Assembly (NCBI RefSeq): GCF_900162665.1
Contig: NZ_LT727812.1
Span: 638,865-702,864, forward strand
DNA length: 64,000 nt
Origin: Oceanobacillus sojae
Lineage (GTDB): Bacteria > Bacillota > Bacilli > Bacillales > Amphibacillaceae
Reading direction: 5' to 3'
Shown: piece after piece, positions 1 to 64,000 of the stretch
How positions within the stretch are numbered: position 1 is the stretch's first letter
Layout: every line of letters begins with the position of its first letter
Translations under genes and position numbers: made by a program
The notes under the pieces: generated by a model
The model's input: only the letters and a program-made list of their open reading frames with translations
Databases searched by the model: none
Told to the model about the DNA's origin: nothing

Positions 1-30
1 CCGGTACCGAAATAGTAATATTTATCACTT

Positions 31-80
31 TAATAGAAAAAGAAGCCAGATCAGCATAATAGACGAACATGGCTTCTAAT
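31..80 (-). terminator. Intrinsic terminator after the solute-binding gene
   Basis: On the minus strand AGAAGCCA (77-70) pairs with TGGCTTCT (48-41), followed by a T-rich tract. It lies 12 bases past the stop of the binding-protein gene, so no permease gene is likely to follow in the same transcript. Confidence 0.75.
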
Positions 81-88
81 TCTCTTAT

Positions 89-1690
89 TTATTGGTTCTT
101 CCAGGCTCCCCAGAATCTTGGCCCAACCCATGTTTCTTCTAATTGAACCTGTTCTCCTTTAATATCAAGCCTTGTTTCATTAGCCACTTTAATAAATGGA
201 AGCTCTTCCCATACGGTTTGATTCATTTCTGATAAAATATCTAATCTTGCTTCATCGTCAGAAGCTACCGCCCAGTCATCAATCAATCCTCTCCAGCGCT
301 CACTGTCATACCAGCCGCTGCTGTTGGTATCATTGACAAGCATACCAAGTTCGTTCGGAGAGAATCGTGTGGACCAGCCGACAACGACAATATCCCAATT
401 TGCCGGGTCGGACCACTGCTCTAAATAGGTCGCCCATTCCAGCGGTACGATTTCAATCGTAAATCCAACTTCCTCTAACTGCTGCTTCATCACCTGTGAA
501 ATTCGTTTATATGTCTCTGAGTCATTAGAATGCATTATTTTAAGTGACTCTCCATTATAATCAGATTCCTCTAATAATTCTTTAGCCTGCTCCGGATCAT
601 AATTTAAATAATTCTCTGTACCTTCTTCAGAATAAAGTTTCGTCTGCTCTGGATCAAACAGTGCACCGTCAAAGGAATAGAAATCGCTGTTGCCATAAGT
701 AGCTTCTGCAATCGCTTCTTTATCTAATGCCAGATTTAAGGCTTCTCTCACTTTAATATCGTCAAACGGCGGCTCTGATTTATCCGGTGTGATTGTAGAA
801 TATCCATTGATATAGCTGACTGGATCAATTGAAGGATCCGTTTCTACCACATCATATAGATCATTCGGAATGGATAAAGCATAGTCATATAAATCTGTCT
901 TAATACCGTTAATGGCAACCTGCGGATCTTTTACAATCTGAAAATCCAGCTCATCAAAATATGCAACCTTTTCCCCTGTCAATCCTCCTAAATCAGTTTC
1001 ATCACGCGCAGCATAATCTTCAAATTTAGTTAAAACAATTTCACTGCCACGGTTCCAATTATCAAATTGATAAGGACCTGTTCCTATTAACTGTTTCGGT
1101 GTTAATGGCTGTTCTCCTGCTTCTTCAGCAATTTCTTCAGGAATAATCATCAAGGCATTTTTTGGTGCAGCCATATCAGATAAAAAGGCGTTATATACTT
1201 CTGACAATTGAATTTCAATTGTTTTATCATCTACTTTTGTAACGGATTCTATGAATCTGTCAGACTCTTTCCCGACTGATGAAACGGTTCTCCATCTGTC
1301 TAAAGATGCAATTACATCTTCTACAGTTACATCAGAACCATCATGAAATTTCACACCATCTCTTAATGTAATCGTATAAAGTGTTTCATCATCGCTTACT
1401 GTAAAATCCTCTGCAATCATCGGCTGTACCTGATAATCATTGTCCAGGGCAAGCAACGGTTCAAAAATATGCCAAGCAATATCTCGGGTGGGTGTAGCTC
1501 CTGTTGCCATCCAATCAAGCGTATCCGGTTCAGAAGGATAGGCAACCGTTAATGTTCCACCCTCCACAGGGTCCCCTGCCGGCTCACTATTATCTCCTGC
1601 TCCACCTGCTGACTGATCCTGGTTTCCGCAGGCAGCTAAAATGAATATTGTAAAAATTGAAATTAATAATAAAGTAAAACGCTTCTTCAT
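89..1690 (-). CDS. Family 5 extracellular solute-binding lipoprotein (peptide/nickel ABC type)
   Basis: This 533-residue protein would capture oligopeptides or related ligands outside the membrane for an ABC importer. A lipoprotein signal peptide ends in LAAC with Cys21 as the lipid site. A mature SBP_bac_5 fold follows, with the typical TLTVAYPSEPDTLDW beginning and the motif ALNLALDKEAIA near residue 320. Length matches the family. The ATG is preceded by GAGGAG at good spacing. It lies 57 bases after the M20 amidohydrolase and is probably co-transcribed with it. No permease or ATPase genes are adjacent, so it may work with a transporter encoded elsewhere. The ligand cannot be told from sequence; the neighbouring hydrolases suggest peptides or N-acylated amino acids. 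Confidence 0.88.
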   Translation of the reverse strand: MKKRFTLLLISIFTIFILAACGNQDQSAGGAGDNSEPAGDPVEGGTLTVAYPSEPDTLDWMATGATPTRDIAWHIFEPLLALDNDYQVQPMIAEDFTVSDDETLYTITLRDGVKFHDGSDVTVEDVIASLDRWRTVSSVGKESDRFIESVTKVDDKTIEIQLSEVYNAFLSDMAAPKNALMIIPEEIAEEAGEQPLTPKQLIGTGPYQFDNWNRGSEIVLTKFEDYAARDETDLGGLTGEKVAYFDELDFQIVKDPQVAINGIKTDLYDYALSIPNDLYDVVETDPSIDPVSYINGYSTITPDKSEPPFDDIKVREALNLALDKEAIAEATYGNSDFYSFDGALFDPEQTKLYSEEGTENYLNYDPEQAKELLEESDYNGESLKIMHSNDSETYKRISQVMKQQLEEVGFTIEIVPLEWATYLEQWSDPANWDIVVVGWSTRFSPNELGMLVNDTNSSGWYDSERWRGLIDDWAVASDDEARLDILSEMNQTVWEELPFIKVANETRLDIKGEQVQLEETWVGPRFWGAWKNQ

Positions 1691-1747
1691 TCTGCATTTC
1701 TCCTCGTTGTAGATTAATTTTTTGCCACCTGGCTAATGCGTTTCTTT

Positions 1748-2941
1748 TTAAAATAAATAATGACTAATAATGGACACAAACGATTTTTCAATATTTACTA
1801 ATGCACGCTCATCAATATCGAATCTGGGATGATGATGCGGATAGTGTGTTGCTTCATCCTCGTTTTGTGAACCGACGCGGAAGTAGGTTCCGGGTTTTGC
1901 TTCCAGAAAATAAGAAAAGTCTTCCGCTCCCATTGTTGGAGAAAACTCGACAACATTATCCTCTTCAAAAGCTTCTTTAAAAAGCTCTCTGGCTAAATCG
2001 GTTTCTTTTTTATGATTAAATAATGCCGGATATCCTCTTAGATAATCGAGTTGATAGGTTGCATGAAATGCACTCGTAATTCCATCTAAAATCGAACGAA
2101 CTTCTGCTTCCACTTTATCCCGAACGTCTGGGTCAAAAGTACGGACTGTTCCTTCAATACGGGCAGTGTCTGGTATTACATTAAAAGCGTTTCCTGCTTG
2201 AAAAACACCGATTGTGACAACTGCTGATTTCAGCGGATCAATTTGCCGGCTGACAATTTTTTGTAAAGCTTCGACAATACTTGTGCCAATCACAAGTGAA
2301 TCCCTCGTCTGATGCGGACGGGCTCCATGGCCGCCATGACCTTTAATGTCGATAGCAAATTTATCTACCGCCGCCATTTGATAGCCTTCTCCTACGCCTA
2401 CTTTCCCAATTGGAATATCTGAAGCCAAATGTGCTCCAAAAACATAATCTACGTCGTCTAAAATCCCTTCTTCAATCATAAATTTAGCTCCGCCCGGGGG
2501 AGTTTCCTCAGCCGGCTGGAAGACAAAAACAATGCTGCCTTTTAAATTTTCTTTATATTTGCTGACTACTTTCGCTACACCCAGGAGAGCAGCTGTATGC
2601 CCATCATGCCCGCAAGCATGCATCACCCCCGGATTGGTAGACTTGTATGGGGTTTCTTTTTCATCATTAATCGGCAGTGCATCAAAATCTGCCCGTAATG
2701 CAATTTTCTTTCCAGGCTCTTTACCTTCCAAAACACTAATTAAACCATGGCCGCCGATGTTTTTTTGAACCTCTAGTCCAAAGCTTTTTAATTTTTCTTC
2801 AATGTACGCTGCTGTATGTACTTCCTGAAAAGATAATTCAGGATGCTGATGCATGTATCTTCTCCAGCCCCTTACTTCTTCAAATGACTGATCAATTTTC
2901 TCAAAAATGGAATCCATTGTTTTTTCTTTAATATTACGCAT
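1748..2941 (-). CDS. M20D-family amidohydrolase (N-acyl amino acid / IAA-amino acid hydrolase type)
   Basis: A cytoplasmic, metal-dependent amidohydrolase of about 397 residues. The binuclear metal motif MHACGHDGHTAALLG lies near residue 105, a PAEETPPGG segment near 145, and GAEDFSYF near 345. A dimerisation domain is inserted between these, as usual for M20 peptidases. Family members remove the acyl group from N-acyl amino acids or hydrolyse aminoacyl conjugates. An upstream in-frame GTG (2956) exists, but the ATG at 2941 has AGG nine bases ahead and is preferred; another ATG at 2917 has a weak site. The gene precedes the peptide-binding lipoprotein, suggesting uptake and cleavage of the same class of compound. 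Substrate specificity is inference. Confidence 0.87.
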   Translation of the reverse strand: MRNIKEKTMDSIFEKIDQSFEEVRGWRRYMHQHPELSFQEVHTAAYIEEKLKSFGLEVQKNIGGHGLISVLEGKEPGKKIALRADFDALPINDEKETPYKSTNPGVMHACGHDGHTAALLGVAKVVSKYKENLKGSIVFVFQPAEETPPGGAKFMIEEGILDDVDYVFGAHLASDIPIGKVGVGEGYQMAAVDKFAIDIKGHGGHGARPHQTRDSLVIGTSIVEALQKIVSRQIDPLKSAVVTIGVFQAGNAFNVIPDTARIEGTVRTFDPDVRDKVEAEVRSILDGITSAFHATYQLDYLRGYPALFNHKKETDLARELFKEAFEEDNVVEFSPTMGAEDFSYFLEAKPGTYFRVGSQNEDEATHYPHHHPRFDIDERALVNIEKSFVSIISHYLF

Positions 2942-3078
2942 TCTCCCATCCCTCACTTACTTTCCGATTTTATATGTCTGTTTGTTTTCACCTTTGTAAA
3001 TAACTAAATTGATGAAATTTTATATTAGTTTAAACTCATTATTCCTAGTTGTCAACTAGGTTTAGAAAGATTATATGT

Positions 3079-3126
3079 AAAAAAAGAAGAAGTTGTGCCT
3101 AAAAAGACATAACTTCTTCTAAAAAA
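3079..3126 (-). terminator. Terminator between the C45 hydrolase and the M20 gene
   Basis: AGAAGAAGTT (3085-3094) pairs with AACTTCTTCT (3111-3120), flanked by A and T runs, so it can act in either direction. It separates the C45 gene from the M20/binding-protein transcript. Confidence 0.75.
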
Positions 3127-4197
3127 CTATTTATTTCCCTTAAACCAATCCGCTTTTTCCATATGGGCAAATGGAATTACTGTGTCTATGGTTCCTGTGA
3201 TTTCAGAAACAGGAAAGTCCTCTCCATTCAACCAGGCAGCAAAATCAAATTTCACAGGCTGCTGGTCACCGCCGAGAGCAAGCCATGCTTCTAATTTTGA
3301 TGGGAAATATGCAGAGGTATGTATTGTTCCTGCCCATTGACCGTACAGTTTGGAAAACACACCATTCTCTGTTCCATTTAATAATTGAAAAGCATCTTCT
3401 CCACGAAGAGAACTTGATTGATTACTTTCCATAATTTCCAGTCGTCTTTTAGAATCCTTCAGATAATGGCGGTTTTCCTCCTTCATTATTTGAAAATGAT
3501 TCGTACAGGCCTCGCCCTTCCTTATCTCAATATTTCTTGGTGAGGCTTCCACAATGGTTGAATCCGTATGATTTTTATCAAACAATACATAACTAAATGA
3601 TCCTCGATGAGGTATATTCTTTAGTAATAAAACAGCTTCATCAATATTAGCGCAAGTTTCTAAAATAATTCTTCCAATCATATGACAGACAAAACCATCT
3701 CCAGGCCGTTTACGATGCATAAAAGTATATCCCATCGCCAAGCCTTTTTCGTTCATCCCATCACATCTTCCCGTTACTTTCTGCGTAACGCCTGTCACTG
3801 CATAGCCTGAATCAGTGGGCTGAAACACCGAATAAAAACCATCATATGTTTTAGGATGATAATCATAATTACGGATCAAATAATCCTTTCCCGTTAAAAT
3901 CGAACACCCTGAACGATTCAATTTAACCCGATATCCTCCGAATTCCAGCAAAACTCTCTCCATCGGCCATTCAAGCGCTTCTGCAAAACCAGATAACTCC
4001 TCCCATATTGCTGGAGCTATTTCTTGAAAAATCCGTTTTGTTTCATTGATATCAATAGAAAATAAAGGTTTTCTTACCTTCCATTGATTGGCGCGATTCT
4101 TTAATAAGATTTGATTTTTCACTAAAGTACCTTGATGATAACCGAATTCATAATGTGTTCCCCGAAATTGAATGACATTTGTTGATATTTTTTTCAA
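3127..4197 (-). CDS. C45-family peptidase / acyl-CoA:6-APA acyltransferase-like Ntn hydrolase
   Basis: About 356 residues. The motif SGCSIL near residue 98 carries the Cys expected to become the N-terminal nucleophile after self-cleavage. It is followed by the RNYDYHP and RCDGMNEKGLAMGY segments typical of the C45 (AAT-like) group. Such enzymes cleave or transfer acyl groups on amides. The longest frame starts at a TTG at 4221, but AGGGGAG lies inside it, directly ahead of a second TTG at 4197, which I choose as start. No signal peptide is visible. A terminator isolates it from the M20 gene downstream, yet both are predicted amidases, which suggests a shared theme of acylated-amino-acid breakdown. 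Exact substrate unknown. Confidence 0.8.
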   Translation of the reverse strand: MKKISTNVIQFRGTHYEFGYHQGTLVKNQILLKNRANQWKVRKPLFSIDINETKRIFQEIAPAIWEELSGFAEALEWPMERVLLEFGGYRVKLNRSGCSILTGKDYLIRNYDYHPKTYDGFYSVFQPTDSGYAVTGVTQKVTGRCDGMNEKGLAMGYTFMHRKRPGDGFVCHMIGRIILETCANIDEAVLLLKNIPHRGSFSYVLFDKNHTDSTIVEASPRNIEIRKGEACTNHFQIMKEENRHYLKDSKRRLEIMESNQSSSLRGEDAFQLLNGTENGVFSKLYGQWAGTIHTSAYFPSKLEAWLALGGDQQPVKFDFAAWLNGEDFPVSEITGTIDTVIPFAHMEKADWFKGNK

Positions 4198-4502
4198 ACT
4201 GGCTCCCCTCTCACACTTCAATCATTCATAAGTCTCATTTCTATATACATTAAGTGTACAGAGCATAATCAGGAAAAGAAATGATTTTGCTTATTTTATT
4301 ATCTTCCGAAAACATACCAGCCGATTAAAAAGCCTGGCTTCTAATTACTACATGTTAATACTATTTCCGTATTCCTTCTTCCAGTCTGTTCCGTGTTCTG
4401 CTATATATTTTTAACCCATTTCACACGAATAAAAAAAGTATAGTAATGGGGCTTCACCGACTCTGCGTGAAAGAATATATTGGTTTGGAAGACTGTGTTT
4501 TT
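4198..4502. other. Intergenic region, 305 bases
   Basis: This holds the promoter side of the C45 gene and, from about 4440, what may be the out-of-frame continuation of the decayed glycosyltransferase. No intact gene or RNA is recognisable. Confidence 0.5.
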
Positions 4503-4957
4503 TCACAAATGCTTTTGTTTGCAATATTTATAATAAATAACCGACTTCTGATACAATCCGTGATCTTTTAATTCATTTGCATAATAAAATAAGTCTCTGA
4601 GGCTGAATTCTTCTTCCCTCTCCGATCTTTTTTCATAAATTATTAAATTACGGTCATTTGCTGTATTCACAACAGATTTCTCAGACTGACGGTGTGTTAC
4701 AGAAATATCTGATGAAATAATATTTCCAGACATCTCTAAATACTCATGAACCGGTCCAATCCATTTAAAGTTCCTGTCACGTTTTACCAGACAATTCCTC
4801 CGATAACTGAAAGCCCGGTTACCAAATTCATCAAAAGCAATATGATACAGCATCGAAACAGAATCTATCGAACCATCCAACTCTCCTTTCAGCTTTTTAA
4901 ATTTTTCTGACCCTTTTCTTCATTTTTTACAATCATACAAAGGCTTACTTTTATCAT
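4503..4957 (-). pseudogene. Decayed GT2 glycosyltransferase with internal deletion and lost C-terminus
   Basis: The only long open stretch (125 codons) lacks a normal beginning. It matches the middle of GT2 enzymes with a TPR tail: DSVSMLYHIAFDEFGN, YRRNCLVKRD, WIGPVHEYLE and RDLFYYANELKDHGLY. Just upstream, in another frame, an ATG at 4957 begins the classical N-terminal motif SLCMIVKNEE, which runs into a stop after 22 codons. The catalytic GT-A core between these pieces (about 90 residues expected from the family pattern) is missing and the frame shifts at the join. The C-terminal TPR part is also absent. I infer a deletion plus frameshift in a once complete gene of the neighbouring glycan cluster. 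Confidence 0.75.
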
Positions 4958-5155
4958 ATCTACACCACCAATACACAAGATATAATAATATATGTTACCT
5001 CGGTATTATCTGAAACGAAGAAATGAAAAATGGTTGTATGAACCTTTTCAGATCAATTATCAAAAATATTTAATGAAAGATTCACCGTTCCGGATAAAAA
5101 TAGAATGACTTCATATATATAAATAGAAACATTATAAAAGAACGGAGGCATTCTA

Positions 5156-6439
5156 TTGAAGGATATTACTGCGATTCTCATTCTTTATCCTGATGCGGCA
5201 GCAATTCATAAAGCTTTAGAATCTTTAAAAAGGATCGACTCCAGATTACATTCTGTTATTGTTCTCCATGGAAAGGATATGTCTTTAACAATAGCTTCTG
5301 ACTATACTCATTTTAAACAAATTCAATCGATTATAGTAAAAGAAAATGACCCCGGGAAAACATTGAATGATATAATCCAAAAAATCAACAGTTCCTATGT
5401 ATTATTTCTTCATGATACAGATTATCTTTCTCCTGCTATTCAAGCCCGTTCCCTTCACCTTATTCAATCAGATTCATTTTTAACAACCACCTTTCATAAT
5501 CGAAACATTACTGTTCAACGCCCATTGCTTGTGTCTGCCACTTTTCTTAAAAAGCAGCAATTCCTGTTAAACTCCCAGCTCCCGTTTAAGGAGGCTCTTC
5601 TTCCTGCCTGGCTTTCCGATAAATCAAGTTCAGAGAAGCTCTGTAAAGAAGGTCTGGTGTTGCAGTCAAGAAGGAACAGCTCTGCCACAACACTGGAAAA
5701 ACAAAAATTTATGCAGAAGTATCAGTTGAATAAAATCAAAACGACAAATCTCAGCCTCTCTATTCTCATTTCGAACTTTAATATGGAGCAATATGTAGAA
5801 ACAGCAATTGCATCTTGCCTGCTTCAGAATGAACTGCCGGAACAGGTACTAATTATAAATGACGGATCAACTGATAACTCTTCAAATCGACTTAACCGGT
5901 GGGACGATGGAAACCTGGTGAGGATTTTTGAAAAAGAGAACGAGGGAAAGGCAATCGCTTTAAATCATTTATTACCTTACGTTACATCTGATTTCATCTT
6001 AGAACTTGACGCTGACGATTGGCTGGATCCTGATGCTGTTTCTGTTATCAAAGAACTCTTGGCTGACCTCCCTCTGCATACAGCTGTACTATACGGGAAT
6101 CTTCGAAAGTGGAAGCAATTAAAAGAGGATATTCTTTTTAAAGGCATAGCCAAAGGGAAAATTATCAATGGTAAAGCGGACATACTCTCCTATCGCCTTC
6201 CCCTGGGTCCAAGAATATACCTTACTTCTGCTTTAAAAAAAATCGGCGGCTTTCCCGTGATTGCATTTAAAGATGGAAGGCTTTATGAAGATGTCAGTGT
6301 GTTAAATCAGCTAATCAAGTATGGCCGTTTCCAATATCATGACTTTACAGTATATAATGTACGAGAACATAAGGAGAGTATCACCAAAACTAATCGTCCG
6401 GAATGGAATGAATTCTTGAAATCAATTAAGGAACCATAA
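5156..6439 (+). CDS. Two-module GT2-family glycosyltransferase
   Basis: A protein of 427 residues. Residues about 200-420 form a GT2 GT-A domain: LSILISNFNMEQYVETAIAS, then INDGSTDNS, NEGKAIALN and the nucleotide/metal motif LELDADDWLDPDA. Residues 1-195 look like a second, degenerate GT-A module in which FLHDTDYLSP takes the place of the DxD region; the usual DGSTD segment is not visible. TTG is the start, eight bases after GGAGG. It lies between the decayed GT2 and a convergent GT61 gene. I infer a role in building a surface polysaccharide; sugar and acceptor are unknown. Confidence 0.85.
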   Translation: MKDITAILILYPDAAAIHKALESLKRIDSRLHSVIVLHGKDMSLTIASDYTHFKQIQSIIVKENDPGKTLNDIIQKINSSYVLFLHDTDYLSPAIQARSLHLIQSDSFLTTTFHNRNITVQRPLLVSATFLKKQQFLLNSQLPFKEALLPAWLSDKSSSEKLCKEGLVLQSRRNSSATTLEKQKFMQKYQLNKIKTTNLSLSILISNFNMEQYVETAIASCLLQNELPEQVLIINDGSTDNSSNRLNRWDDGNLVRIFEKENEGKAIALNHLLPYVTSDFILELDADDWLDPDAVSVIKELLADLPLHTAVLYGNLRKWKQLKEDILFKGIAKGKIINGKADILSYRLPLGPRIYLTSALKKIGGFPVIAFKDGRLYEDVSVLNQLIKYGRFQYHDFTVYNVREHKESITKTNRPEWNEFLKSIKEP

Positions 6440-6466
6440 ATAATAATGCTGCTGTACACTATCCCA

Positions 6467-6512
6467 TTTTCAAAAATTCAGATGCTTCTTTGAGCACCTG
6501 AATTTTTGAAAT
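6467..6512. terminator. Bidirectional terminator between convergent glycosyltransferases
   Basis: TTCAAAAATTCAG (6469-6481) pairs with CTGAATTTTTGAA (6498-6510). It lies between the two convergent stops and can serve both strands, although the T-tract is part of the stem. Confidence 0.6.
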
Positions 6513-6520
6513 AATCCAGA

Positions 6521-7621
6521 CTAATCTATCCCTTCCTTCTCCAGGATCTCCGATATTTTTTTCACATCCACTACAAGGTTTTGGGTGACTTCATGCTTTG
6601 TAGATACAGGGTTAGCCTTTCTGCACTTCAAAAAACGATAATCCAAATCCAGATATTGTCCAATTTTTACGAATTCGTCCGACGTAGATGTGAATAACTG
6701 AATGATTTTTGTTCCAGGCTGACAGAACATTAAATTGGCGAACCCGGCACCGTTTGTACTTATAATTACCTTTGCTGAAGCAAAAATATTAATTTGTTCC
6801 TCCACAGTTAAGGTACTTAATACAATTTTTTTAAATCCTTTCTTAGTTAATAGCTCCATGAGTTTTCCTTCATTGGCAACTTTTCTCCACGAAGCATCTT
6901 CACGGCTGATATAGATTCGATCATAGTGATTGGCGGTTACATTGCGATTTTCCTTCAAAAATGAGCTACGCAGGAATTCAATTGTCCATTTCACACAGGT
7001 GCCTGCGTTAAATGGTACAGATGGCAAAATCAATTGGTCGGCTTTTACACGCTCTCCCGGCATAAGCTGTAAAATTTTATCCTCAGGGATTCCAAGCATT
7101 TTAATTGTTTCCTGCTGAAATGGCAATGTTAAAGGAGGCAGAACATATTTATCTATCTTAAATCCGCTGAGCTGCAGTAAATGATAACGTCCCAATGTAT
7201 CATGCAGCCAGTGCCAGTAATTGGTATGCCCGGCCCAGGCCAGAACCCCTAATGTTCCTTTAAAAGAGGAAGCAGAAGGGATAGTTTTGGCTGCGATCTT
7301 CTCGAAATAATTCCAATATAAATGAAAAACCATATCGCGATAGTATGTGTGGTCAGGTGCTAGTGCATAAACCATACCTTCCCCTTTATCACACATCCAT
7401 ATGCTCCCTTTTTCTATCTTCGCTACATAGGATTTATCAAACTTGTGAGTTTCTCCAAACTTTGGCGGCTTTACCCAATCAACCCATTCCGGCAGATCCC
7501 CTTTGGGAAGTGTATATGTTACTGTTTCATCCGTATAGAATTCTTTGTAAGCATCATGTATATCCGCTTTTGGCGTTGCTTTTTCAATCCAATCCTTTGT
7601 ATGAGTATATAAATCTGACAT
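6521..7621 (-). CDS. GT61-family (DUF563) glycosyltransferase
   Basis: A protein of 366 residues with the GT61 pattern found in capsular polysaccharide enzymes: HTNYWHWLHDTLGRYHLL near 133, then RIYISREDASWRKVANE near 240, and a C-terminal sensor-like block VIISTNGAGFANLMFCQPGT. No membrane segments are seen, so it is probably a cytoplasmic or peripheral glycosyl transfer enzyme. ATG follows GAGGGGATGTATAT. It is divergent from the CapF gene across a 165-base promoter region containing a sigmaK-like site. Members of this family transfer pentoses or GlcNAc in other systems; the sugar here is unknown. Confidence 0.85.
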   Translation of the reverse strand: MSDLYTHTKDWIEKATPKADIHDAYKEFYTDETVTYTLPKGDLPEWVDWVKPPKFGETHKFDKSYVAKIEKGSIWMCDKGEGMVYALAPDHTYYRDMVFHLYWNYFEKIAAKTIPSASSFKGTLGVLAWAGHTNYWHWLHDTLGRYHLLQLSGFKIDKYVLPPLTLPFQQETIKMLGIPEDKILQLMPGERVKADQLILPSVPFNAGTCVKWTIEFLRSSFLKENRNVTANHYDRIYISREDASWRKVANEGKLMELLTKKGFKKIVLSTLTVEEQINIFASAKVIISTNGAGFANLMFCQPGTKIIQLFTSTSDEFVKIGQYLDLDYRFLKCRKANPVSTKHEVTQNLVVDVKKISEILEKEGID

Positions 7622-7672
7622 ATATACATCCCCTCGTTTTCAATTAACAACCTTGCCTATGCCCTATTTTTT

Positions 7673-7700
7673 CACATTTCGCCGGATACTCCATAATATG
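7673..7700 (+). promoter_or_regulatory. sigmaK-like promoter for the capF-sulfotransferase operon
   Basis: CACA (7673-7676), 15 bases, then CATAATATG (7692-7700). The known sigmaK consensus is mACm-N15/16-CATAnnnTA, and only the last base differs. This is a pattern match by eye, not a mapped start. Confidence 0.5.
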
Positions 7701-7720
7701 TAGAAAAGTATTCAAAGGTG
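7692..7720 (-). promoter_or_regulatory. sigmaK-like promoter for the GT61 gene, sharing the -10
   Basis: On the minus strand CACC (7720-7717), 16 bases, then CATATTATG (7700-7692). The -10 is the complement of the -10 on the other strand, because CATAATATG is nearly palindromic. If real, the two divergent genes are switched on together late in the mother cell. Confidence 0.42.
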
Positions 7721-7786
7721 TTGAACAATCGTCTATTCACACCGATTGAGTACAAACATGGGTAATAGAAACTGGAGGTTCATAAC

Positions 7787-8929
7787 ATGATAAACGTAAC
7801 CGTAACCGGTGCAGGGGGATTTATCGGCAAGAATCTGATTGATAGACTGCGCAGGGAAAAAGGAGTCAAGCTCAAACAATATCGTCATGGGGATGACCTG
7901 TCATTACTGCATGCATATTTAAATGATTCGGATATCATCTACCATTTAGCGGGAGTAAACAGACCACAAAATAAGGATGAATTTGAGAGTGTTAATAGAG
8001 GACTTACGGAATCCATAGTCAGCTATTTAATAGATCATCATAAAACCCCAAAAATCGTTTTCGCCTCATCCGCTCAGGCTGCGCATGATAACCCTTATGG
8101 TTTGAGTAAAAAAGCTGCAGAAGATGTTCTTAAAACTTATCGTATGAAGACCGGTGCAGATGTGTGCATTTACCGTTTACCAGGCGTCTTCGGCAAGTGG
8201 TGCAAGCCGCATTATAACTCAGTGGTGGCTACCTTTTGCCAGGAAATTGCTCATGATAAAGATATTGAAATCCATGATGCGGACAAAATGCTTGAGCTCG
8301 TATATATTGATGATGTCATAGATAGTTTTATCCATTGCCTTGAACAGAAAAAGCAGGAAAAGAATCTCTATTATTCTATTCCTCAGACCTTCCATACAAC
8401 GGTGGGCGAGCTGGCCCAAAAACTATACGAAATAAAGAAAGTACGGGAATCTCTGATTATACCTGACCTGTCTGATAAATTAATGAAATATCTGTATACG
8501 ACCTATCTATCTTATTTAGACACTAATAATTTCTCATATGAATTGCCTGTTCATCAGGATGACAGAGGCAGTTTAGTTGAATTAATTAAATCACACCAGG
8601 CCGGGCAGGTTTTTATATCAACCTCACACAAGGGCGTCATAAGAGGAAACCATTACCACCATACAAAGGTAGAGAAATTTTGTGTCCTCAAAGGGGCAGC
8701 AGCCATTAAATTAAGGAAAATGGATTCTGATAAACTGATTACCTATCACGTGACAGATCAGAATATTGAAATTGTAGATATCCCTCCAGGATATACACAC
8801 TCGATTGAAAACGTCACAGACGGTGAGATAATTGTTATGTTTTGGGCAAATGAATTGTTTGATCCGGATAACCCGGATACGATCTATTTGGATGTTCAGC
8901 CAAATGAAGCTGATGAAAAGAAAGGATGA
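7787..8929 (+). CDS. CapF-like bifunctional sugar-nucleotide epimerase/reductase
   Basis: A protein of 380 residues in two parts. Residues 1-240 are an extended SDR domain with the NAD(P) motif GAGGFIGK (8-15) and YGLSKKAAE. Residues about 245-375 are a cupin with DDRGSLVELI, GVIRGNHYHHTKVEKF (metal-binding His) and PPGYTHSIEN. This order is that of Staphylococcus aureus CapF, which acts with CapE and CapG to make UDP-N-acetyl-L-fucosamine. A CapE-like gene lies about 2 kb downstream on the other strand; no CapG (2-epimerase) is visible. ATG follows GGAGG. The stop is seven bases before the sulfotransferase start, so the two are almost certainly one transcript. Confidence 0.87.
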   Translation: MINVTVTGAGGFIGKNLIDRLRREKGVKLKQYRHGDDLSLLHAYLNDSDIIYHLAGVNRPQNKDEFESVNRGLTESIVSYLIDHHKTPKIVFASSAQAAHDNPYGLSKKAAEDVLKTYRMKTGADVCIYRLPGVFGKWCKPHYNSVVATFCQEIAHDKDIEIHDADKMLELVYIDDVIDSFIHCLEQKKQEKNLYYSIPQTFHTTVGELAQKLYEIKKVRESLIIPDLSDKLMKYLYTTYLSYLDTNNFSYELPVHQDDRGSLVELIKSHQAGQVFISTSHKGVIRGNHYHHTKVEKFCVLKGAAAIKLRKMDSDKLITYHVTDQNIEIVDIPPGYTHSIENVTDGEIIVMFWANELFDPDNPDTIYLDVQPNEADEKKG

Positions 8930-8935
8930 TACCAC

Positions 8936-9673
8936 ATGTCAACAAATAAAACATATACATGCCAGGAAGATGATATTTGTCTAGTCGCCTATCCAAAATC
9001 CGGTAACAACTTTTTACTATTTCTCGTTACTGCGCTGTTATATCGAAAAAAAATGGACTGGGCCACGAAAGGCGAAATGATTCAAAACGTGGCAAGTGAA
9101 CCAATTGAAAATTTGCCTTCCCCGCATCTTGTATGGAGTCACAATGGTTATGACGCATCCTACCCAAAGGTCATCTACCTGGTAAGGGATCCTAGGGACG
9201 TCGTTATTTCATATCATCATCACTTCCAGAAGTATTATAATGAAAGCCGGCATTTCGATGCATTTTTTACAGCTTTTATGGATGGCGAGATTGATCCCGG
9301 AATGTGGGATGCTCAAGTAGAAAGCTGGCTGGATAATCAGGACAAAGTGAAAAATGGTTTCCTGCTTATAAAATATGAAGATCTTCTTGCAGATACTGCG
9401 AAAGAAGCAAAAAGATTGATAACCTTCCTAAACTTAAACAAAACGGAACAGGAAATCAACGAAGCTGTTCAGTGGGCTTCTTTTGATAATATGAAAGCAT
9501 TGGAGCAGAAACAAAAGAAACATTTAAATGGTCCTTCGCAGTCAGCCAATCCTGCCCTCCCATTTGTAAGAGAAGGCAAAGCAAATAAATGGAAATCTGT
9601 TTTAAGCAAAGATCAGCAGCAGCAAATCAAGCAAACTTTCAGTAAAACTTTATCAAAGCTCGGATATATTTAA
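8936..9673 (+). CDS. PAPS-dependent sulfotransferase (Sulfotransfer_1 domain)
   Basis: A protein of 245 residues with both PAPS-binding signatures. YPKSGNNF (19-26) is the 5'-phosphosulfate-binding loop, and RDPRDVVISY (84-93) carries the 3'-phosphate-binding Arg and Ser. The C-terminal FVREGKANKWKSVLS matches the usual RKGxxGDWK-type segment. It would transfer sulfate from PAPS to a hydroxyl or amino group, here probably on a sugar given the capF and glycosyltransferase neighbours. No signal peptide or membrane anchor is seen, so it acts in the cytoplasm where PAPS is made. Start ATG follows AAAGGA. The PAPS-producing operon lies 3-7 kb downstream. The acceptor is inferred, not shown. Confidence 0.88.
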   Translation: MSTNKTYTCQEDDICLVAYPKSGNNFLLFLVTALLYRKKMDWATKGEMIQNVASEPIENLPSPHLVWSHNGYDASYPKVIYLVRDPRDVVISYHHHFQKYYNESRHFDAFFTAFMDGEIDPGMWDAQVESWLDNQDKVKNGFLLIKYEDLLADTAKEAKRLITFLNLNKTEQEINEAVQWASFDNMKALEQKQKKHLNGPSQSANPALPFVREGKANKWKSVLSKDQQQQIKQTFSKTLSKLGYI

Positions 9674-9687
9674 AAAGCTCTATGTAG

Positions 9688-9818
9688 ACGGGGGCAGGAC
9701 AAAAAGTAAGTGTTTCATTCCAAAACTGAACAATGCACAAATGTAGCGCAGGAAACATACTCGTTCAATCTATGTTTGGATTTTGTCAGATTAAAATACT
9801 TCTGTCCCTGCCCTGTTT
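9688..9818. repeat. Dispersed-type intergenic inverted-repeat element
   Basis: An imperfect terminal inverted repeat flanks about 75 bases: GGGGGCAGGACAAAAAGTA at the left end and TACTTCTGTCCCTGCCCTG at the right. Inner arms (CCAAAACTGAAC and GTTCAATCTATGTTTGG) extend the pairing, so the whole can fold into one long hairpin. Its GGGCxGGACAAAA head resembles the elements at 10789-10860 and 18095-18175. The reading frame through it is an artefact upstream of the next gene. Confidence 0.55.
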
Positions 9819-9844
9819 TCACTTCAGAAAGGTGGGAAAATCGA

Positions 9845-10771
9845 ATGCTAAAATTACTTCTGATTGCAGCAGATACTTCTCATTTTACGAACAGTAATTA
9901 TGCTGCTTTAGAGCAGGAACTGGCAAAGGTGACAGATTTGATGGTTTCCCGCAAATCCGGCCCTATTAAAAAAATATTGTATAAGCTTCCTGAAAAACCG
10001 GATTTCATTTTAATAATAAATGATGTAGGCAAAACATTCGCCCCTGTTGTGACCGGACTGGCTGATATTGGTATACCTGCAGGCCTGATGGTAAATGACG
10101 CACATCGTTTTGTGGAGCAGAGAAGGAGATATATCGAACGAAGTAAGATTCAAACATTCTTTGTTATATGCCGCCATAATTTTTATCATCACTATCCTCT
10201 TCAAAAACATGATCAGGTGTTTTTCCTCCCCCAATTTGCAAATACCTCCATCTTTAAAGACTATAGCAATGAAAAAACAATTGATACGATGATGCTGGGA
10301 GAAGTTTCGCTTCCAAAAATCTATCCTTTAAGAGAAAAAATATTACAGCATTATAAAAACACCTGGGGGTTTTTCAACCAGCCTCATCCCGGATGGCGGG
10401 ATTTTACAAGCGAGCAAGCAGGAGACGCTTTAATTGGAGAGAATTATGCCAGAGTCATTAATCAGGCAAAATTGTTCTTTGCATGCGGCTCTATACGCCA
10501 GGTGGTGACTTTCAAATATTTTGAGGTGCCGGCGTGCCGAACATTACTGATGGCCCCTGCCGTACCGGAACTTGAAGAGATCGGCTTGATACCGGGAGAA
10601 CACTTTGTGGATATAAATGCAGAAAATTTTTCAGAAAGAGCTGCGTACTATCTTAAAAATACAAAAGAACGGGAAAAAATCACGGAAGCCGGTTTCCGTT
10701 TTGTTCATAACCATCATTCAACCATGCATCGGGCAAGCAAATTAGTCGGGCAGATAACAAGTGTTTTATAA
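9845..10771 (+). CDS. CgeB-like glycosyltransferase (GT1-type, spore maturation family)
   Basis: About 308 residues. The C-terminal half has the CgeB / Glyco_trans_1_2 pattern: YARVINQAKLFFACGS, FKYFEVPACRTLLMAP, GEHFVDINAENFSERAAYYL and a terminal HHSTMHRASKLV helix. The N-terminal half is a divergent DUF3880-like domain. The frame is open from 9710, but that part overlaps an inverted repeat. The ATG at 9845 has AAGGTGGG eight bases ahead and is the real start. In B. subtilis the cgeAB genes are sigmaK-controlled and act on the outermost spore layer. The family therefore supports a spore-surface role for this cluster. Donor sugar unknown. Confidence 0.8.
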   Translation: MLKLLLIAADTSHFTNSNYAALEQELAKVTDLMVSRKSGPIKKILYKLPEKPDFILIINDVGKTFAPVVTGLADIGIPAGLMVNDAHRFVEQRRRYIERSKIQTFFVICRHNFYHHYPLQKHDQVFFLPQFANTSIFKDYSNEKTIDTMMLGEVSLPKIYPLREKILQHYKNTWGFFNQPHPGWRDFTSEQAGDALIGENYARVINQAKLFFACGSIRQVVTFKYFEVPACRTLLMAPAVPELEEIGLIPGEHFVDINAENFSERAAYYLKNTKEREKITEAGFRFVHNHHSTMHRASKLVGQITSVL

Positions 10772-10788
10772 GAGGATATTCAAAATTC

Positions 10789-10860
10789 ACACGAAAAATA
10801 GTGAATCCCCTATAAATGGAGACTCACTATTTTTGATTTTTCTGGGGGTTGTCCCAGTTC
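10789..10860. terminator. Bidirectional terminator within a second repeat element
   Basis: AAAAATAGTGAATC (10795-10808) pairs with GACTCACTATTTTT (10821-10834) between the convergent CgeB-like and CapE-like genes. Read on the minus strand, the block begins AACTGGGACAACCCCCAGAA, like the head of the dispersed repeat. Confidence 0.65.
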
Positions 10861-10937
10861 CATTCCTGAAATTCGTGTTTGTTTGGATATTTTCAATCCT
10901 TTTTTGTGCCTCTTCACGGATTATTGCTTAAAAAAGC

Positions 10938-11930
10938 TTACTTTGTAATAATATCTGCTTTCTTAAGAATTTGTTCAATGTCATTGGACTCCATTAATTC
11001 ATCATCAGATTGGTATCGTGTAAAAGCAACCATTGGTAATTTCTCGTACCTTTTCTTTACCTTTTCGGAAACATTATCTGGTAAAATAACATAGTAATTT
11101 TCATCAAATTTATAAGCATTCCGGGCTTCGGCATTTGATACTAATACCTCATGAATTTTTTCACCCGGGCGGATGCCAACCTCATTTATTTGGATTGCTT
11201 TTTTCGCAAAATGCTTTTCCAGAACACCAATTAAATCGACAATCCGGCATGCTTTCATTTTCATAACAAATATTTCTCCGCCTACTGCTTTTTCAGATGC
11301 GTATATCAATAGATCAATGGCCTGAGAAACAGTTAAAAAGAAGCGTGTCATTTCTCTGGAGGTAAGCGGAACTGCATGATGAGCAGTAATCTGTTCTTTA
11401 AAAAATGGGATAACACTGCCATTTGTTCCAATAACATTGCCTCCGCGGATACAGACAAAACGTGTATGATTGCTTAATTGATCAGCCTGAATGATCAGCT
11501 TTTCTCCGATTGCTTTTGTCAGTCCATAAAAGTTGATTGGTTCAACTGCTTTATCTGTGGAAACATCAATGACCTTCTTCACCTTTTGGTTTAAACTTGC
11601 TTTGATAATATTCTCTGTTCCGTTTACATTCGTTTTTAATGCTTCTAAGGGCTGTTCTTCACATATTGGTACATGCTTCAGTGCTGAGAGATGGAATAAA
11701 TAATCAACATTTTTTGCCGCTTCATTTACCGCTTCAAAATCTCTGACATCTCCAATCACAAATTTCAGGCAGGGATGATCTGAAAACTCTCGTTTCATTT
11801 TTACCTGGGCAAATTCATTACGTGAAAAAATTCTTATTTCCTCCGGCTGAAAGGAAAGCAATTTTTTGACGAGTTCATGGCCCCAGGAACCTGTTCCTCC
11901 AGTAATTAATATTGTGGTATTTTGAAACAC
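10938..11930 (-). CDS. CapE/PseB-type UDP-GlcNAc 4,6-dehydratase
   Basis: An extended SDR of 330 residues. GGTGSWG (11-17) binds NADP. The catalytic set Asp126, Lys127, Tyr135 and Lys139 lies in STDKAVEPINFYGLTKA, as in soluble dehydratases. RPGEKIHEVL near residue 250 is typical of the CapE/PseB/FlaA1 group. It would turn UDP-GlcNAc into a 4-keto-6-deoxy sugar, the first step toward FucNAc- or pseudaminate-like sugars, and the CapF-like enzyme nearby could act next. The start is GTG, preceded by GGAGGAG nine bases away. It converges on the CgeB-like gene and is followed upstream by a 450-base leader region. Confidence 0.87.
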   Translation of the reverse strand: MFQNTTILITGGTGSWGHELVKKLLSFQPEEIRIFSRNEFAQVKMKREFSDHPCLKFVIGDVRDFEAVNEAAKNVDYLFHLSALKHVPICEEQPLEALKTNVNGTENIIKASLNQKVKKVIDVSTDKAVEPINFYGLTKAIGEKLIIQADQLSNHTRFVCIRGGNVIGTNGSVIPFFKEQITAHHAVPLTSREMTRFFLTVSQAIDLLIYASEKAVGGEIFVMKMKACRIVDLIGVLEKHFAKKAIQINEVGIRPGEKIHEVLVSNAEARNAYKFDENYYVILPDNVSEKVKKRYEKLPMVAFTRYQSDDELMESNDIEQILKKADIITK

Positions 11931-12383
11931 ATTTAAACACTCCTCCAGGAATAATACCTATTAGTAATATCAGCAGGGTAATAGTCCGCCCACATCCTTC
12001 AATGGATACATGCGAACATAGCTCATGATGACTTGGATGACAGAAACTCTCCTCAAACAGGTCCGCGAATTCCTTTATTTATTTCCTGTTTGGCAACTGA
12101 CATCAATACATTCAAATAGGTTATACCTCAATTTATGAAAAAACTAGTAGACTGTACATGATAGTCGTTTAAATAAAGGTAAAAGAGGCAATTGGTGCGC
12201 GTCCAAATGTTGTTTGCATATATAGTAAAAGTCTTACAAATAAGCCGAATCTTTTACACTTGCTTTCTAATTATCAACATGCCGGTGCATTTTCAATTAA
12301 TCAGATTAACAAGACTATCAAATTTTATAGATTTTATAATGAAACAGGATAATGTGCTCATCTTATGAAATTTTTGAATCACC
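11931..12383. other. Intergenic region between CapE-like gene and cysQ, 453 bases
   Basis: This contains a possible sigmaK-like promoter for the CapE-like gene (12129-12156) and an approximately 190-base leader. Short frames of fewer than 20 codons with no convincing relatives occur in the leader. No RNA gene or riboswitch fold is recognised. Confidence 0.45.
12129..12156 (-). promoter_or_regulatory. Possible sigmaK-like promoter for the CapE-like gene
   Basis: On the minus strand TACA (12156-12153), 15 bases, then CATAAATTG (12137-12129). It is one base off consensus in each box, and the deviation in the -10 (TG for TA) is the same as in the capF site. Confidence 0.35.
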
Positions 12384-13184
12384 TTAACGCTTCACTAAAA
12401 ACCAGCCATTTTTCAAATTCTCCTGGTTATAATAAAAACGCTCATGATCCTCATAACGCAGCATTGTTCCTCCTGCAGCTTCAACAATTGCCTGCCCTGC
12501 CGCAGTATCCCATTCCATCGTTGGAGCGTAACGTGGATAATAATCTGCTTTCCCCTCTGCAACAAGACAGAATTTCAGGGAGCTCCCGGCTGCTGCCACA
12601 TCGACTACATGGTCATTGCGCAGCTTTTCAATAAATGCTTCCGTTTCTTCTGACATATGTGAGCGGCTCGCAATAACGTTAATAACGTCTCCAGAGTCAG
12701 TAATCGGCAGCTTTTTACTTTGTTCAATCAGCGCTTTATCATCAAAAGGGGCTGCTCGTGAGGCAGCTTCCAATTTAAATGTGCCCAGGCCGGACTGTCC
12801 GAAATAAAACACATCCAGTACGGGAGCATAGATGACACCCAGCACAGGGTAGCCATCCTCCATCAATGCGATATTCACCGTAAACTCCCCGTTTTTGCTG
12901 ATAAACTCTTTTGTACCATCCAGCGGATCTACCAGGAAAAACACAGACCAATGCTTGCGTTTAGTATACGGAATCTCACTTCCTTCTTCACTTAAAATCG
13001 GAATCTCTCCATACGCGTCCTGAAGCTGTTTGATAATTGTCTGATGGGAACGCCGATCAGCCTCAGTCAGCAATGAACCGTCTGATTTCGTTTCAATCGA
13101 ATAATCCTTATCATAAACTTGCAAAATCTCCCGGCCCGCTTTCAGTGATATATCCAGCATGATTTTTAAGCTCACGTTAATCAT
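12384..13184 (-). CDS. cysQ: 3'(2'),5'-bisphosphate nucleotidase CysQ
   Basis: An inositol-monophosphatase-fold enzyme of 266 residues. It hydrolyses PAP (3'-phosphoadenosine 5'-phosphate), the product left after sulfotransferase or PAPS reductase action. Metal motifs are SEEGSE (65-70), [10 protein letters not shown] (85-94) and EWDTAAG (224-230). It is the last gene of the sat-permease-cysC-cysQ operon and its ATG overlaps the end of cysC by eight bases. In an operon without a PAPS reductase, this gene fits removal of PAP made by the nearby sulfotransferase. Confidence 0.92.
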
Positions 13185-13785
13185 TAATGAGGTATCCTTT
13201 CGTTTTCAAATAGGACATAATCGCCTGAACTGATTCTTCAACGCCAGCCACATCTGTATTTACAGTTATTTCCGGCTTCACTGGCGCTTCATAAGGTGCG
13301 TCAATCCCTGTAAATCCTGTAATCTTACCAGCACGTACTTTTTTATAAAGCCCTTTTGGATCACGCGATTTACATGTCTCTAAACTTGCATCTACAAATA
13401 CCTCAATGAATTCATCATGATTCATCATTTTACGTATCTCATCACGATCTTCCCGGTACGGTGAAATAAATGCCGTCAAGGTAACCAGCCCGGCTTCTAC
13501 CATCAGCCTGGAAACCTCTCCAATACGGCGGATGTTTTCTTTACGGTCATCTGGACTGAAACCAAGGTCTTTATTTAATCCATGTCGGATGTTATCTCCA
13601 TCCAAACGGTAAGTCCGTACCCCCATTTGATGAAGTTCTTTTTCCAGTTCAACAGAAATAGTCGATTTGCCGGAACCGGACAGTCCGGTGAACCATAACA
13701 CGACACTCTTATGGTTATTCAACTGTCTGCGATGTTCTTTCGTTACTTTCGAATAATGCCATGAGATATTTTCTGATTCAGTCAT
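13177..13785 (-). CDS. cysC: Adenylylsulfate (APS) kinase
   Basis: A protein of 202 residues that phosphorylates APS to PAPS using ATP. The P-loop GLSGSGKS is at 34-41, followed by the [17 protein letters not shown] block and the [13 protein letters not shown] and RDPKGLYKK lid segments. Length and order match CysC exactly. An ATG at 13806 is in frame, but the strong GGAGGGGG lies inside that extension and points to ATG 13785. The gene starts 12 bases after the permease stop, and its end overlaps cysQ. Confidence 0.94.
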
Positions 13786-13796
13786 AAATCCCCCTC

Positions 13797-15575
13797 CTAA
13801 AACCATATATGATAAACAATTAAAACAGACATTACCATTACTATCAGACTTAGCGGAAGCCCTGCTTTCACGTAATCTATAAATCTGTAGCCGCCAGGTC
13901 CATATACAATTAAATTGGTCTGATAACCGATTGGTGTCACAAAACTGGCTGAAGCTGCCATCGCAATAAGAACCGCTATTCCCATTGGATCAACACTGAG
14001 TGTGTGTGCCATTTCAATCCCGACCGGGAGCACCATAACAGCTGCTGTGCTATTGCTGAGCATCTCCGTAAACAAATTGGTCAAGAGATAAATCAGAAAT
14101 AAAATGACCAGCAGCCCTAATGGTCTGCCAAAGTCCAATAGCATATCTGCACCCCATTCCGCCAATCCTGTTTTTCGCATTGCTGTGCCTATCCCAAATG
14201 AACTGGCAATCAACAATAAAACGTTAAAATGAATATATTTCTTAGCTTCTTGAGGTGTAATAATTTTTGCAGCCAAAAACACCAATACTGTAAGTGCCAT
14301 CGCTTTAAACATACTGAGCCACCCAAATGTCACCACTCCAATCATCCCGAACAACATAATGATGGAAAACCAGCCTTTCATTACACTCTGTTTCAGAGTT
14401 GGCGGTGTATCCAATGGAGACACAACAAAAAAATCATTCGACCGGTCGTATTTTTCAACAAAGTCGGTGCCTGCCAGAAGCAATAATGAGTCTCCAGGCT
14501 TTAAAATAATATCTCCAATCTTACTCTTAATCCGTTCATTATTCCGGTGTACTGCAATGACGCCCGCATCATACCGTGAACGAAACCGCAACTGTTTAAT
14601 GGACTTGGATAAAAGTGACGACTGGTCTGATACGACAGCATCCACTAAATGTGTTGTTCCATCCCTAAGATCCTCAAGGCTAATATTCGTTCCTGTTTCC
14701 AGTTCCAGACCTTTCATCTTTTGCAAATCAGCAATGGTTGAAATCAAACCAGTAAAAATCAGACGATCTCCACTTTGAATAACTGTTGTCGACCTGACCG
14801 GTGAAATCCGTTCATTTCCGCGGATAATTTCAATCAGGTAAAGCCCTTTCAAATCACGCAGTCCTGCCTGATCAACTCGCTTGCCAAGCTGCCCAAAGCT
14901 TTCTGTAACCTGCATTTCAGCAATATATTCTTTAGGTTCTTCTTTCCTTCTCTGACTAAATCCTTTGTTATCCGGAAGCAATTTATATCCAATAGTAAAT
15001 AAATAAATGAGCCCGATTAAAGTGGCAGGAATACCAACTGCAGCTAGAGTGAATAATGAAAATCCCTCCAGGCCAAAGTCCAGCAGTAACCCGTGGATGA
15101 CGAGGTTCGTGGATGTTCCCATTAAGGTTATCGTCCCGCCTAAAATGGTGGCATATGACAATGGGATCAAAAACTTGGAAGGAGCAATCCCGCGGTCTTC
15201 ACACCATTTTTTTATAATTGGAGTAAGTGCCACAACAATCGGGGTATTATTTAAAAATGCTGAAAATGCGGATGTGGGCACAAAGAATCGCATCATAGCA
15301 CCTCTGGGTGAGCGGCTGTTCTTCAGCCATTTTTCCATCATTTGATTGATCAAGCCGCTTTTCTGTACAACACCGGCAACGATAAACAATAATGCAATCG
15401 TCAGCATTCCCTCATTAGAAAAACCGCTCAATGCCTCATCAACTGTCAATATACCGGATAGCATCAAAATAACGAGCACGGAGAAAATAACCATGTCTGG
15501 CCGGGCCGCTTCGAGAATCAGAACAGCAAACATAGTCAGAAGTAAAATCAAAACAAACATCATTTCCAATGTCAT
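13797..15575 (-). CDS. SLC13/DASS-family permease with central TrkA-C (RCK-C) domains, probable sulfate transporter
   Basis: A membrane protein of 592 residues. Two hydrophobic halves flank a cytoplasmic region (about 205-385) with two TrkA-C-like segments ([12 protein letters not shown] and [13 protein letters not shown]). Each half has a DASS hairpin signature: [11 protein letters not shown] near residue 105 and [11 protein letters not shown] near 508, followed by [11 protein letters not shown]. This architecture is seen in SAC1/SLT-type sulfate transporters and in broader anion permeases. Its place between sat and cysC argues for sulfate as substrate. That is an inference from context, since the family also carries dicarboxylates. 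Confidence 0.85.
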
Positions 15576-15642
15576 AGAGTATCAGATCCTCTTTTAGTGC
15601 GTATTCAAAAAGAAACGCACAACACTTTTTGAACAGCAATTA

Positions 15643-16797
15643 TTATTTTTTATTCTTCATTCCTTTTATCAGCACATCGGCAACCTCCGGACGTGAAAAT
15701 TCTTTTGGCGGACGTTTACCTTTCCGAAGCATTTCACGCACCATTGTACCGCTTAGATGGACATGGTTTTCATCGCCATGCGGACAAGTTTTCGCTGACG
15801 CCATATTTTCACATGCTTTGCAGTAAAACGCATGTTCAAATTTAAAAATTTGAATGCCTAGTTCTTCTTCATATTTTCCAATCAGCTCTTGTGCATCGTA
15901 CGTGCCATAATAATCTCCGACACCGGCATGATCACGTCCTACGATGAAATGCGTGCAGCCATAATTTTTACGTACGATAGCATGCAGAATAGCTTCTTTC
16001 GGACCGGCATAACGCATTGCTCCCGGATAGATAACAAGGCGTACACGATTTCCCACATAATAGTTTTTCAAAATCACTTCATAGCTTTTCATCCGGACAT
16101 CGGCCGGAATATCATCAGACTTGGTTTCACCAACAAGCGGATTCAACAGTAATCCATCCACCGCCTCAAGAGCAGTCTTTTGAATATGTTCATGAGCACG
16201 ATGAACCGGATTCCGTGTCTGGAAACCGACGATGGTTTTCCAGTTCAGGTCTGCAAACATTTGCCGCGTTTCAGCCGGATCCATATAATATGCTGCAAAC
16301 TGATTATGATCCGGACGTTGAAGCAATGTAACCGGCCCGCCAAGGTATATATTTCCTTTCTCATAAACTTTCTTCACGCCTGGATGAGCTGTGTCAGTCG
16401 TCCCATAGATATTTACCGCTTCCTTCTTTCTATCATAAGCATACTTTTCCTCCAGGATGATTGTCCCATAAATAATACCGTCTGTTCCTCTAAGGGCAAT
16501 CTGTTCACCAATGTTAAGGTTTTGAGCCTGTTCTTCTGTTACAGGCAGTGTAATCGGTATACTCCAGATTGTGCCATCCGCAAGGCGTGTATGCTCAATA
16601 ACATTTTCATAATCAGCCCGGCCCATAAATCCTTTCAGCGGACTAAATCCTCCTATTCCAATCAGTTCCAAATCAGAGAGCACCCAGGAATTCACAGATA
16701 GGGTGGGAAGCTTTTCAGCATTCCTGATTGCTTCATCTTTTTTCTTTCCAGTTAATTCACGGCAGATTAATCTTCCGCCATGTGGTTGATTAACCAT
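15643..16797 (-). CDS. sat: Sulfate adenylyltransferase (ATP sulfurylase)
   Basis: A protein of 384 residues making APS from sulfate and [15 protein letters not shown] (193-204) contains the catalytic HxxH-type motif, and [17 protein letters not shown] is the second nucleotide-binding motif. Near the C-terminus [16 protein letters not shown] has the metal-binding Cys pattern of the Bacillus-type enzyme. AGGAGGCGG precedes the ATG. It is the first gene of the sulfate-activation operon. I see no SAM riboswitch or CymR-type context upstream and no cysH or sulfite reductase in the window. Confidence 0.94.
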
Positions 16798-16852
16798 AAA
16801 ACCGCCTCCTGATTCCAGTTTTCATTACGCATGACTCCATTTCATGTCACAA

Positions 16853-16867
16853 ATGATTTAGAATCAT
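16853..16867. promoter_or_regulatory. Small inverted repeat upstream of sat
   Basis: ATGATT-TAG-AATCAT, a perfect six-base-arm palindrome about 60 bases ahead of the sat start. It could be an operator; no protein can be assigned. Confidence 0.3.
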
Positions 16868-16880
16868 GTTTCATAACAGA

Positions 16881-16906
16881 ATACCCCGGCTATCAAGCCA
16901 GGGTAT
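16881..16906. terminator. Hairpin after the DUF2642-like genes
   Basis: ATACCCCGGCT (16881-16891) pairs with AGCCAGGGTAT (16896-16906). The T-run is on the plus side, so on the minus strand, where the DUF2642-like genes end, the tract is weak. Confidence 0.5.
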
Positions 16907-16921
16907 CTTTTTTCTTCTTCT

Positions 16922-17134
16922 TTACGCTGCTACAGGGAAACGGACAAAGTTGATAGCATCTACTGAAATATATAATTTGACATTATCTCCATAACCGCTT
17001 GAAACATCAATAACCAGGGCTAAATCTGCAGTAACTGTTGAAAGAATACCTTCGATTAAATTATTATCCGTAGCTACTTCAACTGTTGATCCAATTCGAT
17101 TGGCCAGTTCTGTAGAAAACTTTGCTGCAAACAT
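16922..17134 (-). CDS. Small DUF2642-like protein
   Basis: A protein of 70 residues built of short beta strands (STVEVATDNN, IEGILSTVTADLALVIDV, KLYISVDAINFVRF), as in DUF2642 proteins of Bacillaceae. Some relatives are linked to the spore coat. It has no signal peptide, membrane segment or Cys. The ATG has AGGAGG upstream, and the gene lies 13 bases after its 131-residue neighbour, so the pair is one transcript. The position beside the sulfate-activation operon suggests, but does not prove, a surface role. No catalytic motif is visible. Confidence 0.7.
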   Translation of the reverse strand: MFAAKFSTELANRIGSTVEVATDNNLIEGILSTVTADLALVIDVSSGYGDNVKLYISVDAINFVRFPVAA

Positions 17135-17147
17135 TTAAACTCCTCCT

Positions 17148-17543
17148 TTACGTATTACTGACAAATTCAATTTTTTCAATTTGGACCAATACTTGTGCGC
17201 CAGAAGCTTCAATAATTATAATATAGTCATCCTGAACTGAAAGCAGTGTTCCAGATATTGTGTCAAAAGGAGTAGTGACCTGCACTTGTTCGTTTACTAA
17301 ACTCAACAGGACCTCTCTAATGGTCGTTGGCGTACCAGGAGTTCCTCCGCCTCCCCATTTACCCAGACTTAAATTTAAATTCTGGCCGCCACCTAAACTG
17401 AATCCAGGTAAATTCAGAGAAAAATTATGACTTAGTGAACTGCCACTGTTCGTATCATTGGCGCTATTGGCTGTAACTAAGTTTTGTGACATCTGGTTTA
17501 ACAAATTTAATAAATTTCTTTGGCGATCTGTTAAATTAGCCAA
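17148..17543 (-). CDS. DUF2642-like protein with Asn/Ser/Gly-rich N-terminus
   Basis: A protein of 131 residues. An N-terminal helix (DRQRNLLNLLNQMSQNL) is followed by a low-complexity segment rich in Asn, Ser and Gly (about 25-72). The C-terminal beta domain resembles that of the 70-residue neighbour: VNEQVQVTTPFDTISGTLL, DDYIIIIEAS, VLVQIEKIEFV. Start is TTG, with AAAGGA about ten bases ahead. The Gly/Asn-rich linker plus a small beta domain is compatible with a structural coat protein. That is an inference; the function is unknown. Confidence 0.68.
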   Translation of the reverse strand: MANLTDRQRNLLNLLNQMSQNLVTANSANDTNSGSSLSHNFSLNLPGFSLGGGQNLNLSLGKWGGGGTPGTPTTIREVLLSLVNEQVQVTTPFDTISGTLLSVQDDYIIIIEASGAQVLVQIEKIEFVSNT

Positions 17544-17828
17544 GCTTATTCATTCCTTTCCGTGGTGTTTTTTTAGGGTCTTTTTTATTTAACAAAATAA
17601 GGAAACCCCTAAAACAACTAAGAAATTAGCTGTACCATATTAACAGCTAATATCCCTTGTCTTTTATCCCTTTTTCAGGCCAATACCCGGACCGGTTGTA
17701 ATTACTGTCAGGATACTGGTTTGCAAGGAATCTGTTATTCGTGTTTCCACGCATGAATTTTTGACGTATTCTGGAAATTTAATGATAATTGATATTATCG
17801 GGTTTTTGTGCGTTTATCTCGAGCTGCT

Positions 17829-17984
17829 TTATGCTACAATCTCATCATTTTGTACGTTATCACCATAATGTTTGTCCCAGTATTTTGAATCATCATTGCT
17901 ATCTTTCGGAGCAAAATCCGTAAAAACTTCTTTTCCTCTTATCGTAAAAGCTGTAATTAGTGAATGGATTTTCTCAGAATAACG
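17829..17984 (-). pseudogene. C-terminal remnant of an unidentified gene
   Basis: A 51-codon frame on the minus strand, open between two stops, with no ATG, GTG or TTG. Its composition looks protein-like (ITAFTIRGKEVFTDFAP, then DDSKYWDKHYGDNVQNDEIV). I take it as the 3' end of a degraded gene. The family is not recognised. Confidence 0.35.
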
Positions 17985-18094
17985 TCAATTTACTGTTATA
18001 AATGACACTCCTTTCATTTAGATATAAGGTAATTTATGCTTTTTTTATTAGCAGGATTGTACACATTCATTAAAATATCGTTTTCTAAACATAA

Positions 18095-18175
18095 AGGGCT
18101 GGACTAAAAACATAAAAAAAAAGAAAAATAGTAATTCCGCATATTTTTGAGCAGAAAACTACTATCTTTCATGAT
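18095..18175. repeat. Third copy of the dispersed intergenic element
   Basis: It begins AAAGGGCTGGACTAAAAAC and contains AATAGTAATTCC paired loosely with ACTACTATC further on. The head resembles the elements at 9688 and 10860. Confidence 0.45.
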
Positions 18176-18271
18176 ATTTAAATATTTTTGCAAAGCTCTA
18201 CAACAGGAATAAGATATTAAAAACAGGAAATCAATAATAGATTATTCATGAAGCCTTCATTATAAATACTT

Positions 18272-19270
18272 TTAAGAATTTGTTGATTCTCCCCCGTCTA
18301 CATGGAGCACTTGCCCGGTTACATGTCTGGAATCATCAGATGCCAGATAAACAAAAGTCGGTGCCACTTCAAAAGGCTGAGCCATACGATTAAATAAATT
18401 CCCTCCGGTCAGAGCATTTTCATCCGCAGAAAAGCTTGCCGGGATAAGCGGCGTCCAAATTCGTCCGGGAGCAATGGCATTAACCCGAATCTGACGTTTG
18501 GCAATATTTTTTGCCAGGGAACGCGTCCATCCGACAACAGCTGCTTTTGTAGCTGCATAATCCATTAATAAAGGCTCTCCCGCGTATGCAACAACAGAGG
18601 ACGTTCCAATAATGGAACTTCCCGCTTTTAAATGAGGCAATGCAGCTCTGGTTGTGTAAAAGTGAGAATAAATATTCAATTTAAAGGTTTGATCAAATTG
18701 TTCATCTGTAATTTCAGTTACGTCATTTTGCTGAAATTGGATGCCAACATGGTTACATAAAATATCCAATTTATTAAACCTTTCAATTGTTTTTAAAACA
18801 ATATGTTCGCACTGCCTTTTTTCACGCAGATCTCCGGGCAGTAATAAGCATTCCTGACCGAGTTCTTCTATTCTTCTTTTTGTCCGGTCAGCATCCTCAT
18901 GTTCATTTAAATAAGCAATTGCAACGTTCGCTCCTTCCTTCGCAAAAGCAATTGCCGCAGCAGCTCCCATCCCGCTGTCTCCGCCGGTTATTAATGCAAC
19001 TTTCCCCTTTAATTTTCCACTTCCTTTATAGTTTGGGTTTTCAATAATCGGTTTTGGCACCATTAATCTTTCGAGTCCCGGCTGAACGAGCTGTCTCTGC
19101 TCCGGCTGTGTAAGAGGTACCTCTTCATACTGGGTAATTTTACCGTATATAGGGTAATACGGATAAGGATCTTCTATTTTATTTTCTTCAAACCATTTTT
19201 GATATACTCTGATTTGCTCCAATTCTTCTTCAGTTAACGACGGATCACGATCATTATTTTGGTTCTTCAT
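18272..19270 (-). CDS. SDR-family oxidoreductase (general stress protein 39-like)
   Basis: About 332 residues. A 70-residue N-terminal extension ([31 protein letters not shown]) precedes a classical Rossmann SDR with [33 protein letters not shown] (Ser/Tyr/Lys triad) and the PG segment APGRIWTPL. This extended form matches YdaD/YhdF/YhxC-type proteins of Bacillus. The frame continues to 19336, but AAAGGGGAGGG directs the start to ATG 19270. A perfect sigmaK-type promoter lies 23-51 bases upstream, suggesting production in the mother cell during sporulation. Substrate unknown. Confidence 0.87.
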
Positions 19271-19292
19271 AACGATTTTCCCTCCCCTTTCA

Positions 19293-19321
19293 TAGAATAT
19301 GATTAGGCTTTTGTATATGTG
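19293..19321 (-). promoter_or_regulatory. sigmaK consensus promoter for the SDR gene
   Basis: On the minus strand CACA (19321-19318), exactly 16 bases, then CATATTCTA (19301-19293). This fits mACm-N16-CATAnnnTA at every defined position. Confidence 0.6.
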
Positions 19322-19419
19322 AAGCATAAGCATCATAAATGCCGTTGCAATAATTCAGATTGATTTACCATAGGCCCCTCTTTGCACGATGCCTTGTTTT
19401 AATGGAAGGAGGTACTAAA

Positions 19420-19584
19420 TTGAAATTTGAATTTTATCCGCAGGTTAGACGTTTATTAGAAAATAATGAAGAAGTGCTGGAAATGCATTATTTAAGTTAC
19501 AGCTGGAGTACACCAACAATTAAGATAAGACCGCCATATTACACCGATCCTATATATGAGCCTTTTTATCCGGATATGGATTGA
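19420..19584 (+). CDS. Small acidic/aromatic protein, 54 residues
   Basis: Start TTG has AAGGAGG seven bases ahead, a strong signal for such a small gene; the frame is open from 19360 but that part has no site. The product is rich in Tyr, Pro and Glu (RRLLENNEEVLEMHYLSYSW, then IRPPYYTDPIYEPFYPDMD). It has no signal peptide or membrane segment. A hairpin at 19785-19821 may end its transcript. The gene is divergent from the sigmaK-promoted SDR. I do not recognise the family; a spore-associated role is only a guess from context. Confidence 0.5.
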   Translation: MKFEFYPQVRRLLENNEEVLEMHYLSYSWSTPTIKIRPPYYTDPIYEPFYPDMD

Positions 19585-19962
19585 CCTTTCCATATCTTCG
19601 GAAATAATCATTTAACGAACTAGTATATTGAAAAATCCGGGCGGCAATCAGCAATTCACCTGGGCTTAGCTTACTTTATTAAGTTATATGTCCTTTTCAG
19701 CCTGGTAACACTGCAAACAAACTATATAAAGAGCTGAATGGATGAACTGATCAGCTAAAAAAATAGTTTATTCAAAAGTAAAATGGTGTTACATATCAGA
19801 ACTTTGAACGTATGTAACACCGTTTATTCTTTGTCTCATCATCATGGAGAAATTGTCTGAAAGCCCTCGGTATAAAACAATTCAGATTGGGGTAAGCTCA
19901 GAAGAATATAACCGGATCAGCAAATATCCCGGCAGCAGAGCCTGAATAAAATGCTGCTCCTA
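19585..19962. other. Intergenic region, 378 bases
   Basis: This holds a terminator hairpin at 19785-19830. It also holds a 33-codon frame at about 19844-19945 without a clear binding site, possibly a remnant. Nothing else is recognisable. Confidence 0.45.
19785..19830 (+). terminator. Intrinsic terminator
   Basis: GGTGTTACATA (19785-19795) pairs with TATGTAACACC (19811-19821), then GTTTATTCTTT. Confidence 0.6.
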
Positions 19963-20823
19963 TTACTTTAAATACGGTAAAATGACATCGAGCGCTTTTT
20001 GTACCTCCGCTGCCTGTTTGGCATATAATTTCTTAGCCTCCGGATTATCTGTCTGAAAGGAATATCCCTCCAAATCTGCTTGTATTTTTTTAAGAGATGC
20101 TGCTAACAACGGCCTTTCTTCAACCCTCTTTTTTGTATATTGGTCCTCATATAGATCAACATACATGCTTCCTCGTGAATCAATTTGAGCCAGGAACACA
20201 TCCTTTATACCTCCAGCGCCCTGCTTCTGTATTTCTCCTGTAAGCCATTCCTCTGAGTAACCAATATTCTCTAGGCTTTTTTTCATTATTTTCCCGTCTA
20301 TAATTAAGACAGCCGGACCATGCTCCTGTTCCAGCGGAATCCCTAATGTTTGCGGGGTAACTGGCTGCTGTTCCGTTTTCAACATAATGCTCAGTTCACC
20401 ATTTGTTTCTAAAACAGCCATTTCCACATCAGAAACTTTAAAGGTCCCTTTCTCCCTTAGCAGCATTAATAATTCATTAATTGTCAGTAAATTCTTTTTT
20501 AAATTTTTATCTAACACTTCTCCATTTCGAATGACTATTGTTGCTTTCCCGTCTGTTATTTTTGAAAAAAGCATTGATTTCAAACCCAGATATGCCAGAA
20601 TAATCGGAAAAAAACCCCAAATAGTTAATGACACTAATCCATTAACTATTTTAACGTTTTGATCAACAGACAAAGTTGCCGCTATGGAACCGATAGTGAT
20701 TCCGACACAATAATCAAAAAAAGTGAGCTGTGAAATTTGCTTCTTGCCCATAATCCGTGCCATTAAAAATAATAAAAAGAATGCAGTTATTGAACGGATT
20801 AGAATCAATACAATCTCAGGCAT
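19963..20823 (-). CDS. DUF421 (YetF-family) membrane protein
   Basis: A protein of 286 residues. Three N-terminal membrane helices (about 5-80, including MARIMGKKQISQLTFFDYCVGITIGSIAA) precede the conserved cytoplasmic DUF421 domain: KSMLFSKITDGKATIVIRNGEVLDKNLKKN, then LLREKGTFKVSDVEMAVLETNGELSIML. A C-terminal extension of about 90 residues follows. YetF-like proteins and the related 2Duf protein of Bacillus affect inner-membrane properties and heat resistance of spores. A sigmaF/G-type promoter lies 41-70 bases upstream. A DUF4363 lipoprotein gene is divergent. Start ATG follows a modest AAGGTTGGG site. Confidence 0.88.
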   Translation of the reverse strand: MPEIVLILIRSITAFFLLFLMARIMGKKQISQLTFFDYCVGITIGSIAATLSVDQNVKIVNGLVSLTIWGFFPIILAYLGLKSMLFSKITDGKATIVIRNGEVLDKNLKKNLLTINELLMLLREKGTFKVSDVEMAVLETNGELSIMLKTEQQPVTPQTLGIPLEQEHGPAVLIIDGKIMKKSLENIGYSEEWLTGEIQKQGAGGIKDVFLAQIDSRGSMYVDLYEDQYTKKRVEERPLLAASLKKIQADLEGYSFQTDNPEAKKLYAKQAAEVQKALDVILPYLK

Positions 20824-20863
20824 TATCCAATTCCCAACCTTTCTAAGATACGTAATATATTCG

Positions 20864-20893
20864 TATTATGGGGCAATCTATGTATAACCATTC
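20864..20893 (-). promoter_or_regulatory. sigmaG/sigmaF-type promoter for the DUF421 gene
   Basis: On the minus strand GAATG (20893-20889), 18 bases, then CATAATA (20870-20864). This matches gnATR-N18-cAtnnTA completely and points to forespore expression. Confidence 0.6.
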
Positions 20894-20914
20894 ATAAAAC
20901 AGAAAGGGATTAAA

Positions 20915-21253
20915 ATGAAGAAGATAATAATCTTTTTTACACTTATATTTATCATACTTTCAGGGTGCTCCAATCAAGTTGGCGGTGATCATTTCTTTCA
21001 ACAAATTGATAAGCTTGAACAGGCTATCGAGCAACCTGAATGGAGTAAGATTACGTCTCAGGCCGAAGAATTAAAGAAAATGTATAAGAAGGATAAGTGG
21101 AAAATCCAGCTGGTAGGTGACGAAGATGAATATGAAGGACTGGATGAGAGCATCAGTAATCTGATCGCAGCAGCTAAGGAAGAAGATTCAATAAATACCA
21201 GACTGGAGCTGGCAACGGTTAAGTCTATTTTTGAAGGAATTTATTCATTGTAG
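20915..21253 (+). CDS. DUF4363-family lipoprotein
   Basis: A protein of 112 residues with a lipoprotein signal peptide ending LSGC (Cys18). The mature part is a short helical domain (QQIDKLEQAIEQPEWSKITSQAEELKKMYKKDKWKI, with ELATVKSIFEGIYSL at the end), as in DUF4363 proteins that often sit next to DUF421 genes in Bacillaceae. It would be anchored outside the membrane or, in a spore, in the intermembrane space. ATG follows GAAAGGGA. The partner in function is probably the divergent DUF421 protein, by gene context. Confidence 0.75.
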   Translation: MKKIIIFFTLIFIILSGCSNQVGGDHFFQQIDKLEQAIEQPEWSKITSQAEELKKMYKKDKWKIQLVGDEDEYEGLDESISNLIAAAKEEDSINTRLELATVKSIFEGIYSL

Positions 21254-21356
21254 GTTTATACTGGCATACAAGAAAAGTTAAGTATACAAAAACATGCACA
21301 AAATACCTTCTTATTCTAATAAGAATCGAGCTATTACTAAGATCAATGAGACCTGA

Positions 21357-21381
21357 ATAAAAAAGCCCCTCACCAGGGGCA
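21357..21381 (-). terminator. Terminator of the CotF-like gene
   Basis: On the minus strand a GCCCCTGGTGAGGGGC hairpin (21380-21365) is followed by TTTTTT. Confidence 0.85.
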
Positions 21382-21387
21382 CATTCT

Positions 21388-22014
21388 TTAATGGAAAGGT
21401 GGATTGTTGGATTGAAGCACAGCGGGTGCATACCCCTCTTGCATCTGCATCATATCTTGTGCTGCAAGTTGTGGTACTTGATAGTATCCATGTTTATTTT
21501 GATACAAAGAAATTTCATAAGCCATCTCAATACAGTTTGGAATAGAGTCTGCAAGAACTCTTCTTACAACAGGATTCGTTGTTTCCAGTGCTGCTCCGGC
21601 TTTGGCTGGTGCACTTGCTTTAACAGCGCTTAACATACTGAGAGATATCGCTTCATCATTTATTTCTGCAGGTGCTTGCATCGGTTTTTGTGGCTGGGCA
21701 GCTGTTAACCCGTAGGTGAACTGGTTATTCTGCTTCATTTTATAACTTTGTGTCGGCTTTGAAGGAGGCTGTCCTGTTTTAAAACATTCTAAAGTAATGT
21801 TATATTCCTCTTGCATAAATGTTTTTTGACGCTCTAAAATATCGCGAAGCTCTGGGTCGCTTATATGCTCATTTAACATCGTATAAGTGTTCATTGTATT
21901 AATTGCCCCAGATAATACCTCATGAACGTCAAACATTTCATGTCCACCATGGTTCATTTGCGGCGGCACAGCTTTTGCATTCATTTGTTGGTTTTGCATT
22001 TGATTATTTTCCAT
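21388..22014 (-). CDS. CotF-family spore coat protein
   Basis: A protein of 208 residues. The N-terminus is rich in Gln, Asn and Met (about 1-25). A CotF/ferritin-like helical region follows (DVHEVLSGAINTMNTYTMLNEH, RDILERQKTFMQEEYN). It is then broken by a Gln/Pro linker (about 75-115), with the second helical half ending NPVVRRVLADSIPNCIEMAYEISLYQNKHGYYQVP. CotF-type proteins sit in the inner spore coat. ATG follows AGGAGGATTTT, and a strong terminator follows directly. A DUF3231 gene lies upstream in the same direction, 110 bases away. Confidence 0.83.
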   Translation of the reverse strand: MENNQMQNQQMNAKAVPPQMNHGGHEMFDVHEVLSGAINTMNTYTMLNEHISDPELRDILERQKTFMQEEYNITLECFKTGQPPSKPTQSYKMKQNNQFTYGLTAAQPQKPMQAPAEINDEAISLSMLSAVKASAPAKAGAALETTNPVVRRVLADSIPNCIEMAYEISLYQNKHGYYQVPQLAAQDMMQMQEGYAPAVLQSNNPPFH

Positions 22015-22124
22015 AAAATCCTCCTAGTTCCTTTTCCTTCAATAATATGGTGCTAAAATAATGGTCAAATATACGCTTTTTTGAAAAGGTTCTAGAATTT
22101 ACAAAAGGAAATTGATTTTGTTGT

Positions 22125-23108
22125 TCAAACTTCCATTTTCGGCGGCTCCTCCATCCAGCCATTATTGAGCATAATCGTTAGCCCTTCTCTTGCGTATTGA
22201 TAGATATCTTTAGCCTTTATTCCAAGACTCGCATTCAAATCATTACGCATACTGAAATTAGCACCAAAGCTTTGGGCTCCAAGAGATACGTTACAAAAAA
22301 AGAAGGTAGTCATCATCATGAGTTTATCTGAAAAAGGTGCGGACATTGAACTTGTCACAGTGCCTCCAGGGGTAGCTGGTGATTGAATATCATCCCGTAG
22401 AAGGATTTCCCCAGTTTCATTTAAAATTTCTTTTGAAAGTTCCTTCCCTTTTGTAAAATATTTTTGGACTTCTTTATTCTTGGCACATTGTGCAAAACCT
22501 GCCATCAATTGCATACCGGTAATATTAACCTCGATATTTTGATAAAGATATGAAAACTCTACCGTATTCAGGACTCGTTTATTGCCAAAAATATTTGTCC
22601 CTTTTGTGTAATTTTTGTCCGTAATGTAATCAACCGACTTTGGCATAGAGATATAATTTGGACGGGGAAGAAGCCCTTCCTCCAGTAAATATTGAGTGAA
22701 ATGATTATAATAGGCCTGCGAAATATGAATAATATCCATATAAAGCTTAATAATATCTTCACGGTAAGAAACGGTTATATGGAGAGCATACATAGACAGG
22801 CTGAGCTTTTTTAATATTCGGCAAAACATAATATCAAAACCATTCTCGTATAACCTGGGCGCTTCCAAATTCACATCTTCATGAGTAAATCCTTTGGGAG
22901 CTGCTGCGCCTTCCGCTTGAATCATCGATTGCATTTCTTCGACTTTGGGATGGAGTTTTTTCCATAACCCTGACATTAGATTTCGGGCTTTTTCATTCTC
23001 TGCTGTCTCAATAAAATATTCCAAATATCTCAGAATTAATGTTTTCTTCTGGTACGTCATCCATAGAGCACCGAGTTCTGATGAAGTCATTTTAGGTTTT
23101 TTGGGCAT
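22125..23108 (-). CDS. DUF3231-family protein
   Basis: A protein of 327 residues made of two similar all-helical halves (about 5-165 and 175-325), each ferritin-like in pattern. The first carries LGALWMTYQKKTLILRYLEYFIETAEN and the second VEFSYLYQNIEVNITGMQLMAGFAQCAKNKEV. DUF3231 proteins are common in sporulating Bacillaceae, often in several copies; their biochemical role is not established. ATG follows GGGAGGCAAAGCGCTA. A sigmaG-like promoter lies 42-70 bases upstream, fitting forespore expression. No metal ligand set can be claimed. Confidence 0.82.
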   Translation of the reverse strand: MPKKPKMTSSELGALWMTYQKKTLILRYLEYFIETAENEKARNLMSGLWKKLHPKVEEMQSMIQAEGAAAPKGFTHEDVNLEAPRLYENGFDIMFCRILKKLSLSMYALHITVSYREDIIKLYMDIIHISQAYYNHFTQYLLEEGLLPRPNYISMPKSVDYITDKNYTKGTNIFGNKRVLNTVEFSYLYQNIEVNITGMQLMAGFAQCAKNKEVQKYFTKGKELSKEILNETGEILLRDDIQSPATPGGTVTSSMSAPFSDKLMMMTTFFFCNVSLGAQSFGANFSMRNDLNASLGIKAKDIYQYAREGLTIMLNNGWMEEPPKMEV

Positions 23109-23149
23109 TAGCGCTTTGCCTCCCTATATTTATTATTCACTTTAAAAAG

Positions 23150-23178
23150 TAGTATTAGTTTTTTTAATGAATGTATAC
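23150..23178 (-). promoter_or_regulatory. Possible sigmaG-type promoter for the DUF3231 gene
   Basis: On the minus strand GTATA (23178-23174), 17 bases, then AATACTA (23156-23150), close to gnATR-N17/18-cAtnnTA. Confidence 0.4.
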
Positions 23179-23237
23179 ATAGCGCTGCACTAAAAAATCA
23201 TAGGATATTAGCGCCATGATAAAGTCTCTATCTATAA

Positions 23238-23272
23238 TAAAAAAAGAGCATTTTTAAAATGCCCTTTTTTTC
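23238..23272. terminator. Terminator of the catalase gene
   Basis: GAGCATTTT and AAAATGCCC arms (23246-23264) are flanked by A and T runs, so it can work in either direction. Confidence 0.7.
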
Positions 23273-23274
23273 TA

Positions 23275-25335
23275 TTATGTTCTATTCCAAAAACGTTGTT
23301 TTGCAATGGCTGAGACAAATTCCTCCCCAAAGTTTTGATTATTAGCAGCAAAAACAACACCAGCTAAATTATTGCCATCTGACGCTTGGATGTAAGACTC
23401 TCCGGTAGAGGCAACGCCAATTGGTTTGTAATGTTTATAGGCTATATGCAGATATTCTATTACTTCCGAGTCAAATTTTGTTTGATTTGCGGAGCTCCCG
23501 CCTACAATGTAAAGGGAGTCAACGAGATAAGGGCTTGTTGTAAGAAAGGTTTTGTCAACTTTAAGTTTTGTGCCGTCAGCACCGGTAACTGTCCCAAGAT
23601 TTTTACTTACAATTTCAATAAAAATCCCTTCTTGCTTTAATATATGAAGCGTATTTGTTACTTCATTGCCGAAACCATCGCCAATCAGTACCCCTACTTT
23701 CTGCGTATATGCGTAACGAGGAGTATTGCTTTGACTGAGAGAAGGATAGCTTGTAGATACTGGAACATTGGTCCCGCTTGGGCGATTGACACCAATGTTA
23801 TCAGCAACAATAGAAGCCATCTCTTTATCAACATGAACCAGCTGCTTATCAACCATTTGCTGTCGGACAGATTTGCTTTTCACCTTTCCAATCTGATAAC
23901 TTAGCCCCTCAATCGTATGTTGCTTTTCGATAGGCGTCAAACTATTCCAAAAAATCCTCGGCTGCGAATAATAATCTTTGAACGAGTCACTTCTGGCTCT
24001 AATTTTATAGCCATCTACTTTCCCCGGGTAATCTTTGTAGCCGCCTTCTTCCGGAGGTACCGTGTATGGGGTGTTATTTGCCAGCGAATTTTCATGATAA
24101 TTTACCTTATCCACATCGATACGTTGCCTCATAAAACCGCGCCGCTGATTATTATGAAACGGACAGATTGGCCTATTAATCGGTAATTCAACATAATTGG
24201 AGCTGCCAAGTCTATGCTGCTGTGTATCTCTATATGCCATTAATCTTCCCTGTAGAACGGGGTCATTGGAAAAATCAATTCCCGGAACAACATTTGCAGG
24301 ATTAAATGCGACTTGTTCTGACTCTGTAAAGTAGTTATCAATATTTCTATTTAACGTTAATTTACCGATCATTTGTACCGGCACAAGCTCCTCTGGCCAA
24401 AACTTGGAAGGATCAAGCACATCGAAATCAAATTTAAACTCATCCTCCATCGGGATTAATTGTACGCCCAGCTCATATTCTGGATAAGCTCCTTTATCGA
24501 TGGCCTCCCGAAGATCCTTTCTATGAAAGTCAGGGTCGAGCCCTCCAATTTTAAGTGCTTCATCCTGCAGCAGGGAGTGCACTCCAAGAACCGGCTTCCA
24601 TACGTATCTTACAAAAGTTGCAATATCTTGTTCATTAACAAACAGGTACGTATTAATGGACCATGACTCCATCATTCGATAGCTTCTTAAAATGCCTCGG
24701 TCGGACATAATCCACAGCACCATATGGAGTGCTTCATCGTTATTAGCAACATAATCCCAAAAACGGTCATGAGCCCCGCTTGCGGTTGGTATATCATCAG
24801 CTTGCTTAGCCTGGTAAGCATGCATTGCATCCGGAAACTTCATCGCGTCTTGGTTAATTAATACGGGCATTGCAATCGTCGTCAGGTCGACATTTCCTTC
24901 TTCGGTATAAAGCTTGACACCTTTGCAGCGTAAATCTCTTGCAGTATCATAAGATCCTTTAGCTCCTTGCACTGTAGAAAAACGAACGGTTAAGGGCGTC
25001 TTTTTACCCGCTTCCTGTAAAAAGCCGGCTTTTGTCACATGCTTCATGGATTGATAACATTCAAATTCACCATGTGCACTATAACCTCTCGCATGAACCA
25101 CTCTTTCAGGTATTTCTTCATGGACAAAATGCGACATTTTTTCAAAGAAATCATAATCTTGCCGTAAGCTGGGGCCGCGTATGCCGGCTTTTAATTGGTC
25201 CTGGTCCTGTGACCTTTTTTTCCCTTCCTGGGTCGTCATTGGCTCTCCGGAATCCCGTACACGAAACTGATCTAGTTGATCTTGTTTAGCATCTCTATTA
25301 TCAGGATGTTGATTTCTTGATGATTTCTCATCCAT
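23275..25335 (-). CDS. katE: Large-subunit (clade 2) catalase, KatE type
   Basis: A protein of 686 residues, the length of B. subtilis KatE. An N-terminal polar extension (1-60) precedes the catalase core. The catalytic His is in RVVHARGYSAHGEFE, the distal Asn in NQDAMKFPD, and the proximal heme Tyr in RLMAYRDTQQHRLG. A C-terminal class I glutamine amidotransferase/DJ-1-like domain (about 545-686: KVGVLIGDGFGNEV, VDSLYIVGGSSANQ) is typical of clade 2. The distal segment reads ARGYSAHGEF where the common form is ARGSGAHGYF. It degrades hydrogen peroxide in the cytoplasm. I could not find a convincing sigmaB promoter, so its regulation is open. Confidence 0.92.
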   Translation of the reverse strand: MDEKSSRNQHPDNRDAKQDQLDQFRVRDSGEPMTTQEGKKRSQDQDQLKAGIRGPSLRQDYDFFEKMSHFVHEEIPERVVHARGYSAHGEFECYQSMKHVTKAGFLQEAGKKTPLTVRFSTVQGAKGSYDTARDLRCKGVKLYTEEGNVDLTTIAMPVLINQDAMKFPDAMHAYQAKQADDIPTASGAHDRFWDYVANNDEALHMVLWIMSDRGILRSYRMMESWSINTYLFVNEQDIATFVRYVWKPVLGVHSLLQDEALKIGGLDPDFHRKDLREAIDKGAYPEYELGVQLIPMEDEFKFDFDVLDPSKFWPEELVPVQMIGKLTLNRNIDNYFTESEQVAFNPANVVPGIDFSNDPVLQGRLMAYRDTQQHRLGSSNYVELPINRPICPFHNNQRRGFMRQRIDVDKVNYHENSLANNTPYTVPPEEGGYKDYPGKVDGYKIRARSDSFKDYYSQPRIFWNSLTPIEKQHTIEGLSYQIGKVKSKSVRQQMVDKQLVHVDKEMASIVADNIGVNRPSGTNVPVSTSYPSLSQSNTPRYAYTQKVGVLIGDGFGNEVTNTLHILKQEGIFIEIVSKNLGTVTGADGTKLKVDKTFLTTSPYLVDSLYIVGGSSANQTKFDSEVIEYLHIAYKHYKPIGVASTGESYIQASDGNNLAGVVFAANNQNFGEEFVSAIAKQRFWNRT

Positions 25336-25525
25336 GTAATCACCCTTTCGAACGTTTAGATATACATACCATTTCTATATTTACGCTTTTGTGCTTAAAT
25401 TAGAACATTACTTTTATTAAAGCGTGAAATTCTCAATCATGAATTGCCTTAAAACAGATTATATATTTGGGTCATTGAACTAAAAGATATATTAGAACGC
25501 CTGCTAAACGCTAAAAGGAGGCGCG

Positions 25526-25690
25526 ATGGTGTACGTTACTTTGTTTGCCTTATCAACGGAACGTAATTCCCTGACAGAGTTTTTTATATTTATGCAAACA
25601 AGAAAACCTTCCTGTCCTCCAAAGTATAGCTATCCCGGCATAATTTTTCAGCCATTTCATATAGTATTAGGAATCTATAGGAGGAGGTAA
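25526..25690 (+). CDS. Possible 54-residue leader gene of the amidase operon
   Basis: ATG follows AAGGAGG with a short spacer. The frame stays open for 54 codons and its stop lies in the ribosome-binding site of the next gene. The product is rich in Phe, Tyr and Pro, with a basic end (IYRRR). It has no known relatives that I recognise. Position and binding site support translation; the absence of a known family keeps confidence low. Confidence 0.38.
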   Translation: MVYVTLFALSTERNSLTEFFIFMQTRKPSCPPKYSYPGIIFQPFHIVLGIYRRR

Positions 25691-25695
25691 TTTAG

Positions 25696-25881
25696 ATGGA
25701 TGATGCAAACTTTATAAGGCAGGGGTTACATTTACAGGGTTTGCCGTTTTGCGAGACAGATATTCCATATATCTTGCAGATACGCTGCACGATGACATTA
25801 TCACAAAACGCACTTTCCGCATTTCCATATTTAAATATGGAGACACCTATTACAATTGTTGACAAGGAATTACTGACATGA
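25696..25881 (+). CDS. Small GatC/AtzG-like partner of the amidase
   Basis: A protein of 61 residues with a strong AGGAGGAGG site. Its stop overlaps the amidase start in an ATGA, showing translational coupling. The pattern (DDANFIRQGLHLQGLPF, then LSQNALSAFPYLNMETPITI) resembles the small GatC-like or AtzG/DUF4089 subunits that wrap around amidase-signature enzymes. Identity is too low to be certain by eye. If right, the two products form a heteromeric amidase; if not, it is a lineage-specific small protein. Confidence 0.55.
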   Translation: MDDANFIRQGLHLQGLPFCETDIPYILQIRCTMTLSQNALSAFPYLNMETPITIVDKELLT

Positions 25882-27263
25882 CGGACATATCCTTCTTAAC
25901 TGCTACAGAGCTCGGCCCGTTGCTCAAGTCACGCCAGCTGTCCCCCATAGAATTGACAAAACACCTGTTGAATCGAATCAATACATTCGATTCAATGCTC
26001 AGAACGTATATTACACCCCTCCATGATTCAGCTCTGAAACAAGCAAAAGAAGCAGAAGAAAATATTATGCGCGGGAATTATATAGGCCCACTCCATGGAA
26101 TCCCAATTGGGGTCAAAGACAATTACTACACAAAAGGAATACGGACTACTGCTGGTTCCAAACTTTTTATAAATTTTATTCCTAAAGAAAATGCGACAAC
26201 CGTAGATAAATTGTTAAATGCAGGCGGTATTATGCTGGGAAAACAAAATTTGCATGAACTTGCAGCTGGATCAACTGGTACAAATCCATTCTTTGGTAAT
26301 ACACGAAACCCATGGAATATCCAGTACATGCCAGGTGGATCAAGCGGCGGCGGAACTGCTTCCTTAGCAGCTGGTCTGGCAATACTTGCAACTGGATCGG
26401 ACACATTTGGGTCCATACGTTTACCCGCTTCTATGTGCGGTGTATACGGTTTAAAAACAACCTATGGATTAGTCAGTACGCATGGAATTTTTCCTACAGC
26501 TATGTCTTTAGATACTGCCGGTCCAATGGCAAGATCGGTTTCTGATTTGGCATTAATGCTTCATTATATGGCAGGTTTTGATGCCAATGATCCTGTAAGC
26601 CTGGATGCACCAGTTCCGAATTATATGGCAGATCTAAATAAGGGGATCAAGGGAATCAAAATCGGCCTCCCTGCTTACTTTCTCCAAGACCTGGCTCCGG
26701 ATGTAGAAAGCCTTTTTAAAGGTGCTATGGAAACACTCCAATATTTAGGAGCTGAAGTAGTGGATGTAGAGATTCCTGAATTAACTTTGTCAACCTTTTC
26801 CGGTTATACGATAGCGGCCGGAGAAGCATCAGCTTTGCATCATAAATGGCTACAGACACATTCAAGCGATTATTCTGCGGACATACGGAGTTTCTTTCTG
26901 GCCGGTGCATTAACCGACACACCGCAATATCTGCAGGCTCAACAAGCCCGAAGAAAACTGGTTAAAGGTTTTCAGGAAGCTTTTAAGCATGTTGATTTAT
27001 TGCTCGGTCCAACCATACCGATTACCCCTCAAATCTATAGTGAACAATGGGTAAAGCAAAACTTAGAAGTTATTAGGAGTTGTCTGCCATTTACTGTTCC
27101 GGCTAATTTAACCGGTACCCCAAGCCTGGCCGTTCCAATGGGATTGGATAGTGAAAATCTTCCGGTTGGTATGCAATTTATCGGGACACCTCTCTCTGAA
27201 AAATTGTTATTACAGGCAGGCAAGGCCTGGGAAAGTACCATGCCGTTACGCTTTCGTGCTTAG
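25878..27263 (+). CDS. Amidase-signature family hydrolase
   Basis: A protein of 461 residues with the Ser-cisSer-Lys triad. Lys80 is in PIGVKDNYYTKG, the cis-Ser in GGSSGGG (S155/S156), and the nucleophile Ser179 in FGSIRLPAS. Such enzymes hydrolyse amides, from glutamine in tRNA amidation to nitrile- or herbicide-derived amides. The full GatAB context is absent, so this is not the tRNA amidotransferase GatA. The start codon lies in the ATGA overlap with a GatC-like small gene. Substrate unknown. Confidence 0.88.
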   Translation: MTDISFLTATELGPLLKSRQLSPIELTKHLLNRINTFDSMLRTYITPLHDSALKQAKEAEENIMRGNYIGPLHGIPIGVKDNYYTKGIRTTAGSKLFINFIPKENATTVDKLLNAGGIMLGKQNLHELAAGSTGTNPFFGNTRNPWNIQYMPGGSSGGGTASLAAGLAILATGSDTFGSIRLPASMCGVYGLKTTYGLVSTHGIFPTAMSLDTAGPMARSVSDLALMLHYMAGFDANDPVSLDAPVPNYMADLNKGIKGIKIGLPAYFLQDLAPDVESLFKGAMETLQYLGAEVVDVEIPELTLSTFSGYTIAAGEASALHHKWLQTHSSDYSADIRSFFLAGALTDTPQYLQAQQARRKLVKGFQEAFKHVDLLLGPTIPITPQIYSEQWVKQNLEVIRSCLPFTVPANLTGTPSLAVPMGLDSENLPVGMQFIGTPLSEKLLLQAGKAWESTMPLRFRA

Positions 27264-27527
27264 AATTAAGTTGAGAATTTTTCATTCTAAATACTTAAAA
27301 TAGTTTTTCGTTTATATTGAATTGCTTTGTAGATAATTTTAACGAAATTGGCGCTTAAATTAATCACATTTTTAAAATAACAAAATATGGCTCATCAAAA
27401 AGCGAGTGATTTTTTGATAAAGGGATAAAATATAATTCGAGGCCGGCATTTATGCTGGAAGCAGCTGACTAAAGCAAGGTTCCAAAAATGAATGTTTTCC
27501 TCATACAGAATATTGGGAGGGTTTTCA

Positions 27528-27704
27528 ATGGATAACAATAAACGTAATTTTAACCGCAATGAACGTAAAAACCGTAATAATGAGAATAACCATAACCAAG
27601 AAATCAATAACGTGGAATTTGCAAATGAAAATGAGTTTATTGACGAAAATACCTTCAAGGAAAATAACAACCGCAATAATGAACGACGCAACAACCGCAA
27701 ATAG
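27528..27704 (+). CDS. Asn/Arg/Glu-rich small protein
   Basis: A protein of 58 residues. The frame is open from 27492, but GGGAGGG lies directly ahead of ATG 27528. About a third of the residues are Asn, with many Arg and Glu: repeated NRNER, NNNRNN and NENEF units. It is low in hydrophobic residues and probably disordered. A strong terminator follows at once, supporting a real monocistronic gene. Highly polar small proteins of this sort are common in spores, but no SASP signature is present and the family is not recognised. Confidence 0.6.
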   Translation: MDNNKRNFNRNERKNRNNENNHNQEINNVEFANENEFIDENTFKENNNRNNERRNNRK

Positions 27705-27718
27705 GTAACATTACTTTT

Positions 27719-27770
27719 AAGATACCTGAACCGTTGGAAGACTAAAAAACCCGGTTCAGGTATCTTTCTT
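27719..27770 (+). terminator. Terminator of the Asn-rich small gene
   Basis: GATACCTGAACC (27721-27732) pairs with GGTTCAGGTATC (27753-27764), then TTTCTT. Confidence 0.85.
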
Positions 27771-27992
27771 ATAAATAAATCCTAATGTGCACAGCGTCTT
27801 TAATTAAATAATTCGTAGTACTTATTGTTTATTATGTCATTTGTAAAAATGAAGAAAAAAATTAATCAGCATCCCCTCTTCCTCTCTCCAAAATTTTCAT
27901 GTATCCGTATATGATAAAAAAATTCTTCTAGTAAATAATAGATATAAATAATATTAAAGATTAATTTAATTTTTGGAAATGAGAGGTGTAAA

Positions 27993-28721
27993 ATGAAGAA
28001 AAAAATACTTTATACGATTACTTATCTGCTTCTTACTTCTTGTTTATTCTTGTTAATCCAGGAACAGGTCTATGCGAAAGACCGGTTTGATTTTGAGGAG
28101 GACGGGGATATTTTCTGGGATGCAAAAACAGAGGAAAAAGTGATTGCTTTAACCTTTGACGACGGCCCGCACTCAAAATATACGCCTGCAATATTGGATA
28201 TTTTAGCTGAATACGAAGCTAAAGCTACTTTTTTTGTAATGGGAGCTCATGCTGAAAAATTCCCGGATATCATCCAACGGCAAGTAATGGAAGGACATGA
28301 ACTTGGCAATCATACTTATGACCACACCACGAAACTCAGCAGACTCAGTCAAGAAATGAAAGAAACCTCAGATATTCTATATGCCATCACCGGGAACCGC
28401 CCGACGCTCTTCCGGCCGGTTGGCGGCAGTTATAATGATGCGATTGTAAAGCGAGCTGAAGACAACCAGCTGCATGTTGTGCTATGGTCCTGGGATCAGG
28501 ATACAAAAGACTGGGACGGGACAGATTATAAAACTATTGCAGATAATGTTATCAACAACCTTTCTCCGGGAGATGTCGTACTGTTTCATGACGCAGGAGG
28601 CAATAGGGAACAAACAGTTAAAGCTCTCCCGCTTATTCTCGATTATTTAGCTGAAAACCAATATAAAACCATTACAGTATCTGAAATGATGGAAAAAGAC
28701 CAAAAGTTAAAAGAAAATTAA
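27993..28721 (+). CDS. Secreted polysaccharide deacetylase (NodB domain)
   Basis: A protein of 242 residues. A signal peptide (1-28, cut near VYA) is followed by a NodB/CE4 domain. TFDDGP (54-59) carries the catalytic base and metal Asp, HTYDHT (107-112) the metal His pair, RPVGGSYN the third motif, and LWSWDQDTKDW and VLFHDAGG the last motifs. CE4 enzymes remove N- or O-acetyl groups from peptidoglycan or chitin-like glycans outside the cell. The third motif reads RPVGGS, where RPPGGS or RPPYG is usual. The gene is monocistronic, with a terminator behind. Target glycan not deducible. Confidence 0.9.
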   Translation: MKKKILYTITYLLLTSCLFLLIQEQVYAKDRFDFEEDGDIFWDAKTEEKVIALTFDDGPHSKYTPAILDILAEYEAKATFFVMGAHAEKFPDIIQRQVMEGHELGNHTYDHTTKLSRLSQEMKETSDILYAITGNRPTLFRPVGGSYNDAIVKRAEDNQLHVVLWSWDQDTKDWDGTDYKTIADNVINNLSPGDVVLFHDAGGNREQTVKALPLILDYLAENQYKTITVSEMMEKDQKLKEN

Positions 28722-28737
28722 CAGATACAGGCTATAT

Positions 28738-28782
28738 AACCGCTGTCCCTAAACATCAAACTTGAGCGGACAGCTGTTTTAT
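28738..28782 (+). terminator. Terminator of the deacetylase gene
   Basis: CCGCTGTCC and GGACAGCTG arms enclose a 19-base loop, followed by TTTTATT. Confidence 0.7.
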
Positions 28783-28973
28783 TCCCCTGTAATGAATTTA
28801 ATTTTAATAATCACCCATCTCCTGTCTGGAAAATGTTTTATCCATTTATTTCCCTCAACATTAAAAAACGGATCATTTCTATTATATTCAAAGCTTTTTA
28901 TAGTAAATAGCAATCATTTCACGCTCACCCCTTCTCATCATGAATAATCACGTTATTCTCCACTTTATGCGTT

Positions 28974-29002
28974 TTGACGTTATTTCTGCTTATGTTAATC
29001 TA
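28974..29002 (+). promoter_or_regulatory. Possible sigmaA promoter of the ectoine operon
   Basis: TTGACG (28974-28979), 17 bases, then TAATCT with an upstream TG (extended -10). The -10 is poor, which is common for osmotically controlled promoters. Match by eye only. Confidence 0.35.
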
Positions 29003-29039
29003 ATATGGTAAGTAAAAAATCCACTCAGGAGGTGAGAGC

Positions 29040-29588
29040 ATTAACACAAACACAACAAATGAAACGACATTAACTGTTGAATTTGAAACCGATTTTTATT
29101 TTCGCAAGCCTGTAAAGGATGATGGAGCTGCTGTTTGGGAACTGATTAAAAATTCCAAGGTACTCGATCTCAATTCATCTTACAGTTATTTAATGTGGTG
29201 TGATATTTTTTCTGAAACCTCGATTGTTGCGGAAAAAGACGGGAAAACGCTCGGTTTTATTTCCGGGTATAAAAATCCGAATAATCAGAATAAACTGTTC
29301 ATATGGCAGGTTGCTGTAGATGCTTCCGCTCGGGGTAACGGATTAGCAACGAAAATGCTGCTTCAGTTATTAAAGCGCAAAGCCTGTAAAGATATCGATT
29401 ATGTTGAGGCAACCGTTTCACCGGCCAATCAACCTTCACAAGCTTTATTTAAAGGTCTTGCTGAAAAGCTTGATACAGATTGTCAAATCAGTGATTATTT
29501 CATCGCGGACGATTTTCCGGATGAAGAGGAAGAACACGAGGATGAGTTACTGTTTACGGTTGGACCAATTGCTGCAGAAAATAAATAA
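29040..29588 (+). CDS. ectA: Diaminobutyrate acetyltransferase EctA
   Basis: A GNAT enzyme that acetylates L-2,4-diaminobutyrate in ectoine synthesis. The frame is homologous well before its first ATG (29193): [16 protein letters not shown] and [20 protein letters not shown] are both EctA motifs, and [18 protein letters not shown] is the acetyl-CoA loop. Between 29040 and 29193 no in-frame ATG, GTG or TTG occurs. The only start placed after the AGGAGG is an ATT at 29040, seven bases on, giving 182 residues, the right size. I therefore infer an ATT start codon. A sequencing error is the alternative. It is the first gene of ectABC. Confidence 0.88.
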
Positions 29589-29605
29589 TAAAAGGAATGA
29601 TTTCA

Positions 29606-30883
29606 TTGACAACAGCAACATTAAATGATGCGAAAATGAAAACGTTTGAAAGTTTAGAATCAGAAGTAAGAAGCTACAGCCGGGGGTGGCCTGCTGTTTT
29701 TGAAAAATCAAAAGGCTACAGGCTGTGGGATACAGATGGAAAAGAATATATTGATTTCTTTGCAGGTGCAGGTACATTAAATTATGGCCATAATGATGAT
29801 ACGATGCAGGAGAAATTAATTGAATATATCAAAAATGACGGGATCATCCATAGCCTCGATATGGGAACTCCCCCAAGAGAAAATTTCCTGAAACGATTTA
29901 ATGAAGTTATACTCAAACCGCGCAACCTTGATTATAAGATTATGTTCCCCGGCCCTACCGGAACAAATACAGTAGAAAGCGCGCTGAAAATTGCCAGAAA
30001 AGTAACTGGCCGAGAAACTGTAATCAGCTTTACCAATGCTTTTCATGGGATGACTATTGGATCGCTTTCTGTAACTGGAAATTCCTTTAAGCGTCATGGA
30101 GCCGGCATTCCACTGCATCATGCTGTATCTATGCCATTTGATAATTATGTGGAGGATCATGATTCCATTGCTTATCTGGATCGCTTTTTAGAAGACAGCG
30201 GAAGCGGCGTAGCGTTGCCTGCTGCAATTATTCTAGAAACCGTTCAGGGAGAAGGCGGAATTAATGCTGCACGAATGGAATGGCTGAAAAAAGTAGAAGC
30301 ACTGTGCAGACGCTGGGATATTCTCCTGATTGTCGATGATGTACAGGCAGGAAACGGCCGTACCGGTACATTCTTCAGCTTTGAGCCTGCAGGGATTGAA
30401 CCAGATATTGTCTGTCTATCCAAATCCATCGGCGGAATCGGCCTTCCAATGGCAATTACATTGATTAAATCGGAGTTTGATCAATGGGGACCCGGTGAGC
30501 ATAACGGAACCTTCCGCGGCAACAATATGGCTTTTATTGCTGCAACTGAAGCTCTAAAGAATTGGGAGACAGATGATTTCAGTAAAGAAATACAAGAAAA
30601 AGGTATGTTTTTGAAAAAAGCAGTGAATAAGCTGATTGAAAAATATTCTGAATTACAGGGAGAAGCCAGAGGCAGAGGCTTGATGCAGGGTATTGCCATA
30701 GAAAAAGATGGATTGGCAGGCGAAATTTGTGCCGAAGCTTTTAATCGCGGACTAATTGTAGAAACTTCCGGTCCAAATGATGAAGTAGTTAAATTCCTTC
30801 CGCCGCTGATTATTGATCAAGAAGGACTCGAAAAAGGACTGGAACTGCTGGAAGACAGCATAAAACATGTACTTGAACGATAA
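29606..30883 (+). CDS. ectB: Diaminobutyrate--2-oxoglutarate transaminase EctB
   Basis: A class III, PLP-dependent aminotransferase of about 425 residues. It makes L-2,4-diaminobutyrate from aspartate semialdehyde and glutamate. Diagnostic parts are [19 protein letters not shown] at the N-terminus, [34 protein letters not shown] and the PLP lysine in [12 protein letters not shown]. An ATG at 29597 touches the AAAGGA site, so the TTG at 29606, nine bases from it, is the better start. It lies just after ectA. Confidence 0.95.
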
Positions 30884-30923
30884 AAATGAATAGAGACTTA
30901 TTAAGAGAGAGGAGAAAGAATAA

Positions 30924-31310
30924 ATGATCGTAAAATCACTTGAAGATTTGCTTGGAACAGAAGCTGAAACAAAATCCGAAAACTGGGAGAGCCGCCGCTT
31001 TATTCTAAAAAAGGACGGCGTCGGCTTCAGTATGAACGATACCATCATTAAGGCAGGAACAGAAAATTTCTTCTGGTATAAAAACCACGTTGAAGCAGTG
31101 TACTGCATCGAAGGCGAAGGAGAAATTGAAAAGGTATCGACTGGAGATGTGTACCAGATTAAGCCCGGTACAATGTATCTTTTAGATGAAAATGATAAAC
31201 ACCATCTCCGCGCACGTACAGAGATGCGTATGGTATGTGTATTCAACCCGCCGCTAGTGGGAACAGAAACCCATAATGAAGAAGGGTTCTACCCTCTTTT
31301 AACTGAATAG
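30924..31310 (+). CDS. ectC: L-ectoine synthase EctC
   Basis: A cupin-fold cyclase of 128 residues that closes N-gamma-acetyldiaminobutyrate into ectoine. Typical parts are [19 protein letters not shown] at the start, [38 protein letters not shown] and [26 protein letters not shown] precedes the ATG. A strong terminator ends the ectABC unit. No ectD hydroxylase follows, so ectoine rather than hydroxyectoine is the expected product from this locus. Confidence 0.96.
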
Positions 31311-31316
31311 CACATC

Positions 31317-31360
31317 TTAAAACCACCTGATAGAAAAAATTCTATATCAGGTGGTTTTCC
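31317..31360 (+). terminator. Terminator of ectABC
   Basis: AAAACCACCTGATA pairs with TATCAGGTGGTTTT around a short loop; usable on both strands. Confidence 0.8.
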
Positions 31361-31486
31361 AGGCTTTAAAGAATTTTACATAATTATCGACTAGCGCAGC
31401 TGCACCAAACCCGACTTTTTCAGATTGTTACACACACGGAAAGAAAAGACGAATAAACTGGGTATAGGTTGAAAGGAGGTTAGCGG

Positions 31487-31918
31487 ATGTCTTTTCATAA
31501 TCAACCCTCACCAGGCTGGCATTCTTATCATCAAAATCAGAGAGAGAATATGCAGCAGGATAATAATCAGTATCCCGCCGGCAGCAGAAACAAATCGGGA
31601 CATCAAGATAAGGAAACACAGCTTCAAGGTCCTGAATATGGAGCAGGTATGTTAACAGGATACAATACGTTTCCTGCCCGGGATACAAATAGTCAGAGGC
31701 AACATAATACCTATTCAACATATCCTGCCAGCTCCTATCATGGTATAACACCGGATATGCAATCCATGATGCAAATGATGATTCATCTCAAAAATCAAAT
31801 GGATCAGCTTAACCAATTGATTATGCAGAACAATCGTCTGTTACAATCAATACATGACCAGGAAGATACGAAGTGTGTTCAGGGAAGCGGCGGCGGAGCA
31901 ATTATTGTACGAATGTGA
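31487..31918 (+). CDS. Gln/Asn-rich protein with C-terminal helix and GGGAIIVRM tail
   Basis: A protein of 143 residues. Residues 1-85 are polar and low in complexity (His, Gln, Asn, Ser, Tyr and Pro). Residues 90-125 form an amphipathic Met/Leu/Gln-rich helix that could be a coiled coil (MQSMMQMMIHLKNQMDQLNQL). The end is CVQGSGGGAIIVRM. AAAGGAGG precedes the ATG. There is no signal peptide. The layout resembles small structural spore proteins of Bacillaceae, but I do not recognise the family and give no function. Confidence 0.6.
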   Translation: MSFHNQPSPGWHSYHQNQRENMQQDNNQYPAGSRNKSGHQDKETQLQGPEYGAGMLTGYNTFPARDTNSQRQHNTYSTYPASSYHGITPDMQSMMQMMIHLKNQMDQLNQLIMQNNRLLQSIHDQEDTKCVQGSGGGAIIVRM

Positions 31919-32247
31919 TGAAAGTAAAAAAGGATTTCTCGAATTGTTATTAAATTATTATCTGTTATCAACACGTATTCCATATATTTAGCGGACTTAT
32001 TCCAGGAGCTGTATTATCCCGGTATAAGCCCGCTATTATTCGTTTATTTGAAACTACTTGATATGGTCGGAATCACCGTATAATTATAAAACTGAACAGC
32101 CAGAGAAAAACAATCTTATTCGATATAGTTTTTCCCTATAGCAAACGATACATTTTTACAATTACCTTATAACTGCTGTTTCATGATAACATTCTGTTTA
32201 ATCATTTACATTGTGAAAATTAAATAAACGGAAGGAAGTTTAAAATT
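31919..32247. other. Intergenic region, 329 bases
   Basis: This AT-rich stretch contains the promoter of the downstream transporter. No gene, RNA or clear repeat is seen. Confidence 0.5.
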
Positions 32248-33594
32248 ATGCGGACCGTTCAAACAACGCAAGTTTTGGGTAACAGTAAATTTAATAAATT
32301 TCATTTGCTTATTTTTCTCTGGTGCTTTTTCGCTATCGGCTTTGATGGCTTTGACGTGGCTATATACGGAATTGGATTACCATTAATGATGGAGGACTTT
32401 AATATCAGCAGAGTGGAAGCCGGGGCAATAAGCAGCTACACTCTTATCAGTGCCATGGTGGGTACATTTCTGTTAGGCTCCATTTCAGATCTTATTGGCC
32501 GTAAAAAAGCAATAGCCATTTGCTTAACCTTATTCAGTTTTTTTACCTTTTTAGCAGGTTTTGCACAGAACCCTACCTTATTTATGATTATGCGGATTAT
32601 TGCCGCACTGGGTTTAGGTGGGATTATGCCAATCCTTGTTGCAATTATGGGAGAGTATTCTCCAGTGAAAAAACGGGCATTGACGATTGCTACGATGTAC
32701 TGCGGTTATTCTATTGGAGCAATTATCGCTTCTTTAATTGGAATGTATTTGATGGAATTGACGAGCTGGAGGTTATTATATTGGATTAGCATTATTCCTC
32801 TTATTACGCTGCCCTGGTTCTTAAAGCAATTTCCTGAATCTGTTTCTTATTATCTTAAAAAGAAAAAAGGGGACAAAATCGCAGAGATTCTTAATAAAGT
32901 TAATCCTGGCGGCAACTATCAAGCGGCCGATAACTATGAATATGAAACGTTTAAAGAAAGCACCAGAGAATTCCCAATTAAAAAGGTTTTCTCAAATAAA
33001 CGGACCAGCAGTACCCTTGCATTTTGGATTGCAGTCACTTGCTCGATGCTCGTTATATCCGGATTAACAACCTGGCTGCCGCAAATTATGGTTGAATCAG
33101 GTCACGGCCTTACATCCAGCCTATCCTTTAACCTGATGCTTGCTGTCGGACAAATATCCGGTTCGATATTTGGCGGGATGTTAGTAAGCCGTCTCGGACA
33201 TCGTTCTGTCTTAATCCTGATGTTTTTTATCGGATCACTATGTTTTGTTATGTTAAGTATAACAACAAATTCCCTTCTGCTATATTTTATCATTACCTTA
33301 ACAGGTGCTTGCACAGTGGGAACACAAAACTTAGTCAATCCTTATATTTCGGAATTTTACCCAAGAGAGATCCGAACAACCGGATTAAGTATAGCTGTCG
33401 GTGTCGGACGAATTGGGGGCATCATGGCACCGGTAGCCATTGCACTTTTACTCACAACCAATTTAGACCCGCAGCATGCATTTATGGCCTTTGCTATACC
33501 CAGCCTGATTGGAGCAATTGCCTTCATTACAGTCCGGGAAAAGCATGCGAGCTTTGACCATATTGTGCCAGTGAAAAAACATAAAATTGCTTGA
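32248..33594 (+). CDS. MFS transporter, aromatic acid:H+ symporter (AAHS) type
   Basis: A membrane protein of 448 residues with 12 predicted helices. The family signature GFDGFDVAIYGIGLPLMM is in helix 1, GSISDLIGRKKA between helices 2 and 3, and RIIAALGLGGIMP in helix 4. AAHS members import benzoate, protocatechuate and similar acids. No aromatic catabolic genes lie nearby, so the substrate is open. ATG follows GGAAGG. It is monocistronic, with a strong terminator behind. Confidence 0.85.
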   Translation: MRTVQTTQVLGNSKFNKFHLLIFLWCFFAIGFDGFDVAIYGIGLPLMMEDFNISRVEAGAISSYTLISAMVGTFLLGSISDLIGRKKAIAICLTLFSFFTFLAGFAQNPTLFMIMRIIAALGLGGIMPILVAIMGEYSPVKKRALTIATMYCGYSIGAIIASLIGMYLMELTSWRLLYWISIIPLITLPWFLKQFPESVSYYLKKKKGDKIAEILNKVNPGGNYQAADNYEYETFKESTREFPIKKVFSNKRTSSTLAFWIAVTCSMLVISGLTTWLPQIMVESGHGLTSSLSFNLMLAVGQISGSIFGGMLVSRLGHRSVLILMFFIGSLCFVMLSITTNSLLLYFIITLTGACTVGTQNLVNPYISEFYPREIRTTGLSIAVGVGRIGGIMAPVAIALLLTTNLDPQHAFMAFAIPSLIGAIAFITVREKHASFDHIVPVKKHKIA

Positions 33595-33660
33595 AAGTAA
33601 TGCGTCCTACTATAAAATATTATCATTGCTATACACTAGTAAATAATAATTTTTCATAAA

Positions 33661-33706
33661 TCAAGCCGGCTGTTTCTCCATCTTTTAGAAACAGCCGGCT
33701 TAATAA
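33661..33706. terminator. Bidirectional terminator after the MFS gene
   Basis: AAGCCGGCTGTTTCT (33663-33677) pairs with AGAAACAGCCGGCTT (33687-33701). Confidence 0.85.
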
Positions 33707-33808
33707 AATGAACTGGCTTTTTTACCTTCAAATATTGTGCTGACTCCATTCTAAAATTATTCTTGAAGATTTTTAAAAACACCTTTTCCTCCCACCAGAC
33801 TTTTATAG

Positions 33809-36346
33809 TCATTTCACAGCCATAATCCCTTTTAATATATCCGATTGCGTCAAACTGATAATCTGTTCTTTTTCAAGCGATACTTCAGGCTGCTCTAATA
33901 ATCTTTCAGACTGCACCTGAATAATTGATTCAACAATTTCTTCCGGCCATTGCATGATACGCTCATCTACGGATATCGGATAATTGTCGTTAATAGATTC
34001 TTTTAGAAAGGCTGAATCAAAAACAAATTGATGCTTCACTAAGATTTGACGGACAATTTCTGCTGCTTCCTCAGCTGTATAGAAATCAAATACAGCTTCA
34101 TAGTTTAATTGCTCCATCAATTTTGGAGCAACTATTTTCAATCGATTAATCTCTGCTTCTTTCCCCGAAATAATGATAACAAGTTTTTGATTAAAAAATT
34201 TATTTTCTAATAGTGCCATCAGATTTGTCTCATTTTCTATTTTCTCCAGCTGATCTATCCATAATAAACCGCTATTTATCTGATCTAAATCGCTGAATGA
34301 AGGCATTTCAGATAATCTAAAACCTTCCTTTTCTTTTATTAGTTCTGCTTCAGCAAGCAGGTCCCGGGCTTGCTCAAAGAAAGGTGTAAGATCCTTCATT
34401 CCTTTTTGAAGCCACAGCATTCCCCAGTGCTGATCCATTGAAATTCCTTGGGTAGTCCGGACCTTATACAAAGTGGTTTCTTTCAGAAGTTTTTTCATCA
34501 TTTCTTTATAAGCTGTCGGGCCAATCAAGCTTTCCACCTGAACCGTTTCTTTATCCTTAGGCTGCAGCTCTTTCTTTTCAAATGAAACGGCATCATTGAG
34601 CGGTACTGATCCTGATGTTTTCCCCGTAAAGTCATACGTTAACACCATATTCGGAGAGTGTATTAAATTAGATGAAAACCGGCTGCTCTTATCCTTCTGC
34701 AGCCACACTCTAACGCTCGGATCATCAAACTGAACCTTGGCAGCAGTTCCTCTTAATAACTTAAAGTGAACAGCTTCTTTCTCTATATTCCTGAATGTCA
34801 GATAGGAAAAATCAATAACACTATCCATCGAAAAAACCCCTCCAGAAAGCTGCAGTGAACTTGCATTTAGACTGCTTCGCTCCCGTAAAGAAATGGCTGC
34901 CGTCTTATCAATTACCTCAACACTATTCAATGCTACCTTGGCATTAGCAATGGAAATAGCAGCATCTACTGCTTTTGGTATATCTGAATTTTTTTCGTAG
35001 GTTGCCGAACTGTCCAGATTATTATTTTCTAAATAGCTGTTGCGAATATCTGCCTCGCCATCCTGAAGTATCAAAGCATTTTTATAGCAATTTTTTATCG
35101 TCAGCTGATTGGCATTTAAAATAGATTTTTGTATATACACTCCTGTATTTACTGCATCAAATATCACGTCATCTAAGTATGTGTTTTGAACTCCGTCCAA
35201 ATAGACAGCATCATGAAGAGAACCCTTAATGGTGGTCCCTTCCAGGTGTAGACTTCCTTGTTCCTTTATAAAAATAACCGGATAATTTTTTTCGTGTTCA
35301 TCTACACAATGATCAAACATGCTATTTTTTATTACCACATTCGATTGTCCCGCAGCACTGACAGCATTGTATTCCAGCTGGGTCATTTCAATATTTCCCA
35401 ATTTGACGGTAGACTGTTCGCGAATATAGATACCCATAAACAATTTTTTCAAAAAAGCGTTAGAAAGCTCCAATTGAGACTGATAGACTTGAATTCCGTC
35501 AAATAGAGAATCATGTATATGCACATCATTCAGTCTTACAACGGAACGATTTTTTATATAAACAGCAGGGTAGCCTGCCTTCTCATCTTTTCTTTTTATT
35601 TCACAGAAGTTTTTCATATCTGCTTTTTCAACGGTCAATTCACTGTGATCCACCCGCAGCACATCACGGTATGTATGATTGGTTGTCAGGGAGTTGATAT
35701 AACCTTTACTATCCTCTAAGATGACAGCTACACCACCGCCAGTCATACTTACTTCATGCAGATCAAGCTCTGCTTCTTTTGCAAAAATTCCATAGTTGCT
35801 GGGATTTTTTATTGTCAGATTCTCAGCAGTCAGCCTGCTGCCTAAGCCCGCATATATCCCTACCCCTTTCACATCACAATTCTCTAAGGTCACCACAGAT
35901 TCTTCTGCATGAAGAGAATTGGATGTATGACCGATAAGAGTGCTGTTTTTCACATGTACCTTTGATTCCAGACCAATCCATAGAGCCGGATAAGTTGTTT
36001 TTACATCCCGGTAATTTTCCCCTTCAATCCTGCAATTCTCTATGCTGATCTCCGAGGTTTCTTTTACATAAATTGCATTAGTATGACCTGTCTGCTGAAA
36101 TGTAATTCCTTGAAGTGTGACAGCTGCATCTATTGTTTTTAATAATGGAACATCCGAGGAACCAGTAATAACAACTTGTCCTTTTCCCTGAAGTGTTATA
36201 TTCCTGCCGTCAACTGCCAGGTTTTCTGTATATTGGCCATTCTCGATATAGACTGTACCGCCATCTAATACGGCATCTATTCCTTGTTGAATCGTACGAT
36301 ATTTATTAAATAGTCCACCTTTTTTTACTACTACTGACTCTTCCAT
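33809..36346 (-). CDS. Right-handed beta-helix protein with decayed CbxX/CfxQ-type AAA domain
   Basis: A protein of 845 residues. Residues about 1-580 are a pectate-lyase-like beta-helix, with many 22-25-residue coils such as IYVKETSEISIENCRIEG, LHAEESVVTLENCDVKG and VYLDGVQNTYLDDVIFD. Residues about 607-845 follow the order of the CbxX/CfxQ (SpoVK) AAA ATPases. GLLWIDQLEKI (693-703) stands in the Walker B place, then LVIIISGKEAEINRLKI and FDFYTAEEAAEIVRQIL. The Walker A loop is missing: where HMxFxGNPGTGKT is expected the text reads HWGMLWLQKG. It should therefore not hydrolyse ATP. There is no signal peptide. I infer a scaffold or binding protein of unknown role. Confidence 0.75.
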   Translation of the reverse strand: MEESVVVKKGGLFNKYRTIQQGIDAVLDGGTVYIENGQYTENLAVDGRNITLQGKGQVVITGSSDVPLLKTIDAAVTLQGITFQQTGHTNAIYVKETSEISIENCRIEGENYRDVKTTYPALWIGLESKVHVKNSTLIGHTSNSLHAEESVVTLENCDVKGVGIYAGLGSRLTAENLTIKNPSNYGIFAKEAELDLHEVSMTGGGVAVILEDSKGYINSLTTNHTYRDVLRVDHSELTVEKADMKNFCEIKRKDEKAGYPAVYIKNRSVVRLNDVHIHDSLFDGIQVYQSQLELSNAFLKKLFMGIYIREQSTVKLGNIEMTQLEYNAVSAAGQSNVVIKNSMFDHCVDEHEKNYPVIFIKEQGSLHLEGTTIKGSLHDAVYLDGVQNTYLDDVIFDAVNTGVYIQKSILNANQLTIKNCYKNALILQDGEADIRNSYLENNNLDSSATYEKNSDIPKAVDAAISIANAKVALNSVEVIDKTAAISLRERSSLNASSLQLSGGVFSMDSVIDFSYLTFRNIEKEAVHFKLLRGTAAKVQFDDPSVRVWLQKDKSSRFSSNLIHSPNMVLTYDFTGKTSGSVPLNDAVSFEKKELQPKDKETVQVESLIGPTAYKEMMKKLLKETTLYKVRTTQGISMDQHWGMLWLQKGMKDLTPFFEQARDLLAEAELIKEKEGFRLSEMPSFSDLDQINSGLLWIDQLEKIENETNLMALLENKFFNQKLVIIISGKEAEINRLKIVAPKLMEQLNYEAVFDFYTAEEAAEIVRQILVKHQFVFDSAFLKESINDNYPISVDERIMQWPEEIVESIIQVQSERLLEQPEVSLEKEQIISLTQSDILKGIMAVK

Positions 36347-36447
36347 ATGATGTCTTTCCCTTCTGAGAAGTTTAACTATTAAAAATCATTTTAAAAGAAA
36401 TAGTGTACAGATACCAGAATATACATCCATTTTCTTCGCAGTATTTA

Positions 36448-36879
36448 TCACACTTCCAGACTCAAATGCAGAATCGGATAATTTCTTCCCTGATCATCCT
36501 GTTCTGATTCACTTATTATTTGAAATCCATTTTTATAGTAAAAAGCAGCTGCCTGCTTATTATCCTTATTTACATCTACGAATTTAACACCATCCTTCTC
36601 TATTAAATACGTTAAAATACTGCTGCCAAATCCATTACCTATATGTTCAGGATCCAAAAACAGCATTTCTAAATGGTTTTCATGTACACCTGAAAATCCT
36701 ATGAAGCTGTCATCCTGATACCACATCTTCATATCCAGCTGCGGAAAATATGAAGGAATTTCTATTTTAATTGCTTCTCTATCTGCTGAATTTAAAAAAT
36801 CATGTGTTGCCAACACAGACTTCTCCCATAAATCAATTAAGCTGGTATAACCCTTTTCAGTCGCTTTTTTCCATTTCAT
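36448..36879 (-). CDS. GNAT-family N-acetyltransferase
   Basis: About 143 residues. The acetyl-CoA motif is HIGNGFGSSILTYL, and the C-terminal part AAAFYYKNGFQIISESEQD is typical of GNATs (YjaB/YiaC-like). The start at ATG 36879 has GAGGGA seven bases upstream; longer forms from 36894 or 36900 lack a good site. Acceptor unknown. It stands alone between the beta-helix gene and an NhaC gene. Confidence 0.82.
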   Translation of the reverse strand: MKWKKATEKGYTSLIDLWEKSVLATHDFLNSADREAIKIEIPSYFPQLDMKMWYQDDSFIGFSGVHENHLEMLFLDPEHIGNGFGSSILTYLIEKDGVKFVDVNKDNKQAAAFYYKNGFQIISESEQDDQGRNYPILHLSLEV

Positions 36880-37000
36880 TATCTTTTCCCTCATTTCCAA
36901 AAAATGAACCTATTCCTAACCCGGAAAATATCTTTATTTTTTATTTTAATATAAAAAGCAAACAAAAACATGCCTCGCATCATCTGCAAGACATGTATTG

Positions 37001-38527
37001 TTACACACTGATATTTGATTCATATTTATGTTTTGTAAGCTTTGATAAGAAGAACGCTGCTAACACAAGTAGTACAACAGTTAATACAACAGTCCACGGA
37101 CTGCCGGTCAATCCCGCCACTACGAAACCGATTAAAGCAATGATGGCATTGGTTAACGCATATGGGAACTGGGTTTTCACATGATCAATATGATCCGCAC
37201 CTGCTCCAGTGGATGACAGAATGCTTGTATCAGAGATTGGAGAGCTGTGATCTCCAAAAATACCGCCTGATAATACAGCACCGATACAGACAAGCAGCTG
37301 GGCATCCAGTGCAACTGCCATCGGAATAGCTACAGGAAGCATAATCGCAAATGTTCCCCACGAAGAACCGGAAGCCAGTGAAACAATGGCACCAATAACA
37401 AAAAGTAAAGCAGGTATAATAAATGCCGGGACCCTCCCCTGCATCAATTCAACAATATAATTTGCTGTCCCCATTTCACCGATTACTGTTCCGAGTGACC
37501 AAGCTAAAACGAGGGTTGTTGCCACATAAACCATCTTTTGCATGCCTGTGGTATAAATATCAAAAATCTCTCCAAATTTTTTCAAACGGAAAATAATTAA
37601 TAAAATAAAAATGGTAATTGCTGCAAATAAGTAGGCTGTTGTCAAAGAAACACGGAAATCATTTCCGTCCACCGGCTCAAAAGGGAATCCTTTTGTTAAT
37701 AATAGGCTGAACAAAGTAACGAACAACACTAATAAAGGCAGCCATATTAGAATAGCTTTACTTTCCTGATGATTGGCCTCCGTTTGATTATCTGATCTGC
37801 GCAGCGGTTTTGAATCCTTCCAATACAATTCACCAGTCTCTCTGACTCTGCGTTCTGCCTTAGCCATCGGACCAAAATCCAATTTTAATACAGCCATCAA
37901 TGGTACCATCAAAACTGCGGAAATAGCATAAAATTGAAAAGGGATGACTTGCACAAATGTATCGAATTCTGATGCCGTTATTCCTAAACTGTCAAATTCA
38001 CTCTTTATCAGCCCCATGATATAAACACCCCAGCCGATAAAAGGAATTAACACAGCTACCGGAGAGGACGTGGAATCAATGATATAAGCCAGTTTTTCCC
38101 TTGAAATTCTTGCTTTATCAAAGATTTTTTCAAAAATAGGACCGATAATTAAAGGAGTTCCTAAATCTGAGAAGAAAATAATCAAACCGCCTAACCAGGC
38201 AGATAATTGTGCTTTAACCTTCGAATTAATAGATTTGACAGTCTTGGCAGCAAGCGCAGCTCCGCCTCCTGACTTTTCCACCAGAGCAACAAATCCGCCG
38301 ATAAAAAACAACAGAACAAGTACAGCTGCGTTATAACTGTCCGTTAATTGCGGAAACAGAAAATTCCCTATCGTCTCCGTTGTTGCAGTTAATGGATTTC
38401 CTCCTACAATGATGAGGACGCCTGTAAAGGTTCCCAAAAATAATGAAATAATAACGTTTTTTGTAATAATCGCTAAAATAACTGCCAAAATCGGCGGAAT
38501 AAGCGACAGCCACCCCATATGTTCCAT
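37001..38527 (-). CDS. NhaC-family Na+/H+ antiporter
   Basis: A membrane protein of 508 residues with about 11-12 helices and NhaC signatures: FFSDLGTPLIIGPIFEKIFDKA, AYIIDSTSSPVAVLIPFIGWGVYIMG and GIFGDHSSPISDTSILSSTGAG. It exchanges internal Na+ for external H+, or in some relatives malate/lactate. A hydrophilic loop lies near 230-255. GAAGGGAG precedes the ATG. With ectABC nearby it fits a salt-adapted host; the precise ion is inferred. Confidence 0.87.
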   Translation of the reverse strand: MEHMGWLSLIPPILAVILAIITKNVIISLFLGTFTGVLIIVGGNPLTATTETIGNFLFPQLTDSYNAAVLVLLFFIGGFVALVEKSGGGAALAAKTVKSINSKVKAQLSAWLGGLIIFFSDLGTPLIIGPIFEKIFDKARISREKLAYIIDSTSSPVAVLIPFIGWGVYIMGLIKSEFDSLGITASEFDTFVQVIPFQFYAISAVLMVPLMAVLKLDFGPMAKAERRVRETGELYWKDSKPLRRSDNQTEANHQESKAILIWLPLLVLFVTLFSLLLTKGFPFEPVDGNDFRVSLTTAYLFAAITIFILLIIFRLKKFGEIFDIYTTGMQKMVYVATTLVLAWSLGTVIGEMGTANYIVELMQGRVPAFIIPALLFVIGAIVSLASGSSWGTFAIMLPVAIPMAVALDAQLLVCIGAVLSGGIFGDHSSPISDTSILSSTGAGADHIDHVKTQFPYALTNAIIALIGFVVAGLTGSPWTVVLTVVLLVLAAFFLSKLTKHKYESNISV

Positions 38528-38892
38528 TTTCGTTCTCCCTTCTTTCCTGCTGTACCAATTTTATCATTATGATGCAGTTATGTTATAAATATCCACCAGC
38601 CCTTGTACATTTAATCTGGAATATGAAAGCATCAATAGATAACAATTCATTTTAACGAATAATTATACAGAACTGTTCACTCCATTAGGATGGAATTTAG
38701 TTTACCATATAAAGCAACAGAAAAGAATATATTTTCAGATTTTAATTTTATCATTTTAAACTTTACTATAAAAATGTCAGTCATAGCCTGCGCGTTCTTA
38801 TTCTGAAGAAAATATAACAGTTCATTTTTTAACTGTCTTCAAATGAATATTGCTTTTATCAACATCATGAAGAAGACCCTCAGCTGCTGGGC
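38528..38892. other. Intergenic region, 365 bases
   Basis: The promoter region of the antiporter, plus the hairpin at 38872-38904 that ends the next gene. No other feature is seen. Confidence 0.5.
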
Positions 38893-38904
38893 TCAGGGTC
38901 TTTC
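38872..38904 (-). terminator. Hairpin overlapping the stop of the small charged protein
   Basis: AGACCCTGAGC pairs with GCTGAGGGTCT on the minus strand. The TGA stop of the preceding gene lies inside the stem. Confidence 0.6.
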
Positions 38905-39120
38905 CTTACCTTCATTCCTTTTCTGCCTGTACTTTCTTTCACTTTGTGAATCATCCTTCGATTTTGATTTCTTTTTCTCATCCTGCGCTTCTATTTTTAA
39001 ATCTTCCATTGGTATATCATCTACAAATTTCTGTTCCTCATGTTCATCCAGTTTCGTTCTTCTTTCTTCATTCCGATTCGGCTTCCCGCTCTTTGAAGAA
39101 CGCTTATCTTTATTACTCAT
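38893..39120 (-). CDS. Highly charged small protein, 75 residues
   Basis: More than half the residues are Lys, Arg, Glu or Asp: KDKRSSKSGKPNRNEERR, then EDLKIEAQDEKKKSKSKDD and ERKYRQKRNEGKERP. It is probably disordered. GAGGTGAGAGG precedes the ATG and the stop is buried in a terminator stem, both signs of a real gene. It is divergent from a YfhD-family gene. The family is not recognised; a spore-linked role is only suggested by composition and neighbour. Confidence 0.6.
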   Translation of the reverse strand: MSNKDKRSSKSGKPNRNEERRTKLDEHEEQKFVDDIPMEDLKIEAQDEKKKSKSKDDSQSERKYRQKRNEGKERP

Positions 39121-39366
39121 TCGCCTCTCACCTCACTATTCCTTTTTTATCTCTTTTCCTTTCTTTTTGTATTACTAAACATGTGCCATGTAAAAATTTC
39201 TAATTGGTAAAAGATAAATTTCTATGTACATTATGTTCACTCTTCCTCCATAAAACGAATCTTTTAGACGGTTATCTGTGAAAAAAGAATCAAATAAAAG
39301 GAATAAGTACAGTAAACCTGTTAAAAATACAGATGTATAAGTACAGAGTAAAAAGGAGTGATTCAA

Positions 39367-39537
39367 TTGGGCAGAGATGAGCACAAGAAGAGAAAAAATA
39401 ATTATTTATCACAGACCCCTAAAAATCAGAAAACAGATGGCATAGACGTCGAATTTTCTGATGAACTGGCTGATGCAGATGATAAAGAAGCACAAGCAAG
39501 AAGCCGTGCTGCTGATAAACGGGCACACGATAAATAA
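39367..39537 (+). CDS. YfhD-family small protein
   Basis: A protein of 56 residues, start TTG with AAGGAGTG upstream. The pattern GRDEHKKRKNNYLSQTPKNQ, then DGIDVEFSDELADADDKEAQARSRAADKR, matches YfhD proteins of Bacillaceae: a basic N-terminus, a conserved acidic VEFSDELADADD centre and an Ala/Arg helix. It has no membrane segment. YfhD function is not established. Too short for usual length cut-offs, it is easy to miss. Confidence 0.78.
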   Translation: MGRDEHKKRKNNYLSQTPKNQKTDGIDVEFSDELADADDKEAQARSRAADKRAHDK

Positions 39538-39788
39538 TTCATACAATGAAGCGGTTCCTTTTAATTATGGAATCGCTTCATTATGTAAAGACTTTTATAT
39601 CTGCTGTACTTAATTGATATGGATAAATCATAGCTCCCGTACCATTAAGCAGAGCTTCTGGGTATATGAAAAATGTAACCAGCTTTATACCGAATCGGGT
39701 TATCTTGCAATGTATCCTTACTTTTACTGAGTTCCTCTGCATATTATTGTTAAATTCAGGAGAAATTATACGCAGGAGGGGTTATTCT

Positions 39789-40139
39789 ATGGAACATGAT
39801 TTTTTATCAATTGAGGAGTTTAATACCTTGATTCAGCAATGGAGCGGAAGAACAATTAAGATTACAAAGCATGAAAACAACGATATCGATCAAACAGTAA
39901 TTCATTTGGAAAGCGTATCCTATGACCAGAACACACGCCGAATCGATGACTATGTACCGAGGCATAGTTTGTTTTTGAACGGGGATGGCCAAATAGAAAC
40001 ATTGTCAGCAATGAATAATGAGCCGCTCCCATCATCTAATTATGAAATCCCTCTGGAGGATAATTCCCTGTACGAATTTAATGGGAAAAAGTTTTTTATT
40101 ACTACTGATCGTGGAGTTTATAAGATTGAATTAGCTTAA
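39789..40139 (+). CDS. Conserved hypothetical protein, 116 residues
   Basis: The frame is open from 39666, but AGGAGGGG lies just ahead of ATG 39789, the true start. The sequence is acidic and soluble, with a helix (EEFNTLIQQWSGRTIKI) followed by beta strands (QTVIHLESVSY, YEFNGKKFFITTDRGVYKIEL). A small terminator follows. It has no catalytic motif, signal peptide or membrane segment. Family not recognised. Confidence 0.65.
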   Translation: MEHDFLSIEEFNTLIQQWSGRTIKITKHENNDIDQTVIHLESVSYDQNTRRIDDYVPRHSLFLNGDGQIETLSAMNNEPLPSSNYEIPLEDNSLYEFNGKKFFITTDRGVYKIELA

Positions 40140-40151
40140 AAGACGATAAAA

Positions 40152-40173
40152 GGGCTGCAATAGCCTTTTTATT
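40152..40173 (+). terminator. Short terminator
   Basis: AAAAGGGCT and AGCCTTTTT arms with a GCAAT loop, ending in T residues. Confidence 0.7.
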
Positions 40174-40292
40174 GTTATTATTAACATATAATTACGCCGA
40201 AAAATAAAGGTATCGTCCATTTTTACAGGCCGTTCCCGTTTATCTTAAGAATTCACAACAAAGGGAAATTATATTTTTTTAAGCATCTCTGT

Positions 40293-40829
40293 TTATCCTC
40301 CTTTAAAAAATTCCGATTGAAGAATACTCATTCTTAACCGGTCCACAAATCCGTCACTTCTTTTACGGTCTTCGCGCAGAATACCTTCTTCTATAAAACC
40401 AGATCGTTTATAGGATTTAATCGCTCTGTGATTATCCATATCCACCCGCAGCCAGACTTTATGAAGATGGAATTCCCGGAACCCCCATTCCAGCATCTTC
40501 TTCATCGCTGCTATACCATACCCTTTCCGCCAAAAAGCTCTATCCCCAATCGTTATTCCCAGTTCAGCATGCTGATTGAACCTGTCAATATTTTTTAAAT
40601 CAATCCAGCCAATATGCTTTCCATCTTCAGTGAGAATTGCTTTTTGTTCATAACCGTTTGATTTATCCATACATTTTTGGATCCAATTTTTCGTCTCTTC
40701 CATAGTGAAAGGCGGGTATGTATCCAGAACATTTAAATACTTTGTCACCTCTTTATCCAAACACCACTTATAGCGATCTTCTGCATCCTCCAGCTTTAAC
40801 TCTCTTAATTTCACGTTTGGCAATTTCAA
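40293..40829 (-). CDS. GNAT-family N-acetyltransferase (RimJ/RimL type)
   Basis: A protein of 178 residues: VKLRELKLEDAEDRYKWCLD at the N-terminus, GITIGDRAFWRKGYGIAAMKKML as acetyl-CoA loop, and HKVWLRVDMDNHRAIKSYKRSGF, the hallmark of the RimJ/RimL/SpeG group. Start TTG follows GGAGG. Substrates in this group range from ribosomal protein N-termini to polyamines. It is a single gene; its function is not fixed. Confidence 0.85.
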   Translation of the reverse strand: MKLPNVKLRELKLEDAEDRYKWCLDKEVTKYLNVLDTYPPFTMEETKNWIQKCMDKSNGYEQKAILTEDGKHIGWIDLKNIDRFNQHAELGITIGDRAFWRKGYGIAAMKKMLEWGFREFHLHKVWLRVDMDNHRAIKSYKRSGFIEEGILREDRKRSDGFVDRLRMSILQSEFFKGG

Positions 40830-41087
40830 TTAGCAATTTCCTCCTTCTTATTTTAAAATGAAAAAATATTTCTTTCATTGTAGCATTTTGAACCGGGAAG
40901 CTCCAGAATATCTGTACTGCCGCATTTCAGGCTATGAACTATTAAACTGACATTCCATTTCTTACAAAATAAGAATGTCTCTGCTACAATATAGCTAATT
41001 AGATTATAGAATAGTATTGATTTCTGACAGTTAGGATAAATCATCTGATATCAGGAAAACGGATGAAATGAAGGAAGGAAAAATTCG

Positions 41088-42560
41088 ATGTTACATAAAC
41101 AAACCAAACGGCCTGTTGTACTTACAGCCCTGATATTATCTATGTTTATGGCGGCAATTGAAGGAACCATCATCGCCACTGCAATGCCAAACATTGTTTC
41201 TGATCTGGGCGGGTTTACATTATACAGCTGGGTCTTTTCCAGTTTTCTATTAATGCAGGCAGTCACTACAATGATATATGGAAAACTGGCCGACTTATTT
41301 GGCCGCAAGCCCATCTTTGTCATAGGGGTTATTATCTTTCTGATTGGTTCCTTATTATGCGGATTAGCAGAAACAATGACTGCTCTTGTCGTATTTCGGC
41401 TTATCCAGGGTCTCGGCGCTGGTGCTATTCATCCGATGGTAACTACGATTGTTGGAGATATGTATAGCTTAGAGGAGCGCGCCAAGGTACAGGGATATTT
41501 AGCCAGCGTCTGGGGTATATCTTCCGTTGCCGGGCCACTTTTAGGCGGTATGATTGTTCAATACGTTGATTGGGCATGGATTTTCTGGATTAATATTCCG
41601 ATTGGCATCATCGGATTGGCTGGAGTTGTTCTGTTCTTCCATGAAAAAGTGGATAAAGAAAAGAAAACCATTGATTATCTTGGAACAAGCTTCTTTTTCA
41701 TAGCGATATCGTCACTAATTATTGTCTTTGTACAAGCAGGGACAAATTGGGCCTGGACATCACCTGAAACACTCGGACTGCTTGGTCTCTCTTTCATTTG
41801 TATCTCCTTATTTATTTGGCAGGAGACAAGATGCCCCGCACCAATGATGCCTTTATCCTTATGGAAGAATAAATTAATGGTCGTTGCTAATATCGCCACC
41901 TTACTTTCAGGAATGATTATTTTAGGCTTAAGCAGCTTCCTCCCTACTTATGTACAGGGAGTCATGGGCGAATCAGCTATTGTGGCCGGCTTTACCTTAA
42001 GCACCTTATCGATCGGCTGGCCAATCTCCTCTACTATCGCCGGACATTTAGTATTACGGATTGGCTTTCGTAAAACAGCATTTCTTGGCGGAATTGCATT
42101 ATTTGCTGGTACATTTCTCTTTTTCCTGCTTGATGCTGAAAAAGGACCAATTTATGCCGGCTTCAGTTCTTTTATCGTTGGAGTAGGAATGGGACTGACT
42201 TCAACAACCTTTATAGTAGCGATCCAAAATAGTGTATCCTGGAAAGCAAGAGGCTCGGCCACATCTTTAAACATGTTTATGCGTATCATCGGCAGTGCAA
42301 TCGGTACTGCGCTGCTCGGCGGTATCCTGAATCTGCGTCTGCAGCAATATTATCAGCAGCAGGCAATCGATGATATGCCAAGTACAGATGCTGTCTTAAA
42401 TGAAGGAATGCGAGAAACACTTTCGCCGGATACGCTTGCTTTGATGCAGGATGGATTAGCATATGCGTTCCATACAGTGTTCTTCGGTCTATTCTTAATT
42501 GGCACACTTACCTTTATTATTCTGTGGTTTTTCCCAAAGGAAACAATAGCCGGTAAATAA
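41088..42560 (+). CDS. DHA2-family (EmrB/QacA) multidrug MFS exporter
   Basis: A protein of 490 residues with about 14 helices. Motif A is GKLADLFGRKPIF; helix 1 has AAIEGTIIATAMPNI (motif D1-like), helix 4 RLIQGLGAGAIHP, and motif C is WGISSVAGPLLGGM. It would export drugs or toxic compounds in exchange for protons. GAAGGAAGG precedes the ATG. A long terminator hairpin follows, so it is monocistronic. No regulator gene is adjacent. Confidence 0.88.
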   Translation: MLHKQTKRPVVLTALILSMFMAAIEGTIIATAMPNIVSDLGGFTLYSWVFSSFLLMQAVTTMIYGKLADLFGRKPIFVIGVIIFLIGSLLCGLAETMTALVVFRLIQGLGAGAIHPMVTTIVGDMYSLEERAKVQGYLASVWGISSVAGPLLGGMIVQYVDWAWIFWINIPIGIIGLAGVVLFFHEKVDKEKKTIDYLGTSFFFIAISSLIIVFVQAGTNWAWTSPETLGLLGLSFICISLFIWQETRCPAPMMPLSLWKNKLMVVANIATLLSGMIILGLSSFLPTYVQGVMGESAIVAGFTLSTLSIGWPISSTIAGHLVLRIGFRKTAFLGGIALFAGTFLFFLLDAEKGPIYAGFSSFIVGVGMGLTSTTFIVAIQNSVSWKARGSATSLNMFMRIIGSAIGTALLGGILNLRLQQYYQQQAIDDMPSTDAVLNEGMRETLSPDTLALMQDGLAYAFHTVFFGLFLIGTLTFIILWFFPKETIAGK

Positions 42561-42583
42561 GAAAACTTCCGCCGGTGTCAAAA

Positions 42584-42617
42584 GGATACTAAAGCAGCTG
42601 CTTTAGTATCCTGCTTT
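42584..42617. terminator. Terminator of the MFS exporter
   Basis: AGGATACTAAAGCAG and CTGCTTTAGTATCCT are perfect contiguous arms, followed by GCTTTTC. Confidence 0.8.
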
Positions 42618-42684
42618 TCATCATATAAATAATAGTGATTTCTGTTTCCAATGTTTTTTATTTCTCCTAGTTTTCAAAGAGGAA

Positions 42685-42713
42685 TTGCCACATTTTATTT
42701 TTTCTGTTAATAT
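42685..42713 (+). promoter_or_regulatory. sigmaA promoter of the ABC exporter operon
   Basis: TTGCCA (42685-42690), 17 bases, then TAATAT (42708-42713). The -10 runs into the operator. Confidence 0.6.
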
Positions 42714-42734
42714 AGTGAGTGATTACTCACTATA
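42711..42734. promoter_or_regulatory. TetR-type operator
   Basis: TATAGTGAGT (42711-42720) and ACTCACTATA (42725-42734) form a perfect palindrome with a four-base spacer. It overlaps the -10 box, which fits simple repression. The TGAGT/ACTCA core is typical of TetR/AcrR targets. Confidence 0.7.
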
Positions 42735-42761
42735 TATTTTAAAGAGAGGAGAATAACAAGA

Positions 42762-43484
42762 ATGATTAAATTATCCAATATATCCAAAAGCTTTGGAAAA
42801 CAGACTATCCTACAGGATATTTCCGTAAATATTGCCGCAAATCAAATTACCGGACTGATTGGTCCATCAGGCACAGGAAAAACAACTTTGATTAAATGCT
42901 TAATGGGAATGGAAAAATACGATGCCGGCTCTATCCAGATAGATAATACGACCGTTCCAAACCGTAAGCTCTTAAACAAAACCGGCTATATGGCACAAAG
43001 TGATTCCCTATACCATGATTTAACCGGGCTGGAAAACATTCAGTTTTTTGCCCATATGTATGGAAGAAAAATTTCCAATAAAACAGTTCAGTCCACGCTA
43101 AATCTCGTCCAGCTTGAACAGGACAAAAAGAAATTGGTACAGCACTATTCCGGCGGGATGAAACGCCGCCTCTCTCTGGCGATTGCCCTGATCAATCAGC
43201 CCAAGTATCTGATTTTAGATGAGCCGACGGTAGGGATTGACCCGGTTCTCAAATTAAGCATCTGGGATCAGCTGCATGATTTAAAAAAGGACAGTACTCT
43301 GTTAATCACCACACACATTATGGATGAGGCCATGAAATGTGACCAGCTTTTATTAATGAAAAATAAAGGAATTGCAGCAAGCGGCACCCCTCAGGAAATA
43401 CTGGAGAACTTTGGTGTCAGTGATATTGATCAAGTCTTTTTAAAATTGGAGGAACAAGAATATGAGAATGCTGCAGCTAATTAA
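42762..43484 (+). CDS. ABC transporter ATP-binding protein (ABC-2 exporter)
   Basis: A protein of 240 residues. Walker A is GPSGTGKT (34-41), the signature HYSGGMKRR near 131, Walker B YLILDEPTVGID, and the switch His is in LITTHIMDEA. It powers the permease encoded next, whose start lies 23 bases inside this gene. A TetR-type operator controls the promoter. Probable role: export of a toxic compound or lipid; the substrate is unknown. Confidence 0.9.
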   Translation: MIKLSNISKSFGKQTILQDISVNIAANQITGLIGPSGTGKTTLIKCLMGMEKYDAGSIQIDNTTVPNRKLLNKTGYMAQSDSLYHDLTGLENIQFFAHMYGRKISNKTVQSTLNLVQLEQDKKKLVQHYSGGMKRRLSLAIALINQPKYLILDEPTVGIDPVLKLSIWDQLHDLKKDSTLLITTHIMDEAMKCDQLLLMKNKGIAASGTPQEILENFGVSDIDQVFLKLEEQEYENAAAN

Positions 43485-44676
43485 ACGGATTTGCAAACAA
43501 GTCCTTCGTGATAAACGAACCCTTGCACTTTTGTTTCTGGCTCCTATTTTTGTGATCACATTGCTGAATTATATTTTCCCAGACCCGGATGACGAGGTAA
43601 CTATTGCTGCTGTCAATGTCAGTGATGATGTGATCGATATTTTGGAAGACAATGATATGATTGTAAAGCAAGAAAATGAGATTGATATAAAGCCTTACCT
43701 GGAAGATGGAAATGCCAGTGCTGTTTTAGAGGAAAAAGACGGAGAATGGACATTGACCATTCTAAATGATAACCCGATGGATGAAGGGCCGGCTATCCAG
43801 GGAAGCTCCCAAGCAGTAATGGAATCAAATTTAAATGACCTTTCCGATAATATTGATGACATGATAAATAATATGGAAGACATGTCAGCAGGTGTAAAAG
43901 ATATGATGGAAAGTATCAATGAAATGATGACCCAGCTTCCTCCTGAAGTCGCTCAGAACATGGATATAAATATGGATATGGATGTAGATACTGATATCGA
44001 TACAGACATAGATTCTGAAATCGATATGGATGAAGACCCAATTACCGTAGAATATATTTATGGCGATGAAAGCTATACTTTTTTTGAAATTTTAAATCCG
44101 ATTTTAGTCAGCTTTTTCGTATTCTTTTTTGTCTTTTTGATTGCCGGCATGTCTATGCTGAAGGAAAGAAGCAGCGGCACATTGGAGAAATTGCTGTCTA
44201 CACCAATTAGAAAGTCCGAGATTGTATTCGGTTATTTATTCGGATATGGCATCTTTGCTATTCTGCAGACAGCTGTTATTATTTTGTATTCAGTGTATAT
44301 TTTAGATATGGAAATCGCCGGTTCCATCACCAACATGTTTATTATCAATATTTTATTGAGTCTCGTAGCACTTGGGCTCGGCCTTTTACTATCTACATTT
44401 GTCAGCAGCGAATTCCAGATGATTCAATTCATTCCGCTTGTGATTATTCCGCAGATATTCTTCTCTGGCATGCTGAATGTAGATACAATGGAACCCTGGC
44501 TGCAATGGATTGCACCGATTATGCCATTGTACTATGCAGGAAATACGATGATTGATGTTGTTTTAAAAGGATTTACGCTTGGGGAGATAATGGTTCCATT
44601 ATCTATTTTAGTTTTGTTTATTGTTGTTTTTGTTACGTTGAATATTTTAGGTATGCGGCGGTATCGGAAGGTGTAG
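43462..44676 (+). CDS. ABC-2 type permease with Asp-rich extracytoplasmic loop
   Basis: A protein of 404 residues. One N-terminal helix (about 17-35), then a long external domain (36-205), then five helices in the C-terminal half, with MLKERSSGTLEKLLSTPIRKSEI between them: the YhgE/ABC2_membrane_3 layout. The external domain ends in a repetitive acidic stretch (about 169-195) of alternating Asp and hydrophobic residues (MDINMDMDVDTDIDTDID). GGAGG precedes the ATG inside the end of the ATPase gene. It forms the membrane part of the exporter. The acidic repeat could bind divalent cations; this is an inference. Confidence 0.87.
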   Translation: MRMLQLIKRICKQVLRDKRTLALLFLAPIFVITLLNYIFPDPDDEVTIAAVNVSDDVIDILEDNDMIVKQENEIDIKPYLEDGNASAVLEEKDGEWTLTILNDNPMDEGPAIQGSSQAVMESNLNDLSDNIDDMINNMEDMSAGVKDMMESINEMMTQLPPEVAQNMDINMDMDVDTDIDTDIDSEIDMDEDPITVEYIYGDESYTFFEILNPILVSFFVFFFVFLIAGMSMLKERSSGTLEKLLSTPIRKSEIVFGYLFGYGIFAILQTAVIILYSVYILDMEIAGSITNMFIINILLSLVALGLGLLLSTFVSSEFQMIQFIPLVIIPQIFFSGMLNVDTMEPWLQWIAPIMPLYYAGNTMIDVVLKGFTLGEIMVPLSILVLFIVVFVTLNILGMRRYRKV

Positions 44677-44744
44677 GAATTAGTTCTTATTGGAATGTAA
44701 GATTAAATTCAAATTGCTTATAAAAAGCAATAACCAGTTATAAA

Positions 44745-44781
44745 AAACTCTTTCTCCATTTTTACGGGAAAGAGTTTTTTT
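44745..44781. terminator. Terminator of the ABC exporter operon
   Basis: AAACTCTTTC and GAAAGAGTTT arms, then TTTT. Confidence 0.8.
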
Positions 44782-44933
44782 ATACGTTAGCTCTAGATTT
44801 CCTTCGAGTTCATGACCGCTAATAACTGCATGAACTGGTTTGGTTTAGTCGAATCTAAAAAACTGCCAATTATTTGGCTCAAAAATAGATTCCTGCGACG
44901 ATTTTTTACAAACCATCACTCTCTAATCCTTTC

Positions 44934-46247
44934 TCACCTCTCGTTTTTTGGAAGTTTGATGCAAAAATCTACCCCCTGTGGGGAAAGATTCTCAACAGTA
45001 ATTTCTCCTTTATGTTCTTCAGCAATTTGTTTTGCTATAGAAAGCCCTAAACCATAGCCGCCTGTTTCTTTCGCACGGGATTTATCCTCCCTGTAAAAAC
45101 GATCAAAAATATGCACCTGTGCTTCTTTTGAAATGGATGGCCCAGTATTTGTTACATGGACTTCCCAGCTTTTATACTCTTTCGTAGAAATTACCTGAAT
45201 CTTATCTCCCGGCTTGGTATACTTTAAAGCATTATCTAGCAAAATCACAAATACTTGATATATTTTCTTTTGGTCAAAATGAACTGTTAATGTATTTTTC
45301 GTTATTAAATCGAATGTCTTATCATCAATTTCTGCCATTTCTTTGAAAGGGGTGACTAATTCTGTTAAAAATTCTGTTGTGTCTGTTGCTGTTTTATCCA
45401 AAGTCAGTTGATTGGCATCACTTCTGGCGATGGTTAACAAATCCGTTGTCAAACCAGTTAATCTTCTGGTCTCGTTTAAGGCCTGAGCGATATTTTCTGA
45501 TTCGTCAATAATGGTATGATCTGGTTTACGAAACAGCCCTTCCAGACGATTTTGAATAATTGTTAATGGTGTTCGTAATTCATGCGAAGCATTTTCAACA
45601 AACTCTTGCTGCTTCTGCCATGCTTTTAGCACAGGTTTCATAGAATTGGTGGATAACCAATAACTCACGCCAATGGAGAATAACCAAAAAACAATCATAC
45701 AACCTATGACAATGATGCGGAAATTCTGTAAGGAGTGCTGGATTTGGTTAACATTTGAAACGATTTGAACATATGCAATCTCATTGTCATCGTACGACTG
45801 TGTGATGGAATGAAAAATTAATTCTTCATTTTCAACAACGCTTTGTAAAGCAAGGGTTTCAACCTCCTCCAGATTGGCTGTTTCCAAACGAAGGTTCTCC
45901 AGTTCAGAAAAACGTCCGCCTAATGCTTCCTTGTTTAAAATCTCTCCTTCTTTCGACCATAAAATAATCTGTGTGTTGAATGAATTACTGGACGGACTTC
46001 GAGGCGGTTCCTTCGGCTGTTCACTTGTCGGAAAAATCAACGAATCTGCTTGATAACGGAAAATTTCCTGTTGAATAAATTCTGACCTTCGGGTCATTTC
46101 TACTAAGGTTTCATCGGTTTCACGATAAGCTGTTTGACTTAATACTTGCAAAATAATGATTCCCAGAAGAACAAAGATGATAGCAAAAGCACTCAGGTTC
46201 ATGAAGAAAAATGCACTTCGCTGTTTACTGGAAAGGTTTTTATTCAT
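44934..46247 (-). CDS. Sensor histidine kinase (EnvZ/CiaH-like)
   Basis: A protein of 437 residues. Membrane helices at about 14-36 and 177-198 enclose a 140-residue external sensor. HisKA carries His222 in ENASHELRTPLTI. The ATPase domain follows, with the N box VILLDNALKY, then RFYREDKSRAKETGGYGLGLSIAKQI. Its start overlaps the response regulator by eight bases. It is divergent from the VTC/DUF4956/carbohydrate-binding operon, which it probably controls through shared TTTAAG repeats. Signal unknown. Confidence 0.9.
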   Translation of the reverse strand: MNKNLSSKQRSAFFFMNLSAFAIIFVLLGIIILQVLSQTAYRETDETLVEMTRRSEFIQQEIFRYQADSLIFPTSEQPKEPPRSPSSNSFNTQIILWSKEGEILNKEALGGRFSELENLRLETANLEEVETLALQSVVENEELIFHSITQSYDDNEIAYVQIVSNVNQIQHSLQNFRIIVIGCMIVFWLFSIGVSYWLSTNSMKPVLKAWQKQQEFVENASHELRTPLTIIQNRLEGLFRKPDHTIIDESENIAQALNETRRLTGLTTDLLTIARSDANQLTLDKTATDTTEFLTELVTPFKEMAEIDDKTFDLITKNTLTVHFDQKKIYQVFVILLDNALKYTKPGDKIQVISTKEYKSWEVHVTNTGPSISKEAQVHIFDRFYREDKSRAKETGGYGLGLSIAKQIAEEHKGEITVENLSPQGVDFCIKLPKNER

Positions 46248-46920
46248 TGTTCGCTCCCTTCAACATATAGCCTACATTACGCAACGTACGAAATTCTTTA
46301 TCCAAACCGGTTTGCCGCAAATGTTTTCGTAGATTACTCATATATACTTCCACCACAGTTAATGTCGTCTCTGAATCAAAGCCCCAAATCCGGTCAAAAA
46401 TTTGTTCTTTTGTAAGAATCATCCCTTGATTTTGGAGAAAATAGGTTAGTAAATCAAACTCTCTTCCTTGAATCGGTAAAACTTTTTCACCAAAACACAC
46501 TTCTTTTACTGCTAAATGACATTCGATATTTTTGTAGCTTAATGTATTTTCATCGAATAAACCCAACGAGCGTTTTAATATTGCCTTGATTCGCACGAGG
46601 AGTTCTTCCCGATGGAACGGTTTAGTCAAATAATCATCTGCTCCTTTTTCAAAGCCTTCGATTTTATCCTCCAGACCGTCCTTTGCGGTTAATATAAGTA
46701 CAGGGGTTTGTGCTTGTTTTCTTAATTCTGCCAGCACTTTATAGCCATTCATTTCAGGCAGCATCAAATCCAAAATTACTAAATCGTACACTCCCGATAC
46801 AGCTTCATAGAGCCCTTCTCTGCCATCATAAATTTGGGTTACCTCGCCTAATTCTAATACAATTTCCTTAATCGTATCAGACAACACCACATCGTCTTCT
46901 ATCAGCAGAAAATTAATCAT
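46240..46920 (-). CDS. OmpR-family response regulator
   Basis: A protein of 226 residues. The receiver has the acidic pair E8/D9/D10, phosphorylated Asp51 in LVILDLMLPEMNG, and Lys in DYLTKPF. The C-terminal winged helix has REFDLLTYFLQNQG and TVVEVYMSNLRKHLR. AAGGTG leads to ATG 46920; the frame runs on to 46947 without a better site. Direct repeats of TTAAG type upstream of its own gene and of the divergent operon are good candidate binding sites for this family. Confidence 0.92.
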   Translation of the reverse strand: MINFLLIEDDVVLSDTIKEIVLELGEVTQIYDGREGLYEAVSGVYDLVILDLMLPEMNGYKVLAELRKQAQTPVLILTAKDGLEDKIEGFEKGADDYLTKPFHREELLVRIKAILKRSLGLFDENTLSYKNIECHLAVKEVCFGEKVLPIQGREFDLLTYFLQNQGMILTKEQIFDRIWGFDSETTLTVVEVYMSNLRKHLRQTGLDKEFRTLRNVGYMLKGANNE

Positions 46921-46958
46921 TAACTTCACCTTCTTTAGCTGTATCATATCATTTTTAA

Positions 46959-46975
46959 CTTAAAGAAACCTTAAT
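46959..46975 (-). promoter_or_regulatory. Direct repeat facing the regulator gene
   Basis: On the minus strand ATTAAG-GTTTC-TTTAAG: two hexamers on an 11-base period, the usual layout for OmpR-family regulators. It lies about 40 bases upstream of the response regulator start. Confidence 0.5.
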
Positions 46976-47002
46976 ACAAGGGATAGAAAAAATTTTTATC
47001 TG

Positions 47003-47019
47003 TTTAAGCTAACTTTAAG
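47003..47019 (+). promoter_or_regulatory. Direct repeat facing the VTC operon
   Basis: TTTAAG-CTAAC-TTTAAG, an exact hexamer repeat on an 11-base period, about 50 bases upstream of the VTC gene. It is the mirror partner of the repeat on the other strand. Confidence 0.55.
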
Positions 47020-47067
47020 GTTCGTGAATTATTCTTTTATCACACCAGCAAACAAGGAGGAATTCAC

Positions 47068-47784
47068 ATGAGCTTGAAAAAAGTTTTTCAGCGAAAAGAA
47101 ACCAAATATTTATTGAATCAAACACAGTTCTCCAGCTTTTTTGAAGAATTGCAAGCACATATGTCTGTAGATCAATACGGATTGCATACCATCCGCTCCC
47201 TCTATTATGACACAGCGGATTATCGATTCATTCGACATTCTATGGATAAGCCCATATATAAGGAAAAATTCCGGATTCGCAGTTACGGTACACCCAGACC
47301 TGATAGTGTTATCTTTTTAGAAATTAAAAAGAAAATCAAAGGGATTGTCTATAAAAGACGATTACCAATCAGTTATGAAACATACCTTTTTTGGCAGCAT
47401 ACAGGAGCTTTACCAGAAAATATCGATCAATCTCAAATTGGACAAGAAATTGCCTGGCTGTTTTTCAAACATCCAGATTTGTCACCGAAAGTTTTAATTT
47501 CCTACGATCGTTTCTCTCTTTTTTCCGAAGTCGAAGAGGATTTCCGGGTAACTTTCGACCAAAACATTCGTTATCAGGATAGAAAATTAAATTTAGATGC
47601 AGCACGGGGTGCGTTCGTTGCTCCAGAGTTGGATGTTTTAATGGAAGTTAAAGCAATGGGAGCCTACCCTTTATGGTTTGTGGGATTATTAACAAAATAT
47701 CATATTCAAAAAGGAAATTTTTCAAAATACGCACAAACTTATCAACGTCATTTATTTAAGGAGGAACTATTCCATGTTATCTAG
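47068..47784 (+). CDS. VTC-domain (polyphosphate polymerase-like) protein
   Basis: A protein of 238 residues with the tunnel-fold VTC domain: FQRKETKYLLNQTQF, then TIRSLYYDTADYRFIRHS, KEKFRIRSYG, VFLEIKKKIKGIVYKRR and LDVLMEVKAMGAYPLW. The conserved Lys/Arg and Glu residues of the tunnel are present in ERKEtKY, KFRIRSYG, EIKKK and MEVK. VTC4 in yeast makes polyphosphate; bacterial VTC proteins with DUF4956 partners have no firmly established product. GGAGG precedes the ATG, and the gene overlaps the next by 11 bases. Confidence 0.88.
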   Translation: MSLKKVFQRKETKYLLNQTQFSSFFEELQAHMSVDQYGLHTIRSLYYDTADYRFIRHSMDKPIYKEKFRIRSYGTPRPDSVIFLEIKKKIKGIVYKRRLPISYETYLFWQHTGALPENIDQSQIGQEIAWLFFKHPDLSPKVLISYDRFSLFSEVEEDFRVTFDQNIRYQDRKLNLDAARGAFVAPELDVLMEVKAMGAYPLWFVGLLTKYHIQKGNFSKYAQTYQRHLFKEELFHVI

Positions 47785-48448
47785 TCTATTTACAGAAGGC
47801 GCAACATCCATTCCCTTGAGCGAGCTGCTAATCTGTATTCTTGCTTCTATTATTTTAGGCCTTTTAGTTGCCTTCACGCATATGTATCGTAATGTTTACA
47901 CAAAAAATTTCGTGATTACCTTAGCAGTACTCCCTGTCCTAGTCCAATCCGTCATCATGCTGGTAAACGGTAATATTGGAACAGGAATTGCCGTACTGGG
48001 AGCATTTAGTCTAATTCGTTTCCGTTCCGTTGCTGGGGGCGCCCGGGAAATTGCAAGTATCTTTTGGGCCATGGGTATTGGTCTGGCAACCGGAATGGGC
48101 TATGTTTCTTATATCGCTGTATTCTCCGTGATTGTCGCTGCCTTTTTATTACTTATCTATCACACTAAATTTGGTAATATCAAATCTGCAGAACGAGAGC
48201 TGAGAATCACTATTCCGGAAGATTTAGATTATCCAAATCTATTCGATAATATTTTTGACGAATTTGCTTATGACCACCATTTAGATTCTGTTCGTACTAC
48301 AACGATGGGCAGTTTATACGAAATACGTTACATTGTACATTTAAAAGATCAACAGCAGGAAAAAGCGTTCATTGATGCCATTCGTGTCCGCAATGGCAAT
48401 TTACCAATCATTTTAGGAAAAGTCGCTGCAAACCGCGACGAATTATAA
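47774..48448 (+). CDS. DUF4956 membrane protein
   Basis: A protein of 224 residues. Three to four helices (about 15-135) contain the conserved block GNIGTGIAVLGAFSLIRFRSVAGGAREIA, and a cytoplasmic C-terminal domain (ERELRITIPEDLDYPN) follows. DUF4956 proteins are regularly coupled with VTC-domain proteins. ATG follows AAGGAGG and lies inside the VTC gene end, so the two are translationally coupled. They may form a membrane complex that moves or feeds a polymer; this is inferred. Confidence 0.88.
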   Translation: MLSSLFTEGATSIPLSELLICILASIILGLLVAFTHMYRNVYTKNFVITLAVLPVLVQSVIMLVNGNIGTGIAVLGAFSLIRFRSVAGGAREIASIFWAMGIGLATGMGYVSYIAVFSVIVAAFLLLIYHTKFGNIKSAERELRITIPEDLDYPNLFDNIFDEFAYDHHLDSVRTTTMGSLYEIRYIVHLKDQQQEKAFIDAIRVRNGNLPIILGKVAANRDEL

Positions 48449-48466
48449 AAAAGGAAGTGGAAATTG

Positions 48467-50413
48467 ATGAAAAAAATAATTTGTGTTTCTCTTATAACTG
48501 CTCTAATATTAAGTGCCTGTTCTCAGAATACGACAGTTACAGGAGATAACAGTCTATCTCAAGCATCCGATGAAACTACTGTCTCAACCAGCCAGGAAGC
48601 AGCGGCTGGCGATACCTTTGGAAGCTACGAAGAGGAAGATGTAGACACCAGCTATGATGATTCTGCCCCCACGATCGAATTATCAGAGGATATGACAGCT
48701 TCAGAAGGTATCAACGTTAACGGGCAAACTGTAACCATTACGGAAGCAGGTACGTATGTTTTAAGCGGAGAGCTTGCTGACGGTCAGGTCATTGTAAATG
48801 TGAACAAGGAAGAAAAGGTTCATTTAGTACTGAAAGACGTAACCATTACCAATTCTCAAGGACCTGCCATTTTAATTGAACAGGCAGAAAAAGTTGTTAC
48901 AACTTTAGCAGATGGCACATCGAATATCTTAACAGATGGCACAGATTATCAGCTTGCTGATGACGAAACAGAATTCGATGCAGCCTTCTTTAGTAAAGAG
49001 GATCTGGTGATTAATGGGGAAGGCGAACTGATTGTCAACGGGAACTACAATAACGGGATTCGCAGTAAAGATGACTTAATTTTAATTTCTGGCAGTTATA
49101 CAGTTAATGTCAAAAACAATGCCTTAAAAGGAAAAGATTCTGTACAAATTTTAGATGGCATCTATACGCTGACTACAGAAGAAGGAGACGGGATCCAAGC
49201 GAATAACAGTGATGACGAAACAAAAGGATTTATTGCCATCGACGGCGGTAATTTCACAATCACTTCCGGACGGGATGGCATTCAGGCTGAAACGGTGGCC
49301 CGTCTGCAGGCAGCTGATATAACCATCCAAACAGGTGCAGAAACTATTTCCAGTGAAGAAAGCTACAAAGGTATCAAAGCCGGAACAGAGCTGTTGCTTC
49401 AAAGCGGCAATTACGACATTAATTCTGCAGATGACAGCTTGCATAGTGATAGGGATATTACGATTGAAAGCGGTGATCTTCTTTTAGCTTCTGAAGATGA
49501 TGGGATTCACGCCGATAACAATTTGACGATTAATGGCGGAGATCTTACGGTGACTGATTCTAATGAAGGCTTGGAAGCAGGTGTTATTACCATCAATGAT
49601 GGTGATATTCAAATTACTGCCAGCGATGATGGATTGAATGCCAGCGGTGATAGCGGGACAACAGAAGAATCAGAAACGTCGGTTAGTGATTCTTTTGGTG
49701 GCCCTGGTGGTGCTGCTGGACAGGCAGATGATAGCAAAATGATTATCATTAACGGCGGAACCTTGGCAGTCGATGCACAGGGTGACGGATTGGACAGCAA
49801 TGGAAACATAGAGATGTCAGGCGGAACCGTTACAGTAGATGGACCAACGGATAATGGAAATGGCGCGTTGGATTACGATGGCACTTTTGAGTTAAGTGGC
49901 GGTATATTGATTACTGCTGGAAGTAATGGTATGGCAATGAATGTTTCAGAGTCTTCTTCCCAAGCTTCTTTTGGGATTTACTTTACCGAAGCACAAGAAG
50001 CAGGAACAATTATCAGTCTGCAAGACAGCAGTGGAAATGTGATCGCAACCTATCAGCCAAGTAAAGCATTCCAGCATCTGGTTATTTCCTCCCCTGAATT
50101 AAAATTTGGTGAAACCTATACGCTTATTCAAGGAACGGAAGCCGATAATTCGGAGAAAAATGGCTACTATGAAGATGGAAGTATCGTTAACGGCATAGAA
50201 TTAGGTTCCTTGACGCTTTCAGATACAATCACCAATGTAACGGACACTGGTGAAGAAGCAACACAAAGAAGCATGATGGGCGGTGGACCTGGCATGACGC
50301 CAAATGATGGTGAAATGCCTGATGGCGACGAACTGCCAAATAGCGACAGCCTGCCAAATAACGGCGAAATGCAAGATAAGGATGCAACGTCAAATGATGG
50401 TTCTCCCCAATAG
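48467..50413 (+). CDS. Lipoprotein with carbohydrate-binding (DUF4353) beta-helix repeats
   Basis: About 648 residues. The lipoprotein signal ends LSAC (Cys18). Residues about 60-500 are parallel beta-helix coils with repeated short units: DDGIHADNNLTINGGDLTV, NEGLEAGVITINDGDIQI, DDGLNASGD. The C-terminal tail is acidic and Pro/Asn-rich (GEMPDGDELPNSDSLP). Proteins of this kind usually accompany VTC, DUF4956 and CotH genes; CotH is missing here. ATG 48467 follows GGAAGTGG, and a TTG three bases earlier is less likely. It would sit on the outer face of the membrane and bind a polymer; ligand unknown. Confidence 0.85.
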   Translation: MKKIICVSLITALILSACSQNTTVTGDNSLSQASDETTVSTSQEAAAGDTFGSYEEEDVDTSYDDSAPTIELSEDMTASEGINVNGQTVTITEAGTYVLSGELADGQVIVNVNKEEKVHLVLKDVTITNSQGPAILIEQAEKVVTTLADGTSNILTDGTDYQLADDETEFDAAFFSKEDLVINGEGELIVNGNYNNGIRSKDDLILISGSYTVNVKNNALKGKDSVQILDGIYTLTTEEGDGIQANNSDDETKGFIAIDGGNFTITSGRDGIQAETVARLQAADITIQTGAETISSEESYKGIKAGTELLLQSGNYDINSADDSLHSDRDITIESGDLLLASEDDGIHADNNLTINGGDLTVTDSNEGLEAGVITINDGDIQITASDDGLNASGDSGTTEESETSVSDSFGGPGGAAGQADDSKMIIINGGTLAVDAQGDGLDSNGNIEMSGGTVTVDGPTDNGNGALDYDGTFELSGGILITAGSNGMAMNVSESSSQASFGIYFTEAQEAGTIISLQDSSGNVIATYQPSKAFQHLVISSPELKFGETYTLIQGTEADNSEKNGYYEDGSIVNGIELGSLTLSDTITNVTDTGEEATQRSMMGGGPGMTPNDGEMPDGDELPNSDSLPNNGEMQDKDATSNDGSPQ

Positions 50414-50445
50414 TATATAATTCCAAGGCAAAGCCTGGTAAAACA

Positions 50446-50488
50446 GAAAAAGTGACTTCCACATTTAAATCAGGAAGTCACTTTTTCT
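50446..50488. terminator. Terminator of the VTC operon
   Basis: AAAAAGTGACTTCC pairs with GGAAGTCACTTTTT around a 12-base loop. Confidence 0.85.
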
Positions 50489-50653
50489 TGATTATTCTTA
50501 TATTCCAAGAATGTTTTCTGACTGTTTGATATTCTTTGTTGCCTTACTTTTTTTGTTTAGATTAAGAGGCGATGTGTAAACTTTTAAAACTGTATTAACA
50601 CGTTCCTCTTTTCACATTGAATAGACGGGACAATGTAGAACTTCTATAATTCA

Positions 50654-51322
50654 TTAGTTACTTTTAACCACCTTGGAAATACCCCATATCACTCCTCCTA
50701 AAAGAAGGGATAACCACCAAGTAAAACGGAAAGACGGACCGACTTCAGGCAGCCATACACTGATTAAAATAAAAGCTCCCATACCTACAGCTGCTACTGC
50801 CCCTACTTTCACAGAATCTTTCCATTCTGCATGATTCTTTTTAAAAACAGAACGATGGATGACATTCATAATATAACGTACTACTCCCATTGCCATGACA
50901 CCTAATAATATAGCTGTAATTAACAATTTAAAAATATTCACCTGGTCATTTACTTCTGTAAATAGCGGCAGCACCAGTAATACCACGCCTCGAATAATCA
51001 AAACATATGGTACGATTTGAAAAAGAAACACGGAGGCAAAAAAGGTAAACCATGACCTTTTTTCCTCTTCAGGAAGCTGCTCAATCAATTGGTCAGCATA
51101 TTCTTTAGGTTCCTCGCCAAATATATCGATTGCGGTCTTCCCTTCTTGCTGTCCTTCAAGTAAATGATTAAGCAATTCAAGAAGTAACTCTTCTGTATGC
51201 TGTTCGGATACTTGCCAATTCGTTCGAATATACAGCATAAGATCCGAATAATATTTTTCGTTATCCTCAGTTAATTGCTCCCGCTTTTGATTATTCTCCT
51301 CAATCATCTGTTTCGCGTTCAT
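50654..51322 (-). CDS. DUF1129-like membrane protein paired with PadR
   Basis: A protein of 222 residues. The N-terminal helical cytoplasmic part (1-90; LLLELLNHLLEGQQEGKTAIDIFGEEPKEYADQLIEQLP) resembles the DUF1129/DUF1700 group. Four membrane helices follow (about 93-215). It overlaps the PadR gene by 23 bases. PadR plus such a protein is a common pair in Firmicutes, with the membrane protein often the only co-regulated target. Role unknown. Confidence 0.78.
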   Translation of the reverse strand: MNAKQMIEENNQKREQLTEDNEKYYSDLMLYIRTNWQVSEQHTEELLLELLNHLLEGQQEGKTAIDIFGEEPKEYADQLIEQLPEEEKRSWFTFFASVFLFQIVPYVLIIRGVVLLVLPLFTEVNDQVNIFKLLITAILLGVMAMGVVRYIMNVIHRSVFKKNHAEWKDSVKVGAVAAVGMGAFILISVWLPEVGPSFRFTWWLSLLLGGVIWGISKVVKSN

Positions 51323-51650
51323 TTATTTTCCCCCTTTGCAATAATTCGTTGACTGGATCTACTAAAATCCTCCATTCCTCCTGAATCATTTCAAGCGCTT
51401 CTTCACCTTGCGCGGTAATATCATAATATTTACGATTCGGACCAGAATCGGAAGGTCTCATCTCTCCTTCAATCATGCCATTCTTTTGCAGGCGTAATAA
51501 AACAGGATAAATTGTCCCCTCACTTACATCGTTTAATCCGACCTGCTGTAACTTCCTTGAAAGCTCATAGCCATATACTGATTCCTCTGCTATCACAGCT
51601 AAAATACAGCCATCTAAAATCCCTTTTAACAGCTGACTCCGTATCGACAT
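51300..51650 (-). CDS. PadR-family transcriptional regulator
   Basis: A protein of 116 residues. The winged helix contains LKGILDGCILAVIAEESVYGYELSRKLQ and SEGTIYPVLLRLQKNGMIEGEMRPSDSGPNRKYYDIT, the PadR hallmark, followed by a short C-terminal helix, as in the small PadR-s2 group. ATG 51650 follows GGAGTTGATGTG; the frame is open to 51683 without a site. It probably represses its own two-gene operon; inverted repeats lie upstream. Confidence 0.9.
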   Translation of the reverse strand: MSIRSQLLKGILDGCILAVIAEESVYGYELSRKLQQVGLNDVSEGTIYPVLLRLQKNGMIEGEMRPSDSGPNRKYYDITAQGEEALEMIQEEWRILVDPVNELLQRGKINERETDD

Positions 51651-51697
51651 CACATCAACTCCAGACACTATATTGTTTAACAAGATAGCTATTTGTA

Positions 51698-51728
51698 AAA
51701 AAAGCTAATGATCTGTATATCCATTAGC
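51698..51728 (-). terminator. Terminator-like hairpin in the leader of padR
   Basis: On the minus strand GCTAATG (51728-51722) pairs with CATTAGC (51710-51704), followed by seven T. It may end the citR transcript or act as a leader terminator for padR. Confidence 0.6.
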
Positions 51729-51746
51729 ATAATAAATTATTTTGTC

Positions 51747-51769
51747 ACTACTTTGTAAAATCAAGTAGT
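51747..51769. promoter_or_regulatory. Inverted repeat upstream of padR
   Basis: ACTACTT (51747-51753) and AAGTAGT (51763-51769) around nine bases. It is followed on the minus strand by the padR leader and is a possible PadR operator. Confidence 0.4.
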
Positions 51770-51863
51770 TACCTTTATTTTATATATTATCGTTTTTATT
51801 GTCAAGTCTTTATAGAAAGCATTTTTTCTAATAATTATCTTCTAAGGTTTAGAAAATGCCAGA

Positions 51864-52745
51864 CTAGTATGTGAAATATTCTTTGAGAAAAGATCGGAAT
51901 AACCTGTTTTCTTCTGTGTCCTCACGAGTAATGATATAAGTAGATGCCCTTGGAAGCTTTAATTCCGGTGTTCTTACTTCCAGCAGACGCCCTTCCATCA
52001 GTTCCCGATTCAGAGATATTTCTGGGAGAAAAGAAAAACCCAGCCCCTCTTCAATAAATCTTTTTGTAATATGAACCTGTGTAACGACCATGGTACGCAC
52101 CTTAGGATACTTTGCATGGATGGCACTCAATAGATCCTCCCAGTACTCCGGGTGATTATAAGTGAATAATGTCTGATTTTCGAATAGGTCGCGGATATCA
52201 ATCGGCGGACTGCTTTCCAGATCACCGCCATCATGCGGACATACACAGACTACCTTATCTTCCTTTATTTTTTCCACATATAATGTTTTTTGTAAAGGCT
52301 TCATCTGCAGCAGTCCCAGATCAGCTTCTCCTCTTTCAATCATTTCACTAATTTCTTTGGAATCTTTTACTTGCACGATAACTTCAACATCTACATGCCG
52401 CTCCATAAATTGTCTAACAATATACGGGAGAATCGTGGCTGCCAGTAATGGAGAAACTGCAATGTTCAGTTTTCTTTTATACCCCTGTTCCCAGGCCAGC
52501 AAATCATGCGTACTCCGGTCATAAGAGGATAATATCGATCGGGCATGGGGCAAGAATCGGCGGCCGGCTTCTGTAAGAACGATACTGCGTCCAGATTTCC
52601 TAAAAAATTGTGTACCTATATCTCTTTCAAGCTGCTTAATATGTGCTGTTACGGTGGGTTGAGCCATGTACAGTTTTTCTGCTGTTTTTCTGAAATTTTC
52701 ATTTTCTGCAGCTATGATAAAAGTCCGTAACCAATTAATATTCAT
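51864..52745 (-). CDS. citR: LysR-type regulator, CitR-like
   Basis: A protein of 293 residues. The N-terminal LysR helix-turn-helix is WLRTFIIAAENENFRKTAEKLYMAQPTVTAHIKQLERDIG, followed by a periplasmic-binding-like effector domain (about 90-290). Size and divergent placement next to a CitA-like citrate synthase match B. subtilis CitR, which represses citA. The assignment rests on this context, since the sequence alone would only give LysR family. A nine-base-arm palindrome lies just upstream of the start. Confidence 0.8.
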   Translation of the reverse strand: MNINWLRTFIIAAENENFRKTAEKLYMAQPTVTAHIKQLERDIGTQFFRKSGRSIVLTEAGRRFLPHARSILSSYDRSTHDLLAWEQGYKRKLNIAVSPLLAATILPYIVRQFMERHVDVEVIVQVKDSKEISEMIERGEADLGLLQMKPLQKTLYVEKIKEDKVVCVCPHDGGDLESSPPIDIRDLFENQTLFTYNHPEYWEDLLSAIHAKYPKVRTMVVTQVHITKRFIEEGLGFSFLPEISLNRELMEGRLLEVRTPELKLPRASTYIITREDTEENRLFRSFLKEYFTY

Positions 52746-52756
52746 ATTATCACCTC

Positions 52757-52781
52757 AATTGATTATGTTTTTTAATCAATT
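52757..52781. promoter_or_regulatory. Palindromic operator in the citR-citA intergenic region
   Basis: AATTGATTA (52757-52765) and TAATCAATT (52773-52781) are perfect arms around a seven-base spacer. The T-N11-A-like dyad fits a LysR-type site next to the citR start. Confidence 0.6.
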
Positions 52782-52856
52782 ATTAACTAAATAACTAATA
52801 TTCATTATTATATATTTCATTTATAATATAAACAACAATAAAATTGGAGGGTTTTT

Positions 52857-53945
52857 ATGAGTTTCCGACCTGGTCTTGAAGGCGTTATCGCCGTGCAAAC
52901 CAATTTAAGTTCTATAGATGGTGAGAATGGACGTTTGATTTTTCGCGGCTATCGTGCGGATGAATTAGCTCGCAAGCATGCATTTGAAGAAGTTGTCCAT
53001 TTACTTTGGTATGGCTATTTACCCGGCAAAAATGAATTAGAAAAGTTGAAAAAGCAGCTTCATGAAGCAAGGAAATTACCCGCAGATATTGTTCGCATTA
53101 TCGATGAATTACCGGAAGATATGGAAATGATGGCTGTTTTAAGAACATGTATATCTGCATTAAAAGCAAAACCGGAATGGCCGCCAACATTAGAAGAGGC
53201 AGTCCATATAACTGCTGTGATACCAACGATACTTGCTTATCGTTACAGATCTTTACATCATTTAGAATTTGTTCCGCCGAATAATCAATTAGATCATGTT
53301 GCCAATTATTTATATATGCTTACTGGCAAAAAACCAAAAGATGCACATGTAAGGGTGATGAATGCTTATTTTGTCCTTACAGCAGAGCATGGCATGAATG
53401 CTGCCACCTTCACATCAAGAGTGATTGCATCTACTGAATCTGATTTGTTCTCTGCAGTTACCGGAGCTATCGGTGCCATGAAGGGACCGTTGCATGGAGG
53501 TGCGCCAACTGGTGTCATATCCATGCTAAACGAAATAGAAACAGTGGAAGATACTGAAGATTGGTTAAGGAAAAAACTGAATAACAAGGAAAAACTGATG
53601 GGATTCGGTCACCGTGTTTATAAAACCAATGACCCCCGGGCTGAAGCATTGAGAGATGTAACGGAAAGTTTATCGGCCGATGACGATTGGTTTTTACTTG
53701 CCAGACATGTGGAGGATACAGCTATCCGTCTGTTGGAAGAGTACAAACCTGGGCGAAGACTTTATACAAATGTTGAGTTTTATGCAGCTGCTGTATTCAA
53801 GGCTGTAGATCTGCCTAAGATGCTGTATACTCCTACATTCACTGCCAGCAGAGCTGCCGGCTGGTGTGCTCATGTTCTTGAACAGGCTGAAAATAATCGG
53901 ATTTTCCGGCCACTTTCTGAGTATATTGGGCCGGGGAGTATTTAA
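52857..53945 (+). CDS. citA: Citrate synthase CitA (secondary)
   Basis: A protein of 362 residues with all citrate synthase landmarks: GLEGVIAVQTNLSSIDGENGRLIFRGY at the start, EHGMNAATFTSR (catalytic His), GPLHGGAPTG, GFGHRVYKTNDPRAE (oxaloacetate-binding His/Arg), and YTNVEFYAAAV with catalytic Asp replaced in position by the usual NVEFY segment of this subgroup. The C-terminus GWCAHVLEQAENNRIFRP is as in Bacillus CitA. It makes citrate from acetyl-CoA and oxaloacetate in the cytoplasm. GGAGGG precedes the ATG. Divergent from citR, as in B. subtilis. Confidence 0.9.
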   Translation: MSFRPGLEGVIAVQTNLSSIDGENGRLIFRGYRADELARKHAFEEVVHLLWYGYLPGKNELEKLKKQLHEARKLPADIVRIIDELPEDMEMMAVLRTCISALKAKPEWPPTLEEAVHITAVIPTILAYRYRSLHHLEFVPPNNQLDHVANYLYMLTGKKPKDAHVRVMNAYFVLTAEHGMNAATFTSRVIASTESDLFSAVTGAIGAMKGPLHGGAPTGVISMLNEIETVEDTEDWLRKKLNNKEKLMGFGHRVYKTNDPRAEALRDVTESLSADDDWFLLARHVEDTAIRLLEEYKPGRRLYTNVEFYAAAVFKAVDLPKMLYTPTFTASRAAGWCAHVLEQAENNRIFRPLSEYIGPGSI

Positions 53946-54304
53946 TTAAAATAACACTAGGTCATTGGCGGATCTTTGATACTATTAACTTCCGTTGAAG
54001 TAACATTATGGTTGAATGACATTTCCTATGCCTTGACAGCTCTATTATTATTCCTTCCTGAAAAAGAGAATATTAACAAAGAAGCGATTCCTTCTTTAAC
54101 TGTTTCACAGATTATAGGTGATTTTACAATTGTTCAAAGGTTCATGAAAGAAGAAGATTATTGAATAATTGTTTTGCTATAAAAATAAAACCGGTTTGAA
54201 TACTGTTAAGCTAACGAATGCTTTCCAAAAAGAAGGAGAAGTATTCTTTCTTGTTGAAATTATTATATTAAGGAATTATTTTATTACATAACAGAGGTGT
54301 AAAT
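53946..54304. other. Intergenic region, 359 bases
   Basis: This contains a 62-codon frame from a TTG at 53976 to 54164 with no good binding site. Its text (ALTALLLFLPEKENINKEAI, then DFTIVQRFMKEEDY) looks protein-like and may be a gene remnant. No other feature is seen. Confidence 0.4.
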
Positions 54305-54826
54305 ATGATCATACGAAGAGCTCAATTAGATGATGCAGCAGGCATTGCAAAAGTTCACGTTGACAGCTGGAGAACGACTTATAAAGGCATTATTCCAGAT
54401 GACTTTTTAAATAATTTAACTTATGAAGACCGGACAGAATTATGGAAACGTAATATTGTGAATGAAGAAAATTATATTGTAGTTGCTATGAATGAAATAA
54501 ACCAAATAATAGGTTTTGGAACTGCAGGGAAAAAGCAAGATAATAATGAAGATAATACAGGAGATCTAACGTCTATTTACCTGCTTGAAGACTATCAAGG
54601 AGAAGGAATAGGTAAAAAGCTGCTTCAAGAACTATTTAAGCATTTTCAACAATTGAATTATGAAAAGGTATTTGTTGAAGTCCTTGAAGAAAACAAAACA
54701 CGTTACTTTTATGAATATTATGGTGCAAAATTAGTTCAAACACTTCAAATTAAAATTGGCGAAAAAATATTAAACGAATTAATTTATGAATGGAATAATA
54801 TTGATGAGGTTATTGAAAAATTATAA
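54305..54826 (+). CDS. GNAT-family N-acetyltransferase
   Basis: A protein of 173 residues: RRAQLDDAAGIAKVHVDSWRTTYKGIIPDDFL at the start is the common GNAT form for this subgroup. LTSIYLLEDYQGEGIGKKLLQELF is the acetyl-CoA loop, and RYFYEYYGAKLV the C-terminal motif. AGAGGTG precedes the ATG. It has a terminator downstream and stands alone. Acceptor unknown. Confidence 0.88.
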   Translation: MIIRRAQLDDAAGIAKVHVDSWRTTYKGIIPDDFLNNLTYEDRTELWKRNIVNEENYIVVAMNEINQIIGFGTAGKKQDNNEDNTGDLTSIYLLEDYQGEGIGKKLLQELFKHFQQLNYEKVFVEVLEENKTRYFYEYYGAKLVQTLQIKIGEKILNELIYEWNNIDEVIEKL

Positions 54827-54916
54827 CTCTTTGATTATCTTGTAAAATCGGCTGATATTCCGGTTATTTCCTGTTCAATTTAAGAATGCTTATGTGTAAG
54901 GTTTCATATTATGTAA

Positions 54917-54952
54917 GAGCGCGTTACAGCTGTTATTAGCCGTAACGCGCTC
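54917..54952. terminator. Bidirectional terminator
   Basis: GAGCGCGTTAC (54917-54927) pairs with GTAACGCGCTC (54942-54952) between two convergent genes. Confidence 0.85.
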
Positions 54953-54957
54953 TTTGA

Positions 54958-56703
54958 TTAATCTTTATCATAAGGCAAAACCGCCGTTACGATTGTACCC
55001 TTATCTTTTTCAGATTGGACAGAAATCTCTCCCTGATGCAGCTTGGCAATTTGTAAAGCAATACTCATGCCAAGCCCTGTCCCTTCATTTCTCTCCTCTG
55101 TATTGGTTCCGCGGTAATAGCGGGTGAACAGATGCTTTTGTGTTTCTTCATCCATCCCGGTTCCATTATCAATAATTCTGATTTCCAATCCTCTTTCTTC
55201 TTCCAATTCAACTGTTTCTATTTTAACAGCTGTTTCAGGCGAATTATGCTTCCAGGCATTGTACACCAGGTTATCTATCATTCTTTCAAATAACCGCTCA
55301 TTAACTTCAATTTTTCTATCTGGATGAATGGGTTTGTATACAATCTGATAATCTTTAAAGGCTACATCCTTTTGAAACTTCTCCAGAATCTGTTTCATAA
55401 ATTCATTGATGTTCACCAGACTGAATGTTAAGCTATCGGCATCATTTTTCAGCCGAAAGCTGAGCGTAAAGTCTTCGATTAAATCGACCATATAATCACT
55501 TTTATCAGTAATGGTATCTCCAATCTCCTGAAGCTCCTGCTTGGACCAGTCGTATTCCCTATTTCCCAGCAGGCGGCCATAGCCCTCCATGGTGGTCAGC
55601 GGTGTACGGAGATCATGGGAAATTCCTGCAACCCATTCCTCTCTGCTTTTTTCCAGCTGTTCTCTTTCTTTTCGCGAAGCATCCAGTTTGGCAGCCATAT
55701 CATCAAATGCCTGGAATACCTCTTTATATAATTTATATCGTCTTTTTAATTTACCATTTTTACGATACACTTTTTTTCTCTCCTGCTCTGTTAACACTTC
55801 TTTATAGTTTCCATTTCCCATCCGGTTCAGCCAATTTGAAAAAATAAACAAAGGGCTTCCATAACGGAAGCTGTTCCAAAAAGCAATTAGCAATGTTATT
55901 AGTAAAATACCTCCAGCTATACCAGCAACTATAAGAATAGGTTTTTTTAACACCGGTGATGGAAGCTTCTGCTTTTTCTCATTTGGTGAAGTTAAAATCC
56001 ATGTATTCCCAGAATCACTGTCCCAAAAGGTGTACTGATTCTCAGAAAAATGATCTGGAGAGGTTTCTCTTTCAATCATTTCTAATGGCGGCTTCTTTAT
56101 ATGCTCATTACTTCCAAATTGCTGTATAATATCCCCTTTATTATTATAAACAGCCAGTGTTCCTCCAAGTTGATTCAGTTTTTCCTCTACCTGGGATTGG
56201 TTTTCTTCCGCAATCCTGCCATCAGAATTAACATTTTCTATAAATTCACTCAAAATTAGAGCACCAGGATCTTTATAACCTAATACAAATAAATAAGAAT
56301 CTTCGAATAAAGGCTGTTCTAATGTATACTTTATAGAATATTCCTCTAACTGCTTCCGTTCCTTCATATGCTCAATATCAATACTGTTATAGCTCTCCTT
56401 CAAATTTCCAGGTGCATTTCCAGATATAATAACCTTTCCCTTTTCATCAATAATCTGCAGCCACATGCTCTTTGGTAATAAATCATCCATATCTTCATTG
56501 CTCTTTATATATTCGAGCGGATCGCCAACTTCAATGACAAGCTCATCTAACTGGTACTGATAATAATCTGCCTCTCTCTCCAATTCTACAAGAAAATAAC
56601 CGCCTATAAGTGTGGCAAGGACTGCAACAACTATCATTAACAAAGAAATAAAACCAAACTGAATCGAAAAATGAAAAAACAACCGGCTCCGTAATTTCTT
56701 CAT
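54958..56703 (-). CDS. Sensor histidine kinase
   Basis: A protein of 581 residues. Helices at about 15-40 and 257-278 enclose a 215-residue external sensor. A linker helix follows, then HisKA with the phospho-His in VAGISHDLRTPLTTMEGYG (about 366), the N box DNLVYNAWKHN, and the G boxes DNGTGMDEE and GTGLGMSIALQ. Start ATG overlaps the regulator stop by four bases. The neighbouring DUF4064 and ABC-2 genes are probable targets, as in peptide-antibiotic sensing systems; the stimulus is unknown. Confidence 0.9.
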   Translation of the reverse strand: MKKLRSRLFFHFSIQFGFISLLMIVVAVLATLIGGYFLVELEREADYYQYQLDELVIEVGDPLEYIKSNEDMDDLLPKSMWLQIIDEKGKVIISGNAPGNLKESYNSIDIEHMKERKQLEEYSIKYTLEQPLFEDSYLFVLGYKDPGALILSEFIENVNSDGRIAEENQSQVEEKLNQLGGTLAVYNNKGDIIQQFGSNEHIKKPPLEMIERETSPDHFSENQYTFWDSDSGNTWILTSPNEKKQKLPSPVLKKPILIVAGIAGGILLITLLIAFWNSFRYGSPLFIFSNWLNRMGNGNYKEVLTEQERKKVYRKNGKLKRRYKLYKEVFQAFDDMAAKLDASRKEREQLEKSREEWVAGISHDLRTPLTTMEGYGRLLGNREYDWSKQELQEIGDTITDKSDYMVDLIEDFTLSFRLKNDADSLTFSLVNINEFMKQILEKFQKDVAFKDYQIVYKPIHPDRKIEVNERLFERMIDNLVYNAWKHNSPETAVKIETVELEEERGLEIRIIDNGTGMDEETQKHLFTRYYRGTNTEERNEGTGLGMSIALQIAKLHQGEISVQSEKDKGTIVTAVLPYDKD

Positions 56704-57416
56704 GAGGCATTCCCTTTCACCAATTTATATCCCAATCCCCGTACAGTCAGCAGTAATTCCGGTTTACTTGGATTTGCCTCAATCCTTTCCCGGATTCTTC
56801 TAATATGTACCGAGACCGTATTTTCATCTGCATAATGCTCAAATCCCCAAACAGCCTCCAGTAAATCCGCTTTAGAAAAAATTCTGTTCGGATGCTTACA
56901 TAAGTAAAGAAGCAGTAAGTAAACCTGCGTTGGACACGGAACGCTTTCTCCATTAACCTTCAGTTCTCCTGCATTTTCATCCAATATAAAACGGCCAAAG
57001 TCATATTTACCGGATTTTTCAAATGCACAGGTTTCTTTTTTAGTTGATTTCCTTCTTAAATACGCTTTGATTCTTGCCGCTACTTCTAATGGATTAAATG
57101 GTTTTGTAACATAGTCGTCTCCGCCTGTCGCAAAACCTGTTAACACATCTAAGTCAGATACTTTTGCCGTTAAAAAGAGAATATAGGCATCCGTAAGCTC
57201 TCTGATCTTCGGACAAAAATCAAATCCGCTTCCATCCGGCAGCATCACATCCAAAATAATAACTTCTATTTTATGTTCCTTTAATATATGTATGGCTTCC
57301 TGCCCTGTATAAGCTTTATGTACATGCTGGAACCCTTCCTTCTTCAGCATCATCTCCAGCATACTCACAATTGCTTTTTCATCATCGACGATTAAAATAT
57401 CTGTCTGTTCCTCCAC
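56700..57416 (-). CDS. OmpR-family response regulator
   Basis: A protein of 238 residues. The receiver has DDE at 11-13, phosphorylated Asp56 in VIILDVMLPDGSG, and Lys in DYVTKPFNP. The winged helix includes SKADLLEAVWGFEHYADENTVSVHIRRIRERI. The start is GTG 57416 with GGAGG eight bases ahead; the frame runs to 57446 without a site. It is co-transcribed with the kinase and divergent from the DUF4064/ABC operon. Confidence 0.92.
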   Translation of the reverse strand: MEEQTDILIVDDEKAIVSMLEMMLKKEGFQHVHKAYTGQEAIHILKEHKIEVIILDVMLPDGSGFDFCPKIRELTDAYILFLTAKVSDLDVLTGFATGGDDYVTKPFNPLEVAARIKAYLRRKSTKKETCAFEKSGKYDFGRFILDENAGELKVNGESVPCPTQVYLLLLYLCKHPNRIFSKADLLEAVWGFEHYADENTVSVHIRRIRERIEANPSKPELLLTVRGLGYKLVKGNAS

Positions 57417-57570
57417 GTACAACACCTCCAATAGGTAGCTTAACACAGCAAGTTTACGAACAGTTGAACAAATCAGAGCTTTTTTTATTTATTGGTAAAG
57501 TTCTGTTCAAATACAAGACAGCTGTGTTTGCTAGAGTAAGAATCAAGAAACAGGAGGAGGAGAATATGAA

Positions 57571-57984
57571 ATGAAGTATAAAACAGAAACCATTTTAACA
57601 GCCATTGGTATTTTATTGTTTGGGATTTTGTTCGCAGGCAGTATCCTGCTGTATGGCAACCTTGAGGGAAGTCCCGAAACATTGGAGCTTGTCCAGTCTT
57701 TTATGGAGGACGAGAATATAGATGAATTCAGTGAACAGCAGCTTATCAGTTATATAGGCTATCTTTTTATCTATTTATCTGCAGTTTCATTTGCCTGGAT
57801 GATCTTAGGGGCAGTTGCCATTTTCTTATTCAAAAAAGAAAATAAAGGAAAAACTGCAGGAATTTTGTTGATAGTGACAGCAATCCTTGGAACACTTTCA
57901 ACAATCGGTTTAGGAATTTTCAGCGGTATTTTCTATCTGACAGCCGGGGTTATGGCAATGACCCGCAGTCGTTCTGCCAGCTAA
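57571..57984 (+). CDS. DUF4064 membrane protein
   Basis: A protein of 137 residues with four membrane helices (about 8-28, 65-85, 95-115 and 118-132). The layout matches DUF4064: TETILTAIGILLFGILFAGS, then YLFIYLSAVSFAWMILGAVAIFLFKK and GIFSGIFYLTAGVMAM. GGAGGAGGAG precedes the ATG. First gene of an operon with an ABC-2 exporter, divergent from a two-component system. Function unknown. Confidence 0.8.
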   Translation: MKYKTETILTAIGILLFGILFAGSILLYGNLEGSPETLELVQSFMEDENIDEFSEQQLISYIGYLFIYLSAVSFAWMILGAVAIFLFKKENKGKTAGILLIVTAILGTLSTIGLGIFSGIFYLTAGVMAMTRSRSAS

Positions 57985-58012
57985 TATATATAGAAAAAGA
58001 GGAGATTGATTT

Positions 58013-58708
58013 ATGCTTACAGTTGGTTTTAGAGAATTTAAAAGTTTATTTTCGAGCATCCGCTCTATTGTAATTATTGTCGTCCTTTTTGGAGTAACTA
58101 TCGGTTCTGCAAGATTAGTCCGTCAATTCGAGGCCCCCCTGCAGGAATTAGGCCTTGGAAATGATGCTTATGCCATGGGATTAATGCTTTTATTAATTTT
58201 AGCTGCTCCATTGTTTGTAACCAGCTTATCCCACAACATCGTCAATAAAGAAATGGATACACGGACCATCCGATTTTTAGCAACAAAGACAAGCCGGAGC
58301 AACATTATCCTTGGAAAATTTATCGGAAGCTTTTTATTTTGGGCAGTATGTATCACTGTTGCATTATTGCTTATCATCCCATTTTCAAAGTCATTTTCCA
58401 TTGTAAACCTGGTTCAATCGATTATTTTCGTGTCTTACTTCGTCGGCTTGACACTTTTTCTATCCACCATTATCCCTAAGCCGTCTTTAAGTATGTTTTT
58501 AGGAATTATTATCTCAATTGCTTTACCGGTGCTTGGTTTATGGAGTGCAGGAACAGACAACCTTTTTATTAAAGCGGTCGGCTACGTGACACCTTATTTT
58601 TATTACATGCAGGAAGAATCCAATAATTATTACGCTTATTTCGTAGCATTTTTCCCCATTTTATTTATTTTACTAAGCGTATTTATTTTTAGAAAGAGGG
58701 ATTTATAA
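58013..58708 (+). CDS. ABC-2 type permease
   Basis: A protein of 231 residues with six helices. The loop NIVNKEMDTRTIRFLATKTSRSNIILGKFIGSF after helix 2 is the ABC-2 conserved stretch. AGAGGAG precedes the ATG. It shares one base with the ATPase gene (TAATG), so the two subunits are made together. Probably a bacteriocin- or lipid-type exporter; substrate unknown. Confidence 0.88.
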   Translation: MLTVGFREFKSLFSSIRSIVIIVVLFGVTIGSARLVRQFEAPLQELGLGNDAYAMGLMLLLILAAPLFVTSLSHNIVNKEMDTRTIRFLATKTSRSNIILGKFIGSFLFWAVCITVALLLIIPFSKSFSIVNLVQSIIFVSYFVGLTLFLSTIIPKPSLSMFLGIIISIALPVLGLWSAGTDNLFIKAVGYVTPYFYYMQEESNNYYAYFVAFFPILFILLSVFIFRKRDL

Positions 58709-59619
58709 TGGAAGCTTTGCAAACTAATCAGTTAACAAAAACATATGGCAAGAAAACGGTTGTCGATTCTGTTGATTTACATATTCCTCAAGGATCCATT
58801 TTTGGTTTCCTCGGTAAAAATGGAGCCGGCAAATCAACCCTGATTAATATGGTAACCGGACTGATTAAACCCAGCTCCGGCTCATTCGAGGTTTTGGGAC
58901 AATCAGGAAACAGACTCGAATCTCTTCAAAAAGAAATCGGAGTCCTGCCGGATTACTCCACATTCTACGACGATCTTACTGCGTTCAGCCATTTAAACTA
59001 TTTTCAGAAATTATTAAAGCAATCTCTTTCCAGGCAGGATATTCACCGTGTTCTCACACGGGTCGGATTAGAGGACGCTGTCCATGTAAAAGTGAAAAAG
59101 TTTTCGTTTGGAATGAAAAAGAAATTAGGAATTGCTCAGAGCATTATTCACCAGCCGAAGCTGCTCTTCCTTGATGAACCCACATCAGGTGTTGATGCCA
59201 ACGCTGTTTTAAATATCCATTCTTTAATCAAAGAAATTGCCGCACAAGGAACGACCGTTTTCTTAACTTCACATAATTTAAATGAAGTGGAGAAGCTATG
59301 TGATGAAATTGCCATTATGAACAAGGGAAGCATTCAAACACAGGGAACGATGAAACAGCTGCGTGAACAGTATCAGCAGGCTATTATAGTCCATATTCAT
59401 CACCGTTCCCTCTCTGAAAAAGAACAGACGCAATTGAAAAATTCTCTCAAAGATCTTGCTGCGGACACCCAAATTGCTGAGAATACTTCAGAAATTACCG
59501 TCCAGGCAAATGAGCTCATTCCACAGGTAAACAAAAAATTTGTACAACAGGATATCGGTGTATTTCGGCTGGAGGTAGAAGAGCCGTCACTTGAGGAAAT
59601 TTTTCTTAATTTAGAATAG
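58708..59619 (+). CDS. ABC transporter ATP-binding protein
   Basis: A protein of 303 residues. Walker A is GKNGAGKST (36-44), Q-loop region GVLPDYSTFYDDLTA, signature KFSFGMKKKLG (FSFGM in place of LSGGQ), Walker B LLFLDEPTSGVDANA, switch His in LTSHNLNEVEKLC. A C-terminal regulatory part of about 80 residues follows. It energises the permease encoded upstream. A bidirectional terminator ends the unit. Confidence 0.9.
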   Translation: MEALQTNQLTKTYGKKTVVDSVDLHIPQGSIFGFLGKNGAGKSTLINMVTGLIKPSSGSFEVLGQSGNRLESLQKEIGVLPDYSTFYDDLTAFSHLNYFQKLLKQSLSRQDIHRVLTRVGLEDAVHVKVKKFSFGMKKKLGIAQSIIHQPKLLFLDEPTSGVDANAVLNIHSLIKEIAAQGTTVFLTSHNLNEVEKLCDEIAIMNKGSIQTQGTMKQLREQYQQAIIVHIHHRSLSEKEQTQLKNSLKDLAADTQIAENTSEITVQANELIPQVNKKFVQQDIGVFRLEVEEPSLEEIFLNLE

Positions 59620-59694
59620 CGCTGTGACTTAACCGATCATTTTACGGAAGTATCTATTTAAAATAACTGTACAAATATCAGTAATTATTTATAC

Positions 59695-59736
59695 CAGATT
59701 AAAAAGTGCTTTATTGGAGCACTTTTTAATCTGGTG
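59695..59736. terminator. Bidirectional terminator
   Basis: CCAGATTAAAAAGTGCT pairs with AGCACTTTTTAATCTGG between two convergent genes. Confidence 0.85.
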
Positions 59737-59764
59737 AAATTTGCTTCTGCAACAAACGCGTCAA

Positions 59765-61120
59765 TTACATACTGCGGATGGCCCACTGCAATGTATCAAT
59801 TAAAAATTCCAAATCTTCCTCTGTACTGGTTAATGGAGGTGCAGCAATAATAACATTATTGTGACCCGGGATGGTATCTCCATTCTTGCCGATAATCAGT
59901 CCTTTTTCTTTACACAATCCAATTATCCTGGCTAATTTCTCATCAGCTAATGGTATTTTGGACTGTTTATCTTCTACCATCTCAATCCCCAATAGAAAAC
60001 CAGTCTGCCTGACTTCCCCCACATTTTTATGATCGATTAATTGATGCAAGTCGGCCAATTTAGTTTGCGCAAGGTTATTTACACGCTCAATGATATTCTC
60101 ATTTTCAATGATTTCAATATTTTTCAGCGCTACCGCACACGCTGCCGGATGCCCGCCGTATGTGGAAACATGCCGAAAATGCGAGTCCTTCCCGTCCTTT
60201 TGAAATACATTATATATTTCAGATTTAACCGCAGTAGCACCCAAGGGCAGATAACCACTGGTCAGTCCTTTCGCCATTGTTACAATATCAGGCTGCACTC
60301 CTGCCGCATGCTGAAATCCAAACATTTTCCCGGTGCGTCCATAGCCTGACACAACCTCATCCATTATTAAAAGGATATTGTGTTGCTTGCAAATTTCAGA
60401 TACGCATTGAATATATTTCATCGACGGGATAATAACCCCGCCGCCGGAGATAAAAGGCTCCATAATAAATGCAGCTATGGTTTCTTCGCCCTCCCAGTTA
60501 ATCATTTCTTCCAACAGCTGTGCTGCTTTCAAATCCGACTCCTCTGCACTTCCATTAAAAATGGAGCGATAGCTGTACGGCGGGTAAACATGCAAAAATC
60601 CCGGCACTGTCGGATCATATTTGACTCGTCTGTTAGCCTGTGCTGTTGCACTAAGCGCCCCCAAGGTTGAACCATGATAAGCCCGGTAGCGGGAAATAAT
60701 TTTATATTTCTGCGGATTGCCGGTCTGGTTATGGTATTGCCTGGCGATTTTAAATGCCGTTTCATTTGCTTCCGAACCACTATTTGCAAAAAACGTCTGA
60801 TATTTCTCACCAAGTAACTCGCTAATCTTAGCAGCCAGTTTGATGGCAGGCTGATGGCTCATTGTTAACGGAAAATAGGAAAGTTTTTTCATTTGCTCCG
60901 CTGCCGCTTCAGCTATTTCCTCCCGGCCATGACCAAGATTTAAACACCACAGCCCGGAAACCCCATCCATATACCTTTTACCAGATTCATCTGTAAACCA
61001 TGAGCCTTCCCCTCTCACAGCAACTACCTGCTCTGCTTCCGGATTAAAACGATGCATCGCATTCCACAATAACGATTCTTTTTTCTCAAGCCGATTGTTC
61101 ATTTCTTTTTCAACTTTCAT
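59765..61120 (-). CDS. Class III aminotransferase (omega-amino acid:pyruvate type)
   Basis: A PLP enzyme of 451 residues: GVSGLWCLNLGHGREEIAEAA, FFANSGSEANETAFKIAR, YHGSTLGALSATA, LIMDEVVSGYGRTGKMFG, and the PLP lysine in MAKGLTSGYLPLGA. The subgroup uses beta-alanine, taurine, gamma-aminobutyrate or similar donors. AGGAGG precedes the ATG. A GntR/UTRA regulator gene lies upstream in the same direction, 663 bases away, and may control it. Substrate not fixed. Confidence 0.88.
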   Translation of the reverse strand: MKVEKEMNNRLEKKESLLWNAMHRFNPEAEQVVAVRGEGSWFTDESGKRYMDGVSGLWCLNLGHGREEIAEAAAEQMKKLSYFPLTMSHQPAIKLAAKISELLGEKYQTFFANSGSEANETAFKIARQYHNQTGNPQKYKIISRYRAYHGSTLGALSATAQANRRVKYDPTVPGFLHVYPPYSYRSIFNGSAEESDLKAAQLLEEMINWEGEETIAAFIMEPFISGGGVIIPSMKYIQCVSEICKQHNILLIMDEVVSGYGRTGKMFGFQHAAGVQPDIVTMAKGLTSGYLPLGATAVKSEIYNVFQKDGKDSHFRHVSTYGGHPAACAVALKNIEIIENENIIERVNNLAQTKLADLHQLIDHKNVGEVRQTGFLLGIEMVEDKQSKIPLADEKLARIIGLCKEKGLIIGKNGDTIPGHNNVIIAAPPLTSTEEDLEFLIDTLQWAIRSM

Positions 61121-61783
61121 CCTTGTTACCTCCTCATTTATCTAAGATTATCAATCTGAAAAACTATAAATTTAAGAAGAAACTGGAAATTCCAAGAACC
61201 GGTTGAATCGACTGTTATGCCATTTTGTGTACGGTACAATTATTCTGAGTTTCAAATAACCAGTCCTATAGCATATGAGGGAATGTCTCCAGGTTATACA
61301 TCCTTTATCGGAGCAGCTTATTTATTATGAATCCAGTCCAGTGAAGCATTCACACAATAAAAAGACCGCTCCCCTTTAATGAACTATTCTAAGCATCCAG
61401 TGTCTCCCTTAAATACTTCAAAATAACATTAAAAAAAGCCGTCACAACACAAAAGTCATTATATTTTACCCCGTTTGCAGCATCAACAACTACTTTCTTT
61501 GTTTCCTCCCTCCTGCTTCGAATTTTTAAAAGACAATCTAATCTCTTCATAAAGATTCTGACGTCCGAACCAGTTGTAATATAATAGGTCTGCTCATAGT
61601 ATAATCCAGCTTAACCCCTAATTCAATATATTCAGTTATTTAAAATAATAATAAGTCTTATCACTGTTTTTAATAACCCCCGCATTCGAGCGTTCAACGA
61701 GTCCTATTTTATATCAAAACTTTCTAACATGAAAAATAAGCCTAATCACCACCATTTTAATTTACAATTTTCAGCTGCTCCCT
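61121..61783. other. Intergenic region, 663 bases
   Basis: This AT-rich stretch contains the promoter of the aminotransferase and a 73-codon open remnant (61389-61610). No complete gene, RNA or operator is recognised. Confidence 0.5.
61389..61610 (-). pseudogene. Possible degraded gene fragment
   Basis: A 73-codon frame between two stops on the minus strand. Its first ATG is at 61550 without a ribosome-binding site. The text is protein-like (DVRIFMKRLDCLLKIRSR, then VVVDAANGVKYNDF and FNVILKYLRETLDA). Family not recognised. It may be a remnant or chance. Confidence 0.3.
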
Positions 61784-62503
61784 CTACCCAAACTTACGCG
61801 ACAGGTTTAATTTAAATGTATACAAATCACTTCTATAAAATGCCTTTTCCATTTCAATAATTTCATTATTCCGATCCTTAATAATACGTTCAGCAATCAG
61901 GGCATTGGTCCCATCTGCCAATTCCAAATTCTCCTTATCCTCATCTGAAAATGCGCCGCTGCTTATGGTCTGCCCTGCTTCGGCAAGTATGATTCCCAAA
62001 TCATTTTCCAACAAATCGTATAAGGTGACATCATTTAGATCATATTTTATTAATTTCTCACCAATATTGACTGGATAGTAATGCTGTTCTATACCGATTG
62101 GCGTGTCATCGGCATAGCGAATTCGTTTAATAAAATATGCCTCTTTAAGGCCGGTCTTTTCCTGAATGTAGTGCGGAGGTTCCATCAAATAAGATGCAAT
62201 TAACTTGGCTCCCGGTTTTTTTCCCATCTGTATAATAGTTTCCGTCGTACTGCTTAAATTCCCCAGCCAATCTTGAATCGGTTTTAAAGAAACAAATGTA
62301 CCTTTTCCATGTCTCTTCTCCAATATTCCTTCACGAACTAAAAGATTAACAGCCTCTCTGACAGTACTTCGGCTCGTATTATAATCTGTCATAAGCTGTC
62401 TTTCACTTGGAATCTGGTCTGTAAATATCCCCTTTTCAATTTTCTTCTCAATAATATTTTTTAATTGTATATGTAAAGCAATGGAATTATTGTAATCAAG
62501 CAC
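61784..62503 (-). CDS. GntR/HutC-family regulator with UTRA domain
   Basis: A protein of 239 residues. The GntR helix-turn-helix is IEKGIFTDQIPSERQLMTDYNTSRSTVREAVNLLVREGIL, then the KRHGKGTFV wing and a UTRA effector domain (about 90-235; EAYFIKRIRYADDTPIGIEQHYYP). GTG 62503 follows AAAAGGAG seven bases away; the frame continues to 62584 without a site. It probably senses a small metabolite; the downstream aminotransferase is a candidate target. Confidence 0.88.
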   Translation of the reverse strand: MLDYNNSIALHIQLKNIIEKKIEKGIFTDQIPSERQLMTDYNTSRSTVREAVNLLVREGILEKRHGKGTFVSLKPIQDWLGNLSSTTETIIQMGKKPGAKLIASYLMEPPHYIQEKTGLKEAYFIKRIRYADDTPIGIEQHYYPVNIGEKLIKYDLNDVTLYDLLENDLGIILAEAGQTISSGAFSDEDKENLELADGTNALIAERIIKDRNNEIIEMEKAFYRSDLYTFKLNLSRKFG

Positions 62504-62612
62504 AATAATAGCTCCTTTTCGTTTTTTAGTTGTATTTTCAATACTGAAATAACAGGCATTCTTGCTTTCTATGTGATAAAGCATAACAGATTTTTATATT
62601 ATCTCAAACTAT

Positions 62613-62661
62613 AAAAAAGCAGACTGCCCATTCCAACAAATGAGGTCAGTCTGCTTTCCAT
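62613..62661 (-). terminator. Terminator of the TetR gene
   Basis: On the minus strand AAAGCAGACTG pairs with CAGTCTGCTTT, followed by TTTTATAG. Confidence 0.8.
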
Positions 62662-62687
62662 AAACTTGGCTTATAAAAGAAATCCTT

Positions 62688-63311
62688 TTATTTTTTCTTT
62701 ATGATCCCACTTTCCAGTATTTGAATAATTCTTTCCGTTTCAACCTCTTCTTCATCCCAGTTTGCTTCCGGAAGAAATACATAACGCGCTACAATATACG
62801 ATAAAATAGAGGAAGCAACTGTGCGCATAATTGCATCTGCCTTCATATCAACCAGCTGGCCTTTATCTTGATAATACTTGATAATCTCTCTCAGCTTATC
62901 AAAAATATCCTTCCCGACATACTCAATAAACTGTTCCTTCAATTCTGGGTGAAAAGGAATTTCCTGAACTAATATTTTTAACATCGGCAAATTATTATGA
63001 ATAAATTCTTTCCGGTTCTCAATCATGGCACGAATAAAATCTTGAATATATTCAAATTCCTGATCAAGCACCTTGTCCAGATCATTTTTTATCATTGGCG
63101 CAACCAATTTCACCATCATTGGAGAAACAATCGCCAGCAGCAGGCCTTTTTTCGATTTAAAATGCTTAAAAATTGTTCCTTCTGCTACCTCTGCTTTATT
63201 TGCAATTTCGCTCGTTGAGGTCCCTGCGTACCCTTTCTCTGCAAATAAATCCGTTGCCGCCTCTAATATCGCTATTTGCTTTTTTGTCAGTTTAGGTTCT
63301 TTATTTGTCAT
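62688..63311 (-). CDS. TetR/AcrR-family regulator
   Basis: A protein of 207 residues. The HTH is ILEAATDLFAEKGYAGTSTSEIANKAEVAEGTIFKHFKSKKGLL, followed by a helical ligand domain. AGAGGCGAGATAAG precedes the ATG. A small palindrome upstream is a candidate autoregulatory site. It is divergent from an alpha/beta hydrolase gene, a likely target. Its palindrome differs from the operator of the ABC exporter near 42.7 kb. Confidence 0.9.
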   Translation of the reverse strand: MTNKEPKLTKKQIAILEAATDLFAEKGYAGTSTSEIANKAEVAEGTIFKHFKSKKGLLLAIVSPMMVKLVAPMIKNDLDKVLDQEFEYIQDFIRAMIENRKEFIHNNLPMLKILVQEIPFHPELKEQFIEYVGKDIFDKLREIIKYYQDKGQLVDMKADAIMRTVASSILSYIVARYVFLPEANWDEEEVETERIIQILESGIIKKK

Positions 63312-63334
63312 CTTATCTCGCCTCTTATCACGTT

Positions 63335-63344
63335 AGACATGTCT
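63335..63344. promoter_or_regulatory. Candidate TetR autoregulatory palindrome
   Basis: AGACATGTCT, a perfect ten-base palindrome 24 bases before the tetR start. Confidence 0.4.
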
Positions 63345-63505
63345 CTATTTATACTATATAGGATATACATCCGGTTTGTCATGAATAATGAAATTGCAGT
63401 CTGGAAGTATTTTATTCGATTTGAGGCACAATCAATTTATAATTGTATGATATGCTTCATTTAGGAATCGGTATCAAATTTTGATTTCTATAAGGGGGCT
63501 ATTTT

Positions 63506-64000
63506 TTGAATTTTATCGAAATCAATGGTCAAAAGGTTGAAATCCTATCCAAAGGAACAGCAAAACCGGCAATTCTCATATTATCAGGAATGGGATCTCC
63601 CTTCTATGAATGGGAAGAAATCTCTTCTGAACTTGCTGAAACTAATCAGGTTATTATGTATCATCGTCCGGGATTAGGAGAAAGTGAATACATCGATAAA
63701 AAAAGGACTACTGAAAACGTTACGAAGGATATCATACAAATACTGGAAAAGTTGAATATAACAGAACCGATCATCCTTGCAGGGCACTCTTACGGGGGTT
63801 TATGTGCACAGCATTTCTCAAAATTATATCCAGATCGAATACGAGGATTATTACTATTAGACTCCACCTCTGTTGATTTATATAAACTGGATCAATTAGA
63901 TTTACCTTATCTAAACGAAAATGATTCAGATGCTGCATGGATTGAAACCTGTAAAGAACACGCAGCTCTGTCTCCCACAGAACTTTTGAAACTATTAGAT
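63506..64000 (+). CDS. Alpha/beta hydrolase (partial, runs off the window)
   Basis: 165 codons are visible. Start TTG follows AAGGGGGC. The oxyanion-region LSGMGSPFYEW, then YHRPGLGES, and the nucleophile elbow AGHSYGGLCA (Ser in GHSYG) are classical for the family; the catalytic Asp/His lie beyond the end. No signal peptide. Divergent from the TetR gene. Esterase, lipase or peptidase activity cannot be told apart. Confidence 0.85.
   Translation, partial: MNFIEINGQKVEILSKGTAKPAILILSGMGSPFYEWEEISSELAETNQVIMYHRPGLGESEYIDKKRTTENVTKDIIQILEKLNITEPIILAGHSYGGLCAQHFSKLYPDRIRGLLLLDSTSVDLYKLDQLDLPYLNENDSDAAWIETCKEHAALSPTELLKLLD

Follow-up and report, generated by a model that had tools for sequence, protein, structure and literature searches.

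A candidate gene block for a sulfated spore-crust glycan in Oceanobacillus sojae

Comparison with described systems

The crust glycan genes of the Bacillus subtilis spore include cgeB, cgeD, sps, ytc and yfn, according to the accessible parts of two papers (PMC10502511, PMC7439481), in which words containing "sulf" occur only in the name of an assay and where sulfur amino acids are mentioned. A further related system is wps-1 of Actinoplanes missouriensis, a developmental polysaccharide cluster with sulfotransferases; in the same bacterium, loss of a Sat/APS-kinase family gene impairs sporangium formation, as the available portion of the report describes (PMC13390465). That portion also calls sulfated polysaccharides uncommon in bacteria outside cyanobacteria and cites synechan of Synechocystis as a bacterial sulfated polysaccharide (PMC13390465). 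Among the best matches returned by searches of open-licence literature, no sulfated endospore glycan of Bacillaceae was found. Synechan is an exopolysaccharide of growing cells, with no known link to spores.

We analyzed a window of 64,000 nucleotides from Oceanobacillus sojae (contig NZ_LT727812.1, positions 638,865 to 702,864), in which genes for glycan synthesis, sulfation and PAPS supply lie side by side. Judged from sequence, a mother-cell enzyme of this organism probably sulfates a spore-crust glycan. As far as the accessible parts of the B. subtilis papers go, the locus shares with the crust glycan genes a CgeB-like and a GT2 glycosyltransferase and sigmaK-type promoter sites; both organisms encode CotX- and CotZ-family proteins, and the block holds no exporter. 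The window differs by its additional sulfotransferase, PAPS operon, GT61 glycosyltransferase and CapE- and CapF-like enzymes. In contrast to this locus, wps-1 serves an actinomycete sporangium matrix with no endospore, uses a Wzx/Wzy pathway and employs other sulfotransferase families; sulfate on its polysaccharide likewise is still unverified in the available text (PMC13390465).

Gene content and conservation of the locus

The preliminary description had listed three glycosyltransferases, CapF- and CapE-like enzymes, a sulfotransferase and a sat-permease-cysC-cysQ operon, and Pfam and NCBIfam profiles recovered all ten genes at the positions given there. The first is a GT2 glycosyltransferase (5156..6439, plus strand; PF00535, 2e-26), which we take to be possibly CgeD-like. 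It is followed by a GT61 glycosyltransferase (6521..7621, minus strand; PF04577, 4.6e-31), a member of the conserved block described below, and by a CapF/WbcJ-like UDP-sugar epimerase/reductase (7787..8929, plus strand), which matched NF047837 at 1.6e-121, below the cut-off, and Cap5F (PDB 2zkl) at 4.6e-98 over 370 residues. The PAPS-dependent sulfotransferase (8936..9673, plus strand; PF00685, 7e-41) begins 6 nt past the end of CapF and is without a membrane segment by hydropathy. For the CgeB-like glycosyltransferase (9845..10771, plus strand; PF13524, 1.4e-16, in the C-terminal part), alignment and sequence indicate that the start is probably the ATG at 9845 rather than the GTG at 9710; its structure model was poor (pLDDT 59.8) and was set aside. 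A CapE/PseB-like UDP-GlcNAc 4,6-dehydratase (10938..11930, minus strand; PF02719, 1.3e-95) completes the block. It matched PseB (4e-97) and FnlA (2e-75), each below the cut-off, and in the PDB it matched 2gn4 and CapE (3vvb).

In Staphylococcus, the CapE/CapF/CapG pathway leads to UDP-L-FucNAc. The window resembles this pathway in its CapE-like and full-length CapF-like enzymes, but no counterpart of CapG was found among the ten genes, and the sole PF02350 match in the genome, which lies elsewhere, changes frame near its end. The product may therefore be an L-talo sugar.

When the same gene set was sought in relatives, as the preliminary description had proposed, the order GT61-CapF-sulfotransferase-CgeB-CapE was found in 13 of the 14 family carriers. 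The arrangement recurs across six genera of the family and so is not due to chance. A diverged form of the block is present in Fictibacillus (G269/L046), in whose genome the CotX and CotZ families had no match. Pairwise distances of the block genes correlate at 0.67-0.89, values that stand without a housekeeping control and are thus unusable as evidence. A plasmid origin was considered and is not indicated, the best 20 of 77 matching plasmid records being proteobacterial, with 24-29% identity.

The sulfotransferase and its PAPS supply

Against the Sulfotransfer_1 Pfam profile the sulfotransferase scored 140.7 bits (cut-off 22), and it carries both of the PAPS-binding motifs claimed for it, PKSGN (residues 20-24) and R84/S92. 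These motifs, together with H69, R212, G214 and W219-K220, are invariant across 16 aligned sulfotransferases, and mouse SULT3A1 has like residues at the aligned motif positions. We presume that they represent the 5'- and 3'-phosphate-binding motifs, the catalytic histidine and an RKG-type C-terminal motif. On the basis of profile and motifs, the enzyme is predicted to use PAPS as sulfate donor.

The structure model of the enzyme (pLDDT 88.4) shows a SULT fold, and the closest solved folds are those of cytosolic small-molecule sulfotransferases (SULTs). This likeness, along with the crust-protein genes found near the block in relatives, would fit a spore-surface system whose sulfotransferase acts on a small molecule or on a crust-protein residue, such as tyrosine, instead of a glycan. 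However, the gene sits between those of a nucleotide-sugar enzyme and a glycosyltransferase, directly after CapF, and the rest of the block, as kept in the 13 family carriers, consists of glycan genes. We therefore regard a non-glycan acceptor as quite improbable and favor a glycan.

Beside the block, all on the minus strand, lie genes for CysQ, the 3'(2'),5'-bisphosphate nucleotidase that clears PAP (12384..13184; TIGR01331, 1.7e-84), the APS kinase CysC (13177..13806; TIGR00455, 2.3e-82), a CitMHS/DASS-type permease with TrkA_C domains (13797..15575; PF03600 at 3.6e-68, PF02080, PF00939) and the ATP sulfurylase Sat (15643..16797; TIGR00339, 3.1e-138). The matches of CysQ, CysC and Sat are above the cut-offs, and the permease is a probable sulfate importer by its sequence. 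The host genome contains one CysC match, located here, and one Sulfotransfer_1 gene.

The co-occurrence of sulfotransferase and PAPS genes, another proposed check, was examined in 159 family genomes, 91 with and 68 without CysC. Sulfotransfer_1 was found in 32 of the 159, all 32 of which also have CysC, and in none of the 68 lacking it. In 11 of the 14 block carriers, the distance between CysC and the sulfotransferase is 3.2-5.7 kb; for 15 of the 18 genomes whose Sulfotransfer_1 genes are all outside the block, it is at most 20 kb. One of these 11 carriers, G001, has beside the block a permease, CysQ, a PF01507 protein and an ORF of 627 aa with a CysC match; by sequence, the last two are apparently CysD and CysNC, another form of PAPS supply.

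Sat, CysC and a permease are also the usual first steps of assimilatory sulfate reduction, which the operon might perform next to the glycan genes by chance, and a strong CysH-type match is present in 75 of the 91 CysC genomes (of the other 16, seven also have no Sulfotransfer_1). Against this, PAPS/APS reductase (PF01507) had no match in the host genome or in the pair of block carriers closest to it, G019 and G025, and the single CysC of the genome lies at this locus, linked to the sulfotransferase as in most carriers. Assimilation was accordingly rejected as the use of the operon and appears very unlikely. A late-sporulation use of Sat/CysC-type genes is known from B. subtilis, where yitBA-yisZ and yitCD have an inferred role in spore sulfolactate, according to the available part of the source (PMC517825). 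Such a role here was likewise rejected and is hardly credible, as phosphosulfolactate synthase ComA (PF02679) had no match in the host genome, with a positive B. subtilis control, and no PAPS reductase match was found to supply sulfite. No other use of the PAPS operon was found in the host genome. The view that the operon serves the sulfotransferase is thus well supported by co-occurrence, linkage and the lack of a PAPS reductase match in the genome.

Promoters and spore-crust neighbors

SigmaK-like promoters had been proposed for the locus, and this claim holds for GT61, for CapF with the following sulfotransferase and CgeB genes, and for CapE, but fails for the sat operon. Divergent sites occupy 7674..7719 on both strands: that of CapF reads AC-N16-CATAATAT (7674-7699, plus strand) and that of GT61 reads AC-N17-CATATTAT (7693-7719, minus strand), with overlapping -10 boxes. 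The CapE site, AC-N16-CATAAATT, lies 200 nt upstream of the CapE start (12130..12155, minus strand). Across 14 loci, comprising the window and 13 others with G026/L059 left out, such a site was found upstream of CapF in all 14, of GT61 in 11 and of CapE in 12, compared to a background rate of 9 in 141 genes. The sites are of a relaxed form conserved across loci; the strict form CATAnnnTA was absent from the promoter regions of GT61-CapF and of CapE. An exact sigmaK-like site was also not found at the host genome's own cotX and cotV, and the host has a sigmaK gene above the profile cut-off. CATAnnnT also resembles sigmaE -10 boxes.

No sigmaK-like site was found upstream of sat in any of 12 loci. 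Additionally, about 35 bp before sat are absent in the window; relatives keep this stretch, which holds an AATATrT element found in the nine other aligned loci. On both grounds, it is possible that this strain supplies PAPS constitutively or that its supply is impaired.

Crust genes accompany the block in several relatives. The cotX/cotV genes lie within 18 kb of the sulfotransferase in five of the 14 carriers (G001, 4.2 kb; G101, 5.7 kb; G111, 7.5 kb; G100, 11.8 kb; G033, 17.9 kb), where they adjoin homologs of a DUF2642 protein of the window (17148..17543, minus strand; PF10842, 22.9 bits, cut-off 22.7) and, in four, also homologs of the window GT2. In the other nine, including the window's genome, the distance exceeds 18 kb or cotX/cotV are found on a separate contig. 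A CotZ-family gene lies about 6 kb from the sulfotransferase in G120, and modules of cotX, DUF2642 and GT2 genes occur in other genera (L090, L091, L092, L093 and L094). Both CotX and CotZ families are present in all 14 family carriers, a frequency counted in carriers only. The proposed membership of the block in the spore surface is thus well supported by conserved sigmaK-like promoters and by cotX/cotV, DUF2642 and GT2 neighbors in other genera.

The block might instead make a sulfated exopolysaccharide or capsule on growing cells, as the sat operon without a sigmaK-like site would allow. Of three further sulfation loci sampled in the family, two (G108 L085 and G103 L087) combine a sat operon of this kind with nearby flippase and Wzy-type genes; in the third (G007 L083), a scan of seven genes revealed no exporter, so that a missing nearby exporter alone is no proof of a spore role. 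Among the ten genes of the window there is no flippase or polymerase (Wzx/Wzy), the permease being the sole membrane protein, and a Wzx/Wzy exopolysaccharide locus is disfavored for this reason. The conserved promoters and the neighboring cotX/cotV genes and crust modules in relatives also argue against a product of growing cells, which we consider unlikely.

Proposed mechanism and significance

Placing the glycan on the spore, we lean modestly toward an endospore crust with a sulfated deoxy-amino-sugar glycan, both assembled and sulfated entirely inside the cytosol of the mother cell, exporter-free and by means of a PAPS operon with no other use found in the host genome. Late in sporulation, CapE and CapF would act in turn to give the mother cell a UDP-6-deoxy-L-hexosamine, from which the GT2, GT61 and CgeB-like transferases would assemble a crust glycan on the forespore. 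The permease would import sulfate for conversion to PAPS by Sat and CysC, the cytosolic sulfotransferase would transfer sulfate from PAPS to a hydroxyl of the sugar or glycan, and CysQ would clear the leftover PAP. An exporter would be unnecessary, since what surrounds the forespore is the cytosol of the mother cell. The sequences themselves show the genes with their motifs, the block with its linkage, the conserved sigmaK-like sites, the nearby crust genes of relatives and a genome without a PAPS reductase match; we infer from them what each enzyme does, on which acceptor and in which order, along with the mother-cell timing of the PAPS supply and the presence of sulfate on spores.

The gene set is defined and can be deleted, and its product could be stained. 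If the proposal is true, a surface glycan can be sulfated by way of the cytosol, and the spores of halophilic Bacillaceae would bear a strong surface charge.

Conservation of the sulfotransferase block and its operon

The ten glycan and sulfation genes named in the preliminary description were confirmed at 5156-16797, in a genome of 18 contigs and 4.8 Mb. On the basis of the sequence comparisons below, the most likely scheme, which we hold to be fairly probable, is that a mother-cell enzyme sulfates a spore-crust glycan using PAPS from the linked operon. As that description had proposed, other genomes were searched for the same gene set. This sulfotransferase is present in 14 of 159 Amphibacillaceae genomes (6 of 46 genera, the window's own included), and all of these carriers except G026 (13 of 14) retain the gene order GT61, CapF, sulfotransferase, CgeB, CapE. 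In an order-wide sample it was found in 11 of 397 genomes, with at least 40% identity in four (the window's own, G001, G269 and G349). In the Fictibacillus genome G269 (locus L046) the block is rearranged and includes another sulfotransferase (L046:6657-7460, 40% identical). Near the G349 sulfotransferase, CapF- and CapE-like matches were weak (28%) and no GT61 or CgeB match was found.

Sequence alignment showed complete PAPS-binding and catalytic residues in the window sulfotransferase, and its structure model (pLDDT 88.4) has a fold like that of cytosolic SULTs. This predicted small-molecule-type fold counts against the scheme and leaves some doubt. Hydropathy analysis of the ten proteins gave clear membrane segments in the permease only, with a single borderline stretch in CgeB. 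Additionally, a GT2-type gene remnant lies at 4503-4978; the same gene encodes 370 aa in loci L040 and L054, of which residues 23-98 and 227-370 are unmatched in the window. A Coat_F gene and a DUF3231 gene lie at 21388-23108, a few kb outside the block. The sole UDP-GlcNAc 2-epimerase (PF02350) match of the window's genome, in locus L095, shows a change of frame near its 3' end.

The co-occurrence test proposed in the preliminary description was run with CysC: Sulfotransfer_1 was found in 32 of 159 family genomes, all 32 with CysC, and in 0 of 68 genomes without CysC; of the sulfotransferase families, these genome-wide counts cover Sulfotransfer_1 only. CysC lies 3.2-5.7 kb from the sulfotransferase in 11 of the 14 carriers, ten of which share the window-like Sat-permease-CysC arrangement; six of those ten also have CysQ next to these genes. 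At the operon position, G001 carries a PF01507 protein and a CysC-matching ORF of 627 aa, read as putative CysD and CysNC, together with the permease and CysQ. The operon beside the G100 block (L060) is decaying, with a split Sat and a CysC fragment, and this genome has an intact copy at another place (L063); G101 and G026 carry their operons (L064, L070) unlinked to the block. A further 18 genomes have Sulfotransfer_1 genes other than this one only, and in 15 of them CysC lies within 20 kb.

Genome searches found no PAPS reductase (CysH) match in the window's genome or in its two nearest carriers, G019 and G025. Within the genus, Sulfotransfer_1 matches occur in all six genomes with CysC and without CysH (the G011 copy holding two in-frame stops), in 5 of 14 with both CysC and CysH, and in 0 of 8 without CysC. 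This contrast is weaker family-wide, at 9 of 16 CysC genomes without CysH vs 23 of 75 with it (one-sided p 0.05), and seven CysC genomes have neither CysH nor Sulfotransfer_1. Two Oceanobacillus relatives that have neither the block nor a PAPS reductase match, G007 (L083) and G011 (L084), encode other sulfotransferases, located 3-5 kb from cysC.

Crust genes and promoter sites

By Pfam analysis, three loci (L058, L044, L056) encode Coat_X proteins near the block, and a fourth (L057) a CotZ protein. Genome searches placed cotX/cotV 4.2 (G001), 5.7 (G101), 7.5 (G111), 11.8 (G100) and 17.9 kb (G033) from the sulfotransferase, and 37 kb away in G172; in the remaining eight carriers these genes are distant or on a different contig. 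The chance of 5 of 14 falling within 20 kb is about 2e-7 assuming independent places, and is a guide only as the genomes are related. A module of cotX, DUF2642 and GT2 is present in G101, G111, G100, G033 and G172, and in G001 cotX/cotV is followed by DUF2642, with GT2 at the opposite end of the block. The window GT2 (5156-6439) and DUF2642 (17148-17543) genes, homologous to crust-module genes, flank the block, and cotX/cotV of this genome lie on contig C18. The lack of any CotX or CotZ match in a search of Fictibacillus G269 casts doubt on the scheme. At L090:7664-16148, two cotX-DUF2642 pairs enclose genes for one protein with collagen repeats and two of GT2 type, an arrangement that resembles an exosporium nap locus.

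The pattern AC-N15-18-CATAnnnT was sought in the 420 nt upstream of genes at 14 loci (that of the window and 13 more, without that of G026). It preceded CapF at all 14 loci, GT61 at 11 and CapE at 12, against a background of 9 positives among 141 other genes, scanned within 300 nt. One GT61 miss (L062) reflects an early start taken by the script, the site being visible in the alignment, and the Fictibacillus CapF-upstream matches differ in position from those elsewhere. The GT61 and CapF sites lie on opposite strands with overlapping -10 boxes. No match preceded the sulfotransferase (0/14), CgeB (0/14), CysQ (0/7), CysC (0/12), Sat (0/12) or DUF2642 (0/10), and GT2 regions gave scattered matches in 4 of 11. 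Of the sigmaK-like promoters named in the preliminary description, candidate sites were found for GT61, CapF and CapE and none for sat. In the positive control of crust-module genes, the site was present in 8 of 22 upstream regions; the cotX/cotV regions gave 4 positives out of 11, each before a cotX from one of three other genera and each located exactly at -32, and the window genome's own cotX and cotV had none. These conserved sites may instead be recognised by sigmaE; the AC at their -35 presumably favours sigmaK, whose gene was found in the window's genome above the curated cut-off. About 35 bp upstream of sat (region 16798-16900) are apparently absent from the window and kept in nine other aligned loci, all nine with an AATATrT element inside the stretch. 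That sat has no sigmaK-like site and that the window lacks this stretch would both count against the scheme.

Comparison with known systems and export

Searches of open-licence literature on sulfotransferases and spores gave no sulfated endospore glycan of Bacillaceae among the matches listed. In B. subtilis, CgeB, CgeD and further transferases are presumed to take part in making the crust glycans (PMC10502511, PMC7439481). The nearest published idea found concerns Actinoplanes, whose wps-1 cluster is predicted to produce a sulfated matrix of the sporangium and includes a Sat/APS-kinase family gene required for sporangia (PMC13390465).

Finally, chosen genes were scanned in three other family sulfation loci that have a PAPS operon of this type nearby. 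The G108 locus (L085) holds a flippase and a Wzy protein, and that of G103 (L087) a flippase and a Wzy-type match slightly under cut-off; in both, sulfotransferases with a sat operon lie near these genes. No exporter was found among seven genes scanned in the G007 locus (L083), and no flippase or Wzy-type gene among the window's ten. This lack would fit a crust system, since a glycan of mother-cell origin would presumably reach the forespore surface without export. As one of the three sampled loci also showed no exporter, our confidence was lowered marginally, both in the crust-sulfation scheme and in its exporter-free form. We still lean modestly towards the latter, in which the sulfated deoxy-amino-sugar glycan of the crust would be built and sulfated wholly in the mother-cell cytosol, supplied by a PAPS operon for which no other use was found in this genome.
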